A stretch of 64,000 nt of DNA from Flavobacteriales bacterium (GTDB lineage Bacteria > Bacteroidota > Bacteroidia > Flavobacteriales > Flavobacteriaceae), in NCBI GenBank assembly GCA_026993355.1, contig JALWTX010000016.1, positions 1 through 64,000 of the forward strand. Reading direction: 5' to 3'. The notes under the pieces are model-generated. The model did no database searches. It had not been told where the DNA came from and was given only the letters and a program-made list of their open reading frames with translations. The position numbers and the translations under genes were made by a program. The stretch's first letter is position 1; each line of letters starts with the position of its first letter. This document shows positions 1 to 64,000 of the stretch, in pieces.

Positions 1-125
1 CAAAGTGATATTAAAATAAGAACATATAAATCAAAAAAACCACAGAAAGAAATTTCTTTCTGCGGTTTTAGTTAATAATTTAATTAATTTTGCTAAAAAC
101 CTGTAACGGTTATTTAGGACTAGTC
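1..125. repeat. Left arm of 125-bp perfect inverted repeat
   Basis: Reads as the exact reverse complement of 7881-8005, base for base. Identity stops abruptly on the inner side after position 125. On the outer side the match reaches the first base of the window, so the repeat may be longer. It contains a terminator-like palindrome. Together the two arms enclose the peptide-export locus. Confidence 0.95.
33..65 (-). terminator. Palindromic terminator in left repeat arm
   Basis: Bases 40-65 form a near-perfect 13-bp stem, CCACAGAAAGAAA against TTTCTTTCTGCGG. On the minus strand it is followed by seven T residues (33-39), the layout of an intrinsic terminator. It would stop transcripts moving leftward out of the island. 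Confidence 0.6.
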
Positions 126-195
126 AATACGATATCATATTTTTAAGGATAAAAGCTTGTTGTGGCGATTTATAGAAAAAAATAACTTTCTGGAA

Positions 196-1023
196 ATGTT
201 TAATAACAAAACAAAAAAATTTGACATTAAAATAATCAATTCACATTGGATTAAAGAGAATCTTAAAATTGAGAATAATTTTTTAGCTCCTCATATGAAC
301 AGTCGAAAAATAGATCATTATATCAATTTTGAACTTTATAACACTTATACTTTTCATAAAGAAGGAGTCGGGTTTATTTTTTATGATGATTATATAATTG
401 AAACACCATTTATTTTGGAACCACAAAATAAACTTACTTGCTTTAAATTAAATAATTTTAATAAAAAAATGTGGCACTTCCAACTTCCGGAAGGATTTAA
501 AATATTTAGTAAAATACAACCAGTGCAGAATATTTTATTCTTTAAAGCAACAAAAGGGGAATTTTTTGATTATCAAAATACCTATGGTTTAGATATTAAA
601 ACCGGAAAAATATTATGGGAAAGTAATTATCCTAAAGATAAGGCTATTGTAGCATTCAACATAAACCCGCACGATAATCTTTGTTATGGTTATGGCGGTA
701 ATCATTACCAAGTGTTTAATCCTATTACAGGAAAAATTTTGATTGATAAAGATATGAGTAGTTACTACAAACAAGGCATAGACCCGGATATTTACAGAAA
801 TGCTATTTATGATCATAAATTGTGGTTTGTAAGTGGTAGAGGAGATAATGCAAAGTTTGGCTCAATAGATCTTAAAACTCACAAACTAGATTTTTTACAA
901 GATTTTCCGTTAGAAAAGGACGGACAATTTGACAAACCGGTTTGTCATAAAGGTAAATTATATTTGCGAGATGATAATAAGGTTTTACACATCTTTGAAA
1001 ACCCCCAAAATAAAAGCCTATGA
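196..1023 (+). CDS. Orphan protein with PQQ-like beta-propeller repeats
   Basis: I do not recognise a named family. The protein has beta-propeller-like repeats: phrases such as GLDIKTGKILWE and FNPITGKILID resemble the strand-turn pattern of PQQ-like propellers. No signal peptide or membrane segment is visible. The reading frame opens at 124, just inside the end of the left inverted repeat. ATG 196 is the first ATG, and TTG 157 is a possible alternative start. Codon use is AT-rich like the rest of the island. The frame beginning at the repeat edge hints that the 5' end may have been lost. It is convergent with the peptide-export operon. An immunity role is conceivable, but nothing in the sequence proves it. 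Confidence 0.6.
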   Translation: MFNNKTKKFDIKIINSHWIKENLKIENNFLAPHMNSRKIDHYINFELYNTYTFHKEGVGFIFYDDYIIETPFILEPQNKLTCFKLNNFNKKMWHFQLPEGFKIFSKIQPVQNILFFKATKGEFFDYQNTYGLDIKTGKILWESNYPKDKAIVAFNINPHDNLCYGYGGNHYQVFNPITGKILIDKDMSSYYKQGIDPDIYRNAIYDHKLWFVSGRGDNAKFGSIDLKTHKLDFLQDFPLEKDGQFDKPVCHKGKLYLRDDNKVLHIFENPQNKSL

Positions 1024-1069
1024 ATTGAGGAATGCAATAGTGCGAAGTGCCCAGCGGTAATGTGGATAG

Positions 1070-1219
1070 TGCGGATTAGATATAGGATACATTGAGGAGT
1101 TGGGGCATATAAAGTATAAGTCAAACAATCATTACCCTGCCGTATAAAAGCAGATTTTTGTTTATCTTAAAAATGTACCAGACGATAGGACTTGTGCGGT
1201 AGCGGAATTTTTATTCTAA
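1070..1219 (+). pseudogene. Broken coding fragment between propeller gene and exporter
   Basis: One frame reads protein-like sequence (CGLDIGYIEELGHIKYK...), meets TAA at 1145-1147, then continues in the same frame with KQIFVYLKNVPDDRTCAVAE and stops at 1217. There is no start codon and a stop lies just upstream. This fits the remnant of a lost gene of unknown family. The remaining bases 1220-1388 show nothing I can support. Confidence 0.35.
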
Positions 1220-1388
1220 AAACTAAATAAAATTTTTTGAAAAAAGAAAATTTATTTGGTCAAGACATAGTAAACGAGGAAATGACTTTGTATGATTGCC
1301 ATGTAGACTCTTGTCCATTTGTCATTATTTCTTTAAATTTTACAATAAATTGTAATCTTTCTCTGTGAGTTATTATAAACTTTCTTTT

Positions 1389-2681
1389 CTAATTTTTAAT
1401 TTTTGACTTTAATTTATTAAAAAACCTGTCAATTAATCTAAGATCTTCAGTGATTATTTCAGCTTGTCCCTTCATCTCTTGTTTAAACACAATCATTTTA
1501 TTATATGAAGTTCTCATTTTATTAGGAAGTGATACTTCTATCAAATAAAAACCTTTGTCATTTGGAACTGAAGATATTGAAACAATTTGACCATTAAGAA
1601 CTCCAAATTCATCACTGGGATAATTTTCTAATTCTATATAAACTTTTTGTCCTAATTTTATTTTTCCAGCATTTTTGGTAGGAGCTTTGATTTTGGCTAT
1701 ATATTTTTCATTATTATTAGGTAAAATTGTATAGAGAACATCTCCGGCATTTATATTCTTATTAACATGCCAAAAATTTAAATAAGTAACTTTACCATCT
1801 ATATTTGACTTTAAAACATTGATTTTTTCCCAATTTTTAATAGATGATTTTAATTTGCTAAAATATTGCAATACATCTTTCAGTAATCTTAATTCTTCTT
1901 TAGTTTTATTATAAATAGTATTATCAACTGTCTTCTTACCATTACTAATTGCTTCTTCTAATTGTGAAATTGAAAGATTAAACTCTGAATAATTCCGTTG
2001 ACTTCTCAAAAAATCACTTTGTTTGCTTTCCAAATTTTGTGCAGATATTATACCTTTATTGTAAAGAACTTCATAACGTTTTAAATCTTTCTGTTTTATA
2101 TCGATTTCTTTTTTTAGTAACCTCTTTTGAGAATATAATCTTTTCAACCTCACTTGCATTTTTGATAACGAAAATCGATCAGCTTTCTTTTTAACTTCAA
2201 AAGGTTTTAGTTTATGGTTTAATATATACAATGAATATGCATTTTCAAATGCGGCATAATCTGATTCAATAGGGCCCAAAAAAAGAATTGGCAACTTGTC
2301 AATTGGGAATGAAAAATTATTTTTGTTTAACTGTATAGTATCTATAATTGATTTCAACAAATAAACATCTTTATAATTGGCTGTGTTTTCAATTATTGCA
2401 ATTGGCGTATTTTTTTTTACTAATTCACCATCTTTGATTAATAAGTGTGAAATTTTTCCTGTCTTTCTTGCTACAATTTTTTCCGGTGGCGTTTGAGTTG
2501 TAACTACCGCATTGGCAGTAATTATATCAGGGTATTTTATAAACCAAGAAATTAATATTAGTGCTAATAAAATTACTAAAATAAAAGTATTACCCCACCG
2601 TATCATCCAATTTGGAACTGCAGTTAAAATTTCTTGAACTTCTTCGCTACGGATTTCTATGTTATTTTGATTATTTGGCAT
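1389..2681 (-). CDS. HlyD-family membrane fusion protein (peptide exporter adaptor)
   Basis: Periplasmic adaptor expected to link the inner-membrane C39 ABC transporter to an outer-membrane channel. It has a short cytoplasmic N-terminus, one membrane segment at about residues 27-48 (TFILVILLALILISWF), and a biotinyl-lipoyl-like half motif near 80-115. A long coiled-coil hairpin spans about 170-290, the second lipoyl half (NIDGKVTYLNFWHVNKNINAG) follows near 300, and a C-terminal beta-barrel closes the protein. At 430 residues it is normal for bacteriocin-type HlyD proteins. It starts directly after the transporter stop codon, so the two are co-transcribed. No TolC-like outer-membrane gene lies in the island, so a chromosomal one would have to be shared. 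Confidence 0.9.
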   Translation of the reverse strand: MPNNQNNIEIRSEEVQEILTAVPNWMIRWGNTFILVILLALILISWFIKYPDIITANAVVTTQTPPEKIVARKTGKISHLLIKDGELVKKNTPIAIIENTANYKDVYLLKSIIDTIQLNKNNFSFPIDKLPILFLGPIESDYAAFENAYSLYILNHKLKPFEVKKKADRFSLSKMQVRLKRLYSQKRLLKKEIDIKQKDLKRYEVLYNKGIISAQNLESKQSDFLRSQRNYSEFNLSISQLEEAISNGKKTVDNTIYNKTKEELRLLKDVLQYFSKLKSSIKNWEKINVLKSNIDGKVTYLNFWHVNKNINAGDVLYTILPNNNEKYIAKIKAPTKNAGKIKLGQKVYIELENYPSDEFGVLNGQIVSISSVPNDKGFYLIEVSLPNKMRTSYNKMIVFKQEMKGQAEIITEDLRLIDRFFNKLKSKIKN

Positions 2682-4874
2682 TTATTTTCCTAATTCCAAT
2701 TGATTTTTAACTAAATTATAATATTTTCCTTTTAGAGCAACTAATTCCTTATGATTCCCTAATTCTACGATTTTACCTTGATCCAATACGACAATTTGGT
2801 AAGCATTTTTAACTGTACTTAGTCTATGTGCAATAATTACAGCAGTTTTATCTTTAAAAAATGTATTTAAATTTTCCATAATTATTTTTTCATTATTTGC
2901 ATCTAAAGCAGATGTTGCTTCATCGAAAAATAATAGTTTAGGATTTTTATATACTGCTCTAGCAATTAATAATCTTTGCTTTTGTCCGGTACTTAATCCA
3001 ATTCCCTCATTCCCGATTTTAGTATTTACTCCTAAAGGTAACTCATTTATAAAATCACTTATATTTGCAATTTTTATGGCATGCATAAGTTTTTTTGTGT
3101 CTATAAAATCTACCCCCACAGCAATGTTATTTGCTATTGTATCATTAAAAATATATCCTTCTTGCATTACTACCCCACAATGGTCACGCCAAACTCTTTG
3201 AGAAACATTAGAAAGAGGAAACTTATTTATAAATATTTCACCTTTATCTATATCATAAAATCTAAGTAAAAGTTTCATTAATGTAGTTTTTCCACTTCCA
3301 CTAGTTCCAACAATTGCTGTAATCTTATTTGCAGGAATATCCAATGACAAATCTTTGATAACAGGTTTCAAACCACCTGTATAACGAAAAGAAATATTTT
3401 TGATATGAATATCAGCATTCTCCGGAATTGTTTTAATTTTATCAACTGTTTCTTCTTCTTCATTTTCCATATTATGTATTTCACCCAAACGGTCAATAGA
3501 AATCTTAGCATCTTGGACGTCACGCATAAAACTAATAAGTTGCAAAATTGGTCCATTTAGTTGACCAACAATATAACTAATTGCCATCATCATCCCCAGT
3601 GTAATATTACCGTCTATTACTAATTTAGCAGATAATACAGTAATCAACATATTTTTACTTTCATTGATAAAATTAGATCCTACACTTTGAGTTTGTTCTA
3701 ATGCTAAGCTTTTGGTAGCAATTTTAAATAATCTTGCTTGTATAAACTCCCAATTCCAACGCATACGACGTTCAGCATTGTGTAGTTTAATTTCTTGCAT
3801 ACCATTAATTAATTCAATTACTTTGCTTTGTTCTTGGCTAATTTGAGAAAAATGTTTATAATCCAATTCCTTTCTTTTTTTAAAGAAAAATAGTACCCAA
3901 ATTAAGTATACTATACTTCCAATAATAAAAACACCAAAAATTTGTATACTGTAATGGGCTAAAACCAAACTAAAAATAATAAGGTTGATAAATGAGAATA
4001 AAATTGTTAATGATGAAGTGGTAAGTATTTTTTCAATACGTTTATGATCATTAATACGTTGTAATAAATCTCCCGTCATTCGTACATCAAAATATGAGAT
4101 AGGTAGTTTCATCAGTTTTATAAAGAAATCGGAGATTAGTGATATATTGATTCTTGTGCTTAAATGCAATAATATCCAACTCCTAATAATTTCAAGGGAT
4201 GCTTTTCCTACAAATAATAATAGTTGAGCTATTAAAATTAGATAAATAAAATTAATATCTTGATTCTTAATTCCTACATCAACAATGCTTTGCGTTAAAA
4301 AAGGCAAAATAAGTTGTAATAGACTACCGGCTAATAGTCCAATCCCTATTTGTATTATAAATTTTTTATATTTAAATAAGTATTTAAATATAAAGTTAAA
4401 ACCAAATTTTTCATCTTCTTCAAAATCTTCTTTATAAAAATTAGGTGTAGGTTCAAGTAATAGGGCAATTCCTTCTTCTGTCATTTCATTTGCATTATTA
4501 CCAATCCAATGTTGAATAAATTCTTTTTTTGAATAGTTTATTAGCCCTATGGCTGGGTCAGATATATATACTCTGTTCTTCTTTATTTTGTAGACAACTA
4601 CGTAATGATTTTTGTTCCAATGTACTATACAAGGTAAAGGTGCTTCTTTAAGCTTCTCATATGATAGTTTTACACCTAAAGAACGAAAACCTATTTTTTC
4701 AACAGCTTCGCTTATTCCTAACAGGCTACTTCCTTCACGTGTAGTTTCACTTAGTATGCGTAGTTGTTGTGTATTTATTATTTTACCATAGTGTTTGGCA
4801 ATAATTTTTATACACGTAGGTCCACAATCTTTGGCTTCTGTTTGCTTGTAAGTTGGAAATTTTAATCTTATCAC
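2682..4874 (-). CDS. C39-peptidase ABC transporter for double-glycine peptides
   Basis: Cuts the leader behind a Gly-Gly motif and exports the core peptide. The N-terminal C39 protease domain (about 1-130) keeps the catalytic Cys17 in KDCGPTC, the His in HWNKNHYVV and the Asp in YISDPAIG. A transmembrane exporter domain covers about 165-450. The nucleotide-binding domain follows, with Walker A GTSGSGKTT at 523-531, signature LSTGQKQR, Walker B LLFFDEATSALD and H-loop IAHRLST. At 730 residues it matches the family. It lies downstream of two GG-leader precursors and immediately upstream of the HlyD gene. All active motifs are intact, so the system is probably functional. Confidence 0.95.
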   Translation of the reverse strand: MIRLKFPTYKQTEAKDCGPTCIKIIAKHYGKIINTQQLRILSETTREGSSLLGISEAVEKIGFRSLGVKLSYEKLKEAPLPCIVHWNKNHYVVVYKIKKNRVYISDPAIGLINYSKKEFIQHWIGNNANEMTEEGIALLLEPTPNFYKEDFEEDEKFGFNFIFKYLFKYKKFIIQIGIGLLAGSLLQLILPFLTQSIVDVGIKNQDINFIYLILIAQLLLFVGKASLEIIRSWILLHLSTRINISLISDFFIKLMKLPISYFDVRMTGDLLQRINDHKRIEKILTTSSLTILFSFINLIIFSLVLAHYSIQIFGVFIIGSIVYLIWVLFFFKKRKELDYKHFSQISQEQSKVIELINGMQEIKLHNAERRMRWNWEFIQARLFKIATKSLALEQTQSVGSNFINESKNMLITVLSAKLVIDGNITLGMMMAISYIVGQLNGPILQLISFMRDVQDAKISIDRLGEIHNMENEEEETVDKIKTIPENADIHIKNISFRYTGGLKPVIKDLSLDIPANKITAIVGTSGSGKTTLMKLLLRFYDIDKGEIFINKFPLSNVSQRVWRDHCGVVMQEGYIFNDTIANNIAVGVDFIDTKKLMHAIKIANISDFINELPLGVNTKIGNEGIGLSTGQKQRLLIARAVYKNPKLLFFDEATSALDANNEKIIMENLNTFFKDKTAVIIAHRLSTVKNAYQIVVLDQGKIVELGNHKELVALKGKYYNLVKNQLELGK

Positions 4875-4990
4875 TATTTGTAATAAATCTGTATTAATTA
4901 TAAGTATAAAGCTTTAGCGTTATCCTTAAAAACATAATAAAATATATATTTAAATAATAAATATTAATCTTTATACTTATGAAATTAATT

Positions 4991-5012
4991 AGAGGGGTTT
5001 TAAAACCCCTCT
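4991..5012 (-). terminator. Perfect palindrome between precursor and transporter genes
   Basis: A 22-bp perfect palindrome (AGAGGGGTTTT and its complement) lies 25 bp after the stop of the first precursor. On the minus strand it is followed by AATTAATTT rather than a clean T-run. It could be a partial terminator or an mRNA-stabilising hairpin. Either would keep precursor mRNA more abundant than transporter mRNA. Confidence 0.55.
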
Positions 5013-5036
5013 ATGGAAAATTAATATACTCACTCA

Positions 5037-5270
5037 TCAACATTCAACAATAATTGAACACTCGCCATAAACTAAACCACCAAAACCACTACCATATGAT
5101 GTCCATTTAGGTCGAAGTTCTACAGGTTGAGAATAACATTGTTGTTCAGTACTTGTAAAAGTTACAATACCACACTCCTTTGTCCAATCTGGTATAAATC
5201 CACCATTTATACTTTGTTGTTCTTTTTTGCTAAGTGCTTTAGCACCTTTTAAGTTTGATAATTTTTTCAT
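5037..5270 (-). CDS. Double-glycine leader precursor peptide A (bacteriocin-like)
   Basis: A 77-residue precursor. The 24-residue leader ends in QQSINGG, a C39 cleavage site, and is identical to that of peptide B. Cleavage would leave a 53-residue core beginning FIPDWTKECG and containing four cysteines, two near the middle and two near the C-terminus (GECSIIVEC). It has aromatic and glycine-rich parts (WTSYGSGFGG). An even cysteine number fits two disulfides, and a VKOR-thioredoxin oxidase is encoded next door. No lanthionine synthetase or other modifying enzyme is present. Activity and target are unknown; antimicrobial or signalling roles are inference. Confidence 0.85.
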   Translation of the reverse strand: MKKLSNLKGAKALSKKEQQSINGGFIPDWTKECGIVTFTSTEQQCYSQPVELRPKWTSYGSGFGGLVYGECSIIVEC

Positions 5271-5311
5271 AGTAAAAAATTTAAAAATGAATAATTACTG
5301 TATACTTTATA
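5196..5311 (-). repeat. Duplicated leader and 5' region, copy 1
   Basis: Bases 5196-5311 match 5526-5641 (offset 330) with a single difference at 5303. The block covers the end of the GG-leader coding region back through about 40 bp upstream of the start codon. Identity stops right at the core-encoding part, so leader and upstream control were duplicated together while the cores differ. Confidence 0.9.
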
Positions 5312-5396
5312 AGAAACATATAGGTTTAGTTAAAATATTTTTTAATAATAAATATTTTTAGTTTAAAACTTCTCAAAAAGGGAACTCCAAATTCAT

Positions 5397-5600
5397 TTAT
5401 CCTAATGCACAAATTAAGTCATCTCCTCCAGGAAGTCCAACACAAGTTCCACTTCTGCCATAAGGATCACCAGGTATTATACACGGATCGCCAGGCGCAG
5501 ATCCTTTACAAGCCTCTAAAATGGCAAATCCACCATTTATACTTTGTTGTTCTTTTTTGCTAAGTGCTTTAGCACCTTTTAAGTTTGATAATTTTTTCAT
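5397..5600 (-). CDS. Double-glycine leader precursor peptide B (bacteriocin-like)
   Basis: A 67-residue precursor with the same 24-residue leader (ending QQSINGG) as peptide A. The predicted core has 43 residues, starts FAILEACKGS and includes four cysteines in a Gly/Pro-rich context: GDPCIIPGDPYGRSGTC and DDLICALG. It shares no clear similarity with core A beyond the cysteine count. The upstream 40 bp also match those of peptide A, so both are probably expressed alike. The likely fate is cleavage and export by the C39 transporter at 2682-4874 and oxidation by the VKOR-thioredoxin protein at 5894-7489. The biological activity is unknown. Confidence 0.85.
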   Translation of the reverse strand: MKKLSNLKGAKALSKKEQQSINGGFAILEACKGSAPGDPCIIPGDPYGRSGTCVGLPGGDDLICALG

Positions 5601-5641
5601 AGTAAAAAATTTAAAAATGAATAATTACTGTACACTTTATA
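5526..5641 (-). repeat. Duplicated leader and 5' region, copy 2
   Basis: Second copy of the block at 5196-5311, one mismatch in about 116 bp. It carries the leader of peptide B and its upstream region. The near identity marks a recent duplication or gene conversion. Confidence 0.9.
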
Positions 5642-5893
5642 TGACACGTACAGTTTGTGTCTATTCCTCGCGAGAGAATATTTTAATTATTTTATCATAT
5701 TAAAGATTGAAGCAGCAAAATTTTATCATCATAATGTTTTAAATAACTTGATGTATAATAATTTTTTCATTTTTCTATCTTTGGCAGATTAAAAAAATGA
5801 AATATCATTTTAATAATAATTAAACATAACTCACATCTAATACATAACAAAGTTATAAAATATATTATTAATATCAAATATATTATTATTTTT

Positions 5894-7489
5894 TTATAAT
5901 ATTTTATTTCCCATAAAATCATCATATAGATCTTCTAAGAAAAACTTCAAATCATTTCTTTCATATTCTTTAGGAAATGCCCTACCATTTATTAATATTT
6001 CAGGTGTAAAATTGATATTGTAACTCTGACACCATTCACTTTCCTCTTTTAGAATTTCAATATATTTGTTTGGCTCAATCGGTTCACCCCATTTTTCAAA
6101 CCAATCTTTTGGATTTTTTCTACCATAAATATCATTCATTGCTTCATGTGCTGAATCTTCTCCTTGTGTTTCAATAACCTCTAGCAATCGGCTTGTAATT
6201 TTCACAATACCGGTATTGGTATCTCTTGTATTAATATTAAAACGAATAATTATTTTAACTAGGTTTTTAAATTTAGATTTAAGTATATCATCCATCATTT
6301 TGTGAACCTCTTTACAATGTCCACAAAATGGATTTGTAATTATTGTTATAGGTAAACCCTTTTTATTTCCAAAAATTATCTCTGATTGATTATTATTAGG
6401 TAAATCTATATTTATCTTATTTTGGTTTTTCAATAAGTTATTAAATAAATTAAAATTCTTTTTAAATTTGAAAAATTTAATTTTTTCATTTTTTAATTCA
6501 AAAATAGATTCTAACATTGGTCTTAAGTAATACCATAATGAAATAATACCTGCAAAAGAAACTGCTGCAAGCATGACCTCTTGGCTTCTAAAAGAAAATG
6601 ATGTAATACTTGAGTTAGTTAATACAAGTATTGCCTGCAGCCACAAAACACCCAAAATACTTAAACACAATCCACACCATGCTTTTATCACATAATATTG
6701 ATAGTATATTGAATAAAATGTGATAAGAATTGCTAATAAAATAATACTATATGGGATGCTTAAATTTTTCGTTGTTATACCTGTCAAAAATATCAACAAA
6801 CTTAACCCTGTAAAATAAATAAAACTTGCATCACTTAATTTTATAAAGTTAAAAATTTTAGCTTCTTTAGAATTTATAACTGTATCACAATCATTTTTTT
6901 TATTCTCTCCTGAACAAAAAGCATTTCCAAGTGTTGTTTGTAATCCCAGTTCTTTTTTTAGAATTGCTATACTAATGATAATTCCAATTAGTGATGTGAT
7001 TAATAAAATTGAACTTAATATATCTGGTTTAAAAGCTATCCATGCAACTATAAATATAGTGAGTATAGAAATCCATAGAATAATATGCATTTTAGATTTG
7101 CTAGATTCGACAGGCATTAAATTTTCATCTTTTTCGGCTGCAACTATAATTCCTGTGAAAATTTTTTGAAATTCGTCAATTCCATATTTCAATTTTTTAT
7201 TATCTGGAAATGTTACATCATAAACCATATTATCTTTCGACACCAAAACAATTTTTTTTATTTTTTCATGATTTATTTGAGCTAAAAAGTGTTTTGGTAA
7301 TTGCGTAAGATTTTCCTTGTTTACGGGAATATTTAGAGCAATATTTTCGATATTGAAATGATTTAATACACCGGTTATTGCATGTAAACTTGGAAATGAT
7401 GGGTGGCTTTTGATTTGAAAAATAAATTCTTCTTTGTCAATATTTTTAATGTTTAATTTTTCAAGTAAAATATAGGTTAGGTCTTGCAT
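5894..7489 (-). CDS. C39-like/VKOR/thioredoxin membrane protein (disulfide formation)
   Basis: Probably oxidises cysteines of the exported peptides. About 1-125 resemble a C39-like domain without the catalytic Cys. Membrane helices follow from about 130. The VKOR part holds the loop pair Cys192 and Cys201 (FCSGENKKNDC) and the redox CxxC at 272-275 (WCGLC). The C-terminal periplasmic thioredoxin/DsbA-like domain has C389-G-H-C392 (NPFCGHCKEVH). The 531 residues match proteins of this layout seen beside GG-leader peptides in Bacteroidota. It is upstream of both precursors on the same strand. The degenerate protease domain may recognise the leader, which is inference. The gap 5701-5893 shows nothing clear. 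Confidence 0.9.
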   Translation of the reverse strand: MQDLTYILLEKLNIKNIDKEEFIFQIKSHPSFPSLHAITGVLNHFNIENIALNIPVNKENLTQLPKHFLAQINHEKIKKIVLVSKDNMVYDVTFPDNKKLKYGIDEFQKIFTGIIVAAEKDENLMPVESSKSKMHIILWISILTIFIVAWIAFKPDILSSILLITSLIGIIISIAILKKELGLQTTLGNAFCSGENKKNDCDTVINSKEAKIFNFIKLSDASFIYFTGLSLLIFLTGITTKNLSIPYSIILLAILITFYSIYYQYYVIKAWCGLCLSILGVLWLQAILVLTNSSITSFSFRSQEVMLAAVSFAGIISLWYYLRPMLESIFELKNEKIKFFKFKKNFNLFNNLLKNQNKINIDLPNNNQSEIIFGNKKGLPITIITNPFCGHCKEVHKMMDDILKSKFKNLVKIIIRFNINTRDTNTGIVKITSRLLEVIETQGEDSAHEAMNDIYGRKNPKDWFEKWGEPIEPNKYIEILKEESEWCQSYNINFTPEILINGRAFPKEYERNDLKFFLEDLYDDFMGNKIL

Positions 7490-7626
7490 ATAATTTGAAT
7501 TCTTAAAGTTTTAATAAATTATAAATGAATAGTTTCTTTTAATCAACATTATGTTTATTCAAAACATTAGACAGTTCAATCTGGTGCAATTTATAAAAAA
7601 AGAGCCATTGCAACTAATTTTTAAAA

Positions 7627-7728
7627 CTAATTTCTTGATATAATTTCCAATTTACCTTTAATATTATTGATCTTTATGCATTCATTTTGTAAAATGATTA
7701 TTCTTTTATAAGTTGATTTTTCTTTCAT
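7627..7728 (-). other. Possible 33-codon ORF or gene remnant
   Basis: An ATG-started frame (MKEKSTYKRIIILQNECIK...) with charged, protein-like composition. The open frame extends 18 codons further upstream without a start. It may be the tail of a lost gene rather than a living one, and no family is recognised. It lies upstream of the VKOR gene, where its promoter region would be expected. Confidence 0.25.
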
Positions 7729-7778
7729 CGAACTTAAGCTCTCAATGTATTTAGTTAAATCATAGAATCGGGGTATAA

Positions 7779-7886
7779 TACTTTACTAATAAAAATTTTA
7801 ATTTTTTAAGGCAAGAAGGATATTATGAGAAAGAAATAACAATCGCAGGAAGAGATTTGCCATCAGTAGTATATCATAATGACTAG
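7779..7886 (+). pseudogene. 3' coding fragment ending in right repeat arm
   Basis: The frame from 7779 reads ...LRQEGYYEKEITIAGRDLP... and ends SVVYHND-stop, with the stop at 7884-7886, three bases inside the inverted repeat. There is no plausible start. The following repeat then supplies a terminator, as expected for a true gene 3' end. The fragment is probably the C-terminus of a lost gene of unknown function. Confidence 0.4.
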
Positions 7887-8005
7887 TCCTAAATAACCGT
7901 TACAGGTTTTTAGCAAAATTAATTAAATTATTAACTAAAACCGCAGAAAGAAATTTCTTTCTGTGGTTTTTTTGATTTATATGTTCTTATTTTAATATCA
8001 CTTTG
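7881..8005. repeat. Right arm of 125-bp perfect inverted repeat
   Basis: Exact reverse complement of 1-125. The inner edge falls at 7881, where similarity to the left side ends. It contains a stop codon of an upstream fragment, a terminator palindrome and the beginning of the broken frame that continues to 8269. The arms are 7.76 kb apart in opposite orientation, so recombination between them would invert the island. Confidence 0.95.
7941..7973 (+). terminator. Palindromic terminator in right repeat arm
   Basis: Stem 7941-7966 (CCGCAGAAAGAAA against TTTCTTTCTGTGG, closed with one G-U pair) followed by seven T residues. It is the mirror copy of the hairpin at 33-65 and well placed to end the frame that stops at 7886. 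Confidence 0.7.
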
Positions 8006-8269
8006 TTTGAAATTGAATTTGATGGAAGAGATGGCGATTATTTGGTCTTTAGTAAGCGAAAATTACTTAAAACCAATAAAATTAAGATTATTTATAACCC
8101 CGGATTTGATGTTATTTATAATAAAATAAGTCTTGTACAATTAAAAAACAAATACCCAAAATTTTCATCTCTTCCTAATGATTACGATGGATAAGAAGGA
8201 CTTCAAGATATTCTAAAAGGCTATACTTCATTCATTGAATATTTATTCAATAATAATAAGTTTTTTTAA
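8003..8269 (+). pseudogene. Truncated gene with internal stop at island edge
   Basis: The frame reads FEIEFDGRDGDYLVFSKRK... to NDYDG, hits TAA at 8192-8194, then continues in frame with EGLQDILKGYTSFIEYLF and stops at 8267-8269. No ATG starts it; the frame opens after TGA at 7973 inside the repeat. It looks like a gene cut by the repeat rearrangement and later broken by a nonsense change. The family is not recognised. Bases 8270-8385 hold only a short hairpin (TTTGGC...GCCAAA). Confidence 0.5.
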
Positions 8270-8385
8270 TGCTCTCTTTGGCTAAAGGCCAAAGCCTGAT
8301 GGCCTCGTTTCATTTTTCATCAGTCACCCGCAATTTTTTAATATGGTATCAGCAATTTTTTGTAATTTTATCATAAAAATAAAAC

Positions 8386-9777
8386 ATGGAAGATATAAAC
8401 AGTTATTTGATACAAAATAAACAACGTCTTTTGGACGAACTTTTCGATTTGTTGCGTATTCCTTCTGTTAGTGCTGATCCGGCTTATGCAACTGATGTTG
8501 AATCGGCAGCCGAATTTATAAGGGACAAAATGACCCAAATGGGTTTGGATAATGTTTCTATCGAAGAAACGCCGGGTTACCCAATTGTATATGGCGAAAA
8601 GATAATAGATCCGGCATTGCCGACGGTTTTGGTTTATGGACATTATGATGTGCAGCCGGCAGATCCGCTCGAACTGTGGGAATCGGATCCTTTTGAGCCG
8701 GTGATAAAAAAAACTCCTATTCATCCTGATGGCGCCATATTTGCCCGGGGGGCTTCAGACGACAAAGGCCAAATGTTTATGCATTTAAAAGCCGTAGAAT
8801 ATTTATTAAATAAAAAAGCCCTGCCGGTCAATGTAAAATTTATGATTGAAGGGGAAGAGGAAGTCGGTTCGCCCAGTTTGGCTTGGTATGTTGCCCGCAA
8901 TCACGATAAGTTAAAAAATGATGTGATTATTATTTCGGATACAGGCATGGTGGCTAATGATGTGCCGGCCATTACCACAGGCTTGCGTGGGCTGGCTTAT
9001 GTCGAGGTCGAAGTAACCGGCCCCAACCGCGATTTGCACTCCGGATTGTATGGCGGTGCAGTAGCCAATCCGATCAATATTTTGGCCAAAATGATTGCCC
9101 AATTAACTGACGAGCAAAATCGAATAACTATACCCGGTTTTTATGATAAAGTCCGCGAATTATCACCTGAGGAAAGGGCTGCCATTGCCAAAACGCCTTT
9201 TGATTTGGAAGAATTTAAAAAAGATTTAGGCATAGAAGATGTGTACGGCGAAGCCGGTTATACCACTTTGGAACGCCAAAGTATCCGGCCTACCTTAGAT
9301 GTCAATGGTATTTGGGGGGGCTATACCGGTGAGGGGGCCAAAACGATTATTCCTTCAAAAGCCTTTGCCAAAATCAGTATGCGATTAGTGCCGGACCAAG
9401 ATCCGGATGAAATCCCGCAACTGTTCACCGATTATTTCAAAAAATTAGCCCCTAAAGGGGTTAAAGTTAAGGTGAAAAATTTACATGGTGGTCATCCTTA
9501 TGTTACGCCGACAGACAGTCCGGGATATAAGGCTGCAGCCAAAGCCATGAAACGTGCCTTTGGTAAAGAGCCGTTGCCTATTTATTCGGGAGGCAGTATT
9601 CCGATTGTCCCTTTGTTTGAGAAAGAATTAGGCTCAAAATCAATTTTGATGGGTTTTGGTCTTAATTCGGATGCCATTCATTCGCCAAATGAACATTTTG
9701 GAGTTTTTAATTATCTAAAAGGAATAGAAACGATTACTTATTTTTACAATTTTTATAACCAGCAAAAAAATAAATAA
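8386..9777 (+). CDS. M20-family metallodipeptidase
   Basis: Cytosolic zinc peptidase of the M20 family, of the dipeptidase subgroup related to carnosinase-like enzymes. The di-metal motifs are in order: YGHYDVQP near 86 (His and Asp), ARGASDDKGQ near 120 (bridging Asp), EGEEEVGSP near 155 (catalytic Glu and metal Glu), SDTGM near 183 and SDAIHSPNEH near 440. A dimerisation domain lies between. At 463 residues it is full length. It hydrolyses dipeptides or small peptides; the exact substrate cannot be read. The next gene follows after 2 bp, so the two are co-transcribed. Base composition here is clearly richer in G+C than the island to the left. Confidence 0.92.
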   Translation: MEDINSYLIQNKQRLLDELFDLLRIPSVSADPAYATDVESAAEFIRDKMTQMGLDNVSIEETPGYPIVYGEKIIDPALPTVLVYGHYDVQPADPLELWESDPFEPVIKKTPIHPDGAIFARGASDDKGQMFMHLKAVEYLLNKKALPVNVKFMIEGEEEVGSPSLAWYVARNHDKLKNDVIIISDTGMVANDVPAITTGLRGLAYVEVEVTGPNRDLHSGLYGGAVANPINILAKMIAQLTDEQNRITIPGFYDKVRELSPEERAAIAKTPFDLEEFKKDLGIEDVYGEAGYTTLERQSIRPTLDVNGIWGGYTGEGAKTIIPSKAFAKISMRLVPDQDPDEIPQLFTDYFKKLAPKGVKVKVKNLHGGHPYVTPTDSPGYKAAAKAMKRAFGKEPLPIYSGGSIPIVPLFEKELGSKSILMGFGLNSDAIHSPNEHFGVFNYLKGIETITYFYNFYNQQKNK

Positions 9778-9779
9778 AC

Positions 9780-10217
9780 ATGGGAATTATAGACGCTTAC
9801 GAAAACGCCGAATTTAAAAACAGAATTTCTGTTTTAGCCACTTTGATAAAATTATCTTTGGTTGATGGCGTTTTAGATAAAAACGAAATGAAAATTATAG
9901 CCAAAGTGGCTCGTCAATACGGCTTGTTAGACCCGGATGATCTGACCTATATTTTAAAAAATTACGAAAAATATAGCTTAGAACCAACCTATAATTACGA
10001 TGAACGTATTGAACAATTATATTACTTAACCAAAATAATCTATGCCGATGGACATATAGATAAAAATGAATTGAAGATTTTAAAAAATGCCATTGTTGCT
10101 TTGGGATTTCCGCCACAAAATGTGGATAAAATTTATGAAACAGCCGTTGGCTTGATTGTCGATGAGGTAGAATTGGATGATTTTATAAAAGAAATAAAAA
10201 AGGTTAATAAAGTATAA
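9780..10217 (+). CDS. TerB-like (tellurite-resistance fold) protein
   Basis: A 145-residue helical protein with two repeated TerB-type helices: LIKLSLVDGVLDKNEMKII near 22-41 and LTKIIYADGHIDKNELKIL near 83-101. Each carries the D-G-x-[IL]-D-x-x-E pattern typical of TerB/DjlA-like metal-binding segments. No membrane part is visible. It sits 2 bp after the M20 peptidase gene and is followed by a shared terminator. Many such proteins have no link to tellurite, so the role is uncertain. Confidence 0.8.
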   Translation: MGIIDAYENAEFKNRISVLATLIKLSLVDGVLDKNEMKIIAKVARQYGLLDPDDLTYILKNYEKYSLEPTYNYDERIEQLYYLTKIIYADGHIDKNELKILKNAIVALGFPPQNVDKIYETAVGLIVDEVELDDFIKEIKKVNKV

Positions 10218-10249
10218 ATACAAAGAAGCATAACAATATTAGTTTTATT

Positions 10250-10280
10250 ATATAGGCTGTCTCAAAAGGGCAGCCTATAT
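10250..10280. terminator. Bidirectional terminator between convergent genes
   Basis: The stem ATATAGGCTG / CAGCCTATAT with an 11-base loop lies between the TerB-like gene (plus) and the Ig-like lipoprotein gene (minus). A/T-rich flanks on both sides fit termination of both. Confidence 0.75.
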
Positions 10281-10286
10281 TAATAT

Positions 10287-11843
10287 TTATTTCAAATTAT
10301 AAGTTTGATTTATTTCCCAATTGGCCCGTATTTCAATTGGTTGAGAAGGGCTAAAAATGGGTTCGGGCAATAGATGCTTTAGATAATTACCACTATCCCA
10401 ACGCTTGTTTTTATTCAAATCGCTGATAATCCGTAAATCATATTTTCCCGGTAATAAATAAGGTATCTCAAAATCCGGTTTGGTTTGGGTTTCCGTTCGT
10501 TTTATTACTTTGCCATTCTTCAATACCTCTATAAAAACAGGTAATTCTTGGTTTGTTTTTAAATGAACTTTTAAAGTGCCGAATTTATCTAATGACAAAA
10601 TTTTAAAACTGGATTTGATGCTATCCTTATTTTTGGTCTTTAACAAACCTGTAACGGCAGCGGGTAATAAGTCTAAATGGTAAGTTTTGCCGGGTTGTGG
10701 GGCAAAAGAAAGAAATATTTTTCCTTGATGTACATATGATTTAAAAGGAATAGAGATGCTGTCAGTCAATAAATGTGCTTTGCTGATATCCATTTTTATA
10801 AGCGGTTCATTGGCTTTTATGTAAATGCTGTCTATGGGACTAAACTTGGTTTGGGTTGGCATTGATACCATTAACGAATCTTCTTTTTCGGAACGTTTAC
10901 GCCGGTAAAATTTGAATCTGCGACCATTTTTTACATGAAACTTTAAACTGTCTGATGGGGAGAGGTACCAGATGTCAGCTTTCTTGTTTTTGTTAGACAT
11001 AAAAAAGTTTTGGACAGGCATGTCCCATTTTATTTGTAAACTATCCGGTGCACCTTCATATTTTATATAAAAATGATTCCGGCTAAGCTGTTCAATCTTG
11101 TCAATGCTAAAACGCGGATATTCTTTAAAAACCATGATATTATAAATAGAATCTGAGGGGACATTTATGGCTTGTGGCCAAAAACCGATGCCTTCTTTCC
11201 CCGGTTGGTATTTATAATCGCTATTTTGATCTGCCAGTGCAATGAGTCTATAACGACCCTTTTTTAAATGCGTAAATTTGAATTGGCCTTTATCGTTTGC
11301 CATGGCAATATAGTACGGCTTTTGGGTGTAAACCATTGAATCTTTGAAATGGGCATCGGGATATAAACCGAGCATGATTTTTTTGGGTGGTTTAGCAAAA
11401 TGCAAGGCTGTAGCATGCCCCGACAAACTTAGACTATCAATCTGTTGACCTGTCGAAAAAACCAATTGAAAATTTGGCAAGATGTTCCCTTCATTATAAT
11501 CAGCAATGCTTTCACCAAAGTTTATTAAATAGGTCGTGTCAGGTTGTAAACTATCGTGAAAAATAATTTTTATGGTTTTTGAGGCAATGCCGGCAGGTTT
11601 TATAAGTGGTTGATGTACTAAAGGTGGTGAAATTAAAATATTTTTTTGTGGTTCTTTTAAGGTTACATATTCATTAAAATGCAATTCTATTTGCCGTCCC
11701 TTAAAATTTGTGGCATTGTTTTCGGGTATGCTCTTTATTAACTTAGGTGGCTCGGTGTCTTTAGGGCCGCCGGTTGGTCGTCCTACTCTGGCACAAGCGG
11801 TAATCATTATCAAAATGAACGGAAAAACACGGTATTTATTCAT
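10287..11843 (-). CDS. Ig-like-domain lipoprotein, surface or periplasmic
   Basis: A 518-residue predicted lipoprotein: hydrophobic N-terminus then lipobox-like MITAC at 13-17. The mature start RVGRPTGGPKDTEPPKLIKS is the hallmark of a widespread Bacteroidota family with an SbsA-type bacterial Ig-like domain (Big_5) at about 30-135. The middle part has beta-rich repeats, and a C-terminal segment (YLLPGKYDLRIISDLNKNKRWDSG near 470) resembles a carboxypeptidase-regulatory-like fold. The function of the family is unknown. It is transcribed alone, divergent from the next gene and convergent with the TerB-like gene. Confidence 0.8.
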   Translation of the reverse strand: MNKYRVFPFILIMITACARVGRPTGGPKDTEPPKLIKSIPENNATNFKGRQIELHFNEYVTLKEPQKNILISPPLVHQPLIKPAGIASKTIKIIFHDSLQPDTTYLINFGESIADYNEGNILPNFQLVFSTGQQIDSLSLSGHATALHFAKPPKKIMLGLYPDAHFKDSMVYTQKPYYIAMANDKGQFKFTHLKKGRYRLIALADQNSDYKYQPGKEGIGFWPQAINVPSDSIYNIMVFKEYPRFSIDKIEQLSRNHFYIKYEGAPDSLQIKWDMPVQNFFMSNKNKKADIWYLSPSDSLKFHVKNGRRFKFYRRKRSEKEDSLMVSMPTQTKFSPIDSIYIKANEPLIKMDISKAHLLTDSISIPFKSYVHQGKIFLSFAPQPGKTYHLDLLPAAVTGLLKTKNKDSIKSSFKILSLDKFGTLKVHLKTNQELPVFIEVLKNGKVIKRTETQTKPDFEIPYLLPGKYDLRIISDLNKNKRWDSGNYLKHLLPEPIFSPSQPIEIRANWEINQTYNLK

Positions 11844-11913
11844 AAAAAAAATTTAGGGTAAAGTTATAAAAAAACGCTTTAGTTGCCGTTAATATTATTG
11901 TTGGGATAATTTG

Positions 11914-11921
11914 TATCTTTG
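11914..11921 (+). promoter_or_regulatory. TAnnTTTG -7 element
   Basis: TATCTTTG matches the Bacteroidota -7 consensus and lies 14 bp before the ATG at 11936. No convincing upstream TTTG at the usual spacing. Confidence 0.5.
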
Positions 11922-11935
11922 TTTAAAATCTTTTT

Positions 11936-12274
11936 ATGGAACGGCTTCACAATGTAATTAATATACCGGCTGTAAGCTGGAAAGAAATTAACCGGCAATT
12001 TTCAAAAGATTTGAATATGTCGGGAATTGATCACGAAGCCTTTCTTAAAGTAGAAACCCCTGAAGCCTTTCTCACCTTATTTAAAAGTTTAATAATGGAT
12101 CTTATCAGCTATCATTCCGAAGATTTTAATAAGCTGATGTATCGCATCGATGTTCCTGAAAGAGAAATGGTCAAAATTATTGAGACTTCATTTGATCAAG
12201 TCGTAGAACAAACTTGCTATCTTATTTTAAAACGTGAAGCGCAAAAGGTCATCTTCAGAAAGCAGTTTAAATAA
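11936..12274 (+). CDS. Conserved small cytosolic protein of unknown function
   Basis: A 112-residue soluble protein with mixed helix content and no signal peptide, membrane segment or cysteine cluster. I recognise no domain. The sequence (VSWKEINRQFSKDLNMSGIDHEAF...) looks like a real coding region with normal codon use for this genome, and a good -7 promoter element lies just upstream. It is divergent from the Ig-like lipoprotein gene and upstream of the molybdenum cofactor operon, but its own promoter and a 57-bp gap to the ModE-like operator argue for a separate unit. Confidence 0.65.
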   Translation: MERLHNVINIPAVSWKEINRQFSKDLNMSGIDHEAFLKVETPEAFLTLFKSLIMDLISYHSEDFNKLMYRIDVPEREMVKIIETSFDQVVEQTCYLILKREAQKVIFRKQFK

Positions 12275-12330
12275 CTTTTTGACCAATTATTAAATTTAAT
12301 GATTTTTATCAATTAAAATTTAAAGGCTAG

Positions 12331-12356
12331 TCGTTATGTTTGCTTACACATAACGA
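12331..12356. promoter_or_regulatory. ModE-type operator overlapping -7 promoter element
   Basis: The palindrome CGTTATGT-N8-ACATAACG (12332-12355; 9-bp arms counting the outer T/A pair) has the same half-sites and spacing as the known E. coli ModE box (CGTTATAT-N8-ACATAACG). TATGTTTG at 12335-12342 is a perfect TAnnTTTG -7 element inside it. It lies 8 bp before moeA ATG 12364, and a ModE-like regulator gene is second in the operon. Molybdate-linked repression by promoter occlusion is the natural reading. Confidence 0.8.
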
Positions 12357-12363
12357 TAAAAAT

Positions 12364-13548
12364 ATGGCTATGATTTCTGTTGAGGAAGCTTTAAATTACA
12401 TAGATGCGGCAAAAGTAAATTTAGAGACCGGAAAAATTCCTTTGTCGGCGAGTTTAAATAAAATTTTAGCAGCAGATGTTATTTCTCCTATAAATATGCC
12501 GCCTTTTCGTCAGTCGGCAGTTGACGGTTATGCTGTCTGTTTCAACGGTTCATTAACCTACCGGCTGATGGCAGAAGCCAAGGCCGGCGATGCCATTAGC
12601 CGGTCTTTGAATAGTGGTGAAGCCATGCGTATTTTTACCGGCGCCATGGTGCCGGAAGGTGCTGATACGATAGTGCCTCAAGAGGATATAGAAAAAGAAA
12701 ATACCGTTATAAAACTGACCAAAAAGATACCAAAACAAGCTAATATACGTCCGTTAGGTGAACAGGTACAAGAAGGCGACAGGGTTTTAACCACCGGGCA
12801 AAAATTGACGCCTGCCACTATCGGCTTTTTAGCCGGATTGGGCATAACCGAAGTTTCGGTTTTTAAGACGCCTAAAGTGTCCGTTGTTGTAACGGGCAAC
12901 GAATTACAAAAGCCGGGGACAGAGCTGCAAAAAGGAAAAATTTATGAAAGTAACGGCCTTATGTTGGCCATGGCTTTGCAAAATATGGATGTTACATCTA
13001 TCAATAAATTTAGTGTAAAAGACAATTTTACAGCGACCAAGGACACATTAAATAAAGCTATGGATGGAAGTGATCTAATGCTTGTTTCAGGTGGTATATC
13101 TGTCGGTGATTATGATTTTGTAAAGCAAGCTTTAAAAGAAAATGGCGTAGAAGAAATTTTTTATAAAGTTTGGCAAAAACCCGGTAAACCATTATGGTTT
13201 GGCAAAAAGGGAAATAAATATGTATTTGCCTTACCGGGCAATCCGGCTTCTGCTCTGACAAGTTTTTATGTTTATGTATGGCCATTGTTACATAAAATGA
13301 AAGGCTATATAAGTGGACATTTGCCCCGGGTAAAAGGCGTTAGTCTGCATGATTTTCCGAATAAAAAAGGAAAAGCTTTGTTTTTAAAAGCTTACTTAAA
13401 TCCTGATCAAAAATTGGAAATATTAACAGGACAACAATCATCCATGTTGCGGTCATTTGCCAAGAGTAATGTCTTGGCTTATATTCCTGCGAATAGGAAT
13501 ATGATAAAAAAAGGTGATATAATTACCTGTATAAAATTGCCAGAATGA
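12364..13548 (+). CDS. moeA: Molybdopterin molybdenumtransferase MoeA
   Basis: Inserts molybdenum into adenylylated molybdopterin, the last step of cofactor synthesis. It shows the MoeA N-terminal pattern PPFRQSAVDGYAV near 44-58, GEAMRIFTGAMVPEGADTIVPQED near 85-108 and the MPT-binding core VVVTGNEL, YESNG, LVSGGISVGDYD and QKPGKPLWFG. LPGNPASALTSFYVYV and a C-terminal domain IV complete it. At 394 residues it is full length. I chose ATG 12364 because the upstream TTG at 12340 lies inside the ModE-like operator and promoter. The second ATG at 12370 is also possible. First gene of the operon; its stop overlaps the next start. Confidence 0.95.
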   Translation: MAMISVEEALNYIDAAKVNLETGKIPLSASLNKILAADVISPINMPPFRQSAVDGYAVCFNGSLTYRLMAEAKAGDAISRSLNSGEAMRIFTGAMVPEGADTIVPQEDIEKENTVIKLTKKIPKQANIRPLGEQVQEGDRVLTTGQKLTPATIGFLAGLGITEVSVFKTPKVSVVVTGNELQKPGTELQKGKIYESNGLMLAMALQNMDVTSINKFSVKDNFTATKDTLNKAMDGSDLMLVSGGISVGDYDFVKQALKENGVEEIFYKVWQKPGKPLWFGKKGNKYVFALPGNPASALTSFYVYVWPLLHKMKGYISGHLPRVKGVSLHDFPNKKGKALFLKAYLNPDQKLEILTGQQSSMLRSFAKSNVLAYIPANRNMIKKGDIITCIKLPE

Positions 13549-13874
13549 AAATAAAAAGTAGAATTTGGTTAGAAAAAGATGGGCATCCGGTATTGGGTTT
13601 TGGTCGCATCAAATTATTAAAAAAAATAGATGAAACCAAGTCAATCAATGCGGCGGCCAAAGAACTGAATATGTCGTACAGTAAGGCGTGGAAGTTAGTC
13701 CGTGATATCAATAAATATGTAAAAGAACCAGTTATTATCAAAAATATAGGCGGCAAAAATGGCGGTGGTACGGAATTAACATCTTATGGCAGAAACTTAA
13801 TTACGGTTTTTGAGGAAATAAATAAAAATTGTGAAATTTTTCTCCAAAAAGAACTTAAAAAAATGGATTTATGA
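13545..13874 (+). CDS. modE: ModE-like winged-helix regulator (N-terminal domain only)
   Basis: A 109-residue DNA-binding protein matching the ModE/LysR-type winged helix. It has a beta start (IKSRIWLEKDGHPVLGFGRIKLL), the helix-turn-helix SINAAAKELNMSYSKAWKLV near 34-53, and the wing GGKNGGGTELTSYG. E. coli ModE has about 260 residues with two molbindin domains that sense molybdate. These are absent here, as in other short ModE proteins. It lies within the Moco operon and a matching operator precedes moeA, so autoregulation is likely. How it senses molybdate, if it does, is not visible. Confidence 0.88.
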   Translation: MKIKSRIWLEKDGHPVLGFGRIKLLKKIDETKSINAAAKELNMSYSKAWKLVRDINKYVKEPVIIKNIGGKNGGGTELTSYGRNLITVFEEINKNCEIFLQKELKKMDL

Positions 13875-14617
13875 GCTTAGAGTTGCCGGTGTCAATAATT
13901 GTTTTTACGTTCCTGCTAATAGCAATTGCCTTTTTATATGCCAGTATAGGGCATGGTGGTGCAAGTGGTTATATGGCTTTGATGGCTTTATTTTCTTTTC
14001 ACCCGGGTTTTATAAAACCGGCAGCTTTATTGCTCAATCTTTTTGTGGCAGGAACCGCTTTTTGGTTTTTTAAAAAAAATAAATATTTCAGTTGGCAGCT
14101 TTTTTATCCATTTGCCATTACATCGATACCGGCAGCTTTCATAGGTGGATATTTACGGATGAATGCACAACTGTATAAGTATTTATTAGCTTTCTTTCTT
14201 TTGATTGCCGTGCTTAAGATGTTGGTTTCTTCAGACAGAAAGAAAAAGAATACAAAACCTGTTCATGTTCTTTGGGCTTTGCTCATCGGCTTTGTCATAG
14301 GTTTATTTTCAGGAATGATTGGTATTGGCGGTGGCATCATTTTAAGTCCGGTTATTCTCCTATTGGCTTGGGGCAATATGAAAGAAGCGGCTGCTGTTTC
14401 CGCCTTATTTATTTTAGTTAATTCTGCGGCCGGTATAACGGGCTATTTGTTGCATCAAAACATTTGGCCTGCCCAATCTTTTTGGTTAGTACCATTTGCC
14501 TTATTGGGTGGAATTTTGGGCGCAAAATATGGCAGTTCTAAATTTTCAAATCGCACACTTAATGTTATTCTGTCGGTCGTGCTTTTAATGGCATCCGTAA
14601 AACTATTTTTATTATGA
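13871..14617 (+). CDS. TSUP-family (TauE/SafE) membrane transporter
   Basis: A 248-residue integral membrane protein with about eight helices in two related halves. The two glycine-rich motifs of the family are visible: SIGHGGASGYMAL near 26 and GMIGIGGGIILSPVILL near 150. TSUP members export or import sulfite, sulfoacetate or other small anions. The start overlaps the modE stop and the end overlaps moaD, so it is translationally coupled in the Moco operon. The link could reflect sulfite made or used by a molybdoenzyme, or anion movement for the cofactor. This is inference. Confidence 0.85.
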   Translation: MSLELPVSIIVFTFLLIAIAFLYASIGHGGASGYMALMALFSFHPGFIKPAALLLNLFVAGTAFWFFKKNKYFSWQLFYPFAITSIPAAFIGGYLRMNAQLYKYLLAFFLLIAVLKMLVSSDRKKKNTKPVHVLWALLIGFVIGLFSGMIGIGGGIILSPVILLLAWGNMKEAAAVSALFILVNSAAGITGYLLHQNIWPAQSFWLVPFALLGGILGAKYGSSKFSNRTLNVILSVVLLMASVKLFLL

Positions 14618-14850
14618 TAACTGTTAAACTGAAATATTTCGGTCAAATAGCCGAAAAAGCTGGTATAGATGAAGAGCAATTAACATTAGTCTCGCCAAAT
14701 TTAAATACTTTAATAAAGGACCTTAGTCAAAAATATGATTTAACCAAGCTTAATTTTAGTGTGGCCGTAAACCGGGCCCAAGTGACGACAAATGTAACCC
14801 TAAAAAATAACGACGAAGTGGCCCTGTTGCCACCTTTTGCCGGTGGATAA
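14614..14850 (+). CDS. moaD: Molybdopterin synthase small subunit MoaD
   Basis: A 78-residue ubiquitin-fold sulfur carrier ending in the required Gly-Gly (ALLPPFAGG). The C-terminal glycine is adenylylated and thiocarboxylated, then gives sulfur to precursor Z in the MoaE-MoaD complex. The N-terminal strand ITVKLKYFGQIAEKAG is typical. It overlaps the transporter stop (ATGA-type coupling) and is 3 bp ahead of moeB, its activating enzyme. Confidence 0.93.
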   Translation: MITVKLKYFGQIAEKAGIDEEQLTLVSPNLNTLIKDLSQKYDLTKLNFSVAVNRAQVTTNVTLKNNDEVALLPPFAGG

Positions 14851-14853
14851 GTT

Positions 14854-15900
14854 ATGAAACGATACGACAAACAAATAAAATTGAAACAAGTAGGACAGGA
14901 TGGCCAAAAGAAATTAGCCGATGCCAAAGTATTGATTGTTGGTGCCGGTGGTTTAGGAGCTGCTATTTTACCCTATCTGGCAAGTGCCGGAATAGGAAAA
15001 ATAGGGCTGATTGATGGCGATTGTGTCGATGAGACCAATTTGCACAGACAAATTATTTATACGGAAAAATCGGTCGGTCAATTTAAAGTAGAGGAAGCTG
15101 CTAAATATATCCAAAAATTGAACAGTCAAATAAAAGTGGAAGCCATAAAAGCTTATTTAACGGCGCAAAATGCTTTCATGATTATTAATAAATATGATTT
15201 GGTTGTTGATGCTACCGATAATATAAATGTCCGCTATCTGATCAATGATATCTGTGTAATGACGCATAAAGCTTTTGTATATGGGGCGGTACATAAATTT
15301 GAAGGACAAATTTCGGTGTTTAATTATAAAAACGGCCCAACTTATCGTTGTTTATTTCCGGAAAATAAGCAAGCTGCCGGTAGTTGTGAAGAGCTTGGCA
15401 TTTTAGGTCCAAATGTTGGTATAATAGGAACGCTCCAAGCCAATGAAGTCTTAAAAATAATATTAGAGACCGGTCAGGTTCTTTCGGGCAAACTGCTTCT
15501 TTATAATTTTTTAAACAACCAACAAACGCTTATTCATTTTAAGAAAAATGAACACGCAAATATAAATTGTCATTTTCATCAACAAGATTATGCTACTGCC
15601 AATAAAGGGATTTCAGCTGAAAAAGCCATTAAAGAAAACTTTATCTTAATTGACATTAGGGAAAAACAACCACAAGAACATGGCTCTCATTTATTGCATA
15701 TCCCATTTTCACAATTAAACCAAGCAGTAAGCCGCTTAGATGAAAATAAAAATTATGCCCTTTTTTGTCAAAAAGGAATAATAAGCCAACAGGCTGTTCA
15801 ACAATTAAGCAATTATAACTTAAATCTTTATTACATAACCGATAATGCAGATCGGATTTTAAATTTATGGCAACATGAAAAAGAAAAAAGTATTTATTAA
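14854..15900 (+). CDS. moeB: MoeB/ThiF-type adenylyltransferase with rhodanese-like C-terminus
   Basis: Activates the MoaD C-terminus with ATP and probably passes on sulfur. The N-terminal E1-like domain (1-240) has the nucleotide motif IVGAGGLGAAILPYLASAG near 29, DGDCVDETNLHRQ near 55-67 and DATDNINVRYLIND near 115. The C-terminal rhodanese-like domain (about 250-340) has LIDIREKQPQEHG and a loop cysteine in FCQKGIISQQA. The two CxxC pairs that bind zinc in E. coli MoeB are not seen: RCLFPE and INCHFH hold only single Cys. At 348 residues it is longer than plain MoeB because of the fusion. It might also serve thiamine synthesis. Confidence 0.9.
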   Translation: MKRYDKQIKLKQVGQDGQKKLADAKVLIVGAGGLGAAILPYLASAGIGKIGLIDGDCVDETNLHRQIIYTEKSVGQFKVEEAAKYIQKLNSQIKVEAIKAYLTAQNAFMIINKYDLVVDATDNINVRYLINDICVMTHKAFVYGAVHKFEGQISVFNYKNGPTYRCLFPENKQAAGSCEELGILGPNVGIIGTLQANEVLKIILETGQVLSGKLLLYNFLNNQQTLIHFKKNEHANINCHFHQQDYATANKGISAEKAIKENFILIDIREKQPQEHGSHLLHIPFSQLNQAVSRLDENKNYALFCQKGIISQQAVQQLSNYNLNLYYITDNADRILNLWQHEKEKSIY

Positions 15901-16309
15901 GGGGGCAATAACACCGGCTTTTATAACCGAAAAAATTGCCAAACACCACATCAAACATTCTATTGGCGCACACAATATTTTTTTGGGTCAAGTAAGGGCC
16001 GATCAAATAAACGGTAAGAAAGTAACGGCTATAAATTATTCATGCTATGAAGAAATGGCAGAAAAAAAACTGCACGAAATCCGTGAAAATGCCTTTGCAA
16101 AATATACGCTGTCTTGCATGCATATATACCACAGTATAGGAATCGTCAAGGCTGGCGAAATAGGCTTTGTCGTATTTGTGTCAGCCAAAAGACGCAAAGA
16201 AGTTTTTGAAGCGACTGAATATATCGTCAACCAAGTTAAAGAAAAGGTGCCCATTTTCGGTAAGGAAATTTTAGAAGACTACACACATCAATGGAAAATT
16301 AATCATTAA
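15875..16309 (+). CDS. moaE: Molybdopterin synthase large subunit MoaE
   Basis: Catalytic subunit that converts precursor Z to molybdopterin with MoaD. Diagnostic parts are the loop FLGQVRADQINGKKV near 36-50, INYSCYEEMAEKKL near 52, HSIGIVKAGEIGFVVFVSAKRRKEVFEA near 87-114 and the C-terminal VKEKVPIFGKEIL with the active-site lysines. The usual family form is HR in place of KR. At 144 residues it is normal. The start lies 26 bp inside moeB. Alternative in-frame starts are not better placed. Confidence 0.93.
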   Translation: MKKKKVFIKGAITPAFITEKIAKHHIKHSIGAHNIFLGQVRADQINGKKVTAINYSCYEEMAEKKLHEIRENAFAKYTLSCMHIYHSIGIVKAGEIGFVVFVSAKRRKEVFEATEYIVNQVKEKVPIFGKEILEDYTHQWKINH

Positions 16310-16319
16310 AACACGTATT

Positions 16320-17237
16320 ATGGTAGATATCACCGCCAAAACAAACACTTTACGAACGGCTATAGCCGAAGCCCGTGTCAAGGTAAGTTCACCTGACACT
16401 ATTGATGCCATCAAAACTAATCACGTACCAAAAGGGAATGTATTTGAAATGGCCAAAGCCGCCGGTTTATTGGCTGTTAAAAATACCGCCGGTGTCATTC
16501 CCGATTGTCACCCGCTGCCGGTAGAATATACTGCGATAGATTACAGAATAGATGATTTGATCATTAGCATACAAATAACAGTCAAAACCATTTACAAAAC
16601 CGGTGTTGAGGTAGAAGCCATGCACGGGGCAGCCATTACTGCTTTAACCATGTATGATATGCTGAAACCTATCGATAAACAGATTGAAATAGAAAGCATC
16701 AAACTCATAAATAAAAAAGGTGGTAAAAGCAGTTTTAGAGAAACCAATACCGACCAATTGACGGCCAGTGTCATTGTCTGTTCCGATTCTATTTATGCCG
16801 GCAAAAAAGAAGACAAAGCGGGTAAAGCTATCATAAAAAAACTAAAGGAGAGTCAAGTAAACATTAAGCATTACGAAATTATTCCTGATGAGTTGGAAAT
16901 TATCCGTAAAAAAACCTTAGAATATGCCGCAGACCATAACCTCATTATATTTACCGGTGGAACGGGATTATCAAAAAGGGATGTCACCCCCGAAGCATTA
17001 GAACCCATTTTGGAGCGGCGCATCCCGGGTATTGAAGAAGCCATTCGCAGTTACGGTCAAAACCGGATTCCTTATTCCATGTTGTCAAGAAGCTTAGCCG
17101 GCACCATTGGAAACTGTTTAGTTTTGGCGCTTCCCGGATCAACCAAAGGAGCACAAGAATCAATGGAGGCTGTTTTTCCGCATGTTTTACATATTTTTAA
17201 AATTTTAAAAGGTCATCAACATAACTTGAATGTTTAA
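16320..17237 (+). CDS. moaC: Fused MoaC-MogA/MoaB molybdenum cofactor protein
   Basis: Two enzymes in one chain. Residues 1 to about 145 are MoaC (cyclic pyranopterin monophosphate synthase), with KGNVFEMAKAAGLLAVKNT, IPDCHPLPVEYT, and VEVEAMHGAAITALTMYDMLK, including the conserved His and Lys positions. Residues about 150-305 are MogA/MoaB (molybdopterin adenylyltransferase): VIVCSDSIYAG, LIIFTGGTGLSKRDVTPEA and ALPGSTKGAQESME. The fusion is known from other Bacteroidota. It joins an early and a late pathway step. It starts 10 bp after moaE and overlaps moaA by 8 bp. Confidence 0.95.
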   Translation: MVDITAKTNTLRTAIAEARVKVSSPDTIDAIKTNHVPKGNVFEMAKAAGLLAVKNTAGVIPDCHPLPVEYTAIDYRIDDLIISIQITVKTIYKTGVEVEAMHGAAITALTMYDMLKPIDKQIEIESIKLINKKGGKSSFRETNTDQLTASVIVCSDSIYAGKKEDKAGKAIIKKLKESQVNIKHYEIIPDELEIIRKKTLEYAADHNLIIFTGGTGLSKRDVTPEALEPILERRIPGIEEAIRSYGQNRIPYSMLSRSLAGTIGNCLVLALPGSTKGAQESMEAVFPHVLHIFKILKGHQHNLNV

Positions 17238-18234
17238 TTCCGCCAAAATATTAACCGACCAATTTGATAGAGTTCACAAATATTTACGTATTTCATTGAC
17301 CGAGAAATGCAACTTGCGTTGTACCTATTGCATGCCCGCCGGCGGCATACAACTGTCCCCCAAAAGTCATTTGATGAGTCATGAAGAAGTGTATCAAATA
17401 GCCAAAATATTTGTGCAAAACGGGGTGAACAAAATTCGTTTAACAGGGGGCGAACCTTTAGTCAGAAAAGATTTTACGCAAATTTTAGCCCAATTGTCCC
17501 ATTTAAATGTAACCCTGGCCTTAACGACCAATGCTCTGTTAGTGGACCAATATATTGACGATTTTAAAAAGTATCATTTAAACAAAATAAATGTAAGTTT
17601 AGACTCATTAAAAGCCGGTAAATTTGCGCAAATTACACGACGAAATCAATTTCAAAAAACATACGACAATATTTTGCTATTATTAAATAACGGATTTGAA
17701 GTCAAAATAAATACCGTCTTAATGAAAGGGGTGAATGATGATGAAATATTAGATTTTATAAATTTAACCAAAGATTTAGATATAAATGTTCGTTTTATCG
17801 AATTTATGCCTTTTGATGGCAATAAATGGAATCAAAAGCAATTGGTCAGCCAACAAGAAATTATAAATATCGCCACTGAGCGATTTGGCAATAAATTAAT
17901 TAAATTATCAGATGGTCCAAATTACATAGCACGCCATTTTAAAATTGAAGCTTATAAAGGGCAATTCGGGATTATAAGTTCGGTTAGCAATCCTTTTTGC
18001 GATGTTTGTGACAGAATCCGGTTGACGGCTGATGGCAAAATCAAAAATTGTTTGTTTTCTAATATCGAAACCGATTTGCTGGCCAAATTCAGGGCTGGGG
18101 AACCTCTCGAACCGCTTATTTATCAAGCTATATACCACAAAAAAGCCGTGCGCGCCGGCATGGACAATTTTGATAAACTTAAAGATCCTAACCGGCATAC
18201 CAATAATAGAAGTATGACAGCCATTGGTGGGTAA
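17230..18234 (+). CDS. moaA: GTP 3',8-cyclase MoaA (radical SAM)
   Basis: First enzyme of the pathway, turning GTP into the cyclic precursor used by MoaC. The radical-SAM cluster motif is C27-x3-C31-x2-C34 (CNLRCTYC), followed by RLTGGEPLVRKD. The second 4Fe-4S site is at the C-terminal half (NPFCDVCDRIRLTADGKIKNC). The chain ends in the GG tail (TAIGG) needed for activity. At 334 residues it is full length. It is the last gene of the operon. No terminator is obvious before the sigma-factor promoter at 18280. Confidence 0.96.
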   Translation: MFNSAKILTDQFDRVHKYLRISLTEKCNLRCTYCMPAGGIQLSPKSHLMSHEEVYQIAKIFVQNGVNKIRLTGGEPLVRKDFTQILAQLSHLNVTLALTTNALLVDQYIDDFKKYHLNKINVSLDSLKAGKFAQITRRNQFQKTYDNILLLLNNGFEVKINTVLMKGVNDDEILDFINLTKDLDINVRFIEFMPFDGNKWNQKQLVSQQEIINIATERFGNKLIKLSDGPNYIARHFKIEAYKGQFGIISSVSNPFCDVCDRIRLTADGKIKNCLFSNIETDLLAKFRAGEPLEPLIYQAIYHKKAVRAGMDNFDKLKDPNRHTNNRSMTAIGG

Positions 18235-18279
18235 ATTAAGGATTTTTTCAAAAAAAAATTTTTTTATTGAAAGGTTCTT

Positions 18280-18287
18280 TAACTTTG
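18280..18287 (+). promoter_or_regulatory. TAnnTTTG -7 element of sigma-factor gene
   Basis: TAACTTTG matches the -7 consensus 29 bp upstream of ATG 18317. This supports that ATG as the start over a longer frame opening inside moaA. Confidence 0.55.
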
Positions 18288-18316
18288 AACGACTAATTTT
18301 TCACAACACGATAATT

Positions 18317-18874
18317 ATGGCACACCAAAATAGACTTGCGCCCGAAAAATGGCTGGAAAATTATGCAGATTATCTTTATACTTATGCCCGCTTAAAATTG
18401 CCATCTAAAGAAGCGGCTGAAGATGTGGTACAAGAAACTTTTTTGTCTGCTTTTAAATCTGCCGGTAATTTTAAAGGCAACAGCAGTGAGAAAACCTGGC
18501 TGGTGAGCATTTTAAAAAGACGTATTATCGATTATTATCGAAAAGAGGCCCGTAAGCATGAACGCAATATGACATCTTATCAATTACCTTTTTATGACAA
18601 TGGCGATTATCAAAATCATTGGATAGAACAACGTGCCCCCAAAAGTTGGTCAGCCGATGAAGGCTTGCAATTTGATGAGTTTCATCAAATTTTACAATAT
18701 TGTCTTTCGTTATTACCACCTAAACATAAAGTGGTTTTTATAATGAAAATATTGGATGAATGTACCAATGAAGAGGTCTGTGAAGAAGTGTCTATCAGTG
18801 TGGCCAATTTGTGGACCATTATGCACCGGGCAAGGTTGCAAGTCAGGGAATGTGTTGAGAAAAAATGGTTATAA
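18317..18874 (+). CDS. ECF-type sigma-70 factor
   Basis: A 185-residue RNA polymerase sigma factor. Region 2 covers about 12-85 (YADYLYTYARLKLPSKEAAEDVVQ, ETFLSAFK, FKGNSSEKTWLVSILKRRIIDYYRK). Region 4 covers about 120-180 (CLSLLPPKHKVVFIMKILDECTNEEVCEEVSISVANLWTIMHRAR) with the helix-turn-helix. I chose ATG 18317, after the -7 element; the frame stays open upstream to 18224, but that part overlaps the moaA end and reads unlike a sigma factor. It is followed after 10 bp by a small zinc-finger protein that is a likely anti-sigma partner. Confidence 0.9.
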   Translation: MAHQNRLAPEKWLENYADYLYTYARLKLPSKEAAEDVVQETFLSAFKSAGNFKGNSSEKTWLVSILKRRIIDYYRKEARKHERNMTSYQLPFYDNGDYQNHWIEQRAPKSWSADEGLQFDEFHQILQYCLSLLPPKHKVVFIMKILDECTNEEVCEEVSISVANLWTIMHRARLQVRECVEKKWL

Positions 18875-18884
18875 ATAAATTAAA

Positions 18885-19181
18885 ATGACGTATAAAAAAA
18901 CTTTTATAAAATTAATGGACCGGACAATGCTTGATTGTGCACAAGCTACCCGTTTGATAACCAAACAATTGGATGACCGATTAAATTTGTTTGAAAAAGC
19001 CCGGTTAAAATTGCATTTATTAAATTGCAATTTTTGTTACAATTTTAAAGTTCAAAGCACAAAAATTGATGAAATACTTAAAATGACGCCAGAAAAATTA
19101 GCTGAAAATTTTAATGAAACCTATCAATTAGAACCCGGAATTAAGGACAAAATTAAGAATCAAATCCCTAAAAATAAGTAA
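18885..19181 (+). CDS. Small zinc-finger (zf-HC2-like) anti-sigma candidate
   Basis: A 98-residue soluble protein. Residues about 17-51 fit the zf-HC2 pattern of anti-sigma factors: MLDCAQATRLITKQLDD, then KARLKLHLLNCNFCYNF, giving Cys, and H-x3-C-x2-C as zinc ligands. No membrane helix is present, so it would act in the cytosol. Coupling to the sigma-factor gene (10 bp gap) is the usual arrangement. Stimulus unknown; zinc-finger anti-sigma factors often respond to oxidation or metals, which would fit the cysteine-rich protein encoded next, but this is inference. Confidence 0.75.
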   Translation: MTYKKTFIKLMDRTMLDCAQATRLITKQLDDRLNLFEKARLKLHLLNCNFCYNFKVQSTKIDEILKMTPEKLAENFNETYQLEPGIKDKIKNQIPKNK

Positions 19182-19249
19182 GTTAATTTTATTTATAATC
19201 AGTATAAATAAATTTTATCAATTATTGCATTATTCACAAGAATATTTAA

Positions 19250-19257
19250 TATATTTG
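19250..19257 (+). promoter_or_regulatory. TAnnTTTG -7 element
   Basis: TATATTTG matches the consensus, with TTG at 19225-19227 22 bp upstream. It lies 30 bp before the EF-hand lipoprotein ATG and implies that gene has its own promoter. Confidence 0.6.
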
Positions 19258-19287
19258 ACCTATCATAAACAATTAAAATCATAAACT

Positions 19288-19863
19288 ATGAAAAAATTAA
19301 TGCTTTTAGCCTTTTTAATGACCGGATTTGTATTTTTCACTTCTTGTGGAAATGACAATGCCAAAAAAGAAGCTACTACTGAACAAAAAGTAGAACAAGA
19401 ACCTGCTGCTGAAAAAGAAGCCGCCAAAAAAGAAGAAGCTGCCGAAAAAGGTACTTTTGAAAACAAAGTGGACATGTTCTCACAAATGGATGCTGATAAA
19501 AACGGTGAAATTTCCAAAGAAGAATTCGTAAATATGCATGCTGCTAAATTTGCCGAAAAAGACAAAAATAAGGATGGTAAATTAAGCAAAGACGAATGTA
19601 AAATGTTCGATAAATTTAACAAAGACGGAGACGATGGTGTATCTAAAGATGAATTTACAAAAGGAGCAGAAGCTATTTTTATTATTATAGACACCGACAA
19701 AAACGGTAGTGTTTCTAAAGAAGAATTAACTGCCTTCAAAAAATCAATGCAAAAATCCGGCAAATGTGGTGAAGGAAAATGTGGCGAAAGCATGAAAAAA
19801 GAAGCCAAAGCAGCCAAAAAATGTGGCGAAGGCAAATGCGGTGAAGGCAAATGTGGTAAATAA
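19288..19863 (+). CDS. EF-hand lipoprotein with GEGKCG-repeat tail (possible MNIO substrate)
   Basis: A 191-residue lipoprotein: signal sequence then lipobox FFTSC at 16-20. A Lys/Glu/Ala-rich linker runs to about 55. There are four EF-hand-type loops: DADKNGEISKEEF, DKNKDGKLSKDEC, NKDGDDGVSKDEF and DTDKNGSVSKEEL. The C-terminus holds three GEGKCG units in two clusters: KCGEGKCGES, a spacer, then KCGEGKCGEGKCGK. EGKCG motifs are known as sites modified by MNIO (DUF692) enzymes in bufferin/HvfA-type copper-binding peptides. No MNIO or partner gene is in the window. Calcium binding by the EF-hands is likely; modification and copper binding are inference. Own promoter and terminator. Confidence 0.8.
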   Translation: MKKLMLLAFLMTGFVFFTSCGNDNAKKEATTEQKVEQEPAAEKEAAKKEEAAEKGTFENKVDMFSQMDADKNGEISKEEFVNMHAAKFAEKDKNKDGKLSKDECKMFDKFNKDGDDGVSKDEFTKGAEAIFIIIDTDKNGSVSKEELTAFKKSMQKSGKCGEGKCGESMKKEAKAAKKCGEGKCGEGKCGK

Positions 19864-19888
19864 AAATTACCGACTCTTAATATAAGGG

Positions 19889-19946
19889 CTGTCCGGAAAT
19901 GTTCCAATTATTCATAAAATAATGGCTTCTCCGGACAGTTTTTTTA
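19889..19946 (+). terminator. Intrinsic terminator after EF-hand lipoprotein gene
   Basis: Stem CTGTCCGGA / TCCGGACAG (19889-19897 and 19930-19938) with a 32-base loop, followed by eight T residues. Confidence 0.8.
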
Positions 19947-19958
19947 TATAGTCATCTA

Positions 19959-20549
19959 ATGAAAACAAAACCTAACAGACGAACTTTCTTAAAAGGCTTA
20001 GGGGCAACATGGCTTATGGCACAAATGCCCGTATGGCAGTCCTGTAACGAAGTGTCACCAGCGCCTGTTTTAAACGAGCAACAGTTGCTTATTTTAAAAC
20101 AAAGCCTTCATATTTTGTTCCCGCCTTATAAACAGACCCCGCTGATAGAGGATTTAAATACGGTGCAGCATATTCTTTTTTATTTATCCGACCCAAATAT
20201 TGATCCTGATGAACAAAAATTTGTCATAGATGGTATTAATTGGCTCAATGAAACAGCACAGGAAAACCAACAAAAAAATTTTACTGCATTAGATAAAAAT
20301 AGTCAACAAAAAATAATTTCTCAAATAAAACAAGAAAACTGGGGCGAAGCATGGCTGTCCAAATTACTAACCTTAACTTTCGAGTCCTTACTCCTCGATC
20401 CGTTATACCATGTTAATATTGATGAAACCGGCTGGAAATGGTTGCATCATCATCCGGGGTTACCACGACCTAAGCATCATAATAAATATCCACTTATTTT
20501 AAATAGAAAAAAGGAAAACATTATTATTACACAACTTGACCAATTATAA
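19959..20549 (+). CDS. Tat-exported gluconate 2-dehydrogenase subunit-3-like protein
   Basis: A 196-residue protein with a twin-arginine signal, NRRTFLKGLGATWLMAQMP at residues 6-24, followed by a possible lipobox (WQSC). The body matches the subunit-3 (gamma) family of membrane-bound FAD dehydrogenases: NEQQLLILKQSLHILFP near 42 and FESLLLDPLYHVN near 145, with a C-terminal GWKWLHHHPGLPRP. In related enzymes this subunit carries the FAD-bearing GMC subunit through the Tat system. The GMC gene follows after 4 bp and lacks its own signal, which fits co-export of the pair. Confidence 0.88.
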   Translation: MKTKPNRRTFLKGLGATWLMAQMPVWQSCNEVSPAPVLNEQQLLILKQSLHILFPPYKQTPLIEDLNTVQHILFYLSDPNIDPDEQKFVIDGINWLNETAQENQQKNFTALDKNSQQKIISQIKQENWGEAWLSKLLTLTFESLLLDPLYHVNIDETGWKWLHHHPGLPRPKHHNKYPLILNRKKENIIITQLDQL

Positions 20550-20553
20550 AAAG

Positions 20554-22242
20554 ATGCAAAACAAAATATATGACATCTGTGTAGTAGGCAGTGGTGCCGG
20601 GGCAGGACCTGTCATTTACGAACTTTCCAAGGCCGGTTATCAAGTCTTGGTCTTAGAAAAAGGACCATGGTATCGCACCAAAGATTTTGCTAAAGATGAA
20701 ATGGTAGCCACACGTCGTAGTGTTTATACGCCCAATTTAAAAGATGAACCGCAGGTCATTGAAGATTTAAACGAAGAAGGAAAATGGGAAGCAAAATCGA
20801 CCTTTGAAACTGGCCGTGATTTTTGGAATGGCAATTGTATTGGTGGCTCATCCAACTTTATGAGTGGTTATTTTTCACGTTTAAAGCCGGTCGATTTTAA
20901 ATTATTATCCACCTATGGTCCCATGGAAGGCGCTAATATAGCCGATTGGCCTATTTCTTATGATGATTTAGAACCTTATTATACCAAAGTAGAGCAAATT
21001 GTCGGCATCTCCGGCAAAGTGGTACCGCATAAATTTTTAGAACCACGTTCTACGCCCGACTTTCCTTATCCGCCACTTCAAGAAAATATTGTTTCGCAAT
21101 GGATAGACCAAGCCGCGGATAAGCTAAATATACAGACGATACCACTACCACGGGCTATTTTATCTCAAAAAAAAGCTGATCGCAATGCCTGTTATTACTC
21201 TAATTTTTGTGGCAGTTATGGTTGTGCATCCGATGCCAAAGGCAGTGCACGCGTGGCCCTTATTCATGACGCATTACGCACCGGCAATTGTACCATCATA
21301 CCCAATGCCAAAGTTTTTCATTTAGAGACAGATGGCAATTACAGACTTAAACAAGCTTGGTATTATGATGTCAATGGACAAGAACAAGTGGTAAAAGCTA
21401 AAATATTTGTGGTTGCAGCGCAAGCTATAGAAACGTCACGTCTTTTGTTGATGAGTAAAAATAAAGAATTTCCACAGGGTTTGGCTAACAATCACGGCCA
21501 AGTAGGTAAAAATCTTTTATTCTCTGCCGGTGGCGTTGGCGGCGGCGATTTTTATTATTCGCAATTATCACCGGATATTGCGAAAGAATTGGCCAAACCG
21601 GGGGTATTTGTCAATCGGACCATACAAGAATTTTATGAATTAAAAAATCCTGACACCGGGCAACCGATGAAAGGCGGTACGGTCGATTTTTTATTTGAAC
21701 ACGCCAATCCGGTTTCAAAAGCTATTCGTGAAAAATGGGATGATGATGGAGATTTGCGAACGGGCATAAAACTAAAAAAACATCTATACCGGTATTTTAC
21801 CAATGTGCGGAAATTAAAATTTGAAATTTTTGTCGATTGGCTTCCTACTGATAATTGTTTTGTGACTTTAAGTGAAAAAGTAAAAGATAAATGGGGCGAT
21901 CCTGTAGCTAAAATTAGAGTAGGTTATCATCCACATGATTTAAAAGTGGCTGAGATTATAGCCGAAAAATCTAAACAAGTATTAGTAGAAATGGGCGCAC
22001 ATAACATTTATGCCGGCATCAGTGGGGCGCCGCCCAACAATTTGCAAGCGGGTGGATGCCGCTTTGGTCATAACCCTGACAGTTCTGTGTTAAATGCCCA
22101 ATGTCGTGCACACGAGGTGCCAAATTTATATATAACCGATGGTAGTTTTATGCCTACAGGAGGCAGTGTTACCTATACTTGGACTATTTATGCCAATAGT
22201 TTTAGGGTTGCCGATATTATAAAAAAAGAATTAAATAAATGA
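20554..22242 (+). CDS. GMC-family FAD dehydrogenase, large subunit
   Basis: Oxidises an alcohol or sugar group and passes electrons to a cytochrome. The N-terminal FAD motif is ICVVGSGAGAGPVIYEL near 7, with VLVLEKG after it. NCIGGSSNFMSGYFSRLKP near 95 matches the GMC substrate and FAD region, and GGCRFGHNPDSSVLN with the C-terminal TDGSFMPTGGSVTYTWTIYA includes the active-site part. At 562 residues it fits gluconate, sorbitol or fructose-type dehydrogenases. No signal peptide is present, so it probably rides out with its Tat partner. ATG 20554 is preferred over an upstream TTG at 20536. The substrate is unknown. Confidence 0.9.
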   Translation: MQNKIYDICVVGSGAGAGPVIYELSKAGYQVLVLEKGPWYRTKDFAKDEMVATRRSVYTPNLKDEPQVIEDLNEEGKWEAKSTFETGRDFWNGNCIGGSSNFMSGYFSRLKPVDFKLLSTYGPMEGANIADWPISYDDLEPYYTKVEQIVGISGKVVPHKFLEPRSTPDFPYPPLQENIVSQWIDQAADKLNIQTIPLPRAILSQKKADRNACYYSNFCGSYGCASDAKGSARVALIHDALRTGNCTIIPNAKVFHLETDGNYRLKQAWYYDVNGQEQVVKAKIFVVAAQAIETSRLLLMSKNKEFPQGLANNHGQVGKNLLFSAGGVGGGDFYYSQLSPDIAKELAKPGVFVNRTIQEFYELKNPDTGQPMKGGTVDFLFEHANPVSKAIREKWDDDGDLRTGIKLKKHLYRYFTNVRKLKFEIFVDWLPTDNCFVTLSEKVKDKWGDPVAKIRVGYHPHDLKVAEIIAEKSKQVLVEMGAHNIYAGISGAPPNNLQAGGCRFGHNPDSSVLNAQCRAHEVPNLYITDGSFMPTGGSVTYTWTIYANSFRVADIIKKELNK

Positions 22243-22269
22243 TTATCTTTGAAAATAAAATTGTAAGTG

Positions 22270-22300
22270 TTTGATTTTTAAGGTTTTTTTGTTATATTTG
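22270..22300 (+). promoter_or_regulatory. Complete Bacteroidota promoter (TTTG-N19-TATATTTG)
   Basis: TTTG at 22270-22273, 19 bp spacer and TATATTTG at 22293-22300, a full match to the consensus. It drives the cytochrome c-OmpA fusion gene. Confidence 0.8.
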
Positions 22301-22328
22301 TGATGTTAACCTTTAAAATCACATTATA

Positions 22329-23213
22329 ATGAAAGCTATAGCATATCTTAGCTTTATAGGCTTTGTGCTTATATTGCTGCTTACCTCGGCTAAACCTGCC
22401 AACCAGACCAATTATAAATTATTGAAAAAAGTTAGCACGACATCAATCGCTGATGGTGTATATTTTAATCCACAAAAATTTTATAATAAACAATGTACTT
22501 TTTGTCATAATGATAAGGGCAGAATGGGTCCCCCAATGGGAAAAATAAAAGAGGCTTATATTAAAATTTATCCTAATAAAAAGGATTTCGTGGAAAAAAT
22601 GACCCTTTTTGTCCTGAAGCCTATTGATGAAAACAGACTTATTGTCAATAACAAAGGGAAATATAAAGTAATGCCCGAAGGGATGTTTTTTGACAAAAAA
22701 AAGATTCAAAAAGTAGCTGAATATATCTATGATCATGTAGAAGTGCCGGTTTATTCCTTAAAAACCGAACCTGATAAAAGTTTGTTGCCAAAAAATAAAA
22801 ACAAGGGCAAGGCCAAAATTTATAATGTCAATATTGGGCTGGCCAAAGGGGCGGATATTTGTAAAATTATGAATTTGCATGCCGTTGATTTTGATTATGC
22901 CCAATCTAAAGTAAATGCCAAAATGGCAAAACAATTAGATATGTTAGTGGTCTTTTTAAAAGCAAACCCCGAGATAAAAATAGAAATCAGAAATTACACA
23001 GATGCCCGTGGGACCGCTAAGCACAATCTTGAATTATCCAACAAACGGGCGCAAGCCATTAGGACCTATTTATTAAAAAAAGGGATTTTATCTACCCGTG
23101 TCCGGGCCAAAGGTTATGGTGAAACCAGATTATTAAACCATTGTAAAGATGGTGTTAAATGCACGGAAAAGCAACATAGCCAAAACAGAAGGACGGAGAT
23201 CGTCATCATATAA
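22329..23213 (+). CDS. Cytochrome c-OmpA fusion protein
   Basis: A 294-residue exported protein. It has a signal peptide (1 to about 22), a mono-heme cytochrome c domain (about 45-135) with QCTFCH and a distal Met candidate in VMPEGMFF, and an OmpA-like peptidoglycan-binding domain (about 185-294) with DFDYAQSKV, EIRNYTDARGTAKHNLELS and RAKGYGETR. It would hold a heme protein against the cell wall. The heme domain is clearly similar to the small cytochrome encoded next (shared FCH, KIK-AY-K-Y and VA-YIY patterns). Placed after the GMC dehydrogenase, it is a plausible electron acceptor. The fusion is unusual. Confidence 0.9.
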   Translation: MKAIAYLSFIGFVLILLLTSAKPANQTNYKLLKKVSTTSIADGVYFNPQKFYNKQCTFCHNDKGRMGPPMGKIKEAYIKIYPNKKDFVEKMTLFVLKPIDENRLIVNNKGKYKVMPEGMFFDKKKIQKVAEYIYDHVEVPVYSLKTEPDKSLLPKNKNKGKAKIYNVNIGLAKGADICKIMNLHAVDFDYAQSKVNAKMAKQLDMLVVFLKANPEIKIEIRNYTDARGTAKHNLELSNKRAQAIRTYLLKKGILSTRVRAKGYGETRLLNHCKDGVKCTEKQHSQNRRTEIVII

Positions 23214-23239
23214 CTATTATGCTAAGTTTATAATATAAG

Positions 23240-23259
23240 CAGCCGGGTTTCTCCGGCTG
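23240..23259 (+). terminator. Weak hairpin after cytochrome-OmpA gene
   Basis: CAGCCGG / CCGGCTG with a six-base loop, followed by ATTGTATTG and no clean T-run. It may be a weak terminator. Confidence 0.4.
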
Positions 23260-23315
23260 ATTGTATTGTAAAATGTTAAAATTCAGGTTAATAAATGTTA
23301 AAATTCATTTTTTAA

Positions 23316-23345
23316 TTTGGAGTCTTTTATATTTTATTACATTTG
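23316..23345 (+). promoter_or_regulatory. Bacteroidota promoter (TTTG-N18-TACATTTG)
   Basis: TTTG at 23316-23319, 18 bp spacer, TACATTTG at 23338-23345. It lies 29 bp before ATG 23375 and rules out a longer upstream start. Confidence 0.75.
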
Positions 23346-23374
23346 CATCAAACACAAACTTTAATTATTTGCAT

Positions 23375-23788
23375 ATGACTTCACAAATTAAACAATTTGG
23401 TAAAATGTTCATGTTGGCTTTTTTGCTTTTAACTCTAAGTAAAGCACCGGCAACATTAAGAAATGAAAATTATATTTCTATTGTCGGTAACAAAGCCGGT
23501 CAGGCGTTATCCGGTGAAAAGATTTATAAAACCCAATGTGCTTTTTGTCATACCAAAGAAGAATTAATTGCGCCGGATATGAATAAAATTAAAGCAGCTT
23601 ATTTAAAAAAATATAAGACCAAAGAAGCTTTTGTCAAGGCGGTTACTAAGTTTGTTGAAAATCCGGATAAAAAAAATGCCATTTATAAAGCCGGTATAGA
23701 TAATTTCACGGATATGCCTAAAATGCCCTTTAAAGAAGCGCAAATCAAAGCCGTTGCTAATTATATTTATGAAACAGCAAATTTTTAA
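23375..23788 (+). CDS. Small mono-heme cytochrome c
   Basis: A 137-residue exported cytochrome. It has a signal peptide at about 1-28 (FMLAFLLLTLSKAPA), the heme motif QCAFCH near 58, and an axial Met candidate in DMPKMPF near 115. It is a paralog of the heme domain in the preceding cytochrome c-OmpA protein. ATG 23375 is chosen because a promoter lies between it and earlier in-frame codons. It probably shuttles electrons in the periplasm, perhaps from the GMC dehydrogenase to a terminal oxidase. A separate promoter means it can be expressed independently. Confidence 0.85.
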   Translation: MTSQIKQFGKMFMLAFLLLTLSKAPATLRNENYISIVGNKAGQALSGEKIYKTQCAFCHTKEELIAPDMNKIKAAYLKKYKTKEAFVKAVTKFVENPDKKNAIYKAGIDNFTDMPKMPFKEAQIKAVANYIYETANF

Positions 23789-23810
23789 ATAAAAACGGGA
23801 AAAATTTTAG

Positions 23811-23836
23811 AAAGCCGGTATAAGCCGGCTTTTTTA
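23811..23836 (+). terminator. Intrinsic terminator after small cytochrome gene
   Basis: Stem AAAGCCGG / CCGGCTTT with a six-base loop and a following T-run. Confidence 0.85.
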
Positions 23837-23870
23837 ATAGACAATGATTGGTCTAATGGGATTTATAAAT

Positions 23871-23903
23871 AAGAAAGCCAGCTCATAATGAACTGGCTTT
23901 CTT
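23871..23903 (-). terminator. Terminator downstream of tRNA-Asp
   Basis: The 11-bp stem AAGAAAGCCAG / CTGGCTTTCTT sits just after the tRNA on the minus strand, followed by ATTTATAAAT. Confidence 0.75.
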
Positions 23904-23908
23904 ATTGT

Positions 23909-23985
23909 TGGCGGTCCGGACGAGACTCGAACTCGCGACCCCATGCGTGACAGGCATGTATTCTAACCAACTGAACTACCGGACC
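23909..23985 (-). tRNA. tRNA-Asp (anticodon GTC)
   Basis: On the minus strand the acceptor stem GGTCCGG / CCGGACC closes a 77-base cloverleaf including the encoded 3' CCA. The D-arm reads GTTCAGTTGGTTAGAATAC, the anticodon loop is CCTGTCACG (GTC), and the T-loop is GGTTCGAGTC-like (GAGTTCGAGTCTC). Discriminator base is G, as expected for aspartate. No island is attached to it. Confidence 0.97.
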
Positions 23986-24084
23986 TGTTGGTTGCGTTTT
24001 GCGAGTGCAAATATAAGGCATTTATTTTAATTACCAAATAAAATTTTATTTTTTTTCAATTTTTTTTTTGCGTTACTTTGAATT

Positions 24085-25083
24085 ATGAATTCAAGCAAAG
24101 CCTTAAACAAAAGTCTTGTCACTGGTGGTACCGGCCTTACCGGTAGTCATCTTCTCCTTTATTTGACCCGTAAAGGCGAATACCCGCGCGCCACATTCAG
24201 GCATAAAAAGCAAATTGATAAAACCTTTCAGCTCTTTAAACTTTATAGCCATCATCCGGACAACTTGTTTAAGCAAATTGAATGGGTAAAAGCAGACATA
24301 ACCGATCTGACTACTTTAGATAATATTTTTGAAGATATTGCGTATGTTTATCATACAGCTGCTTTAATTTCTTTTAAAAAGAAAGATAAAGCTTTATTGC
24401 ACGAAACCAATGTGGAAGGAACTAAAAATCTTTTGAATACAGCCCAATCTTATCCTGTTAAGAAATTTCTTCATGTGAGTTCAGTTGCAAGTTTAGGCCA
24501 ATACGAAAATCCCATTACCGAACAAACGCATTGGAACTGGAAAGACAAACATAATCCTTACGCCTTGACCAAATATTTGGCCGAAATGGAAGTCTGGCGT
24601 GCGGGTCAGGAAGGCTTGCCGGTTGTTGTCATTAACCCGGGAGTAATACTGGGTGCCGGTTTTTGGGAAAAAGGGACCGGTCAAACCATAAAAAGAATAC
24701 AGAAAGGCCTGAAATTTTATCCGCCGGGGGGTAATAGTTTTGTTGATGTTTGGGATGTGGTAAAGGTTATGTATGATTTAACCCATAGTTCTATTACCAA
24801 TGAGGCATTTATTGTGGGTGCTTATGATTTGTCATTTCGACAACTATTTAATAAAATAGCCAATGTATTGGGAGTGCAGCCACCTAAAAAAGCTTTGCCT
24901 AAATCTTTAGCCTATGGCCTAAATCTATTAGGTTTATTGCCAAAACCTATTTTGCAGAGTTTTTATAAACATCCGCATTATTCATCACAAAAATTGCAAT
25001 CTACTTTAAATTTTAATTTTATTCCTCTCCAGGCAAGTATCAGTAATATTATTGCACAATACAAAAAGTTCCCAAATGCTTAA
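24085..25083 (+). CDS. NAD(P)-dependent epimerase/reductase of the SDR family
   Basis: A 332-residue extended short-chain dehydrogenase. The Rossmann motif SLVTGGTGLTGSHLLLYL lies at 10-27, the Asp/Arg cofactor region follows, and the catalytic pair is Tyr-x3-Lys in PYALTKYLAE near 155 with HVSSVASLG near 132. It resembles dihydroflavonol-4-reductase-like and 3-beta-HSD-like enzymes of Bacteroidota. The substrate cannot be deduced. The last 8 bp overlap the deacetylase start, so the two genes are coupled. Confidence 0.85.
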   Translation: MNSSKALNKSLVTGGTGLTGSHLLLYLTRKGEYPRATFRHKKQIDKTFQLFKLYSHHPDNLFKQIEWVKADITDLTTLDNIFEDIAYVYHTAALISFKKKDKALLHETNVEGTKNLLNTAQSYPVKKFLHVSSVASLGQYENPITEQTHWNWKDKHNPYALTKYLAEMEVWRAGQEGLPVVVINPGVILGAGFWEKGTGQTIKRIQKGLKFYPPGGNSFVDVWDVVKVMYDLTHSSITNEAFIVGAYDLSFRQLFNKIANVLGVQPPKKALPKSLAYGLNLLGLLPKPILQSFYKHPHYSSQKLQSTLNFNFIPLQASISNIIAQYKKFPNA

Positions 25084-25717
25084 GCTTTATCCGGCTAAAA
25101 TGCCGTTTTTTGTCCCATTTATATTTCCATCTTTAACCTATGCTAAACCGGATAGTAATACCAAAATTTATCTTACTTTTGATGATGGTCCGCACCCGGA
25201 AATTACCCCTTGGATTTTAATGGTTTTAAAAAAATATCATATTAAAGCCAATTTTTTTTGTACCGGTGCAAATATACAAGCCTATCCGCACATAGTTAAG
25301 GAAATAATAGCGCAAGGTCATCAAATAGGTAATCACACTTTCAGTCATGTCGATGCATGGAGAACAAGTCATAAAAAGTATATACACGAAATATCAGAGA
25401 CAGATCGTCTATTGCAAACCGCCGGAATATCGTCAAAATTATTTAGACCGCCTTATGGACGTCTTACGCCGGGATTAATAAAAAAGATTCAATCTTTAAA
25501 TAAAGAAATAGAAATTGTGATGTGGTCCATTTTAATGGGAGATTTTAGTCGTTTTTTTGTCCCGGATTATGCGATCTCATATCTGAGTCATCATATAAAA
25601 GCAGGGGATATATTGGTTTTTCATGATAATGCGCATAGCTTCCCCCGACTTAAGCAAGTTTTAGAACCCGTCATTAATACCCTCTTAGCTAAAGGTTACC
25701 AGTTTGCAACTTTATAA
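25076..25717 (+). CDS. Polysaccharide deacetylase (NodB-like)
   Basis: A 213-residue carbohydrate esterase family 4 protein. Motif 1 is TFDDGPHPE near 38, motif 2 is HQIGNHTFSHVD near 83-94 (zinc His pair), motif 3 is FRPPYGRLTPG near 125, and the last motif is ILVFHDN near 187. It removes acetyl groups from a glycan, perhaps peptidoglycan or exopolysaccharide. The hydrophobic start (MPFFVPFIFPSLTYA) may be a signal peptide. ATG 25076 overlaps the epimerase stop and is preferred over a TTG at 25052. Confidence 0.9.
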   Translation: MLKLYPAKMPFFVPFIFPSLTYAKPDSNTKIYLTFDDGPHPEITPWILMVLKKYHIKANFFCTGANIQAYPHIVKEIIAQGHQIGNHTFSHVDAWRTSHKKYIHEISETDRLLQTAGISSKLFRPPYGRLTPGLIKKIQSLNKEIEIVMWSILMGDFSRFFVPDYAISYLSHHIKAGDILVFHDNAHSFPRLKQVLEPVINTLLAKGYQFATL

Positions 25718-25755
25718 AAGAAATTTTTGTCAGTTAAAACTTGGTTTATAAATTT

Positions 25756-25763
25756 TAACTTTG
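25756..25763 (+). promoter_or_regulatory. TAnnTTTG -7 element
   Basis: TAACTTTG lies 17 bp ahead of ATG 25781 and supports that start for the AEC transporter. Confidence 0.5.
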
Positions 25764-25780
25764 CTTTAAAAGTTAACGCC

Positions 25781-26764
25781 ATGACCGGTATTTTTTCAGC
25801 GGCGTTTGATCAAATGCTATTGGCTTTGTTTCGCGTCTTTTTTATTATTTTGTTGGCAGGGATTTTAGTGCGAAAAAATATCATTCACAAAAACCAAATT
25901 GACGCTTTATCCCGTGTCACGGTGTTAGTCCTATTACCGGCGCTGGTTTTTGGCAATACTTTACAATTTTTTGATCCTGCTAAATTATCTTATTGGTGGA
26001 TTTTACCCCTGTTAGGTGTTGCTTTGAGTTTACTGGGGCTTATATCGGCTTATGTTATTTTTTTGCCCCGGCCTCTACAACAGAAAAATTTGCTGGCAAT
26101 AGCTGCCATGCAAAATGCCGGTTATTTGGTTTTGCCCATTGGACAAATTATTTATCCTACTCAATTTAAGACCTTTTCATTACTGACGTTTCTGTTTATA
26201 TTGGGTTACAATCCTGTATTATGGACATTAGGTAAATATTTAATTACGTCCACCAATACATCAACTGTTCAAATAGATTGGCGAAAAATAATTACACCGC
26301 CGGCTGCCGCTAATATTATTTCTCTGGTTTTAGTTATGTTGGGCTGGCAATCTATTTTTCCTAAACCTCTTATAGATTCCATTCATTTTTTAGGTGAAGC
26401 AGCAGTGCCTATGGCCACCTTTGTGTTGGGCGCAACCTTGGGTGCCATTGTTTTTAAAGAAATGGCCTCTTGGGTAGCAATAGTAAAGGTCTTGAGCGTT
26501 AAGTATATATTGATTCCTTTGGTGGTAGTTGTGTCGTTATGGTATTTTAAAATAGGGATATCTTATCCTTTGTTGGCAGATTTTTTAGTCATACAGTCGG
26601 CAGCAGCACCAGCTACCGGTCTGATTATTCAGGTGAGAGCTTATGGCGGACAACAACAGAAAGTGGCCTCTATAATGCTCATAGCTTATGTTTTTTGTTT
26701 AATCGCTATGCCATTTTGGATTGCATTATGGCACAGCCTAAATGCCGGATTTTCTCTACTTTAG
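25781..26764 (+). CDS. AEC-family (auxin efflux carrier-like) transporter
   Basis: A 327-residue membrane protein with about ten helices in two halves. Family-type segments include LPALVFGNTLQFFD near 58, AAMQNAGYLVLPIG near 113 and, in the second half, GEAAVPMATFVLGATLG near 205 and QSAAAPATGLIIQVRAYGG near 276. The conserved Asn/Gly and Pro breaks of the crossing helices are present. Bacterial members move organic acids such as malate or malonate. The substrate here is unknown. I chose ATG 25781, which follows a -7 element, over an upstream TTG. Confidence 0.85.
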   Translation: MTGIFSAAFDQMLLALFRVFFIILLAGILVRKNIIHKNQIDALSRVTVLVLLPALVFGNTLQFFDPAKLSYWWILPLLGVALSLLGLISAYVIFLPRPLQQKNLLAIAAMQNAGYLVLPIGQIIYPTQFKTFSLLTFLFILGYNPVLWTLGKYLITSTNTSTVQIDWRKIITPPAAANIISLVLVMLGWQSIFPKPLIDSIHFLGEAAVPMATFVLGATLGAIVFKEMASWVAIVKVLSVKYILIPLVVVVSLWYFKIGISYPLLADFLVIQSAAAPATGLIIQVRAYGGQQQKVASIMLIAYVFCLIAMPFWIALWHSLNAGFSLL

Positions 26765-26871
26765 CCGGTAAGGCTTAAAATCGAATCTTTCTAGTTATAC
26801 TATTTTGCTTAAATTAGCGTTTTATTATATTAGCATTTAGCCGGCTACCGGATTTAAGTAAAAATTGTAAA

Positions 26872-29397
26872 ATGATTAAAACGACCTCTGCAAAATATTT
26901 TATTTTATCTTTATTGGTTCTTTTGTTTTTAACCCATTGTTCTACCCAACGCAATAATGTGGTCAATCGAAATTTGCATGAATTGTCGACCAAATACAAT
27001 GTGCTTTTTAACGGTGAAGAAGCTTTAAATGAGTCGGTGGCAAAGATTAAGGAATCTTATCAAGATAATTTTTTCGATATATTGCCTGTTGAACAATTTA
27101 AGGCTGAATATGTCATTAGTTTACCGGGGCAAAACCCCAATAATGCCGGGCTTGAACGGGCAGAAGAAAAAGCCGTTAAAGCTATACAAAAGCATTCCAT
27201 GGAAATCCATGGTGTACAAGAAAACAATCAAATTGATAAAGCCTATTTATTGTTAGGCAAAAGCCGCTATTATCAAAAACGGTTTATGCCGGCTTTAGAT
27301 GCTTTTAACTATGAACTGGATAACGATTTTAATTCCGATTTGCGTCCATGGTTTAAACTTTGGAAAGAAAAAACCAACATCCGCATGGAAAACAATGTGC
27401 AGGCGGCCAGAAACTTATCTTTTTTAGGCCGGCAAAAACATCTGCCGAAGACTGTCCGTTCAGAGGCTTATGCCTATGCTGCGCAAGCCTTTATTAACTT
27501 AGATAGTTTAAAACGCGCTGCTGTCAATATGGAAAAAGCCGTAGTATTGGCCCAAAATAAAGAAAAAAAAGCCCGATATGCTTTTATAACCGCACAACTC
27601 TTGCAGCGTCAGAATTTAAAAGATTCGGCTATTCAATATTTACGACAAATTGAAATGCAAAAGCGCCCAAGAAAATATAGTCTGCAAGCCGAATTGTTGC
27701 GTTACCATTTGTCATTGGATAGCACGCAATGGCATCCGCAAATGTTACAAAATTTGTTTGCTAAGCTTAAACGTTATGAATATCATAAACTATATCCTTA
27801 TATAAATTATGAAATAGGCGAAATTTACCAGAAGGAAGATAGTCTAAAGTTGGCAGTTAATTATTATACCAAAGCCGCTCATTCTTCCGATAGATTTCTC
27901 AAAGAAAAAGCATATGAAAATATGTCGCATATAGGTTTTAAACAAAAGAATTATGTGTTGGCAGGCACCTATTTAGATAGCCTTTTGCAGGTAATGCCGA
28001 AAGAAACTTTAAAATACCTTAAAACCCGGCATAAACGTAGCAATATCGATGATATTATTGTGTTGGAAAAAATAATTAAACGCAATGACAGCATTATGAA
28101 ACTGGTCAATGCCGATAGCTTAACCCGTGTAAAAATGATTAATAATTATATTGACCAATTGCGCAAAAAAGAAGCTGAAGCTGAAAAAAATAGTCAAACC
28201 GGCAAAGATTATGCAGTTGTTAAACCCAAATATGCCAGTTTTTATTTTTATAACCGGTCTTTGGTTGAGAAGGGGAAAGCGCATTTTAATAAGACATGGG
28301 GAAAAATTGCCCTAAATGATTTATGGCGTTTAAAAAGTAAACAGTCTTTTGACGATCAAAGTGGCGAAAACAATCCGGATAATTCCGAAACAGCCAGCAG
28401 CAAGGTAGAAGATGAAAATGTGCCCAAAAAATATCAAGTGGGATATTATTATAAGCAAATTCCTGTCGAGCCCAAAAAAATTGATAGTATATCGGATGAA
28501 TTAAATTATGCGCATTACCAAGCCGGAATGATTTATTTTGAAAAATTTAAAGAATTAGAGAAAGCAAAAGAGCATTTGAAAGAAATGCTCAATAGTCACC
28601 CAAAACCGGAATTAATTTTGCCGGCAAAATTCAATCTATATAAAATTTATAATTTGTTAGGCGACAAACTTTTGGCAGAACATTTGGCGCAAGAGATAGT
28701 TCAAAAATATCCGAAGTCTATTTATGCCGAACTAATTAAAAACCCTGGAAAAATATCTGCTCGATCAGACAAAGCTTTTCGACAAAGCTATAATAAACTT
28801 TACACTTTATTTAAAGCTCAACAATATGACAGTCTTGTTAAACAGTCAAAACCTTTACTTGTAAAATTTGGATTTCATCCCGAATTAGGCAAGATGGAAT
28901 TGCTCCGCGCCACTGCCATCGCAAGAAGTCAAGGTTTGGCAGCTTATGAAAAAGCCTTAAAGAACATCATTCTAAAATATCCGAAAAGTCCTTATGAAGT
29001 TGAGGCTAAAGAACGTCTTAAATTAGTAAACCGGTATAAAAAATTACAATTTACCCATAAACCGGACAAGTCATACAAGCTTGTCATACCGGCCGATATT
29101 TATTCGCCTAAAGTAGAAAAGTTGATCGCATGTCTCAATCAAATCATTGCTAAAAACAAAAGTACACAATTGACAATTTCTAAAGATCCATTTAATGCCA
29201 CACAATCTTTCGTGGTCGTTCATAATTTTTATAGTGCGCAATCTGCCCGTTTTTTTATCGATTTACTCAAGAAAAGCGCTTGTGCGCCAAAAAATTATTT
29301 TGTAATTTCGTCAGAAAATTACAAAACGCTTCAATTGACTAAAAAATTGAACGCATATAAAAAATTTATTCAAAAACAATCGCTTGACACAAACTAA
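26872..29397 (+). CDS. sprE: SprE/PorW-type TPR lipoprotein of type IX secretion and gliding
   Basis: An 841-residue lipoprotein with signal sequence and lipobox (LTHCSTQ; Cys at 23). The stretch after it, NRNLHELSTKYNVLFNGEEAL, is characteristic of SprE/PorW. Tetratricopeptide-like helical repeats fill most of the chain (for example DKAYLLLGKSRYYQKRFMPALDAF near 120), and a long coiled region lies near 395-450. The family member is needed for T9SS function and gliding in Flavobacterium johnsoniae and Porphyromonas gingivalis. Followed by a bactofilin gene after 23 bp, a layout common in Flavobacteriia. Confidence 0.88.
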   Translation: MIKTTSAKYFILSLLVLLFLTHCSTQRNNVVNRNLHELSTKYNVLFNGEEALNESVAKIKESYQDNFFDILPVEQFKAEYVISLPGQNPNNAGLERAEEKAVKAIQKHSMEIHGVQENNQIDKAYLLLGKSRYYQKRFMPALDAFNYELDNDFNSDLRPWFKLWKEKTNIRMENNVQAARNLSFLGRQKHLPKTVRSEAYAYAAQAFINLDSLKRAAVNMEKAVVLAQNKEKKARYAFITAQLLQRQNLKDSAIQYLRQIEMQKRPRKYSLQAELLRYHLSLDSTQWHPQMLQNLFAKLKRYEYHKLYPYINYEIGEIYQKEDSLKLAVNYYTKAAHSSDRFLKEKAYENMSHIGFKQKNYVLAGTYLDSLLQVMPKETLKYLKTRHKRSNIDDIIVLEKIIKRNDSIMKLVNADSLTRVKMINNYIDQLRKKEAEAEKNSQTGKDYAVVKPKYASFYFYNRSLVEKGKAHFNKTWGKIALNDLWRLKSKQSFDDQSGENNPDNSETASSKVEDENVPKKYQVGYYYKQIPVEPKKIDSISDELNYAHYQAGMIYFEKFKELEKAKEHLKEMLNSHPKPELILPAKFNLYKIYNLLGDKLLAEHLAQEIVQKYPKSIYAELIKNPGKISARSDKAFRQSYNKLYTLFKAQQYDSLVKQSKPLLVKFGFHPELGKMELLRATAIARSQGLAAYEKALKNIILKYPKSPYEVEAKERLKLVNRYKKLQFTHKPDKSYKLVIPADIYSPKVEKLIACLNQIIAKNKSTQLTISKDPFNATQSFVVVHNFYSAQSARFFIDLLKKSACAPKNYFVISSENYKTLQLTKKLNAYKKFIQKQSLDTN

Positions 29398-29420
29398 CAA
29401 GCTTTAAAACATTAAAAATT

Positions 29421-29810
29421 ATGTTTGCAGAAAAGAAAAAAAATGCCAGTGAATTTTCGAAGCTTCCGAATCATATAGGTGCGACTACCAAAATAAAAGG
29501 GGATATTACCTCGCAAGAAGATTTTAGAATAGATGGTTATTTTGAAGGAAACCTATCGACCACAGGCAAAATTGTCTTAGGCGAAAAAGGACGTTTGAAA
29601 GGCAACATTAAATGTGGTAATGCAGAAATACAAGGCAGCATTTCAGGCGATTTTGTTGTCGATAACTTATTAAGCATCAAATCAACCGCCAATATTGATG
29701 GAAATGTTGTTACCAATAAATTGGCTATTGAACCCGGTGCTGTATTTAATGCCACTTGCCAAATGAAAGGGGCACAAGCCAACCAAAATGCCCAAACCAA
29801 AACCAAATAA
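29421..29810 (+). CDS. Bactofilin (polymer-forming cytoskeletal protein)
   Basis: A 129-residue right-handed beta-helix protein. Hexapeptide-like repeats run through about 20-118 (GATTKIKGDITSQEDFRIDG, YFEGNLSTTGKIVLGEKG, RLKGNIKCGNAEIQGSISG), with disordered Lys/Asn-rich ends. Bactofilins polymerise into filaments at the membrane and influence cell shape or surface assembly. It overlaps atpZ by 23 bp, so translation is coupled. The order sprE-bactofilin-atpZ-atpI is familiar in this group. Confidence 0.92.
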   Translation: MFAEKKKNASEFSKLPNHIGATTKIKGDITSQEDFRIDGYFEGNLSTTGKIVLGEKGRLKGNIKCGNAEIQGSISGDFVVDNLLSIKSTANIDGNVVTNKLAIEPGAVFNATCQMKGAQANQNAQTKTK

Positions 29811-30006
29811 AACGACCAAACTATTGCAGTTAACTTCCATGCCCTTTGAGATGTTTCTCATTATTTATGGTGGTTATAAGTTTGGCGCTTGGCTGGACGG
29901 GATGTATCCCAATAAAAATAATTGGTACAGTTTGGCCATGACATTGTTAGCGGTAGTATTGGCTATGGTTTATATTATTCGTCGTATACAAAAGCTGACA
30001 AAATGA
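29788..30006 (+). CDS. atpZ: AtpZ, small ATP-synthase-associated membrane protein
   Basis: A 72-residue protein with two membrane helices. It has the AtpZ/AtpI-type motif MPFEMFLIIYGGYKFGAWLD near 18-37, then a polar loop and a second helix LAMTLLAVVLAMVYIIRR. Proteins of this type assist Mg2+ uptake or c-ring assembly for F-type ATP synthase. It overlaps the bactofilin 3' end and the following atpI-like gene (ATGA). Confidence 0.8.
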   Translation: MPKPKPNKTTKLLQLTSMPFEMFLIIYGGYKFGAWLDGMYPNKNNWYSLAMTLLAVVLAMVYIIRRIQKLTK

Positions 30007-30383
30007 GACATAAAGCCTTGGTTTGGACCTTTGTGAGCTTCTTAGCCTTTGGGTTGATTTATTTCTTACACCACTTGTTGAGCACCTTATTTGGGGTAAG
30101 TACAAATGCTTTTGTAAAGCGCTTTTATAGCTTTATAACCCTTATTTCGGCTGTCATGCTTATTAATGTGTTGGTTATTGCCATCTTTAAAAGCAGGTTT
30201 ATAGGCTACACTTTCCTAATTTGGTCTATGCTTAAAGTGATGTTGGTGATGGGATTTTTTATCATTTTTGTGCTCATACCCCATTTAAAATTGGACAATA
30301 ATGTCATTTTTGATATTATAATCCTTTATTTTCTATATCTTATATACGAAGTTTTATTAAGCTTGGCGCTTTTAAAAGAATAA
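30003..30383 (+). CDS. atpI: AtpI-like membrane protein
   Basis: A 127-residue protein with four predicted helices (LVWTFVSFLAFGLIYFLHHLL, FITLISAVMLINVLVIAIF, GYTFLIWSMLKVMLVMGFFIIFV, IIILYFLYLIYEVLLSLALL). By place, next to atpZ, and by topology it fits the subunit-I-like proteins that precede atpB in Flavobacteriia. The usual atpB, atpE, atpF, atpH, atpA and atpG genes do not follow. Instead a convergent hypothetical gene begins 20 bp later. The name is inferred from neighbours more than from strong motifs. Confidence 0.65.
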   Translation: MRHKALVWTFVSFLAFGLIYFLHHLLSTLFGVSTNAFVKRFYSFITLISAVMLINVLVIAIFKSRFIGYTFLIWSMLKVMLVMGFFIIFVLIPHLKLDNNVIFDIIILYFLYLIYEVLLSLALLKE

Positions 30384-30402
30384 ATTCAAATTTATATATC
30401 TA

Positions 30403-31554
30403 TTATTCATATTCATTAATGCCGTATAAAAGTTCTTTCATTTTACTGCCGTTGATTTCTACAGGGCGATAAGCCAAATTGAATTTTTGAATGGACACAT
30501 CTATATCCGCTTTGAGTTTGGTGTATGCCGGCGGCAGACTGCTACGGCATTGGCGTTCGTTTTCGTAGCTGTTTAAAATGATTTTAAACTTTTGGTAGTA
30601 TTGCACGCCTTGGTCTATAAAGCTATTGTATTCATTGATAAATTGCAAAAGCTTATCAATAGGAAAGTTCAAATTGATAAGCATGCGCTGGTAAGCAATG
30701 ACTTTGCTGCTGTCTTGCTGTAAAGTTTGCATTTTGTCGAGATACGCATCTAATTTTTCACGAATACTTTCCCAATCATCATTTTCACGACATTGTTTTA
30801 AAGGCGTTTGATACCCCACCGGCTTGGTATAAGCCACAAACAAACGCTCAATGTCCTCTATTATTTTTTGGTTGGTTTTTTGCAAAAAGCTGGTTTCAAA
30901 ATAAATGGTTTTCAGGTCGTTGTTCATGCGAAGCGTAAAATCCAAGATGCATTGGATATTTTCTAGTTCGGCTTGTTTTTCTTCGGGTTTGGCATCGGCA
31001 CTAAACAAACCTATAAATAGGTCAATGGTAGAAGTGTACATATTTTGTCCCAACAGATTAGTTAATTTTAGACGTTCCCTTTTATCGGTTTTATTTTTGA
31101 TGAGTTCTTTAACCTTTTCAAATTCCGGATAGTTATTGGGGTTGGATATTTTGTTGATTTCGTTAAAGGTGACCAAAGACGAAAAATGATGGTCCAAACT
31201 CAAAACTTTTTCATACAAGAGTTTGATAATGGACAGCCCTTTGATATACCGGATTTTTTGAATATTAGACCGTTCGCTGTCTGCAAGTGCCTTGAGTTGT
31301 TGTTGTAGGGCATCTTTTTGTATCAACAAGTTGACTTTTTCTTCCAAGTTGGTGGTTTTGGATAAAGCTTGCCGGGTTTGTTGCAGACGTTTATAAATAT
31401 CTTGTTTTCGTATTTGATAAGTTGCTTTGACCCTGCGAATGGCGCTGATCATCTCATCAACTTTATGGTTGATAGGGTCTTTGTCCGGCGGGGCTGCCAT
31501 AGCGGTTTGCATTGCCCATAGCAACAGGACAAACAGATATATCTTGGGTTTCAT
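30403..31554 (-). CDS. Secreted coiled-coil protein of unknown function
   Basis: A 383-residue exported protein. It has a signal peptide at about 1-20 (LFVLLLWAMQTAMAA), then long helical stretches rich in Lys, Glu and Gln, with strong coiled-coil character near 45-95 (DIYKRLQQTRQALSKTTNLEEKV). A few cysteines are spread out. No known domain is recognised. It is convergent with atpI and appears in a gene-poor, variable stretch. Whether it stays in the periplasm or reaches the surface is unclear, and no T9SS tail is visible. Confidence 0.6.
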   Translation of the reverse strand: MKPKIYLFVLLLWAMQTAMAAPPDKDPINHKVDEMISAIRRVKATYQIRKQDIYKRLQQTRQALSKTTNLEEKVNLLIQKDALQQQLKALADSERSNIQKIRYIKGLSIIKLLYEKVLSLDHHFSSLVTFNEINKISNPNNYPEFEKVKELIKNKTDKRERLKLTNLLGQNMYTSTIDLFIGLFSADAKPEEKQAELENIQCILDFTLRMNNDLKTIYFETSFLQKTNQKIIEDIERLFVAYTKPVGYQTPLKQCRENDDWESIREKLDAYLDKMQTLQQDSSKVIAYQRMLINLNFPIDKLLQFINEYNSFIDQGVQYYQKFKIILNSYENERQCRSSLPPAYTKLKADIDVSIQKFNLAYRPVEINGSKMKELLYGINEYE

Positions 31555-31940
31555 AGTTTGGTTGTTTTGGTGTTTGTCTGATTACTTTTTTCCATCGATG
31601 AAAAAAGTAACAAAAAAATCTATCAAGACGAAACTTTTCCAAATTTCTTAGGTTTCTCTACCTAAACAATCTGAACTCGCACGAGTATTTATGCTTTATG
31701 CTTTAATCATGTTTTGAAATAAATATAAATTTAAACTTTGTTTAAGACTTTGTTATGCTCAAACAGCAGATTGTTTTTAACGTCCGTGAAACTTGAAATT
31801 TATAGAAAAGCTTCGTACGGCCAGGTGATATTTGTTTGACTTGTGACCTTTTATCTTAAAGCTAATAGGTTTTCGTTGTTTGAAACTTATAGTATTTCTG
31901 GAAAAAAATTATTAACCTTAACCGATATAGGTTCAAAAAA
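31555..31940. other. Non-coding gap
   Basis: About 390 bp without a credible gene. It holds the inverted repeat TTACTTTTTT / AAAAAAGTAA near 31582-31612, which may be a small hairpin upstream of the coiled-coil gene. Otherwise the sequence is AT-rich with no structure I can support. Confidence 0.5.
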
Positions 31941-32378
31941 TCACTTAAAAACAAGTGTAACGCGCAACAGATAAGCCTCTTTGGTTACGATGATGGGATA
32001 GACGCCTTTTTTGATATAGACTTTACCTTTGAGTCCCAGTTGTTGCACCACATCGGGTGGCAAGGGATTGTCATAGGTAAAGCGGTATTGCATCTTGCCT
32101 TTGTGTCGTTGTTCCGACAAGAGTTTATCTGTATTTCCCTTTCCGAGTTTTTGTTTATCAAGTCTGATTAACAATTCCCGGGTTTTAGGTTGGTAGCTTA
32201 GTTGGGTATCTTTGGGGGCTTTGTTTGCCGTATCCATACTGCACACGTCAGCACTTACCTCACAAGCCGGTCCCGACCCGAAAGTGATATGCGCCGCCGT
32301 TTGCGGCGCTTTCACTTGGGCGTATGTTAGTAACTGCCAACCTAGTATAAGGTAGATTAGGAAACTATTAAAAGACAT
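31941..32378 (-). CDS. Secreted hypothetical protein
   Basis: A 145-residue protein with an N-terminal signal (FLIYLILGWQLLTYAQ). The mature part has two close cysteines (PACEVSADVC) and a beta-rich end (ITKEAYLLRVTLVF-like). No domain recognised. Codon use is close to the core genome and less AT-rich than the next gene. Possibly co-transcribed with the two frames upstream on the same strand. Confidence 0.5.
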   Translation of the reverse strand: MSFNSFLIYLILGWQLLTYAQVKAPQTAAHITFGSGPACEVSADVCSMDTANKAPKDTQLSYQPKTRELLIRLDKQKLGKGNTDKLLSEQRHKGKMQYRFTYDNPLPPDVVQQLGLKGKVYIKKGVYPIIVTKEAYLLRVTLVFK

Positions 32379-32383
32379 TAGTC

Positions 32384-32503
32384 TTATTTTTTTCTATTTT
32401 TTTTATAAAAATAAGATAACATTAAGGCTATAAATAAACCAAAAATAAGTCCTTTTACAAAATCTGTCCAAAAATCTCCATTAAAAATTAATAAATAAGT
32501 CAT
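32384..32503 (-). CDS. Possible 39-residue single-pass membrane peptide
   Basis: An ATG-started frame of 39 codons: a short polar N-terminus (MTYLLIFNGDFWTDF), one hydrophobic helix (GLIFGLFIALMLSYF) and a basic tail (YKKNRKK). This is the layout of small bacterial membrane proteins with positive-inside tail. It fits tightly between two genes on the same strand: 17 bp after the upstream stop and 5 bp before the downstream start. Real expression is unproven. Confidence 0.5.
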   Translation of the reverse strand: MTYLLIFNGDFWTDFVKGLIFGLFIALMLSYFYKKNRKK

Positions 32504-32520
32504 AATATAATATGTTATTT

Positions 32521-33240
32521 TTAAAAAATCCAATCTCCTAAATAGGTTCCAGCTGCAACAGCAGAAGACCCAGCCGCAACTACACCTGCACCAGGTCCGG
32601 TAGTAAGTGCTCCGACTACTGCTCCGGCAATGTCTGCCCCGATTATCCCTCCAATAGGACTTTTAGATGAAGCTCCTCCTAATGATTCCCATTTACTTTC
32701 ATTATTCATCCAATATATAGCTGAATTATATGCTATTGCAAGTATTTTAAGCAATTCTTCTTTATCTTTTTTTGTGAGTTTACTTGTTTTGCTAATATCA
32801 TTTACCATTTTAGAAAGATTATTTAGCTTTAATGTAGTTCCATATCTATAAATATCTTTTAAATAATTTTGATAAATAGAACTTTTATTGCTTTTTTTAA
32901 ATTCTGGAAATGTTGGTAATGTTCCGATTGGAAATGGTGGATTTGTTCTAGGTGGAATTCCAATATGTTGTTCTACCCAAGATATATCAACATTATTTTT
33001 ACTTTTATTGAAATTTTCCGAAATTAGATTAGTTACAAATTGTTTATAGTTTATTTTTTTATAACCATTGGATTTGTCATTTTTTAATTTAGAAATCATG
33101 GCAGAAAGTTGAGAATAAGCATCAGATAGCACTTGATTATGTTTTACGCCTACATAATTATACGGATTATTCTTTTGCCCGTAATTAAACAAAAAAGCCA
33201 ATAAAGCTATCAATGTAATTGTGTGTTTTAAATTTTTCAT
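32521..33240 (-). CDS. Secreted orphan with glycine-rich C-terminus
   Basis: A 239-residue exported protein. It has a signal peptide at about 1-21 (ITLIALLAFLFNYGQ), a Lys/Asn/Ser-rich AT-biased middle with helices, a Pro-rich segment (IGIPPRTNPPFPIGTLPTFP) near 93-112, and a striking C-terminus from about 190. That tail (GGIIGADIAGAVVGALTTGP, then GAGVV and SAVAAG repeats) is a glycine-zipper hydrophobic stretch like those in membrane-inserting or bacteriocin-like peptides. No family is recognised. Base use is AT-rich compared with neighbours, suggesting recent acquisition. The downstream 39-residue membrane frame could be a partner, which is speculative. Confidence 0.6.
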   Translation of the reverse strand: MKNLKHTITLIALLAFLFNYGQKNNPYNYVGVKHNQVLSDAYSQLSAMISKLKNDKSNGYKKINYKQFVTNLISENFNKSKNNVDISWVEQHIGIPPRTNPPFPIGTLPTFPEFKKSNKSSIYQNYLKDIYRYGTTLKLNNLSKMVNDISKTSKLTKKDKEELLKILAIAYNSAIYWMNNESKWESLGGASSKSPIGGIIGADIAGAVVGALTTGPGAGVVAAGSSAVAAGTYLGDWIF

Positions 33241-33326
33241 AATACTACGTTTTTTAGTTAATATTTAGTTTAGATACACCGGATAGTTTTACTTCATTTC
33301 CGGTTTAATGGAAGTTTCTCGGTAAT

Positions 33327-33394
33327 CTAAACTTTGGTCTGCTTGACAGATTTACTAAAAAAATGTATCTTTGTCTTGCTAAACCAAAGTTTAG
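33327..33394. repeat. 12-bp inverted repeat around the small-RNA promoter
   Basis: CTAAACTTTGGT (33327-33338) and ACCAAAGTTTAG (33383-33394) are exact reverse complements. They flank the -33 and -7 elements. They could be operator half-sites or a structure at the 5' end of the transcript. Confidence 0.7.
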
Positions 33395-33453
33395 TGTTCT
33401 GTGGGAAAGCAAAATCGTATCATTCCCGTGAGTCGATTGCTTTCCCTTTTTTT
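33343..33453 (+). ncRNA. Candidate small RNA unit: promoter, short transcript, terminator
   Basis: TTG (33343-33345), a 20-bp spacer and TATCTTTG (33366-33373) make a good Bacteroidota promoter. About 30 bp on, a long stem GGGAAAGCA...TGCTTTCCC (33403-33411 / 33438-33446), with inner pairs ATCG/CGAT, is followed by seven T residues. No ORF lies between. The expected transcript is about 70 bases from near 33380. The family is not identified. Confidence 0.55.
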
Positions 33454-34168
33454 GTGTTGTTGGTTATATTTCTTGCATAAGGTTTAGGTTTTTATTAACA
33501 TTTTTACGCTAACAAACGTACATAAAAAAACAAGGCTTGTCAAGTGTGTTGTTATTTTTTACGGGTATTTTATTTTGAAAACAAGGTGTTTATCCTTGTG
33601 TTAAATTTGTAAATGATTAACTGTCAATTTAATATAATTTTTTTAAGTTTTTTATAAGTATTGTAAAATTCGCAATAGGGCAAGGGAAAGTTTAATATAA
33701 ATTGCGTTATTCGTAATATTTTAACGGAATTATTGAGTCAGGGGGGGAGTTTAAGTCTCTTTTATCTCAATTTTTTATAAAAAACAGCCGATTTTTGTTA
33801 AACTATTAAGAAATTAAGGGTTTAAGATGGTAAATTTTTAATTGACATTATTAAGTTCAACAACAGAACCGGTCACTTCGGTACATCCCGATTATCATCG
33901 GGACACTTAGTGAGCTATGTTTTCAATTTCTCAATTAAAACCACATAAAGACACATAAGACTACAAAAGAAAAATCTTAATTGAATTTTGAGATTTCTCA
34001 CTACGTTCGAAATGACACCGGACATCAAAAACCTGGTATCCTATGAAGCAGCCTGTCATTTGGTGTACCCCTTGCAATAACAAATCACTTTTTCTATTGC
34101 GCTTTTTCTTGTTAGGTCCTTTGTCCAAACGACAGGCTGTTTCCGGTTTTTTTGCTTCAATAATTAGG
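33454..34168. other. Non-coding gap with dispersed repeat and inverted arms
   Basis: About 700 bp with no credible gene. It contains a run of seven G near 33741, one 27-bp dispersed repeat (33990-34016), and a distant inverted pair CAGCCTGTC (34046-34054) and GACAGGCTG (about 34130-34138) shortly before the pepP 3' end. The rest is AT-rich. Confidence 0.6.
33990..34016 (-). repeat. 27-bp dispersed intergenic repeat, copy 1
   Basis: Reverse complement of the 27-bp unit at 35649-35675 with one mismatch at the end. The unit itself reads GTCATTTCGAACGTAGTGAG then AAATCT. Such elements are widespread in Bacteroidota intergenic DNA. Confidence 0.85.
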
Positions 34169-35461
34169 CTATTTCGCCATCAATGCTTCAATTTCTTCCA
34201 CCGTAATCGGAATGTTTTTCATTAAGTTAATGGGTTCGCCTTCTTCTTGAATAACATAATCGTCCTCGATGCGGACCCCGATACCTTCTTCGGGAATATA
34301 AATTCCGGGTTCAACAGTAAAAACCATACCGGCTTGCATGGGTTCTTCGAGTATGCCGTAATCATGCGTATCTAATCCCATGTGGTGCGATGTGCCGTGC
34401 ATAAAATATTTTTTATAAGCAGGCCATTCCGGATTTTCATTTTTGATATCTTCTTCGGTCAGTAAGCCTAATTTTATCAATTCCTTTTCCATAATTCTGC
34501 CCACTTTATCTTGATATTCAGCCCAAATAACCCCCGGCTTTAACATTTTAGCGGCGGCATCTTTAACGCGCAAAACGGCTTCATATACTTCTTTTTGACG
34601 GGGCGAAAATTTGCCGTTAGCCGGTACGCAGCGGGTCATATCCGATGCCCAGTTGCCATATTCCGCTCCGACATCCATCAATATTAAATCGCCATCTTTA
34701 ATTTCGGCATCATTTTGAATGTAATGTAACACATTGGCATTGGGACCGCTGGCAATAATGGGCGTGTAGGCAAAACCCTTAGAACCCTGACGCAAAAATT
34801 CATGGGCAAATTCGGCTTCCAATTCGTACTCTTTCATGCCGGGGCGGACTTTGTCCAAAACCCGTCTAAAACCGGCTTCAGTGATGTTACATGCTTTCTG
34901 AATTTGCGCTATTTCTTCCGGTTCTTTAACGCTGCGTAAGCGTTGCAAAATAGGATTGCTTCTCTCAAATTTGTGCCCGGGAAACATTTTTTTTGCTTTC
35001 TTTATAAAACGATCTTCACGCGTTTCAACTTCAGTATCGGCGCGGTAATGTTCATTGGTATTAATGTAGATCCGTTCCGCCTGAAAAGCTAATTTTTTTA
35101 ATAAAGAATCAAAGTCTTGCAACCAATGGACATTTTGGATGCCGGTAAGTTCGGTGGCTTTTTCTTTGGTCAACTTTTCGCCTTCCCAAACTTTAATATG
35201 GTCGTTAGTTTCTTTTAAAAAAAGAATTTCACGATTATTAGGATCCGGCGCATCCGGAAACAAAAGTAAGATGCTTTCCTCTTGATCAACACCTGTCAGA
35301 TAAAAAATATCTCGATGTTGGGCAAAGGGCAAGGTGCTGTCTGCACTGATAGGATATATGTCATTTGAATTAAAAACCGCAATAGATTTGGGTTTCATTT
35401 GCGCCATAAATTTTTGGCGATTTTTTTTATATAAACTTGCGGGAAGGGGTTCGTATCTCAT
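34169..35461 (-). CDS. pepP: Xaa-Pro aminopeptidase (M24B, aminopeptidase P)
   Basis: Removes the N-terminal residue before proline. The N-terminal creatinase-like domain covers about 1-170. The pita-bread catalytic domain follows with metal ligands in LILMDVGAEYGNWASDMTR (two Asp), HGTSHHMGLDTHD (His), FTVEPGIYIPE (Glu) and VRIEDDYVI (Glu). At 430 residues it is full length and cytosolic, without a signal peptide. It is flanked on both sides by repeat-rich intergenic DNA and appears to be a single-gene unit. Confidence 0.95.
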   Translation of the reverse strand: MRYEPLPASLYKKNRQKFMAQMKPKSIAVFNSNDIYPISADSTLPFAQHRDIFYLTGVDQEESILLLFPDAPDPNNREILFLKETNDHIKVWEGEKLTKEKATELTGIQNVHWLQDFDSLLKKLAFQAERIYINTNEHYRADTEVETREDRFIKKAKKMFPGHKFERSNPILQRLRSVKEPEEIAQIQKACNITEAGFRRVLDKVRPGMKEYELEAEFAHEFLRQGSKGFAYTPIIASGPNANVLHYIQNDAEIKDGDLILMDVGAEYGNWASDMTRCVPANGKFSPRQKEVYEAVLRVKDAAAKMLKPGVIWAEYQDKVGRIMEKELIKLGLLTEEDIKNENPEWPAYKKYFMHGTSHHMGLDTHDYGILEEPMQAGMVFTVEPGIYIPEEGIGVRIEDDYVIQEEGEPINLMKNIPITVEEIEALMAK

Positions 35462-35648
35462 AATCGAATATTTTAAAATTATGGATAAAATTACGCTTTT
35501 TTAAGTTTTTAGCGACTATAATTTTTGTAAAATTTTCGGGATACTTTACAAATTTAAAATGTAAAGATGCTTTTATTGATGTAATTCCGACAGAGATCCA
35601 CAATAGCTGGTTTAATGAGGAATCCGGTATTATTTCAAACGCCAAACG

Positions 35649-35675
35649 GTCATTTCGAACGTAGTGAGAAATCTT
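35649..35675 (+). repeat. 27-bp dispersed intergenic repeat, copy 2
   Basis: GTCATTTCGAACGTAGTGAG followed by AAATCTT; same unit as 33990-34016 and 35822-35848 in opposite orientation. Confidence 0.85.
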
Positions 35676-35758
35676 GATTTCTTTACCTGATATTTCTCAG
35701 TCATTATTTCTTTGAAATGCCTGACTACTTCATATTTCATATGGTTTGTTTGATGCTA

Positions 35759-36030
35759 TTTGTCATTTCGAACACCCCGGCTTTTGTCGGGGAGGAGAAA
35801 TCTGCTAACATAGCTATATATGAGATTTCTCACTACGTTCGAAATAACACACGGCATCTAAGCACCCCTGTCATTTCAAAGGAAGAACGACTGAGAAATC
35901 TCTTGTCCTTTCGACAAAGTTCCGACCACAAGTCAGAACGCCAAGAAATCTCAAGTTCTTATCAAGAAGAGATTCCTCCCCGATAAATCGGGACAAGCTG
36001 TCGCTACGCTCGCTTGAAAAGACAGGCGAT
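35759..36030. repeat. Cluster of degenerate copies of the 27-bp repeat
   Basis: After a partial copy near 35760 (TGTCATTTCGAACACCCCGGC... GGAGAAATCTG, with an inner CCCCG/CGGGG hairpin), 35822-35848 is a good inverted copy with one mismatch. Further variants follow: TCATTTCAAAGG...GAGAAATCTC (35873-35902) and GAAATCTC (35944 on). No gene is credible between 35462 and 36048. Confidence 0.7.
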
Positions 36031-36048
36031 TTTATCGCGCAAAATAAC

Positions 36049-38103
36049 TTATGAAATACTTTGACCGTTTGGCACGTCTTCATCCGGATTGACAAAGACC
36101 AATTTACCTTGGGCATTTTCAGTCATCAATATCATCCCTTGACTTTCGACACCACGTAATTTACGAGGTTTGAGATTGACCAAAACCAAAACTTTTTTAC
36201 CAACAATCTCTTCGGGTTTAAAATGTTCGGCTATACCGGACACAATGGTGCGTTGGTCTATGCCGGTATCGACTTTCAGCACCAGCAATTTTTTGGCTTT
36301 GGGCATTTTTTCGGCTTCTAAAATAGTCGCCGTACGAATGTCCATTTTCATAAAATCATCAAAACTGATTTCGTCTTTTTGCGGCGCGACTTCACGGTTA
36401 TCCAGTTCGTTTTGTTTTTTGGTATCTAAAAGTTTTTGCACTTGTTTTTGCACGGTTTCGTCATCAATTTTTTCAAACAACAATTGCGGTTCGCCAAGTT
36501 GATGCCCGGCCGGCAACAAAATGTCTTTGTCAGCCGCATCGTCCCAGCTTAACTCACCGGGCAGTTGTAACATGGCTTTGAGTTTTTGCGCCGTAAAAGG
36601 CAGAAATACATCGCCCAAAACCGCCAATGCCGCGGCTATTTGATTGGCGACAAACATAATGGTTTTTACACGTTCGGGGTTGGTTTTTACTTGTTTCCAA
36701 GGTTCTTCGTCAGCCAAATATTTGTTGCCCAAACGAGCCAAATTCATATATTCGGAAAGTGCTTCTCTAAAACGGTAACGCTCGATGAGTTGTCCTATTT
36801 TTTCGGGGTGCGTTTTAATTTGCGCTAAGACTTCTTTATCCGTTTCGGTCATGGTTTCGGGTTGCGGAATAACCCCATCATAATATTTTTTGGTCAGTAC
36901 CATAACGCGGTTGATAAAATTACCGAGATTGCCGACTAATTCGCTATTGTTACGGGTTTGAAAATCTTTCCAAGTAAAATCATTATCCTTCGTTTCGGGC
37001 GCATTGGCAGTCAAAACATACCGCAAAACATCTTGCTTCCCGGGAAATTCTTCCAGATATTCGTGCAGCCAAACTGCCCAATTTCGCGAGGTCGAAATTT
37101 TGTCGCCTTCCAAATTGAGAAATTCGTTAGCCGGCACATTTTCGGGCAGAATATAATCGCCATGTGCTTTGAGCATTGCCGGAAAAATAATGGTATGAAA
37201 AACGATATTGTCTTTACCTATAAAATGTATGAGTTTGGTGTTTTCATCTTTCCAATAAGGCTGCCAATCTTTGCCGGTTTTTTCACTCCACTCTTTAGTC
37301 GATGAAATATACCCGATAGGCGCATCAAACCAAACATATAAGACTTTGCCTTCGGCACCTTCGACGGGTACCGGCACGCCCCAATCCAAATCGCGGGTTA
37401 CGGCACGCGGACGTAAGCCGTCGTCCAGCCATGATTTGACTTGCCCCAAAACATTGGGTTTCCAGTCCTCTTTATGCCCTTCGAGTATCCACTCGCGCAG
37501 CCAATTTTCGTAGCGATCCAGCGGCAAATACCAATGTTTGGTCTCTTTAACCACCGGCTTATTACCCGATATGGTCGAAACCGGATTGATCAATTCCATA
37601 GGACTTAAAGACGAGCCGCATTTTTCGCATTGGTCGCCGTAGGCGTGTTCGTAACCACATTTAGGGCAAGTGCCGGTTACAAAACGGTCGGCTAAAAACT
37701 GCTGTTCTTGTTCGTCGTAAAGTTGTTGGGTGGTTTGCTCAATAAACTTGCCATCTTCGTAAAGTTTTTTAAAAAAACCGGCGGCTGTTTCGTGGTGCAA
37801 GGGCAATGATGTCCGGCTGTAATTGTCAAAAGCAATACCGAAGTCTTCAAAAGATTTTTTGATTATTGCGTTGTATTTATCGACTACTTGTTGCGGTGTA
37901 ACCCCTTCTTTTTTGGCACGGATGGTAATAGGCACACCGTGTTCGTCCGAGCCGCAAATGTATATGGCATCGTTACCTTTGGCTTTTTGATAACGGGTAA
38001 AAATATCTGCCGGAATATAAACGCCTGCCAAATGGCCGATATGTACCGGTCCGTTGGTATAAGGCAAGGCTGCTGTAATGGTATAACGTTGTTTTTGAGA
38101 CAT
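36049..38103 (-). CDS. metG: Methionyl-tRNA synthetase
   Basis: Charges tRNA-Met. The class I HIGH-type motif is [20 protein letters not shown] at 15-34. The zinc knuckle has [18 protein letters not shown] near 145-162, and the KMSKS-equivalent is [12 protein letters not shown] near 330. An anticodon-binding helical domain follows. The C-terminal domain (about 580-684) is the EMAP/Trbp111-like tRNA-binding OB fold ([25 protein letters not shown]). At 684 residues this is the two-part form usual in Bacteroidota. Single gene on the minus strand. Confidence 0.97.
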
Positions 38104-38280
38104 GCTTTTTGTTTTGAACTACAAAAATACAATAAGTTTTGAGATGTAGAAGTGGAAATATTGGCAATTTTATTTAAACATCCGGTGTCAAATTGGCTCA
38201 AAATCAGCCGATTTGTCAAGGTTTTGCGCTTTGGAATATTTTTTGAATTTTGCAAAACAGAACCCCTAAAACTTAAAATT

Positions 38281-39351
38281 ATGGCTCACATTTATGGAAA
38301 AGTTAATACCATTGATGACATCAGTCGTATTAACTGTATCATTAGAGATGAAATGCTTCATGTAGACTCAGAAGCCGAGTTGACTGAATTAAAAAAACGC
38401 AGTGATTACCTTTGCACATTGACGTATTCACCTTTTTGGAAAAAGAAATTTGGTGAGGAAATAGAAAAGGTGCGTGAACGGGCTATGGCCGAGAATTATG
38501 TAACGGTGATGGAAGCCAATGATATGGCTAAATATCATGGTTGGGAAAAAACGTATAAACCTTGGGGCGAACCTAAGGATGATATAGAAGCAGCGGTAAA
38601 AGCCATCCCCAAACAAGTGGTAAGTGAGCTGACTGAAACCATTATTGAAATGGAGTTGTCAACAGAAATATTGGAAAAATTGCGTCAATTGTTCTGTGAA
38701 TTGCGGGCTGCGGCTTTGGTTTGTGAAGATGTCGATTGTTTAAACAAAATCAAACGTTCGGTTGATGTGGTTTCCGCACTGCCGCATTTAGAGAGTTTTA
38801 CCCAACATTTTTCTGAGGAGGTGTTGACTCAAATAGATGAGTTGATCAATGTTGAAAAAGAACGTTCCATTGAATTATTTAATATTATTGCGCAAGTTCA
38901 CAATTATGATGTTCAATACGGCTTGGCAGATGTCGGTGATGAAACAGCTGCCCGTGCGGTTATTGATAAAGTTATGGACGAAGAAAGCAAAGCCGATACT
39001 TATATTCCGACAGAAGCCAAGTATAAAGGGCCGGCAAAAGTTCTTTGGTTGGTTTACTATTTACCTTCCAGAAAACGCGAATATGCCAAACGCATCTATT
39101 TGCCGGGGACTTATCGCAATTTGCATATAGAAGGACCGGCTGAATATTATAACCGTTTTGGTAATCCGGTTTACGGTTTGTTGATTACCTACCAAACTTC
39201 CATCAAGCCGACGGTGATTCATGTACACGGACGTGAAATACAACTACCCGAACGCTGGGTAACCAAAAAGAAAATTGTGCCGGTGCCAGAAACGGCTCAA
39301 AATATAAGAATTACCGAAGAAAAACCCGAATCGGCAATGGATATCGCTTAA
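38281..39351 (+). CDS. Conserved hypothetical protein (356 residues)
   Basis: I do not recognise a family. It is a soluble, acidic protein with no signal peptide. The N-terminal half is helical (DEMLHVDSEAELTELKKRSDYL; the pair SPFWKKKFGEEIEKVRERAMAENYV) and the C-terminal half looks beta-rich (GPAKVLWLVYYLPSRKREYA, IYLPGTYRNLHIEGPAEYYN). ATG 38281 fits the genome's normal leader; the frame stays open upstream, but the extra part overlaps the metG promoter region. It has its own terminator. Its regular codon use argues for a conserved gene. Confidence 0.7.
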   Translation: MAHIYGKVNTIDDISRINCIIRDEMLHVDSEAELTELKKRSDYLCTLTYSPFWKKKFGEEIEKVRERAMAENYVTVMEANDMAKYHGWEKTYKPWGEPKDDIEAAVKAIPKQVVSELTETIIEMELSTEILEKLRQLFCELRAAALVCEDVDCLNKIKRSVDVVSALPHLESFTQHFSEEVLTQIDELINVEKERSIELFNIIAQVHNYDVQYGLADVGDETAARAVIDKVMDEESKADTYIPTEAKYKGPAKVLWLVYYLPSRKREYAKRIYLPGTYRNLHIEGPAEYYNRFGNPVYGLLITYQTSIKPTVIHVHGREIQLPERWVTKKKIVPVPETAQNIRITEEKPESAMDIA

Positions 39352-39373
39352 GTATATATTCATAGTTATCTCG

Positions 39374-39405
39374 TCCCGTTACTACCTGTGTAACGGGATT
39401 TTTTT
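39374..39405 (+). terminator. Intrinsic terminator
   Basis: Stem TCCCGTTAC / GTAACGGGA with a seven-base loop and seven following T residues, ending the 38281-39351 gene. Confidence 0.9.
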
Positions 39406-39448
39406 ATTTTAAAGAGTTTTTATAACTTGCTGAAAATAATTAGTTTTT

Positions 39449-40444
39449 ATGCAAAAACTGTGGTTTTTAAGTTTACTGTTTTTATTTATGGCATGTCGTA
39501 GTACTTCAAAACCGGCTTATTTCGCTATACCTAAAGAATGGATGGCTCCGCCATCGCTTCATAAGGGAGATTCTATTTTATATGTGGCCCCGGCAGGCTA
39601 TGTTGATGCCGGTAAAAAATACATGGAACGGTCGGATTCACTCTTAAAAAGCTGGGGTTATGTGCCTGTCTATCCCAAAAACTTATTCCGTAAACATTTT
39701 ATTTTTGCCGGAACTGATCAAGAACGTTTAGAAGAGTTGCAATCTGCTTTGGACCGTCCGGATATTAAAGCTATTTGGTGTGCTAGAGGTGGTTATGGCA
39801 GTGTTAGAATCATTAATAAGCTGGATTTTAAAAAATTTAAAAAACATCCTAAATGGTTGATTGGTTATTCAGATATTACGGTCTTACATGTATTATTACA
39901 TAAATATGGTTTTCAGTCGGTACATGCATTCATGCCAATTAGTTTAACCCATCATCGTCCCAACAGAAAGGCGGCTATCAATAGCTTTAAAAAGTTTTTG
40001 GAAGGAGAGCATTTACATTATGAATTTAAAGCTGATAGTTTAAACAGGGGCGGAAAAGCAACGGGGGTCGTTGTAGGCGGCAATTTATCATTATTGGTAA
40101 GTTTATTAGGTTCGTCTTATCAATTAAATCCTAAGGGTAAAATTTTATTTTTAGAAGATGTCGGTGAATACTCGTATTCATATGACAAAATGTTGTATGC
40201 TTTGAAAAATGCCGGCTATTTTGAACATTTAAAAGCTTTGATAATAGGCGGCACAGGCACAAAAGATGATGATGAATTTATTGGCGAGAATATTCGTCAA
40301 ATGATTTTAAAACATGTCAAAGGCAAATCTTATCCGGTTATTTTTAATTTTCCGGCAGGTCATATTGTCGATAATCGCGTTCTTATTTTTGGTCGTAAAG
40401 CCCGTTTAAAAGCCGGGAAGAATAAAGTTATTTTTGACCAATGA
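39449..40444 (+). CDS. LD-carboxypeptidase (S66), lipoprotein form
   Basis: Removes the terminal D-Ala from peptidoglycan tetrapeptides during recycling. The N-terminus has a lipobox (LFMACRS; Cys at 16), so the enzyme is likely periplasmic and lipid-anchored. Family motifs: LYVAPAGYVD near 43, WCARGGYGSVRII near 105, the catalytic Ser in LIGYSDITVLH near 131, a VVGGNLSLLVSLLGS segment near 207 with the catalytic Glu region FLEDVGEYSYSYDKML, and the His in FPAGHIVDNR near 303. At 331 residues it is full length. Confidence 0.9.
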   Translation: MQKLWFLSLLFLFMACRSTSKPAYFAIPKEWMAPPSLHKGDSILYVAPAGYVDAGKKYMERSDSLLKSWGYVPVYPKNLFRKHFIFAGTDQERLEELQSALDRPDIKAIWCARGGYGSVRIINKLDFKKFKKHPKWLIGYSDITVLHVLLHKYGFQSVHAFMPISLTHHRPNRKAAINSFKKFLEGEHLHYEFKADSLNRGGKATGVVVGGNLSLLVSLLGSSYQLNPKGKILFLEDVGEYSYSYDKMLYALKNAGYFEHLKALIIGGTGTKDDDEFIGENIRQMILKHVKGKSYPVIFNFPAGHIVDNRVLIFGRKARLKAGKNKVIFDQ

Positions 40445-40487
40445 GTTGCCCTGAAGCAGTTTTTGATTTAACTTTGTACAAAAAACT

Positions 40488-40751
40488 ATGAAAGCCTCTT
40501 TTGATCTCAGTATTTATCCCCTACATAAAGATTTTGAAAAACCTATTAAGGATTTTATCCGGGCACTCAGAAAAACGCCTTTTGAGCTGATAGAAACACC
40601 TTTAAGTACCCAAATATATGGTGATTATGTCGAAATTATGCAATGGTTGACTGAACATTTGGGTGAAACTTTCGAAAATGAAGACCATTGTGTTGTTACG
40701 CTTAAAATATTGAAAGGTGACCGTAGCCAATATAAACCTTTTAAAGATTGA
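40488..40751 (+). CDS. YkoF/MTH1187-like thiamine-binding-fold protein
   Basis: An 87-residue ferredoxin-like protein. The sequence (LSIYPLHKDFEKPIKDFIRAL, LIETPLSTQIYGDYVEIMQWLTEH) fits the YkoF/MTH1187 family: a YPL start, P-I-x-D-F helix, and S-T-x-I-x-G-D turn before the second helix. Some members bind thiamine or HMP. The role here is not known. It lies 43 bp after the LD-carboxypeptidase and may be part of the same transcript. Confidence 0.75.
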   Translation: MKASFDLSIYPLHKDFEKPIKDFIRALRKTPFELIETPLSTQIYGDYVEIMQWLTEHLGETFENEDHCVVTLKILKGDRSQYKPFKD

Positions 40752-40757
40752 GTTTTA

Positions 40758-41300
40758 TTACCGTCCTAAAATTTTAGTATTAAAATCAGCGGTAATTTGT
40801 ACATCGATAAAAACCTTTTGATTTAGGACTTGATCGGTACTAACAATTAAAAACAATTTAAATGCCTCTTTTTTAAAATAGTCACTCAAGTTGTCAGATA
40901 AAAAGTTTAATTCAATCGATTGGCTTTGCTGATCTGTTAAATCATTGATCCAGGCAATACGGACTTTGGGCAAATTGTCAGCTTCAATATATAATGCGGT
41001 ATCTGTTAAAAAATCTAAATTTAGCTGTGAGACGTTATTGTTTAGTTGCGGGTTAATTTCAAGTTTTATTTTTTTTAGACGGACCTCTTCTAATAAATCT
41101 TTAGACGCATGATTATTTTCAAATATCCGGTCATCTACATTTAATTCCACTTCCTCTAATGATAATGGTATTTCAGCCGGTTGGTCGGCGGGTATTTTGA
41201 AAGTCGCGGTATAATCCGTACTAAATTGTACCTCTTGATCAATTTTATCGCAAGCTGACAAAGTAAGAAATAAAAAGCTCAATATCAGTAATTTTTTCAT
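40758..41300 (-). CDS. Small lipoprotein of unknown function
   Basis: A 180-residue lipoprotein with a hydrophobic signal and lipobox (LTLSACDK; Cys at 17). The mature part is beta-rich (STDYTATFKIPADQPAEI, LKKIKLEINPQLNNNVSQL) and acidic. No recognised domain. ATG 41300 is preferred over the longer frame from 41360 because it opens on the signal peptide. It is convergent with the YkoF-like gene, only 6 bp away, and divergent from the DUF2851 gene. Confidence 0.65.
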   Translation of the reverse strand: MKKLLILSFLFLTLSACDKIDQEVQFSTDYTATFKIPADQPAEIPLSLEEVELNVDDRIFENNHASKDLLEEVRLKKIKLEINPQLNNNVSQLNLDFLTDTALYIEADNLPKVRIAWINDLTDQQSQSIELNFLSDNLSDYFKKEAFKLFLIVSTDQVLNQKVFIDVQITADFNTKILGR

Positions 41301-41385
41301 AAATTTGTTTTGTGTTAATCTTTTAAAAAAAGGATTACAAAGATATGTTTTTTTGCGCAAAAATCTTTGGTCTATTATATTTTTT

Positions 41386-42663
41386 ATGAAAGAAGACTTC
41401 TTACATTACATTTGGCAAAACGGTTTTTTTGATCATTTAAAATTGCAAACAACCTCCAATGAACCGTTAAAAATAATCCGAAGCGGTTTTCATAATCCGG
41501 ATGCCGGACCTGATTTTTTACAAGCTCAAATTAAAATAGGGGATGTTTTGTGGGCCGGTCATGTAGAAATACACAAAAATGCTTCGGACTGGTATGCACA
41601 TGGTCATGAAAAAGATCCGGCTTATGACAATGTTATTTTACACATAGTTTATGACGATGATATGCCTGTTTATGATATACAAAACCGTCAAATTCCGACC
41701 TTAGACATCTCGCGTTATATTTTAAAAGATATTGTTAAGAATTATAATAAGTTGATTAAAAATAAGACTTTTATTCGCTGTCAAAATGAATTGGCACAAG
41801 TTGATGCATATGTCTTGTTTCATTATAAATACCGTTTGTTTTTAGAACGTTTATATAACAAAAACGAACAAATTAAAAAACAACTGCTGGAAAGCCAAAA
41901 CAATTGGGAGCAGATTTTCTATCAGACTTTACTCACTTATATGGGTGGACCGGTCAATAAAGAAAGTTTTGCTTTAATAGGCCGGTTGCTGCCTTTTGGG
42001 ATATTTGCTAAGTATCAAGACCGGCTTTTAAGTTTAGAAGCCTTACTTTTCGGGGTAGCCGGTTTACTACATGAACCCAAATACGATCATTATTACCAAC
42101 GCTTGCAACATGAATTTTTGTTTTTAAAGAACAAACACAATCTGGAAACATTGCCTGCAGGTGCCGTTAAATTTCACCGCTTACGTCCGCCCAATTTTCC
42201 TACGCTACGCTTGGCGCAAGTTGCTCGTCTTTTTTATCAAACCGATCATTTGTTTGAAAAATTAATGCAAATTGAAGCGGTCGGAGAGGCTTATACTTTG
42301 TTACATTCTACTGCTTCAACATATTGGGACACCCATTACAATTTTGATAAAATAACTAAAGCAAGAAAGAAAGCCATTGGTACAAGTTTTATCGATATAT
42401 TGTTAATTAATGTTGTTATACCCCTAAAATTTGCTTATCAAAAATATAAAGGAAAAATTAATCATGATAACATATTGTCTTTAATGGAAAAAATTCCTCC
42501 CGAAAAAAATAAAATCATCAATACATTCCAACGTTTAAAATTTCCGGTGAATAATGCTTTGGATACACAAGCCGTTATTCAGCTATATCAACATTATTGT
42601 CATCCATTTAATTGCTTATCGTGTGATATTGGACATAAAATCATCAAAAAAGGCTTGGCTTAA
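41386..42663 (+). CDS. DUF2851-family protein
   Basis: A 425-residue cytosolic protein conserved in Bacteroidota. The N-terminal half (EDFLHYIWQNGFFD, IRSGFHNPDAGPDFLQAQIKIG, WAGHVEIHKNASDWYAHGH) is the recognisable family signature, with invariant-looking Asn, Asp, Glu and His residues. These resemble a nuclease-like metal site, which is inference. The C-terminal half ends in a CLSCDIG cysteine pair. ATG 41386 is the start that opens on the family N-terminus. Function not established. Confidence 0.85.
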   Translation: MKEDFLHYIWQNGFFDHLKLQTTSNEPLKIIRSGFHNPDAGPDFLQAQIKIGDVLWAGHVEIHKNASDWYAHGHEKDPAYDNVILHIVYDDDMPVYDIQNRQIPTLDISRYILKDIVKNYNKLIKNKTFIRCQNELAQVDAYVLFHYKYRLFLERLYNKNEQIKKQLLESQNNWEQIFYQTLLTYMGGPVNKESFALIGRLLPFGIFAKYQDRLLSLEALLFGVAGLLHEPKYDHYYQRLQHEFLFLKNKHNLETLPAGAVKFHRLRPPNFPTLRLAQVARLFYQTDHLFEKLMQIEAVGEAYTLLHSTASTYWDTHYNFDKITKARKKAIGTSFIDILLINVVIPLKFAYQKYKGKINHDNILSLMEKIPPEKNKIINTFQRLKFPVNNALDTQAVIQLYQHYCHPFNCLSCDIGHKIIKKGLA

Positions 42664-42749
42664 GCAAAGGAGATTGGCTTTAGACATTAATTTTAAAATA
42701 TGTATTTTTACCAAATATATTTAAACTTAAATTTTTAAACGTTTACTCA

Positions 42750-42974
42750 ATGACAATTGAAGAAATAAGATATTTTTTGGCCAAAAACGGTTTTGACGTT
42801 TCTACACGCTTGGCCGACAAATTTGGTTTTAGGGTGCAGCATGTCAGGTTATTTTTTATTTACGCTTCATTTTTAACGCTTGGTGCTTCTTTTTTGATTT
42901 ATCTTATATTGGCTTTTGCTTTAAAGGTCAAAGATTTTTTTCATCAAAAAAGACCTTCGGTTTTTGACTTATGA
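42750..42974 (+). CDS. PspC-domain protein
   Basis: A 74-residue protein: a short polar N-terminus with FDVSTRLADKFGFRVQHVRLFFIY, then a membrane helix (ASFLTLGASFLIYLILAFAL). The PspC domain sits in membrane-stress proteins, usually near the phage-shock system or toxin genes. Here it overlaps the K+ channel gene by 4 bp, so the two are coupled. Confidence 0.8.
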   Translation: MTIEEIRYFLAKNGFDVSTRLADKFGFRVQHVRLFFIYASFLTLGASFLIYLILAFALKVKDFFHQKRPSVFDL

Positions 42975-43990
42975 TGAAACATTTTAGAAACGAACTCATT
43001 TTAGCCGCTTTATTGTTTGTCAGTCTGATTAGCTTGGGCACTTTAGGTTATCATTGGTCGCAAAATTACAATTGGATTGATGCCTTATATATGACTGTTA
43101 TTACCGCTACAACGGTAGGTTTTGGCGAAGTACATCCCTTAAATGCAACCGGGAAAATACTCACTATTATTCTTATTTTGGCTTCAATTGTGATATATGC
43201 CTACACTATTACAGTGGTTACGGAATATGTCATTGGAGAAAATATTTTTATCAAACTGATTAAAAAACGTATGGAAAACAGAATTAAAAAATTGACAGAT
43301 CATGTCATTATTGCCGGCTATGGACGCACTGGACAACAAGCAGCCAAAAAACTGAAGGATTATAATAAGAAAATGGTCATTATCGATTTGAAAAAAATTG
43401 ATGATGAGCATTTAATTGATGATGAAAATGTTTTTTGTTTAGAAGGCGACGCCACCGATGATGAAACTTTGTTAAAGGCGGGCATCAAAAAAGCCGGTAG
43501 TCTTATTACGACCCTTCCTACCGATGCCGACAATTTATTTGTGGTACTATCGGCTCGCCAATTAAATCCGAAATTGAAAATTATAACACGTGCTGCCAAT
43601 GAAACAACCGCCAATAAAATGAAATTGGCCGGTGCTAACAAAGTTATTATGCCCGAAGTTATCGGTGGCGAATTTATGGCTTCCTTGGTTGTTACGCCTA
43701 ATTTAGTTGAGTTTCTAAATGCTCTATCTTTAGAGGATGTTAATCATAAAACCAATTTGGAGGAAGTTTTGTTTCAAGACCTGCCAACGGAATATCAGGG
43801 TAAAAGTATTGCCGAATTATCGCTGCGTCGCAAAACAGGTTGTAATGTAATTGGGTATAAAACACCTGATAACCAATATATTATTAATCCTTCGGCTGAC
43901 ACGAAATTAGAAAAAGGTTCTGCCATTATAGTTTTGGGACAACCGGATCAAATACAGAAATTAAGTCAATTTTTTAAACTACACGAATAA
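42971..43990 (+). CDS. Potassium channel with RCK (TrkA-N/TrkA-C) domains
   Basis: A 339-residue ion channel. Two membrane helices surround a pore loop with selectivity filter TTVGFGE at 47-53, in the form TVGFG rather than the common TVGYG. The cytosolic part has the Rossmann motif IIAGYGRTGQQAAKKL near 114, VVIDLKK-type strand, EGDATDDETL and TLPTDADNLFVVLSARQLNP, followed by a TrkA-C domain (residues about 245-335). It gates potassium flux in response to a nucleotide or Ca2+. The ATG overlaps the pspC-like stop. Confidence 0.92.
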   Translation: MMKHFRNELILAALLFVSLISLGTLGYHWSQNYNWIDALYMTVITATTVGFGEVHPLNATGKILTIILILASIVIYAYTITVVTEYVIGENIFIKLIKKRMENRIKKLTDHVIIAGYGRTGQQAAKKLKDYNKKMVIIDLKKIDDEHLIDDENVFCLEGDATDDETLLKAGIKKAGSLITTLPTDADNLFVVLSARQLNPKLKIITRAANETTANKMKLAGANKVIMPEVIGGEFMASLVVTPNLVEFLNALSLEDVNHKTNLEEVLFQDLPTEYQGKSIAELSLRRKTGCNVIGYKTPDNQYIINPSADTKLEKGSAIIVLGQPDQIQKLSQFFKLHE

Positions 43991-44001
43991 GCTATTTTTA
44001 T

Positions 44002-44054
44002 TAAATTTGCAAAAATGAGAAGTACAAGCAAGCAGTTTGGCTTGCTTTATTTTT
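44002..44054 (+). promoter_or_regulatory. asnS leader: -7 element followed by terminator-like hairpin
   Basis: TAAATTTG (44002-44009) is a perfect -7 match. Downstream AAGCAAGC / GCTTGCTT (44026-44033 / 44040-44047) forms an 8-bp stem then TATTTTT, ending 14 bp before the asnS ATG. It could be an attenuator in the asnS leader or just the terminator of the channel gene. Confidence 0.45.
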
Positions 44055-44067
44055 AAAATATGTATTT

Positions 44068-45492
44068 ATGAAAACAATCAAACAAATAATAAATTCCCAT
44101 CAATTAAATCAACCGGTAGAGGTTAATGCATGGGTCAAAACCTTTAGAAATGACCGTTTTATTGCGGTAAATGACGGCTCTACCATTCAAAACTTACAAT
44201 TAGTCATCGATCCGGAGAAATTTGATGAAAAAATCCGGAAAAAAATTAATACCGGTGCTGCCATTCATGCCAAAGGGAACTTGGTCGAAAGCTTGGGTAA
44301 AGGCCAAAAAGTTGAAGTTTTAGTGGATGATTTGGAAATATTAGGTGAATCGGACCCGGAAAAATTTCCCATTCAACCCAAGCGGCATAGTTTGGAATTT
44401 TTAAGAGAAAAAGCGCATTTGCGCCCACGTACCACATTATTTGGCGCTATTATGCGCATCCGTAATACAACAGCTTTTGCGGTACACAAATATTTTCAAG
44501 AAAATGATTTTCTTTATGTCAATACGCCTATTATTACCGGTGCTGATGCCGAAGGGGCCGGCGAAATGTTTCAAGTAACGACCTTAGACCTCAATAACCC
44601 GCCTCGTAATGAAGCCGGAGAGGTGGATTATAAACAAGATTTTTTTCATCATAAAACCAATTTGACGGTTTCGGGACAACTGGAAGCCGAAACATATGCG
44701 ATGGCATTGGGCAAAGTTTATACCTTTGGGCCGACTTTTAGAGCTGAAAATTCAAATACAACCCGTCATTTAGCCGAATTTTGGATGATTGAGCCGGAAG
44801 TAGCTTTTATGGATTTGCATGGGGATATGGATTTGGCTGAAAGTTTTGTCAAGTTTATTATCAAAGAAGTTTTGGATAAAAATTATGATGATCTTCAGTT
44901 TTTAGAACAACGTCTTAAAAACGAGGAAAAACAAAAACCCCAAAATGAGCGGAGCGAATTAGCTTTAATAGAAAAATTACAGTTTGTTTTAGACAATAAT
45001 TTTATTCGTCTTAGCTACACTGAAGCCATTGAAATATTAAAAAACTCCAAACCCTATAAAAAGAAAAAATTTAAATATCCGGTTGAGTGGGGTGTCGACT
45101 TACAAAGTGAGCATGAACGCTATTTGGTCGAAAAACATTTTAAAAGTCCGGTTATAATTTATGATTACCCCGCCAAAATTAAAGCTTTTTATATGCGTTT
45201 AAATGATGACGGCAAAACCGTACGAGCCATGGATGTTTTATTTCCGGGCATAGGCGAAATCATTGGTGGATCACAAAGAGAGGAACGCTTGGATGTGCTT
45301 TTGAAAAAAATGGCCGATTTAGGTGTCGATCCGGAAGAATTATACTGGTATGTAGATACACGCCGCTTTGGGACGGCAGTTCACAGCGGATTTGGTTTGG
45401 GCTTTGAACGTATGGTGCAATTTGTTACCGGAATGGGCAACATTCGAGATGTTATCCCTTATCCGCGTTTCCCCGGCAATGCATCTTTTTAA
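44068..45492 (+). CDS. asnS: Asparaginyl-tRNA synthetase
   Basis: Class II synthetase charging tRNA-Asn. The N-terminal OB-fold anticodon domain covers about 1-105 (VNAWVKTFRNDRFIAVNDGS). Motif 2 is TFGPTFRAENSNTTRHLAEFWMIEPE near 220-245 and motif 3 is FGLGFERMVQFVTGMGNIRDVIPYPR at the C-terminus. GADAEGAGEMFQVT near 155 is the loop typical of AsnRS. The total is 474 residues. Its presence means Asn-tRNA is made directly in this organism. It is followed by pyrH after 35 bp. Confidence 0.97.
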   Translation: MKTIKQIINSHQLNQPVEVNAWVKTFRNDRFIAVNDGSTIQNLQLVIDPEKFDEKIRKKINTGAAIHAKGNLVESLGKGQKVEVLVDDLEILGESDPEKFPIQPKRHSLEFLREKAHLRPRTTLFGAIMRIRNTTAFAVHKYFQENDFLYVNTPIITGADAEGAGEMFQVTTLDLNNPPRNEAGEVDYKQDFFHHKTNLTVSGQLEAETYAMALGKVYTFGPTFRAENSNTTRHLAEFWMIEPEVAFMDLHGDMDLAESFVKFIIKEVLDKNYDDLQFLEQRLKNEEKQKPQNERSELALIEKLQFVLDNNFIRLSYTEAIEILKNSKPYKKKKFKYPVEWGVDLQSEHERYLVEKHFKSPVIIYDYPAKIKAFYMRLNDDGKTVRAMDVLFPGIGEIIGGSQREERLDVLLKKMADLGVDPEELYWYVDTRRFGTAVHSGFGLGFERMVQFVTGMGNIRDVIPYPRFPGNASF

Positions 45493-45527
45493 GTTTAATT
45501 ATAATAACCGAATCTGATAGAAGCGAT

Positions 45528-46232
45528 ATGAAATATAATAGAATTCTTCTCAAAATAAGTGGCGAGTCTTTGATGGGCGAACAAACTTTTGGTATTGACC
45601 CGGATAAAGTAGACGATTTTGCCTGGCAAATTAAAGCTATTTTTGATCTTGGTGTCGAAATTGGCCTGGTTGTCGGTGGGGGCAACATTTTCAGAGGCTT
45701 ATCACAAGCCGGCAAGCAAATGGAACGGACACAAGCTGATTTCATGGGAATGATGGCTACTATTATTAATGCAATGGCGATCCAAAATAGTTTGATGCAA
45801 CATGGCCTAAATGCCCTTTTAATGAGTGGTCTAAAAGTTGAAAAGGTGGCTGAAGAAGTCCGGCCGTTGAAAGCCAAACAAGCTTTATCTGCAGGACAAC
45901 CCGTGATTTTTGCAGGCGGAACAGGCAATCCGTTTTTCACTACCGATACCGGTGCCGTATTACGTGCACTTGAAATTGATGCTGACGCTATTTTAAAAGG
46001 CACACGTGTTGATGGTATTTATGATAAAGACCCCGAAAAATTTTCTGATGCCGTTAAATTTGATCAAATTAGCTACGATGAAACCTTACAAAACGAATTA
46101 AAAATAATGGATGCCACGGCATTTGCCTTAGCCAAAGAAAATAAATTGCCTATCATCGTATTTAATATGGATAAGGCGGATAATCTTGTTAAAATAATTA
46201 AAGGCGAAGCTATTGGCACTATGGTAAACTAG
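45528..46232 (+). CDS. pyrH: UMP kinase
   Basis: Phosphorylates UMP to UDP. It shows the amino-acid-kinase pattern: ILLKISGESLMGEQTFGI near 5, IGLVVGGGNIFRGL near 45, TADFMGMMATIINAMA-like (QADFMGMMATIINAMAIQN) near 73, AGGTGNPFFTTDTGAVLRA near 125 and VDGIYDKDP near 162. At 234 residues it is full length. Usually grouped with frr and tsf in other bacteria; here it stands between asnS and a transporter. Confidence 0.97.
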   Translation: MKYNRILLKISGESLMGEQTFGIDPDKVDDFAWQIKAIFDLGVEIGLVVGGGNIFRGLSQAGKQMERTQADFMGMMATIINAMAIQNSLMQHGLNALLMSGLKVEKVAEEVRPLKAKQALSAGQPVIFAGGTGNPFFTTDTGAVLRALEIDADAILKGTRVDGIYDKDPEKFSDAVKFDQISYDETLQNELKIMDATAFALAKENKLPIIVFNMDKADNLVKIIKGEAIGTMVN

Positions 46233-46302
46233 ACATTATGACCTAAATATTTGGCTAATCGACCTGAAAATAGTAAGTTTGTTCACCAAAATAAAATCAA
46301 TT

Positions 46303-47556
46303 ATGAATAACATAAAATTAAAACTTACTATTCTTAATTTCTTAGAATTTTTTGTATTTGGTGCTTGGCTATTGTCATTTGGTAAATATATGTTTGCCAC
46401 TTTGCATTTTACCGGCACACAAATCGGTGCTGTGTTTATGACTTTAGGTCTCGCCTCACTTATTATGCCCGGTATCATGGGGATTATTGCCGACAAATGG
46501 TTAGGTCCCAATAAGCTTTTTGCTATTTTACATATTTTGGGCGCCGTTTTGCTTTACTTTTTGGCTCAACAACAGACGTTTGACGGTGTCTATCTGTTTA
46601 CCTTACTATATCTAATGCTGTACATGCCTACCATTGCATTAGACAATACCATTTCTTATTGTATTTTAGAGCGTAACAACCTCGATGTCGTCAAAACTTT
46701 TCCTCCTATCAGAGTTTGGGGTACTATCGGTTTTATTCTGGCCACATGGATAACCGATTATTTTGGATGGGGTATTAATCAATATCAATTTTATTTTGCA
46801 GCGGCAGCTTCTTTAATTTTAGGTTTATACACATTCTTATTGCCTGATTGTCCGGTCGAAAAAAACAGCGAAAAAAAATCATTGGCACAAGCTTTGGGTT
46901 TAGATGCTTTGGTGCTTTTTAAGGACAAAAAAATGGCTATTTTCTTTATTTTTTCCATGCTGTTAGGCGCAGCCTTGCAAATAACTAATATGTGGGGCGA
47001 AGCATTTTTGCATGATTTTGGTAATAACCCATTGTTTAAAGATACTATTATTGTAAAGTATAACGGCTTTGTCATGTCCCTTTCACAAATATCCGAAACC
47101 ATTTTCATTTTGACCATTCCTTTCTTCCTGAAACGTTTCGGTATTAAAAAGGTGATGATTATGAGTATGCTGGCTTGGTTATTACGTTTTGGTTTATTCG
47201 GCATCGGCAGTCCGGTTGGTATTGGTGCGGTCGCCATTATACTTTCAATGATTGTCTATGGCATGGCTTTCGATTTCTTTAATATTTCCGGTTCATTGTT
47301 TGTCGAACAAGAAACGAACCCAAAAATCCGGGCATCGGCACAAGGGCTATTTATGATAATGACCAATGGCTTAGGCGCAATGATTGGTGCATATGGCAGT
47401 GGCTACATTATCGATTTATTTACCAAAAACGGGGTCAGGGATTGGCAAGCCATTTGGTTTACCTTTGCCATTTATGCTTTGGTTATTGCTATTCTGTTTG
47501 CTATTTTATTTAAATATAAACACAATCCTGATAAAATAACCACAATAAAACACTAA
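46303..47556 (+). CDS. MFS transporter, nucleoside:H+ symporter (NupG-like) type
   Basis: A 417-residue membrane protein with about twelve helices. It fits the nucleoside:H+ symporter subgroup: NFLEFFVFGAWLLSFGKYM at the start, LMLYMPTIALDNTISYC near 105, the arginine in PPIRVWGTIGFILATW near 128 and DFFNISGSLFVEQETNPKIRASAQGLFMI near 325-353. It probably imports nucleosides or related small molecules. It starts at ATG 46303, with no clear promoter. It lies in a run of mainly nucleotide and translation genes. Confidence 0.88.
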   Translation: MNNIKLKLTILNFLEFFVFGAWLLSFGKYMFATLHFTGTQIGAVFMTLGLASLIMPGIMGIIADKWLGPNKLFAILHILGAVLLYFLAQQQTFDGVYLFTLLYLMLYMPTIALDNTISYCILERNNLDVVKTFPPIRVWGTIGFILATWITDYFGWGINQYQFYFAAAASLILGLYTFLLPDCPVEKNSEKKSLAQALGLDALVLFKDKKMAIFFIFSMLLGAALQITNMWGEAFLHDFGNNPLFKDTIIVKYNGFVMSLSQISETIFILTIPFFLKRFGIKKVMIMSMLAWLLRFGLFGIGSPVGIGAVAIILSMIVYGMAFDFFNISGSLFVEQETNPKIRASAQGLFMIMTNGLGAMIGAYGSGYIIDLFTKNGVRDWQAIWFTFAIYALVIAILFAILFKYKHNPDKITTIKH

Positions 47557-47606
47557 TAGAAAAATTTTTAATGACCTTTTAAGGCTTAAACAAAAGATAG
47601 AGAAAT

Positions 47607-48329
47607 ATGGGAAGAGCATTTGAATTTAGAAAGGCCCGTAAGTTTAAACGATGGGCAACCATGGCCAAAACATTTACCAAAATTGGCAGGGAAATATCCA
47701 TGGCCGTCAAAGAGGGTGGACCCAATCCCGAAACAAATGCCCGGTTGCGGGCAGCCATACAAAATGCCAAATCGGCTAATATGCCCAAAGATAATGTCGA
47801 ACGGGCCATAAAAAAAGCCTCTGAAAAAGACACGGCAGGTTACAAAACGGTTTTATTTGAGGGCTATGCTCCGCATGGAATCGCTTTATTGGTAGAAACG
47901 GCTACGGACAATAATAATAGAACCGTTGGGAATGTCCGTAGTTATTTCAATAAGCATAATGGCACTTTGGGGACTTCAGGTTCTGTCATTTTTATGTTTG
48001 ATCATGTCTGTAATTTCAGAATTAACAAAGATAACTTACCGATGGATTTAGAAGAACTGGAGCTTGAATTGATTGACTTTAATGTCGAAGAGATTTTTGA
48101 AGATGAAGACGGAATTTTAATTTATGCCCCTTTCGAAGAGTATGGAAAAATTCAAAAATATTTGGAAGAAAACAATCTTGAAATTTTGTCTTCCGGTTTT
48201 GAATATATTCCTCAGGTGACTAAAAAATTAACACCCGAACAGCAAGCCGATGTCGAAAAATTATTAGAAAAAATGGAGGAGGATGACGACGTTCAAAACG
48301 TTTATCATACCATGGACACATCTTCTTAG
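47607..48329 (+). CDS. yebC: YebC/PmpR-family protein
   Basis: A 240-residue three-domain protein. The N-terminal helical part (MGRAFEFRKARKFKRWATMA, FTKIGREISMAVKEGG) and the stretch NAKSANMPKDNVERAIKKA are family hallmarks, as is YEGYAPHGIALLVE-like LFEGYAPHGIALLVETATDN near 88. Members act as transcription regulators or, as recently shown, as factors helping ribosomes at proline-rich stalls. The role here is uncertain between the two. A strong terminator follows. Confidence 0.93.
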   Translation: MGRAFEFRKARKFKRWATMAKTFTKIGREISMAVKEGGPNPETNARLRAAIQNAKSANMPKDNVERAIKKASEKDTAGYKTVLFEGYAPHGIALLVETATDNNNRTVGNVRSYFNKHNGTLGTSGSVIFMFDHVCNFRINKDNLPMDLEELELELIDFNVEEIFEDEDGILIYAPFEEYGKIQKYLEENNLEILSSGFEYIPQVTKKLTPEQQADVEKLLEKMEEDDDVQNVYHTMDTSS

Positions 48330-48353
48330 TAAATATTTATTTGTTTAAAAAAG

Positions 48354-48386
48354 GGCTGTCACAAGAAAATGTGACAGCCTCTTTTT
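48354..48386 (+). terminator. Intrinsic terminator after yebC
   Basis: Nine-bp stem GGCTGTCAC / GTGACAGCC with an eight-base loop, then CTCTTTTTTT. It also separates yebC from the convergent receptor gene. Confidence 0.9.
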
Positions 48387-48403
48387 TTGGTAATTATTCT
48401 TTA

Positions 48404-51100
48404 TCAGAATTTTAAATTAACAGAAAAATTACAGGTTCTACCCCAACCGAAATAGACACGGTTTCTTACATCGACACCATGCCATGTGGGGTAACCGCTT
48501 TGTGCAAAAATATTGGTGGCGGATTCTGAAATATATTTTTTATCAAACAGGTTTTCTATGTTAAAAGCCAAACTTATTTTACCGATTTTTTTTAGATTAT
48601 ATCGATAATTTATACCGGCATTAACCAAACTGTAGGCCGGTAATTTTAATGAGCCTTTATGCTGTGGATTTGAAAAACTGCCGACATCTATTTTGGCATA
48701 TAATTTATCAAAATATTGCTGCGATACGTATACTTTTACATGCCGGTTCGCACGATAGTCGATTTTTACGGCAGAAGTAAATTGGGCCGCATCGCCCACT
48801 TTAACCCCATCTAAGTAATAATTTTTAACAGCTACCTGTTGTTGTTGAAAGTTATATAGTGGTACATTATTTACATTGCCTTTATAATACCAATTACCGA
48901 CCGACAACATTTGATATAGGCTTAATTTGTTAAATTTTAACCGGTTCACCCATTCTATTCCTTTGTGGATTTCTTCAATGTTTTTAAGGGTTCCCGTCAC
49001 TTGTTGGTTGTTGATATAATCACTGACGGTTTCGTAACGGTCTTTCCATATTGTATAATATGAATTTATATTACTTTGCCAAGGTCCTTTTTTAATTTTA
49101 TAGCCGGTCTCTGTCGTATATATTTTTTCATTTTTCAAATTATCAGCCACCTGATTACTGCCCCAGTTGGGAAAAACGGCATTATATAAGGGTTGTTTGC
49201 TAAAATATCCTGCATTTATAAAAGCATATTGCCGGTCATTAATGGCATACCCCATGCCCATTTTAACATTGCCACCGGGCACATAGACCCATTTGGATTT
49301 TTGTTGACCTTCGGGCAAATTAAAATAATCGATACGTTGAAAGCCTTGATTCGAAATACCGGCTTGTACAAATGCATCTACTTTATTTTTACTATAATTA
49401 ATTTGGCTGTAAACACCTAACCAATTAATATTAGCCTGGTTGTAGAAGACTATTTTTTTCAATGGGTCTATGCTTTTAAAAGGATTCCAATCATATGTTG
49501 CCGGCACAAAATCTTTTGGTTCAATCAGGCGGTTTGGATGATTAATATCAAAATTATCCAAATATCCATCTGCCCCCAAAACATCATTAACTGTCAGTGT
49601 ATTTTTCCCCTTAGTGCTTCGCAAATCTAATCCAATTGTTGAGGTTATAGCATCATTATATTGGTATTTTAAATTAAATATTCCACCCAGCCAAGCATGA
49701 TTATTCATAAAAGCATAGCGGGTCATGCCCTCATTAATCCTGTTAATATATTGACCATTACTATCGGGGACTCTGTCAGGACCAAAATCGGCGACGTGTC
49801 CTCCTTTGTTCCAGTTGTATATATCGTTAAAACGAACTTGCCCATCGCGACCCGTGTAAACTGGGTCATTGGGGTAATGATAATTTATGGCCCCAATGGC
49901 TCCGGTGCCGCCACCTCGGCCAAACATGCCATATAATGCCGTGTTTAATTGCAGGTGGTTGTTTACGGTCCAGTCCCAATTTAAGGAAAGAATTGGCTTA
50001 TGAAAATAGTTTTTTGACCAAGAATAAGCTTTACCATTTAAGTAACCCCATTCACTATTGTACTTAATGTTTGGATCTGAATCATCACTATATTTTATAT
50101 AATCTGACAATTTTGAGGCATAATTTCGTTGATAATGTTCTTGGGGTCCACCTATGATATTAAACATAATTTGGTGCTTTTGATTGGGTGTTATATAGCC
50201 TAAGTTAAGATAATAGGTATAACCGTCAACATCGGTCATATCGACATAGCCTTTCCCTTTAATACGGCCTATTTGGATGGAACCAGAAATACCGTTATCC
50301 AGAAGGCCTGTATTGTATACGGCTGTTATTTTGTGCAGCCCGTAGTTTGTAAAAGTATAATCTACTTCTCCGCCTTTTTGTTTGGCGGCCGACTGTGTTA
50401 AGATGTTAATGGTACCACCGACAGATGGGATAGCCAATTTAGATGCCCCCATGCCGGGTTGAACTTGTGCTGCATTACTGATTTGCGGCAAATTTAGCCA
50501 ATTACTCCAATAAACCCAACCGGTTTGCATATCATTAACCGGCACACCATTGATTAATACAGCGACATTTCGTTGGCTAAAGCCCCGTATATTTATTCGG
50601 CTGTCGCCTATACCGCCGCCGGTTTTGGTGGCATAGACTGACGGTAGCTGGTTTAGCATTTCCGGCAAATCTTTATCGGCAGCCATATTTTTGATTGTCA
50701 TTTTATTTAAGGTTGTTTTGGCAACAGGTTTTTTATCCGTCGTGATAAAATCTGCCATACCTGCTATTATCACAGGATTTAAAGTTTCAGTTTTCGGTGC
50801 TAAGTATATGACACCTAAGTCTATCTTTTCTTGTTCTAATATCTTTAGCCAAATTATTTTTGTTTCATAACCCAGCTTGGTGATGATTAATTTGTATTTC
50901 CCCTTGGGGACTTTAAAACTAAACAAACCATTTTCATCCGTTATACTCTCGCGTTTCTTTTCCGCAATGTGCACACGGGCACCCTGAATTGGTATATTTT
51001 CCACAGCATCATATACTTTGCCTGTGACCATAGTTTGTGCTATACTTTTACTTGCCATTATTAAGAATATAGCCATTAATAAAAAGGTGTATTTTTTCAT
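48404..51100 (-). CDS. TonB-dependent outer-membrane receptor (paralog 1)
   Basis: An 898-residue receptor. It has a signal peptide (1-21), a carboxypeptidase-regulatory-like domain (about 24-95: VTGKVYDAVENIPIQGARV, TKLGYET), a plug (about 120-240: LPEMLNQLPSVYATKTGGGIGDSRINIRGFSQRN, VAVLINGVPVNDMQTGWVYW) and a beta-barrel that ends in Phe (CNFSVNLKF). The conserved NPV/INGVPVND and PSVGGTINILT parts match the family. It is a close paralog of the next receptor and ends identically in pattern. No SusD partner is present. The ligand is unknown. Confidence 0.93.
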   Translation of the reverse strand: MKKYTFLLMAIFLIMASKSIAQTMVTGKVYDAVENIPIQGARVHIAEKKRESITDENGLFSFKVPKGKYKLIITKLGYETKIIWLKILEQEKIDLGVIYLAPKTETLNPVIIAGMADFITTDKKPVAKTTLNKMTIKNMAADKDLPEMLNQLPSVYATKTGGGIGDSRINIRGFSQRNVAVLINGVPVNDMQTGWVYWSNWLNLPQISNAAQVQPGMGASKLAIPSVGGTINILTQSAAKQKGGEVDYTFTNYGLHKITAVYNTGLLDNGISGSIQIGRIKGKGYVDMTDVDGYTYYLNLGYITPNQKHQIMFNIIGGPQEHYQRNYASKLSDYIKYSDDSDPNIKYNSEWGYLNGKAYSWSKNYFHKPILSLNWDWTVNNHLQLNTALYGMFGRGGGTGAIGAINYHYPNDPVYTGRDGQVRFNDIYNWNKGGHVADFGPDRVPDSNGQYINRINEGMTRYAFMNNHAWLGGIFNLKYQYNDAITSTIGLDLRSTKGKNTLTVNDVLGADGYLDNFDINHPNRLIEPKDFVPATYDWNPFKSIDPLKKIVFYNQANINWLGVYSQINYSKNKVDAFVQAGISNQGFQRIDYFNLPEGQQKSKWVYVPGGNVKMGMGYAINDRQYAFINAGYFSKQPLYNAVFPNWGSNQVADNLKNEKIYTTETGYKIKKGPWQSNINSYYTIWKDRYETVSDYINNQQVTGTLKNIEEIHKGIEWVNRLKFNKLSLYQMLSVGNWYYKGNVNNVPLYNFQQQQVAVKNYYLDGVKVGDAAQFTSAVKIDYRANRHVKVYVSQQYFDKLYAKIDVGSFSNPQHKGSLKLPAYSLVNAGINYRYNLKKIGKISLAFNIENLFDKKYISESATNIFAQSGYPTWHGVDVRNRVYFGWGRTCNFSVNLKF

Positions 51101-51126
51101 TTTATTTTTAAATTGTTTTATCGATG

Positions 51127-51134
51127 CAAAAATA
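51127..51134 (-). promoter_or_regulatory. -7 element of receptor paralog 1
   Basis: TATTTTTG on the minus strand matches TAnnTTTG, 26 bp ahead of the ATG at 51100. Confidence 0.55.
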
Positions 51135-51193
51135 AGACACCTTAATTTATATTTTGTTATAAAAAGTGTTAAAGTATAATTGAAGGAATATTA

Positions 51194-51225
51194 AAAAAGC
51201 CCTGCATTTGCAGGGCTTTTTGTTA
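51194..51225 (-). terminator. Intrinsic terminator after receptor paralog 2
   Basis: Twelve-base arms around AAAGCCCTGC / GCAGGGCTTT with a four-base loop, flanked by A- and T-runs on either side. Confidence 0.85.
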
Positions 51226-51251
51226 AAAATTTAAATTCTGTGAAGCAATTC

Positions 51252-53984
51252 TTAGAATTTTAACTTCACGCTAAAGTTCCAAGAACGTCCCCAACCGAAG
51301 TATACTTGGTTTCCGGTATCAACACCATTCCATAATGTTCCTGTAGAACCACTGTCACCAGCGAATCGGTTAGTATATGAGTCAGAAATATAATGCTTAT
51401 CAAAAACATTGTTAACTGTGAAACGGGTGGTAACTTTACCCACGTTTTTAACAGGGAATTTATAAGTTACACCAGCGTCAACCAAGCTATACTTAGGCAA
51501 TCTTAAAGAGCCATGATTATTTGGTCTATCAAAGCTTGCAGCATCTATGCGTGCATAAAGTTTATCGACAAAGAATTGGTTTACGTTGAAATAAAGTCCT
51601 TTAATTGGATTGTAATCAACACCATATCTGGCCGTAAACTGGGCAGCATCACCCACTTTTACTCCATCTAAGTAAAAATCTTTTGTTGCAACAACGTTAT
51701 GATTTTGATCGTACATTTTTACATCTTTAACGTCTCCTTGATAATACCAGTCTCCCACTGAGACCATACCGCTTATTTTAACTTGACCGTATTTAGCTGA
51801 AGATTCCAGTTCAATACCTTTATGAATTTCAGTAATACCATCCATTTGGCCGGTTGATCTTGTTGCTCTGTCGCTAATTACTTTATAACGGTTAGCCCAT
51901 TTGGTATTATAAGCGTTCAAATTAACTCGCCAATGCTCATTTTTAAATCCATAACCCGCTTCAAAAGCTGTTACATCTTCATTGTGAAGATTTTTATTTA
52001 CGTCAGTGTGATAAGTAGGGAATACGCCATTAAACAAAGGTTGTTTGCTGTAATAACCGGCATTAACAAAGACATTGTGGTGTTCATTTAAATTGTAGTT
52101 AGCACCACCTTTAATGTTGTACCCATCCATTGAAATCCAATCTGTTTTTTGATTAGGATCTGAATCTAGATAGTAGAAGTAATCAATTTTTTGGAATTGT
52201 TGGTTAGAGTAACCACCTTGTACAAATGCAGATAAGTCATCTTTTTTGTATTCTAATTGCGCAAAAGTACCGGCCCATCTAACATTACCTTGTGTGAAGT
52301 AAGCAATTTTTTCTTGTCCTTTGATATCAATAAAAGGATTCCAAGATGGATTAGCTTCAACAAAATCTTTGGGGTAAATATATCTATTAGGGTGGTTTTT
52401 ATCACTGTTATCGAAATAGCGATCAGCACCTAAGACACTATTTACAACTCTATAATGGTAGCCTGAATAAGTTCTTAAATCAATTCCACCGATCAAGTTC
52501 CAGTTTTCATTGAAATCTCTATCATATTTCATAATCAATCCATACCAGTCATGAGAGTTCATAGAGGCACGACGGGTAATCCCATGTCTACTATCATTTG
52601 TGTAATAACCATCGCTATCCGGACTTCTGTCAGGACCAAAGTCAGCAACGTGACCACCTGAATTCCAGGTATAGATATCATCAAAACGAATTAACCCATT
52701 TCTATCTCTAATGGGTAAAGATGAGATGGCACTTGTACCATGATAAGGATAAACATAATTATGATTGATGTTTCCTAAATCTCCGGTACCACCACCGCGG
52801 CCCCAAGAGCCATATAATACGGTATTTAATTTAGAGTTATCATTAATTTGCCAATCCCAGTTTAAAGAGGCAATCGGTTTATGATAGAAGTTTCTTCTCA
52901 TAGAATAAACTTCACCATTTAAATATCCCCAATCTGCGTTATATCGGATATTAGGATCATCGCCATTTCCACCAAATTGTAAATAATCTTCAATGCGGGG
53001 TGCATAATATCTTTGATGGTGCCATTGAGGCGCTCCGGTCGCAGTAAACATTAAGTCATGTTTATCATTAATTTTATAACCAATACTTAAGAACCAAGTA
53101 TATCCTTGTCCTTGTGTACCATCCACATAACCGTCACCACTAAAGCGGCTTAATAAAACAGAAGCAGAAAGGCCATTTTCCAATAAACCGGTATTATAGG
53201 CAGCTGAAAATTTCTTGTAATTATCATTGCCAAAAGTAGCGGCAACAACACCACCTTTTTTCTTATTGGCAGAATTGGTTAAAATGTTAATCGTACCACC
53301 GACAGAAGGTATAGGTAACATAGAAGATCCTAAACCTCTTTGTACTTGCATGGCAGAAGTGACATCGGCCAAACCAGCCCAGTTAGACCAATAAACCCAA
53401 CCGTTTTCCATATCGTTAACAGGCATACCGTTAATCATGACAGCAGTATTACGTTGGTCAAAACCTCGCACATTGATACGGGCATCACCAAAACCACCAC
53501 CTGATTTGGTTGCATACACTGAAGGTGTATAGTTTAAGACTTCCGGTAATTCTTTGGTGCCGATACGTTCTTCTATTTCGGCTGCCTTCATGGTAGAAAC
53601 GGCTACCGGTGTTTGTCTTTCTTTGGCAATATCAGCCACACCGACAATAACAACTTCGCCCAAAGCAGAAGCTGTGGGTTTCAAAATAATTTTACCTAAG
53701 TTCTTTGTTTCGCCTTGTTTTACTTGAACCGTAATTATTTTGGGTTCGTAACCGACAAAACTAATTTTGATTTTTTGGGTCCCAACAGGCACCTCTAAAA
53801 CAAAATTGCCGTCAAAATCTGAGGCAACACCTTTGGTAGTGCCAACTAGAACGACATCAGCTCCGGGAAGCGGCTCGTTTGTTTTTGCTTCTAAGAGTGT
53901 ACCTCTAACAGTACCTTGTGCAAAAGCATTACTCGCCATAAGTCCGAAGATGGCAAATAAGAATAGATTTTTGAGTGTTCTCAT
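51252..53984 (-). CDS. TonB-dependent outer-membrane receptor (paralog 2)
   Basis: A 910-residue receptor with the same layout as its neighbour: signal peptide (LFLFAIFGLMASNAFAQ), carboxypeptidase-regulatory-like domain (GTVRGTLLEAKTNEPLPGAD, KISFVGYEPK), plug with VLNYTPSVYATKSGGGFGD and INGMPVNDMENGWVYWSNW, and a barrel ending WNFSVKLKF. ATG 53984 is preferred: it opens on the signal peptide, and a -7 element at 54017-54024 lies between it and an earlier ATG at 54041. The two receptors share whole segments (ASLNWDW, FGPDR-PDS, YFGWGR), marking a tandem duplication. The ligand is not evident. Confidence 0.93.
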   Translation of the reverse strand: MRTLKNLFLFAIFGLMASNAFAQGTVRGTLLEAKTNEPLPGADVVLVGTTKGVASDFDGNFVLEVPVGTQKIKISFVGYEPKIITVQVKQGETKNLGKIILKPTASALGEVVIVGVADIAKERQTPVAVSTMKAAEIEERIGTKELPEVLNYTPSVYATKSGGGFGDARINVRGFDQRNTAVMINGMPVNDMENGWVYWSNWAGLADVTSAMQVQRGLGSSMLPIPSVGGTINILTNSANKKKGGVVAATFGNDNYKKFSAAYNTGLLENGLSASVLLSRFSGDGYVDGTQGQGYTWFLSIGYKINDKHDLMFTATGAPQWHHQRYYAPRIEDYLQFGGNGDDPNIRYNADWGYLNGEVYSMRRNFYHKPIASLNWDWQINDNSKLNTVLYGSWGRGGGTGDLGNINHNYVYPYHGTSAISSLPIRDRNGLIRFDDIYTWNSGGHVADFGPDRSPDSDGYYTNDSRHGITRRASMNSHDWYGLIMKYDRDFNENWNLIGGIDLRTYSGYHYRVVNSVLGADRYFDNSDKNHPNRYIYPKDFVEANPSWNPFIDIKGQEKIAYFTQGNVRWAGTFAQLEYKKDDLSAFVQGGYSNQQFQKIDYFYYLDSDPNQKTDWISMDGYNIKGGANYNLNEHHNVFVNAGYYSKQPLFNGVFPTYHTDVNKNLHNEDVTAFEAGYGFKNEHWRVNLNAYNTKWANRYKVISDRATRSTGQMDGITEIHKGIELESSAKYGQVKISGMVSVGDWYYQGDVKDVKMYDQNHNVVATKDFYLDGVKVGDAAQFTARYGVDYNPIKGLYFNVNQFFVDKLYARIDAASFDRPNNHGSLRLPKYSLVDAGVTYKFPVKNVGKVTTRFTVNNVFDKHYISDSYTNRFAGDSGSTGTLWNGVDTGNQVYFGWGRSWNFSVKLKF

Positions 53985-54016
53985 GTTTAAGTTTATTTTT
54001 TTTGAGTTTGATAGCA

Positions 54017-54024
54017 CAAATGTA
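54017..54024 (-). promoter_or_regulatory. -7 element of receptor paralog 2
   Basis: TACATTTG on the minus strand, 33 bp upstream of ATG 53984; it decides the start of that gene. Confidence 0.6.
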
Positions 54025-54189
54025 ATTTTTTTTTCTAACAAATAAAAGACTATAAGTCATTTTTTTGCAAACTTTGAGATGTCTTAAAATATTAAAAATC
54101 AATAGCTTATTTTATAATGTATTTTTACAATTCACATAAACACTTGCAAAAATTGTTCTTATTTGCTTTTGGTAATAGGTGCAGCATAA

Positions 54190-54213
54190 AAAAACCGGAC
54201 ATAGAAAGTCCGG
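54190..54213 (-). terminator. Terminator after the outer-membrane protein gene
   Basis: Stem CCGGAC / GTCCGG (54195-54200 / 54208-54213) with a seven-base loop. On the minus strand it is followed by a T-run. Confidence 0.8.
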
Positions 54214-54241
54214 CTCTAAATTATTTAAAAATAGTTTGCAA

Positions 54242-55027
54242 TTAACGCTGGGCAAAGAAACCACCCCCACCGGGCATAATAACAATGCCTATGCTAGGGG
54301 CAAATTGCCAATCGTCATGAACATTGTCAACCAAAGAAGGGTCCGGTGATAGGCCATCGACACGGTCACTGAGATAATAAAGCCATTTTCCGTTTATGGT
54401 CAAATTCATATTGGGGGATAAATTGTAACGAAGACCAGCTTCCATGGTTATGACCGGAACAATGTTGGGTTTGTCATAAACATGACCTTGAAAGGCTTGG
54501 GGTAATACATTGGGATTAAGTTTAAAATCACCTAAATCAGATTTTAAACTAACAGCATAAACTGCAGCACCGGCACTAAGGCCGACATAGGGGTCAAAAT
54601 TTTGCAAAAAATTATCGACATCAAAGGCATATTTTTTTAAATCCCCAATATGGTATTCAAAACCAAAACTCAAAGAAGATTGAAAGATTTTGCCACGAAA
54701 AGCTTTCACCTTAAGGGCTTCCGGTGAGCTGGTGTTTATATCTGCATGATCAAAGTTTAACAATGAATAACCTATAGTGAAACTTAGTGGAAATTTAACA
54801 TGTTGACAAGGATAACAACCACCACGGTAATAATCCAGCAGATTAAAATAGGCTTTTCCGCCTACCAAAAAACCGCTATTACCCATGGTTGAGGTAAAAT
54901 CACTACGTACACCATAATCTCCTTGAAAGATGGAATAGCCGACATTGATTTCATATTCATCAACTAATTGAGATTGAGAATAATGAATACCAAGTAGTAA
55001 AAAGGCGAAGAAAACTATTTTTTTCAT
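54242..55027 (-). CDS. Outer-membrane beta-barrel protein
   Basis: A 261-residue exported protein with signal peptide (VFFAFLLLGIHYSQSQ). It consists of alternating beta strands, with glycine-rich turns (YEINVGYSIFQGDYG, SLSFGFEYHIGD, PYVGLSAGAAVY, PVITMEAGLRYNL, INGKWLYYLSD). The pattern matches small outer-membrane barrel proteins of Flavobacteriia. A CYPC pair near 73 is unusual for such a barrel. Function unknown; some relatives take part in type IX secretion. It is divergent from ftsX. Confidence 0.7.
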   Translation of the reverse strand: MKKIVFFAFLLLGIHYSQSQLVDEYEINVGYSIFQGDYGVRSDFTSTMGNSGFLVGGKAYFNLLDYYRGGCYPCQHVKFPLSFTIGYSLLNFDHADINTSSPEALKVKAFRGKIFQSSLSFGFEYHIGDLKKYAFDVDNFLQNFDPYVGLSAGAAVYAVSLKSDLGDFKLNPNVLPQAFQGHVYDKPNIVPVITMEAGLRYNLSPNMNLTINGKWLYYLSDRVDGLSPDPSLVDNVHDDWQFAPSIGIVIMPGGGGFFAQR

Positions 55028-55081
55028 AAAAAAACTATTTAACAGCCAAAGTTACAAAAAAATATAAAATATTGATAATGT

Positions 55082-56005
55082 ATGTTTATTTTTTTTAATT
55101 TTACCGGAAAAATAACCGATTTGAACGATTTTTTTGATAAATATCAGAAGCGCCGGTTGATAACGGCCAATATTTCAGTAGTGATAAGTATTGCCATAGT
55201 CTTATTTTTACTGGGTAGTTTAGGTTTTTTTATTTTAAATTCTAAAAAGATAACCAATCATTTTAAGGAAAAAATAACGATTACTGTTTTTTTTAAAGAG
55301 CATGCCAAGCTGAGTGCCATAAAACAGTTTGAAAAAAAAATTAAGCTATCGCCACAGGTTAAAAAAACCAGATTTGTAACTAAAAAAGAAGCAGCAGCAC
55401 AACTTTCTAAAGATATTGGAGAGGATTTTATTAAATTTTTAGATTTTAATCCGTTACAAGATAATTTGGAAGTTAATTTGAACGGTGCCTATGTCAATGC
55501 CAAAAAAATGGACAGCCTAAAACAGGCCTGGCAAAAAAATAATTTTGTTTCGGAAGTCAACTATGAATATTACAAGCCGCTTATCAAAGGATTAAACCAA
55601 AATATTCAAAAATTAAGTTTTTGGATTATGCTGATCACCGGTTTTTTCCTCTTTTTGGTTTTTCTGCTAATCAATAGTGCTATTCGTTTATCCCTTTACA
55701 ATCAACGTTTCTCTATAAAAACAATGCAACTGGTTGGTGCTACAAAATCTTTTATACGAAAACCTTTTTTAATCAAAGCATTTTGGTTAGGTTTTGCAGG
55801 GGCATCTTTAGCCTCATTTTTTCTCTTATCCATTTTATATTATATAGATCGTTATTTTCCGGAATTTCAATTTTTAACAGACTACAAATTGCTGGTTATC
55901 TTATTTTCAGGTATTTTTGCAACCGGAATAATTATTACATTAATTAGTACCTATTTTGCAAGCTTGCGCTTGTTGAATTTAAATTCCGATCAAATGCATT
56001 TTTAA
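55082..56005 (+). CDS. ftsX: Cell-division permease-like protein FtsX
   Basis: Membrane partner of the ATPase FtsE; it transmits a signal across the membrane to activate peptidoglycan hydrolases at the septum. The 307-residue chain has an N-terminal cytosolic part, four predicted membrane helices (near 32-52, 184-204, 232-252 and 275-298) and a periplasmic loop at about 55-180 (KITITVFFKEHAKLSAIKQF). The pattern SIKTMQLVGATKSFIRKPFL after the second helix is typical. ftsE is not adjacent. It heads a run with DUF3098, uppP, truB and a TonB-like gene. Confidence 0.92.
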   Translation: MFIFFNFTGKITDLNDFFDKYQKRRLITANISVVISIAIVLFLLGSLGFFILNSKKITNHFKEKITITVFFKEHAKLSAIKQFEKKIKLSPQVKKTRFVTKKEAAAQLSKDIGEDFIKFLDFNPLQDNLEVNLNGAYVNAKKMDSLKQAWQKNNFVSEVNYEYYKPLIKGLNQNIQKLSFWIMLITGFFLFLVFLLINSAIRLSLYNQRFSIKTMQLVGATKSFIRKPFLIKAFWLGFAGASLASFFLLSILYYIDRYFPEFQFLTDYKLLVILFSGIFATGIIITLISTYFASLRLLNLNSDQMHF

Positions 56006-56016
56006 ATTTTTAACAG

Positions 56017-56280
56017 ATGTCAACAAAAAAAAATAAAAAGAACAAACCCGAAGAATCCCTTAGAACAAACCTGCTTTTTGGTCCTAGAAATTATAAATTT
56101 ATGTTCATCGGCTTAGGTTTAATAGGTTTAGGCTTTGCTCTAATGGCAGGCGGAGGCAGTAAAGATCCGCAAGTGTGGAACGATGCCATCTTTAATTTCA
56201 GACGTATTCGCCTTGCCCCAATGATTATTTTGTCGGGCTTAATAGTCGAAATATATGCTATAATGACCAAACCGCAATAA
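56017..56280 (+). CDS. DUF3098-type small membrane protein
   Basis: An 87-residue protein with a charged start (STKKNKKNKPEE) and two helices (YKFMFIGLGLIGLGFALM, LAPMIILSGLIVEIYAIM). The pattern LLFGPRNYKFMFIGLGLIGLG and GGGSKDP agrees with DUF3098, a family regularly found between ftsX and uppP in Bacteroidota. Function unknown. It is 11 bp after ftsX and 3 bp before uppP. Confidence 0.85.
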   Translation: MSTKKNKKNKPEESLRTNLLFGPRNYKFMFIGLGLIGLGFALMAGGGSKDPQVWNDAIFNFRRIRLAPMIILSGLIVEIYAIMTKPQ

Positions 56281-56283
56281 TCC

Positions 56284-57066
56284 ATGACTGATTTTCAAGC
56301 AATTGTTTTAGCTGTAATAGAAGGGGTGACGGAGTTTTTACCGGTATCATCGACGGGACATATGATTTTGGCTTCTTCTTTTATGGGCATTGCCCATGAC
56401 GATTTTACAAAACTTTTTACCATCGTCATCCAATTAGGCGCTATTTTGTCGGTCGTGGTGCTATATTGGAAACGTTTTTTGCAGTCATGGGATTTTTATA
56501 AAAAATTATTTGTCGCCTTTTTACCGGCGGTTTTTTTAGGTTTATTACTGCACAAACAAATTGACCGTTTGCTCGAAAGCCCGCTGACAGTAGCAGTCAT
56601 GCTGGTTTTAGGCGGTTTTGTTTTGATAAAAATTGACGATTGGTATGGTCATAATACGGACACCAACATAGATTACTTAAAAGCACTGAAAATAGGATTC
56701 TATCAAACCTTGGCTATGATTCCGGGCGTCTCACGTAGTGGTGCTACAATTGTAGGAGGGATGATTGAAGGTTTAAATAGAAAAACTGCAACTGAATTTT
56801 CTTTTTTCTTAGCTGTTCCTACTATGTTAGGCGCCACAGCAAAAAAGTTGTGGGATTATTACCAAGACGGTTTGCATTTGGATCAAACACAACTTCAACT
56901 TTTGCTCATCGGTAATATTGTAGCTTTTGTTGTAGCCATGATAGCCATCAAAAGTTTTATAAATTATGTCAGTCATAAAGGTTTTAAAATTTTTGGCTAT
57001 TATCGTATCATAGTTGGCTTGCTACTATTATTCATTCATTTTTTTGTTCACCCGTTAAGTATATAA
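56284..57066 (+). CDS. uppP: Undecaprenyl-diphosphate phosphatase
   Basis: Regenerates the lipid carrier undecaprenyl phosphate for cell-wall synthesis and can give bacitracin tolerance. The protein has about eight helices. The two active-site motifs are EGVTEFLPVSSTGHMIL near 14-30 and IPGVSRSGATIVGGM near 145-159, with the Glu and Arg residues in place. At 260 residues it is normal. The operon position after ftsX and before truB is common in Bacteroidota. Confidence 0.96.
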   Translation: MTDFQAIVLAVIEGVTEFLPVSSTGHMILASSFMGIAHDDFTKLFTIVIQLGAILSVVVLYWKRFLQSWDFYKKLFVAFLPAVFLGLLLHKQIDRLLESPLTVAVMLVLGGFVLIKIDDWYGHNTDTNIDYLKALKIGFYQTLAMIPGVSRSGATIVGGMIEGLNRKTATEFSFFLAVPTMLGATAKKLWDYYQDGLHLDQTQLQLLLIGNIVAFVVAMIAIKSFINYVSHKGFKIFGYYRIIVGLLLLFIHFFVHPLSI

Positions 57067-57069
57067 TGT

Positions 57070-57768
57070 ATGTATGATTTAGAGAGTTTGAAGAAAGGAC
57101 AAGTGGTGTTGATTGATAAACCTTTGGCGTGGACTTCTTTTGATGTTGTCAACAAAATGCGTTATGCTATTTTAAAAAAACATCAATTAAAAAAATTTAA
57201 AGTGGGTCATGCCGGTACTTTAGACCCCTTAGCTACGGGTTTATTATTGATATGTGTCGGCAAAGCCACCAAGACAATCAATACTTTTCAAAATCTGGAT
57301 AAAGAATATACCGGTACATTTTGGCTGGGGGCAACCACTCCTTCTTATGATAGAGAAACGGACATTGACCAACACTTTGAAACGGACCATATTACACCGG
57401 AATTAATAATAGATACTGCCAAAAAATTTACAGGTCGCCAAAAACAATTCCCTCCGATGTTTTCGGCTATTAAAAAAAATGGTAAAAAGCTTTATGAACA
57501 TGCCCGCAAAGGTGAAACGGTGGATATTGCACCCCGTGAGATAGAGATAAAAGAATTTGAAATTTTAGCGGTTAATTTGCCTAAAGTTGACTTCCGCGTT
57601 AAGGTAAGTAAAGGTACTTACATCCGTTCGTTGGCCTATGATTTTGGCAAGGCTTTAAATTCGGGTGGTTTTTTGTGGTCACTACGTCGAACTAAAATAG
57701 GCAATTTTAATGTTGACCGTGCAGTTTCTCATCAAACATGGATTAAGCATTTAAATAATGAAACTTAA
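57070..57768 (+). CDS. truB: tRNA pseudouridine-55 synthase TruB
   Basis: Modifies U55 in the T-loop of tRNAs. Catalytic motif GHAGTLDPLATGLLLICVGKATK near 46-68 includes the active Asp. Further signatures: IDKPLAWTSFDVVNK at the start, FPPMFSAIKKNGKKLYEHARKG near 133-154 and VSKGTYIRSLAYDFG near 178-192. At 232 residues it is the short form without a PUA domain. Its last 11 bp overlap the next gene. Confidence 0.96.
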   Translation: MYDLESLKKGQVVLIDKPLAWTSFDVVNKMRYAILKKHQLKKFKVGHAGTLDPLATGLLLICVGKATKTINTFQNLDKEYTGTFWLGATTPSYDRETDIDQHFETDHITPELIIDTAKKFTGRQKQFPPMFSAIKKNGKKLYEHARKGETVDIAPREIEIKEFEILAVNLPKVDFRVKVSKGTYIRSLAYDFGKALNSGGFLWSLRRTKIGNFNVDRAVSHQTWIKHLNNET

Positions 57769-58432
57769 CTTATCACATACTGAAAAAGCCTTGGTATTGG
57801 CTCTCTTGATAGAATTGCTGATAATCGTCATGATGTTTAAACTTGGTTTTAAAGAAAAACCAAAAGAAGTAACTTATGCCGTTGATTTTGTCGATGATGA
57901 TTTTGATTTTAAAGATCTAAAACCTGAGGAAAAGTTGACTTTACCGGACATAAAAAAATATGTCCATCAAAAATATAATACCAATGTGGCTTCCAATGCT
58001 TTGCAAGAAGAAAAATCTTTTGAAGAATACCGTCAGCATCACGAAGAAGAATTGAAGAAATTTTATGAAAAGCGTAAGCAAAAGCAAAATATGTCATCTT
58101 CGACGGACCAGGAATCGCCTAAAAAAGAAAACAAAAAGGAAGTACGGTTTACCGGTGATAGCAATATCCGCTATTTTTTAAAGAACCGTTATGATATTTA
58201 TATGGCCAATCCTTTATACACATGTCCTGAATACATGAGTGGTTTGGTGGTTATCGATATTGCAATAGACCCTTCGGGAAAAGTAATTGAGGCTAAGTTT
58301 AATAAAGATAAGTCTACAACTGATGCCACTTGTTTAATAGAAAATGCCTTGGAAGCTGCCAAAGAGAGTTTTTTTAACAGTGATGATTCGGCTCCAGCAG
58401 TACAAAGGGGTTATATTACTTATAATTTTTAG
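57758..58432 (+). CDS. TonB-like periplasmic energy transducer candidate
   Basis: A 224-residue protein: a short cytosolic start, one membrane helix (ALVLALLIELLIIVMMF near 12-28), an acidic then highly charged linker (about 40-130), and a C-terminal domain (about 145-224) with GLVVIDIAIDPSGKVIEAKFNKDKST, much like TonB C-terminal domains. It lacks the Pro-rich spacer of classical TonB. It might serve the receptors encoded at 48404-53984, which is inference. It overlaps truB. Confidence 0.65.
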   Translation: MKLNLSHTEKALVLALLIELLIIVMMFKLGFKEKPKEVTYAVDFVDDDFDFKDLKPEEKLTLPDIKKYVHQKYNTNVASNALQEEKSFEEYRQHHEEELKKFYEKRKQKQNMSSSTDQESPKKENKKEVRFTGDSNIRYFLKNRYDIYMANPLYTCPEYMSGLVVIDIAIDPSGKVIEAKFNKDKSTTDATCLIENALEAAKESFFNSDDSAPAVQRGYITYNF

Positions 58433-58438
58433 CCGTCA

Positions 58439-59134
58439 TTAAAATAGTTCAAGAAAGCGTTTGAGTTTGGCAGCCCGCTCATAGGCTTCTTCTTCTATGG
58501 CTTTGTCCAGCATTTTTTGAAGGTCTTTTTTGGTATAAAAAACTTTTTTCTTCCCAAACAAAGCCTGTGACAATTTTTCTTTTTCAGATAGTTCTTCCGG
58601 ATTTAATGCCGGTTCGTTTTCATCAGCAGGTTTGCTCATTTGCTCAATTTCATTCAATAAATTGTCCAATTCCATTTCCATCGAATCAGATTCTTCAAAT
58701 GAATGGTGTTGGATATTTTCTTCATTTAAAAAAATACCGGCTTCTTCTAAAATACTTGTTTCGCAATAAATGGGGGCATTAAACCGGACAGCCATGGCTA
58801 CCGCATCGGAAGTGCGCGAATCAATGGCTTTTTCAATACCATCCTTTTCGGTAATAAGCATGGCATAAAAAATACCCTGGTCAAACTTATTAATAATGAC
58901 TTTGCGTAAATTAATGCCGTATGTTTCCATTAAGGATTTCATCAAATCGTGGGTCAGCGGTCGCTGCGGAATAATGTCCTTTTCTAATCCCATGGTGATG
59001 GAATGAGCTTCCATACCGCCAATAACTATAGGTAATTTCTTTTTGGTAACAGGTTCACTTAAAAACAAAACATAAGCACCGGTTTGTGTTTCACTGTATT
59101 GTATTCTTTCAACTTTTAATTCTACAAGGCTCAT
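58439..59134 (-). CDS. Bifunctional nuclease-family (DUF151) protein with UVR motif
   Basis: A 231-residue cytosolic protein. The BFN/DUF151 domain covers about 1-135 (LPIVIGGMEAHSITMGLE, TSDAVAMAVRFNAPIY). A linker rich in Glu follows. The C-terminal 35 residues (FYTKKDLQKMLDKAIEEEAYERAAKLK) match the UvrB/UvrC-type interaction motif. Plant and bacterial members have been reported to cleave DNA and RNA. The exact role here is unknown. Convergent with the TonB-like gene. Confidence 0.9.
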   Translation of the reverse strand: MSLVELKVERIQYSETQTGAYVLFLSEPVTKKKLPIVIGGMEAHSITMGLEKDIIPQRPLTHDLMKSLMETYGINLRKVIINKFDQGIFYAMLITEKDGIEKAIDSRTSDAVAMAVRFNAPIYCETSILEEAGIFLNEENIQHHSFEESDSMEMELDNLLNEIEQMSKPADENEPALNPEELSEKEKLSQALFGKKKVFYTKKDLQKMLDKAIEEEAYERAAKLKRFLELF

Positions 59135-59173
59135 GTTTACACGGATTTATTTGTTTACGAAAATACAAAAAAT

Positions 59174-59755
59174 CTATTTATAAAAATTCATTTCTTCAAT
59201 ATATTGATAAACTTCGGGGGGCAAAAGCGGTCGCACATTTTTACGGGCTTTGATGTCTTTCCTGATTTGCGTGGCTGAAATTTCAATAATGGGAGCCTTA
59301 ACATAATGGACGGCAGGGTGGCTTGCCAATTCTTCCGGCACCTTTTTGGAACTGAGACGCGGGTAAACATATATTTGATAATAAGCTAAAATGGCTTCGT
59401 AATTTTTCCATTTATGCAAACCGGCCAAATTGTCCTCTCCCATAAGCAATGCAAATTTATGTTTGGGATACTTTTCCTGCAAAACGGTCAGTGTGTCAAT
59501 GGTATAATTGGGTTGCGGCATATCAAATTCGATATTTGATGCCTTTAATTTCGGATAATTTTCGATTGCCAACCGCACCATCATTAATCGCTGCCTGTCA
59601 TTGAGCAAAGTCGATTTTTTCTTAAGCGGATTATGCGGGCTGACCACCAACCACACTTCATCCAAATCGGTATGCTCTGTCATGTGGTTGGCTAATATAA
59701 GATGCCCAATGTGTACCGGATTAAAACTGCCGAAAAACAACCCTGTTTTTTTCAT
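59174..59755 (-). CDS. nadD: Nicotinate-nucleotide adenylyltransferase
   Basis: Adds AMP to nicotinate mononucleotide in NAD synthesis. The nucleotidyltransferase motif GSFNPVHIGHLILA is at 9-22 (HxGH) and the second ISATQIRKDI near 160-169 (the SxTxxR motif). VVSPHNPLKKK near 37 and LLMGEDNLAGLHKWKN near 102 also fit. At 193 residues it is full length. It lies 5 bp after the stop of the upstream protease gene on the same strand, so the two are probably co-transcribed. Confidence 0.95.
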   Translation of the reverse strand: MKKTGLFFGSFNPVHIGHLILANHMTEHTDLDEVWLVVSPHNPLKKKSTLLNDRQRLMMVRLAIENYPKLKASNIEFDMPQPNYTIDTLTVLQEKYPKHKFALLMGEDNLAGLHKWKNYEAILAYYQIYVYPRLSSKKVPEELASHPAVHYVKAPIIEISATQIRKDIKARKNVRPLLPPEVYQYIEEMNFYK

Positions 59756-59760
59756 GGCTT

Positions 59761-61863
59761 TTATTGCGTGGTTTCTTTACGTAATACTTTTACCGCTTCA
59801 TTGATATAAGGATCTTTTTTAATCGCGTTTATCCATTTTTTGCGTTTGTGTTTAAAAACCGTATCCTTGGCTTTAGCCTGTATATCTTCCGGTAAGGATT
59901 CGATATCAAAATCCGATTTAAATTTGGTCAAACTATCAAATTTTTTACCTGTTTTTTCAGATTTTTTCAAATCGGCAATATATTTATCCAATTTTAAATA
60001 AATGGTTTGATCCTTTTTATTGTCAGCTATCCATTTGGCTTTTTCTTTAAGGTGTTTAAACAAAGGCGTATGGTTAATTCGTTTTTGTTCTTCTTGGATC
60101 AGTTTCTGTTTTTGCGGGATAGAATATAAATGATAATCAGCGGCATCAATTTTGTCCCAAGCCAAAGCAGTGGGTTCATTTTCTTCGCGGATTTTTAAAT
60201 ACATATAATTATCCGGCAAAAATATATCGGGGGTAACGCCTTTTCGCTGCGTTGAACCACCATTTATGCGGTAGAATTTTTTAGTGGTCCACTTTAAAGC
60301 GCCTAAATCGCCAAAAGCGTCTCCCTGAACACGGTTTAGTCCTATTAAATTTTGAACGGTTCCTTTACCGTAAGATTTACCGCCTATAATTATGGCACGG
60401 TTATAGTCTTGTAAAGCAGCAGCCAAAATTTCTGAAGCAGAAGCAGACAGCTCATTGATTAATACGACAACAGGCCCATTATAAATAATTTCTTTATCCT
60501 TGTCCTTTAAGACTTCAACATCATTCTTTTTGTCTCTGACTTGAACCACGGGACCTTTGTCAATAAAGTAACCGGCAATATCAATTACCGTCGAAAGAGA
60601 GCCTCCGCCATTATTGCGCAAGTCTAAAATTATACCTTTGACATTTTTAGCCTTTAATTTTTCCAATTCTTTTTTGATATCAGTTGCAGCCGAACGTTGA
60701 TTACGTTTTTTGAAATTGATATAAAATTTAGGCAAATAAATATAGCCGAAGCGTTTATCCTTATCACTGATAAGCAAAGATTTGGCAAAGGTATCTTCCA
60801 ACTCTACTCTGTCACGAACAATCGGAATGGTTTCAATGCTGCCATCCACACGTTTGACGATTAATTTGACCACTGTGCCTTTGGGTCCTTTAATCAATTT
60901 TACCACTTTAGAAAGACGCATGCCCATAATATCTACCGGTTCATCATCGCCTTGTCCTACTTTTTGGATAAGGTCGCCTACTTTTAATTTGCCTTCTTTC
61001 CATGCCGGACCTCCGGCTATAATTTCTATTATTTTGACATAATCACCATCTTTTTGCAAACGGGCGCCAATTCCTTCAAAACTTCCGGACATACTGGTGT
61101 CAAAGCGTTCTTTGCCTTGCGGACTGAAGTAATTGGTATGCGGATCGTTTTGCATGGTAATGGCATTCATATACATCGAAAAATAATCCATATCTTCCAT
61201 ATCTTTGAGGGCATCGATGTAAGTTTTTATGGATTTTTTGGTCGCTTTCAGAGCTTCCTTTTCCAATTCTTTTCTGGATTTTGGCTTAAAAGTATGGTCC
61301 TTTTCCAGTTTTTTTTCTTGTGCTTTTATTTTGTCGTATAAACGTGATAAAGTATTGAACTTTAAATATTTTCGCCACCGTTCTTTTAATTCGGCTTTGG
61401 TTTTGGCAGGTTTTATTTTTTTATAATCAATATTGAGTATTTCATCTTTGTTAAAATCAAAACCTTTGGCTAAAATGTCATTGATATAATCGACACTTTC
61501 TGCTTGTCTTTGTTGAATAATGGCATAGGCTTTTTTATAAAAATCACTTTTTCCTTCGCGTATTTCATTATCTATTGAATCTTTGTAGGCCGATAAGGCA
61601 TCAATATCCGACTGTAAAAAATATCTTTTGGAAGGATCTAAATCTTCAATAAACTCTTTAAAAACTTTCTCCGAAAAATCGTTATTGACATACGCCGGAT
61701 GGTAATGAGCGTATTCAATGACACGGTTTACACCGGTAATAATAGCAGCTTTTTTATCTTTAACGACTTGTTGCTGTCTAAAAGACCATAATATACCGGC
61801 CAATCCAATAACGATTAAAATTATTTTATAATTCTTTTTCATAAATCTTAATATTTTATTCAT
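59761..61863 (-). CDS. C-terminal processing (tail-specific) protease, S41 family
   Basis: A 700-residue periplasmic protease with an N-terminal membrane anchor at about 10-26 (IILIVIGLAGILWSF). The order is N-terminal helical domain, PDZ domain (about 245-335: IGARLQKDGDYVKIIEII, GPAWKEGKLKVGDLI), S41 core and C-terminal DUF3340-type domain. Catalytic Ser lies in NELSASASEILAAAL and the Lys in GGKSYGKGTVQNLIG about 25 residues later. It is larger than the short CtpA form and resembles E. coli Prc. It degrades or trims envelope proteins from the C-terminus. Confidence 0.93.
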   Translation of the reverse strand: MNKILRFMKKNYKIILIVIGLAGILWSFRQQQVVKDKKAAIITGVNRVIEYAHYHPAYVNNDFSEKVFKEFIEDLDPSKRYFLQSDIDALSAYKDSIDNEIREGKSDFYKKAYAIIQQRQAESVDYINDILAKGFDFNKDEILNIDYKKIKPAKTKAELKERWRKYLKFNTLSRLYDKIKAQEKKLEKDHTFKPKSRKELEKEALKATKKSIKTYIDALKDMEDMDYFSMYMNAITMQNDPHTNYFSPQGKERFDTSMSGSFEGIGARLQKDGDYVKIIEIIAGGPAWKEGKLKVGDLIQKVGQGDDEPVDIMGMRLSKVVKLIKGPKGTVVKLIVKRVDGSIETIPIVRDRVELEDTFAKSLLISDKDKRFGYIYLPKFYINFKKRNQRSAATDIKKELEKLKAKNVKGIILDLRNNGGGSLSTVIDIAGYFIDKGPVVQVRDKKNDVEVLKDKDKEIIYNGPVVVLINELSASASEILAAALQDYNRAIIIGGKSYGKGTVQNLIGLNRVQGDAFGDLGALKWTTKKFYRINGGSTQRKGVTPDIFLPDNYMYLKIREENEPTALAWDKIDAADYHLYSIPQKQKLIQEEQKRINHTPLFKHLKEKAKWIADNKKDQTIYLKLDKYIADLKKSEKTGKKFDSLTKFKSDFDIESLPEDIQAKAKDTVFKHKRKKWINAIKKDPYINEAVKVLRKETTQ

Positions 61864-61993
61864 TCTACTTAAAAAATTATTGTGAAAAAATTATGCCACA
61901 AACGAAAAATACAAAGTTAAGGTTTTATTAAATAAAGCTTTGCAAAGACTTTGTTAAAATGTCGAGGAATGTTTGATTTAAAGCCGTGCATTT

Positions 61994-62695
61994 TTATAAG
62001 AAATAATACATAATGCCAAAATCCATACTTTTAATATTAAAATTCTGACCATTGAGCTGTAAGTCTCTTTTGAGCAATGGACTTAACCCATAAGAAAATG
62101 AAAAATTCCATGTGCCATAACCGGCAGATAAATGCAGGTTAAATTGCCAGGGCTCGATAATATGAATATCTTGGTAACTGACATTTATTTTATTGGTTAC
62201 ATAATTTGCCGAGTTGCCATAGACATACGAAACGGTTAAGCCACCGTAAATGCGCCAAAATTTATACTTTTGGGGAGTGCTTCCGCGTAACCTGATTTCT
62301 AATGGTATATCTAATTGTCTGAAATGAAAAGAGTTACTAATATATTTCTCTTGCGTAAGCAAATAATAATTTATAGCGCCTGTTTGTTCATCCACACTGA
62401 CGCGCAAATTTTGATAAAATGCTTTCCATGATAAACCAAGTCCAATGCCAAAGCCGAAGTTACGGCGTTCATTAACCGGAATATCCCGGATAAAACCTAA
62501 CTTGACAGCATTAGAAAATCCGTTTTGTTGCATGCCTTCGGGTAAGTTTTTGAGCACCATATAAGAGATGCCAAAATAAATTTGGTCTTCTAAATAATGT
62601 GGGTCCGGTTGATATAACGAATCGACACTAAGTTGATTTTGCCCGTAAGCCCCCAAAATTGTTAAAAAAGAAAAGATAAACCAAAAGTGTTTCAT
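61994..62695 (-). CDS. PorT-like outer-membrane beta-barrel protein
   Basis: A 233-residue exported protein with signal peptide (WFIFSFLTILGAYGQ). Barrel strands include IYFGISYMVLKNLPEG, FGFGIGLGLSWKAFYQNLRVSV, LDIPLEIRLRGST, YGGLTVSYVYGNS and the final MDFGIMYYF. PLEIRLR with KFWRIYGGLT is typical of the PorT/OMP_b-brl families, one member of which is part of type IX secretion. ATG 62695 opens on the signal peptide; the frame runs further upstream, but that part overlaps the rmuC promoter region. Divergent from rmuC. Confidence 0.75.
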   Translation of the reverse strand: MKHFWFIFSFLTILGAYGQNQLSVDSLYQPDPHYLEDQIYFGISYMVLKNLPEGMQQNGFSNAVKLGFIRDIPVNERRNFGFGIGLGLSWKAFYQNLRVSVDEQTGAINYYLLTQEKYISNSFHFRQLDIPLEIRLRGSTPQKYKFWRIYGGLTVSYVYGNSANYVTNKINVSYQDIHIIEPWQFNLHLSAGYGTWNFSFSYGLSPLLKRDLQLNGQNFNIKSMDFGIMYYFL

Positions 62696-62803
62696 TTGAA
62701 TGAAATTTGCCGGATATATGTGTCCAAAATTAATTAAATTATTTGAACTTTCGCTTTTTTCCGCATTTATTAAAAAATATAAAACTAAAAACCCTAAAAA
62801 GCT

Positions 62804-62811
62804 TATCTTTG
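62804..62811 (+). promoter_or_regulatory. TAnnTTTG -7 element of rmuC
   Basis: TATCTTTG, 24 bp before ATG 62836. Confidence 0.55.
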
Positions 62812-62835
62812 AAATATTAAATAACTTGTTATAAC

Positions 62836-64000
62836 ATGAACACAACTATGTTTATTCTGATAGCTTTGCTGACTTTTTTAACCGGCTTTTTATTGTCCTT
62901 TATTTGGTTTAAAATCCAACAACAGAAACTGTTAGCCCGCCATGAGCAGGTTTTTGAAGCAGAAAAAAAAGATTTAGAAGATGTTTTGGCTGGAATGAAA
63001 GAACAAATGAACCGGATGCAAGTAGATTTTGAAAAGGAAAAAGCCCAACTGCAAGCGCAACATCAGCAAGCATTATTTTTAAAGGAAAAAAACTTTTTGC
63101 AACAGCTCAATGATAAAGAACAGGAGATCACGGTTCTTCAGGGTCAAATAAAAACATGGGAAGAAAAGTGGCAGTCGGCTAAAGACAATTTTAAACAAAA
63201 AGAGGAAACTTTGCGCAAAGAATTTAAAAATTTGGCCCAAAGTATATTGGACGAGAAATCGAAAAAATTTACCGAACTTAACCGGACAAATATGTCGCAA
63301 ATCTTAACCCCTTTTCAAGAAGCCATGAAAGCTTTTAAAGAAAAGGTAGAAAAAAATGAAAAGGAAAGCATAGGCCGTCATTTTGCCTTAAAAGAACAAT
63401 TGACCGAATTGCAAAAACTCAATCAGCGGCTCAGTCAAGATGCGTTAAACTTAACCAAAGCCTTAAAAGGAGAAAGTAAAACGCAGGGTATCTGGGGCGA
63501 AACTATATTGAACCGTTTATTAGAAAAATCCGGCTTGGAAAAAGACCGGGAATATTTTGTGCAACAAAGTTTTAAAGCAACCGAAGGAACCAACCGTATG
63601 CGGGTGCAACCCGATGTGGTGATACAGTTGCCCGACCAAAAAAAAATAATTGTTGATGCCAAAGTCTCTTTAACCGCATACGAACGCTATGTCAATACCG
63701 ATGATGAGACAGAACAAAAAATATATATCAAACAGCATTTAGCCTCGTTAAAAGCGCATATTGACGGCTTGGCCAAAAAATCTTACGACACCTTGCTACA
63801 GGGGCAATCACCCGAATTTATTTTGATGTTTATAGCGGTAGAGCCCGCTTTTTCATTGGCGCTCAAGTCAGACCCCGAACTCTATAATTATGCATTCGAA
63901 AAAAACATTGTAATGGTAACGCCTTCCACTTTGTTGGCTACTTTAAAAATAGTCGATAACATGTGGCGTAACGAAAAACAGCGTAAAAATGCCTTGGAAA
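62836..64000 (+). CDS. rmuC: RmuC-family DNA recombination protein (3' end outside window)
   Basis: Partial: 388 codons are visible and the frame runs off the window. An N-terminal membrane anchor (about 5-25: FILIALLTFLTGFLLSFIWF) is followed by a long coiled coil (about 30-155), then the RmuC nuclease-like core: KTQGIWGETILNRLLEKSGL, RVQPDVVIQLPDQKKIIVD, AKVSLTAYERYV and the segment FILMFIAVEPAFSLAL, ending MVTPSTLLATLKIVDNMWR. RmuC limits inversions and other rearrangements at short inverted repeats in E. coli. Its presence in a genome with a long inverted repeat nearby is probably coincidence. Confidence 0.95.
   Translation, partial: MNTTMFILIALLTFLTGFLLSFIWFKIQQQKLLARHEQVFEAEKKDLEDVLAGMKEQMNRMQVDFEKEKAQLQAQHQQALFLKEKNFLQQLNDKEQEITVLQGQIKTWEEKWQSAKDNFKQKEETLRKEFKNLAQSILDEKSKKFTELNRTNMSQILTPFQEAMKAFKEKVEKNEKESIGRHFALKEQLTELQKLNQRLSQDALNLTKALKGESKTQGIWGETILNRLLEKSGLEKDREYFVQQSFKATEGTNRMRVQPDVVIQLPDQKKIIVDAKVSLTAYERYVNTDDETEQKIYIKQHLASLKAHIDGLAKKSYDTLLQGQSPEFILMFIAVEPAFSLALKSDPELYNYAFEKNIVMVTPSTLLATLKIVDNMWRNEKQRKNALE

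Follow-up and report, generated by a model that had tools for sequence, protein, structure and literature searches.

A C39-VKOR-DsbA-like fusion protein is a candidate leader-guided disulfide maturase for exported double-glycine peptides of Bacteroidota

The gene cluster studied here combines two cysteine-rich peptides carrying a double-glycine (GG) leader, a peptidase-containing ABC transporter (PCAT), a HlyD-family adaptor and a membrane protein in which a C39-like domain, a VKOR core and a DsbA-like thioredoxin domain are fused (hereafter the VKOR protein). It lies within the window, i.e. the whole stretch of 64,000 nucleotides that was analysed (positions 1-64,000, the first 64 kb of a contig in a 2.2-Mb genome). 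The VKOR protein very probably matures the two peptides by disulfide formation. Taken as a whole, the best explanation of the locus would be leader binding by the VKOR protein, disulfide formation at the cytoplasmic face of the membrane and then export by PCAT and HlyD, a reading that we consider probable. The coordinates of all features are given in Table 1.

Table 1. Features of the peptide cluster and of the surrounding DNA (positions refer to the window).
Feature	Position	Strand	Description
Dispersed repeat, left copy	1..135	+	Contig end; inverted relative to 7871-8005
HlyD-family periplasmic adaptor	1389..2681	-	
Peptidase-containing ABC transporter (PCAT)	2682..4874	-	GTG start; N-terminal C39 protease intact; leader cleavage and export
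Terminator-like hairpin AGAGGGGTTTTAAAACCCCTCT	4991..5012	-	Between precursor B and PCAT; z = -2.9; possible attenuator
Precursor B	5037..5270	-	77 aa; leader identical to that of A, at 5199-5270; 53-aa core with four Cys
131-bp duplicated block, copy 1	5196..5326	-	Leader and DNA upstream of start codon
Precursor A	5397..5600	-	67 aa; leader MKKLSNLKGAKALSKKEQQSINGG at 5529-5600; 43-aa core with four Cys
131-bp duplicated block, copy 2	5526..5656	-	95% identical to copy 1
Promoter-like TTG-N19-TAACTTTG, Bacteroidota type	5848..5877	-	Upstream of precursor A; consensus match only
C39-VKOR-DsbA-like fusion protein	5894..7489	-	531 aa; proposed leader-guided disulfide maturase
DsbA-like thioredoxin domain	5930..6394	-	aa 366-520; CGHC 389-392, cis-Pro 496
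Six-helix membrane part with VKOR core	6521..7090	-	aa 134-323; Cys192/201 loop, CGLC 272-275
Pseudo-C39 domain, N-terminal	7130..7489	-	aa 1-120; no Cys; proposed leader-binding domain
Dispersed repeat, right copy	7871..8005	-	Borders AT-rich island

The first-pass annotation of this DNA had described HlyD, an intact C39 ABC transporter, two GG-leader precursors with a four-cysteine core each and a VKOR-thioredoxin protein. All of these were found, in the order of transcription VKOR protein, precursor A, precursor B, PCAT and HlyD. Its statement that no further modifying enzyme is present agrees with positions 1-8385, in which none was recognised. Its term operon-like fits the gene order and the common strand, but the terminator-like hairpin parts the precursors from the PCAT gene. 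With this hairpin after precursor B and the promoter-like site before precursor A, high expression of the precursors with partial read-through into the exporter genes is plausible.

The leader common to both precursors comprises 24 aa and ends in GG, and the cores are otherwise different. Precursor A gave a weak Bacteroid_pep match that is confined to the leader. Matches of the precursors within Flavobacteriaceae were led by the leader region, with the core covered in part only. The initial statement that the cores match no nameable peptide class is true of the core sequences; leader type and architecture, however, belong to a large Bacteroidota set. The PCAT matched the Pfam models Peptidase_C39 (3.9e-37), ABC_membrane and ABC_tran, and the expected Cys, His and Asp are present in its C39 domain (DCGPTC, NHYVVV and SDPA). 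Both products are double-glycine leader peptides exported by a PCAT, as judged from the GG leader in both precursors and the adjoining PCAT with intact C39 Cys/His/Asp.

The VKOR protein was analysed by profile and structure comparison. In Pfam it matched VKOR (2.7e-15), Thioredoxin_4 (1.5e-5) and, only at 0.0034, C39. It reaches 57.1 bits with the VKOR family PF07884 (cut-off 27.5) and has the loop cysteine pair, the CxxC motif and the conserved serine. A profile search against PDB sequences matched its middle part to 4nv6 and also supported the DsbA-like assignment of the C-terminal domain. An AF2 model of the full protein was obtained from a 14-row alignment (pLDDT 82, pTM 0.58), and Foldseek comparison showed that the C-terminal domain folds like DsbA, ScsC and BdbD. 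The redox motifs had been named correctly at the outset (Cys192/Cys201, CGLC and CGHC), and the six cysteines involved (192/201, 272/275 and 389/392) are invariant in 95/95 homologs. Ser260 is kept in 94/95 and cis-Pro496 in 95/95 of them.

The N-terminal part had been called C39-like, which is borne out by its fold. When the N-terminal 126 residues were modelled alone (AF2, pLDDT 90.7), Foldseek matched them to PCAT1, the ComA peptidase, 6mpz (a PCAT protease-leader complex) and HlyB with TM values of about 0.6-0.7. A direct BLAST comparison of this domain with its counterpart in the PCAT found nothing; the kinship is visible by profile and fold only. The role of a peptidase, however, had to be dropped. 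The VKOR protein contains cysteines only at residues 192, 201, 272, 275, 389, 392 and 487, and among the homologs 79/95 have no cysteine N-terminal of residue 126, while the remainder share no common position. Because the catalytic cysteine is absent in this way, it is impossible that the domain acts as a cysteine peptidase. Its most likely function, judged from the analogy to 6mpz and HlyB, is to bind the leader.

With a tight alignment of the VKOR protein as query, and with each species represented by a single genome, one scan yielded 160 relatives. The 80 loci that were kept come from Tenacibaculum, Psychroserpens, Aquimarina, Flavobacterium, Chryseobacterium, Dokdonia, Bacteroidales MAGs, Cyclobacteriaceae MAGs and others. 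In a sample of 51 loci, a PCAT was found nearby in 32 and HlyD in 31. Relatives of the VKOR protein are also plasmid-borne, and on Aureibacter pAT1 the VKOR gene, two GG-leader cysteine-rich peptides, PCAT and HlyD follow each other consecutively. Since the arrangement recurs in many genera, it is not due to chance. The window cluster is one patchily distributed representative of a widespread Bacteroidota system.

Nearby intergenic peptides were collected by means of a fixed GG-leader pattern. In total, 183 were found in 81 of the 92 loci examined, where 81 is a lower bound because the strict pattern misses some peptides (e.g. at loci L029/L061 and L032). The cores contained 2 (8 peptides), 4 (50), 5 (4), 6 (107), 7 (7), 8 (5) or 9 (2) cysteines. 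Clustering at 45% identity resulted in 97 core families, 88 of which have an even cysteine count (p = 2e-17 against an even split). The other 9/97 families have odd counts, which is a point against the proposed explanation. The leader pattern made no demand for cysteine, and no cysteine-free peptide passed the intergenic filter. In a small control set of 19 PCAT loci, selected because no VKOR is linked to them, the pattern matched nine times, and these matches contain 0, 2 or 5 cysteines. The cores linked to the VKOR protein are built for pairing of cysteines, while parity does not specify the pairs themselves. A knottin framework (C-C-CC-C-C) was considered for the six-cysteine cores and rejected, as it occurred in 5 of 41 families with 3.4 expected by shuffling, which is not significant.

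The membrane topology of the VKOR protein bears on the site of oxidation. According to AF2 and DSSP, there are six long hydrophobic helices (131-152, 157-180, 218-239, 244-268, 273-291 and 302-343), an arrangement that brings the DsbA-like domain to the same side as the N-terminal domain, the loop with Cys192/201 and the CGLC end. Helix six is the least hydrophobic of them and lies under the hydropathy cut-off used; were it not to cross the membrane, the DsbA-like domain would be cut off from the loop cysteines with which it has to exchange. Lysine and arginine residues near the membrane were counted in 95 homologs. Per protein, the side with the active site has 15.6 of them and the opposite side 0.6 (0.188 versus 0.029 per residue), and the active-site side is the richer one in 95/95. 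In an alignment-free count the active-site loop outweighs both opposite loops in 94/95 homologs, compared to 0/23 canonical VKORs. These 23 proteins, from the same phylum, have the reverse charge pattern in 22 cases and a tie in one, and the solved cyanobacterial VKOR 4nv6 agrees with the canonical set. By the positive-inside rule, which has exceptions, the side rich in lysine and arginine is the cytoplasmic one. Helix count and charge predict the opposite of the canonical periplasm-facing orientation, and an inverted VKOR protein, with active site and pseudo-C39 domain facing the cytoplasm, is moderately supported; it is a prediction, and the helix model behind it comes from a shallow 14-row alignment.

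In the mechanism proposed here, the precursor leader would bind to the protease-dead C39 domain of the VKOR protein, and the DsbA-like CGHC motif would oxidise the four core cysteines to two disulfides. The CGHC motif would be re-oxidised via Cys192/Cys201 and CGLC, the electrons passing to the membrane quinone. Oxidation would thereby occur at the cytoplasmic face and before export, in an enzyme inverted compared to the ordinary bacterial VKOR. The active C39 domain of the PCAT would then cut after GG, and the core would leave via the PCAT, the HlyD bridge and an outer-membrane channel encoded outside the cluster. We favour this cytoplasmic, leader-guided order of oxidation with reasonable, not high, confidence. 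The first-pass annotation had proposed leader cleavage on export plus oxidation. The disulfides of that scheme are retained, but fold and charges favour oxidation before export, and both order and compartment probably differ from it. Some observations run against a pre-export model: the cytoplasm is reducing, the solved structures closest to the DsbA-like domain belong to extracytoplasmic proteins, and the PCAT would have to pass a folded disulfide peptide. Against the leader-binding step it can be held that it is argued from the fold.

Alternatively, the PCAT might cleave the leader and export the core, which would then be oxidised by the VKOR protein in the periplasm, as by ordinary VKOR-DsbA pairs. 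Ordinary VKOR and DsbA enzymes indeed act outside the cytoplasm (4nv6, DsbA homologs), and a thiol oxidoreductase accompanies the secreted bacteroidetocins (PMC6671954). However, a folded N-terminal domain of about 120 aa would have to cross the membrane without a signal peptide, the side rich in lysine and arginine would have to lie outside, contrary to the charge pattern in 95/95 homologs, and a leader-binding fold would be of no use after leader removal. The missing signal peptide points in the same direction as the charges, to a cytoplasmic active-site side, and so does the fold, to oxidation before leader removal. Periplasmic oxidation therefore appears unlikely.

The same maturation, in either topology, could also serve peptides that act as signals or host-interaction factors, so that this reading differs in function only. 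In line with it, no immunity gene was recognised, and certain multi-copy GG-leader peptides of other organisms are pheromones. However, the cores are hypervariable, and arrays of up to ten divergent precursors at one locus (L044) look like arms-race peptides. Moreover, the bacteroidetocins, in concept the nearest tested relatives, kill Bacteroidales (PMC6671954, PMC8546649). Because of the hypervariable core arrays and the bacteroidetocin parallel, we expect by analogy that the products are antibacterial, and we doubt that they are signals.

Further support for a role in peptide maturation is provided by related exporters. PCATs that are 67-70% identical to that of the window, with HlyD adjoining and without VKOR, lie beside a grasp-with-spasm ATP-grasp gene (TIGR04192) and SPASM genes, or beside LanB. 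The PCAT/HlyD export pair is common to several peptide classes. Since similar pairs without VKOR adjoin graspetide or lanthipeptide maturases, the VKOR protein stands where the class-specific maturase would be. The original suggestion of a dedicated oxidase that makes disulfides in exported GG-leader peptides is well supported by the 88/97 even families, the six invariant redox cysteines and the other maturases where VKOR is absent. Since such PCAT/HlyD pairs also work with graspetides and LanB products, the cysteines might instead be used in other chemistry, such as binding of metal or formation of thioether or other cross-links, with a redox protein that merely reduces or protects them; near a Parabacteroides relative, LanC and glycosyltransferases are encoded. 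Yet no such enzyme was recognised in the window locus, both the even cysteine counts and the relay of VKOR plus DsbA suit oxidation, and a reductase needs no quinone-coupled VKOR, which makes other chemistry very unlikely.

The cluster is part of an AT-rich island, with a GC content of 26.8% in positions 1-8000 versus 36.2% in 8386-64000. In a genome search, the VKOR protein was found in 0/12 congeners and in 10/99 relatives. When these genomes were searched with PF07884, 15 matches were obtained, 14 of which were the genes already found with the full-length protein; the extra one (genome G049) is a different protein. VKOR-protein loci recur in Altibacter and Aureivirga, which belong to the same family as the source genome (Flavobacteriaceae). 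The inverted repeats at 1-135 and 7871-8005 could suggest a phase-variable invertible cassette. This reading was not given the lead, as the repeat is dispersed, being also found at nine other contig ends, and the assembly breaks at its copies. The gene adjoining the island (8386-9777) is kept in 12/12 other genus members examined, and in congeners with readable flanks its upstream neighbours differ and vary. Horizontal acquisition of the island is the natural reading. VKOR works as a general oxidase in many bacteria, but a housekeeping disulfide oxidase adjoining the peptides by chance is extremely improbable here, given its absence from the congeners and its rarity among relatives, the linkage to PCAT, HlyD and cysteine peptides in many genera and the PCAT-like domain within the protein itself.

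If leader-guided oxidation before export is right, Bacteroidota make their disulfide-rich peptides with a specific enzyme that can be recognised as such, and the C39-VKOR-DsbA fusion offers a search handle for a large and unexplored peptide family. We lean, by a little, towards regarding the fusion as a new type of maturase, a quinone-coupled, cytoplasm-facing VKOR joined to a protease-dead C39 leader-binder and a DsbA-like domain, which would form disulfides before export. It would be a natural bacterial example of a cytoplasm-facing VKOR and a one-protein route to leader-guided cytoplasmic disulfides, of interest for the production of disulfide-rich peptides. Disulfide formation would then be a leader-guided tailoring step like LanB or ATP-grasp chemistry, across Bacteroidota, and its site in these bacteria could be tested with one fusion protein. 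Order and compartment of oxidation are the most interesting part of the case; the observation from which the analysis started was correct and understated the breadth of the system.

The closest known system are the bacteroidetocins (class IIf). Coyne et al. 2019 (PMC6671954) describe them as Bacteroidota GG-leader peptides, mostly with four cysteines, accompanied by a PCAT, a 5-TM protein and a thiol oxidoreductase that is thought to form disulfides; for tested members they report evidence of disulfides as well as killing. Their target is BamA, and Bacteroidales are killed (PMC8546649). The window system resembles them, as far as described there, in the GG leader, the PCAT-type exporter, the dedicated thiol oxidoreductase and the cysteines of the core (at least two in bacteroidetocins and four in the main members, four in each core here). 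The bacteroidetocin leader measures 15-16 aa versus 24 aa in the window, and the separate 5-TM protein and, in most regions, thiol oxidoreductase are absent from positions 1-8385, where one fused protein is found instead. The two main members have 42-aa cores versus 43 and 53 aa here, compared by length and not by sequence, and the available text names no HlyD, whereas the window cluster has one (PMC6671954). Because leader length and the separate 5-TM and oxidoreductase genes do not fit, the window system is not classed as a bacteroidetocin; this distinction is one of described features and not of enzyme orthology. The NCBI model leader_Chryseo 'bacteriocin-like protein' (NF047798) is assigned to Chryseobacterium precursors beside the same VKOR/PCAT/HlyD set. 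It covers the leader only and makes no statement on maturation. Of three Chryseobacterium-type precursors tested, two exceed its cut-off (23.5 bits); the two window precursors are not matched.

A C39-VKOR-DsbA fusion acting as maturase, or a VKOR tied to bacteriocins, was not described in the literature searched, which covers subscription journals sparsely. The VKOR of Aeropyrum pernix reportedly has a topology that supports disulfide formation in two compartments, according to the title of Hibender et al. 2017 (cited in PMC12453122). As a natural VKOR it would be a precedent for one that faces the cytoplasm, but it is archaeal, and we know of no link of this enzyme to exported peptides or to a C39 domain. 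The C39-like domain (CLD) of HlyB binds substrate. Like the pseudo-C39 domain, it is a protease-dead C39 fold, and the HlyB structure 7sgr was among the Foldseek matches; in HlyB, however, it is fused to an ABC transporter and in the window to an oxidase. The Synechococcus VKOR-thioredoxin fusion (PDB 3kp9/4nv6) shares the VKOR fold, the loop cysteine pair, the CxxC motif and a C-terminal thioredoxin-like domain. In contrast to it, the window protein has an added N-terminal pseudo-C39 domain, one extra helix, inverted charges and a DsbA-like domain in place of a minimal Trx. The grasp-with-spasm graspetide and LanB lanthipeptide clusters of Bacteroidota have the closely similar PCAT and the adjoining HlyD in common with the window; their maturase is ATP-grasp/SPASM or LanB, whereas that of the window cluster would be the VKOR protein.

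The AT-rich island encoding the C39 exporter, the two precursors and the VKOR protein is bounded by two inverted copies of a dispersed repeat (table). Nine further contig ends of the same genome bear this 125-135 bp repeat, and its orientation is constant: in every case unique DNA lies on the side of its GACTAGTC end. The repeat resembles a mobile element's long terminal repeat, and the assembly apparently breaks at its copies. Two ORFs at the island, which gave no matches in comparisons with Pfam and NCBIfam, are possibly immunity or remnant genes.

Coordinates of island features and of neighbours of VKOR genes in other genomes
Feature	Location	Strand	Remarks
Repeat copies	window 1-135 and 7871-8005		mutually inverted; 99% identity, 125-135 bp
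AT-rich ORF	window 157-1023	+	288 aa; inside island
AT-rich ORF	window 8003-8194	+	63 aa; just outside island
DUF6734 protein (example)	L037 9389-11005
ORF like start of ATP-grasp peptide maturase	L033 9208-10246		immediately adjoins VKOR/PCAT/HlyD set

Relatives of the VKOR gene in other genomes were also considered. In two related genomes they are decayed: VKOR fragments with in-frame stops were found on G050 contig C4 (L141), together with a PCAT fragment, and on G095 contig C57 (L041), indicating that some lineages have lost the system. The loci L034, L063, L071 and their relatives form a second branch of C39-VKOR-Trx. Here the VKOR gene neighbours GLPGLI (Porph_ging) or an AhpC/TSA-type thioredoxin, and in L034 and L063 it has no linked PCAT and is adjoined by a Cys-rich peptide. 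Odd cysteine counts are partly clustered in loci of this type. Among six-Cys cores, a knottin-like C-C-CC-C-C spacing occurs in peptides of L046, L055, L060, L092 and L109 at a frequency no higher than expected from shuffling, and is only a lead.

A DUF6734 protein is encoded near the VKOR gene in about 9 loci (median distance ~90 bp) and may be an accessory enzyme of its pathway. The ATP-grasp maturase-like ORF of L033 suggests, by its position, that one exporter locus may serve several peptide classes. On the Parabacteroides distasonis gut plasmid NZ_OY725766.1 (L222), a C39-VKOR protein is joined with other tailoring genes, namely a LanC-family protein and two glycosyltransferase-related genes, alongside a PCAT and a leader peptide with six cysteines.
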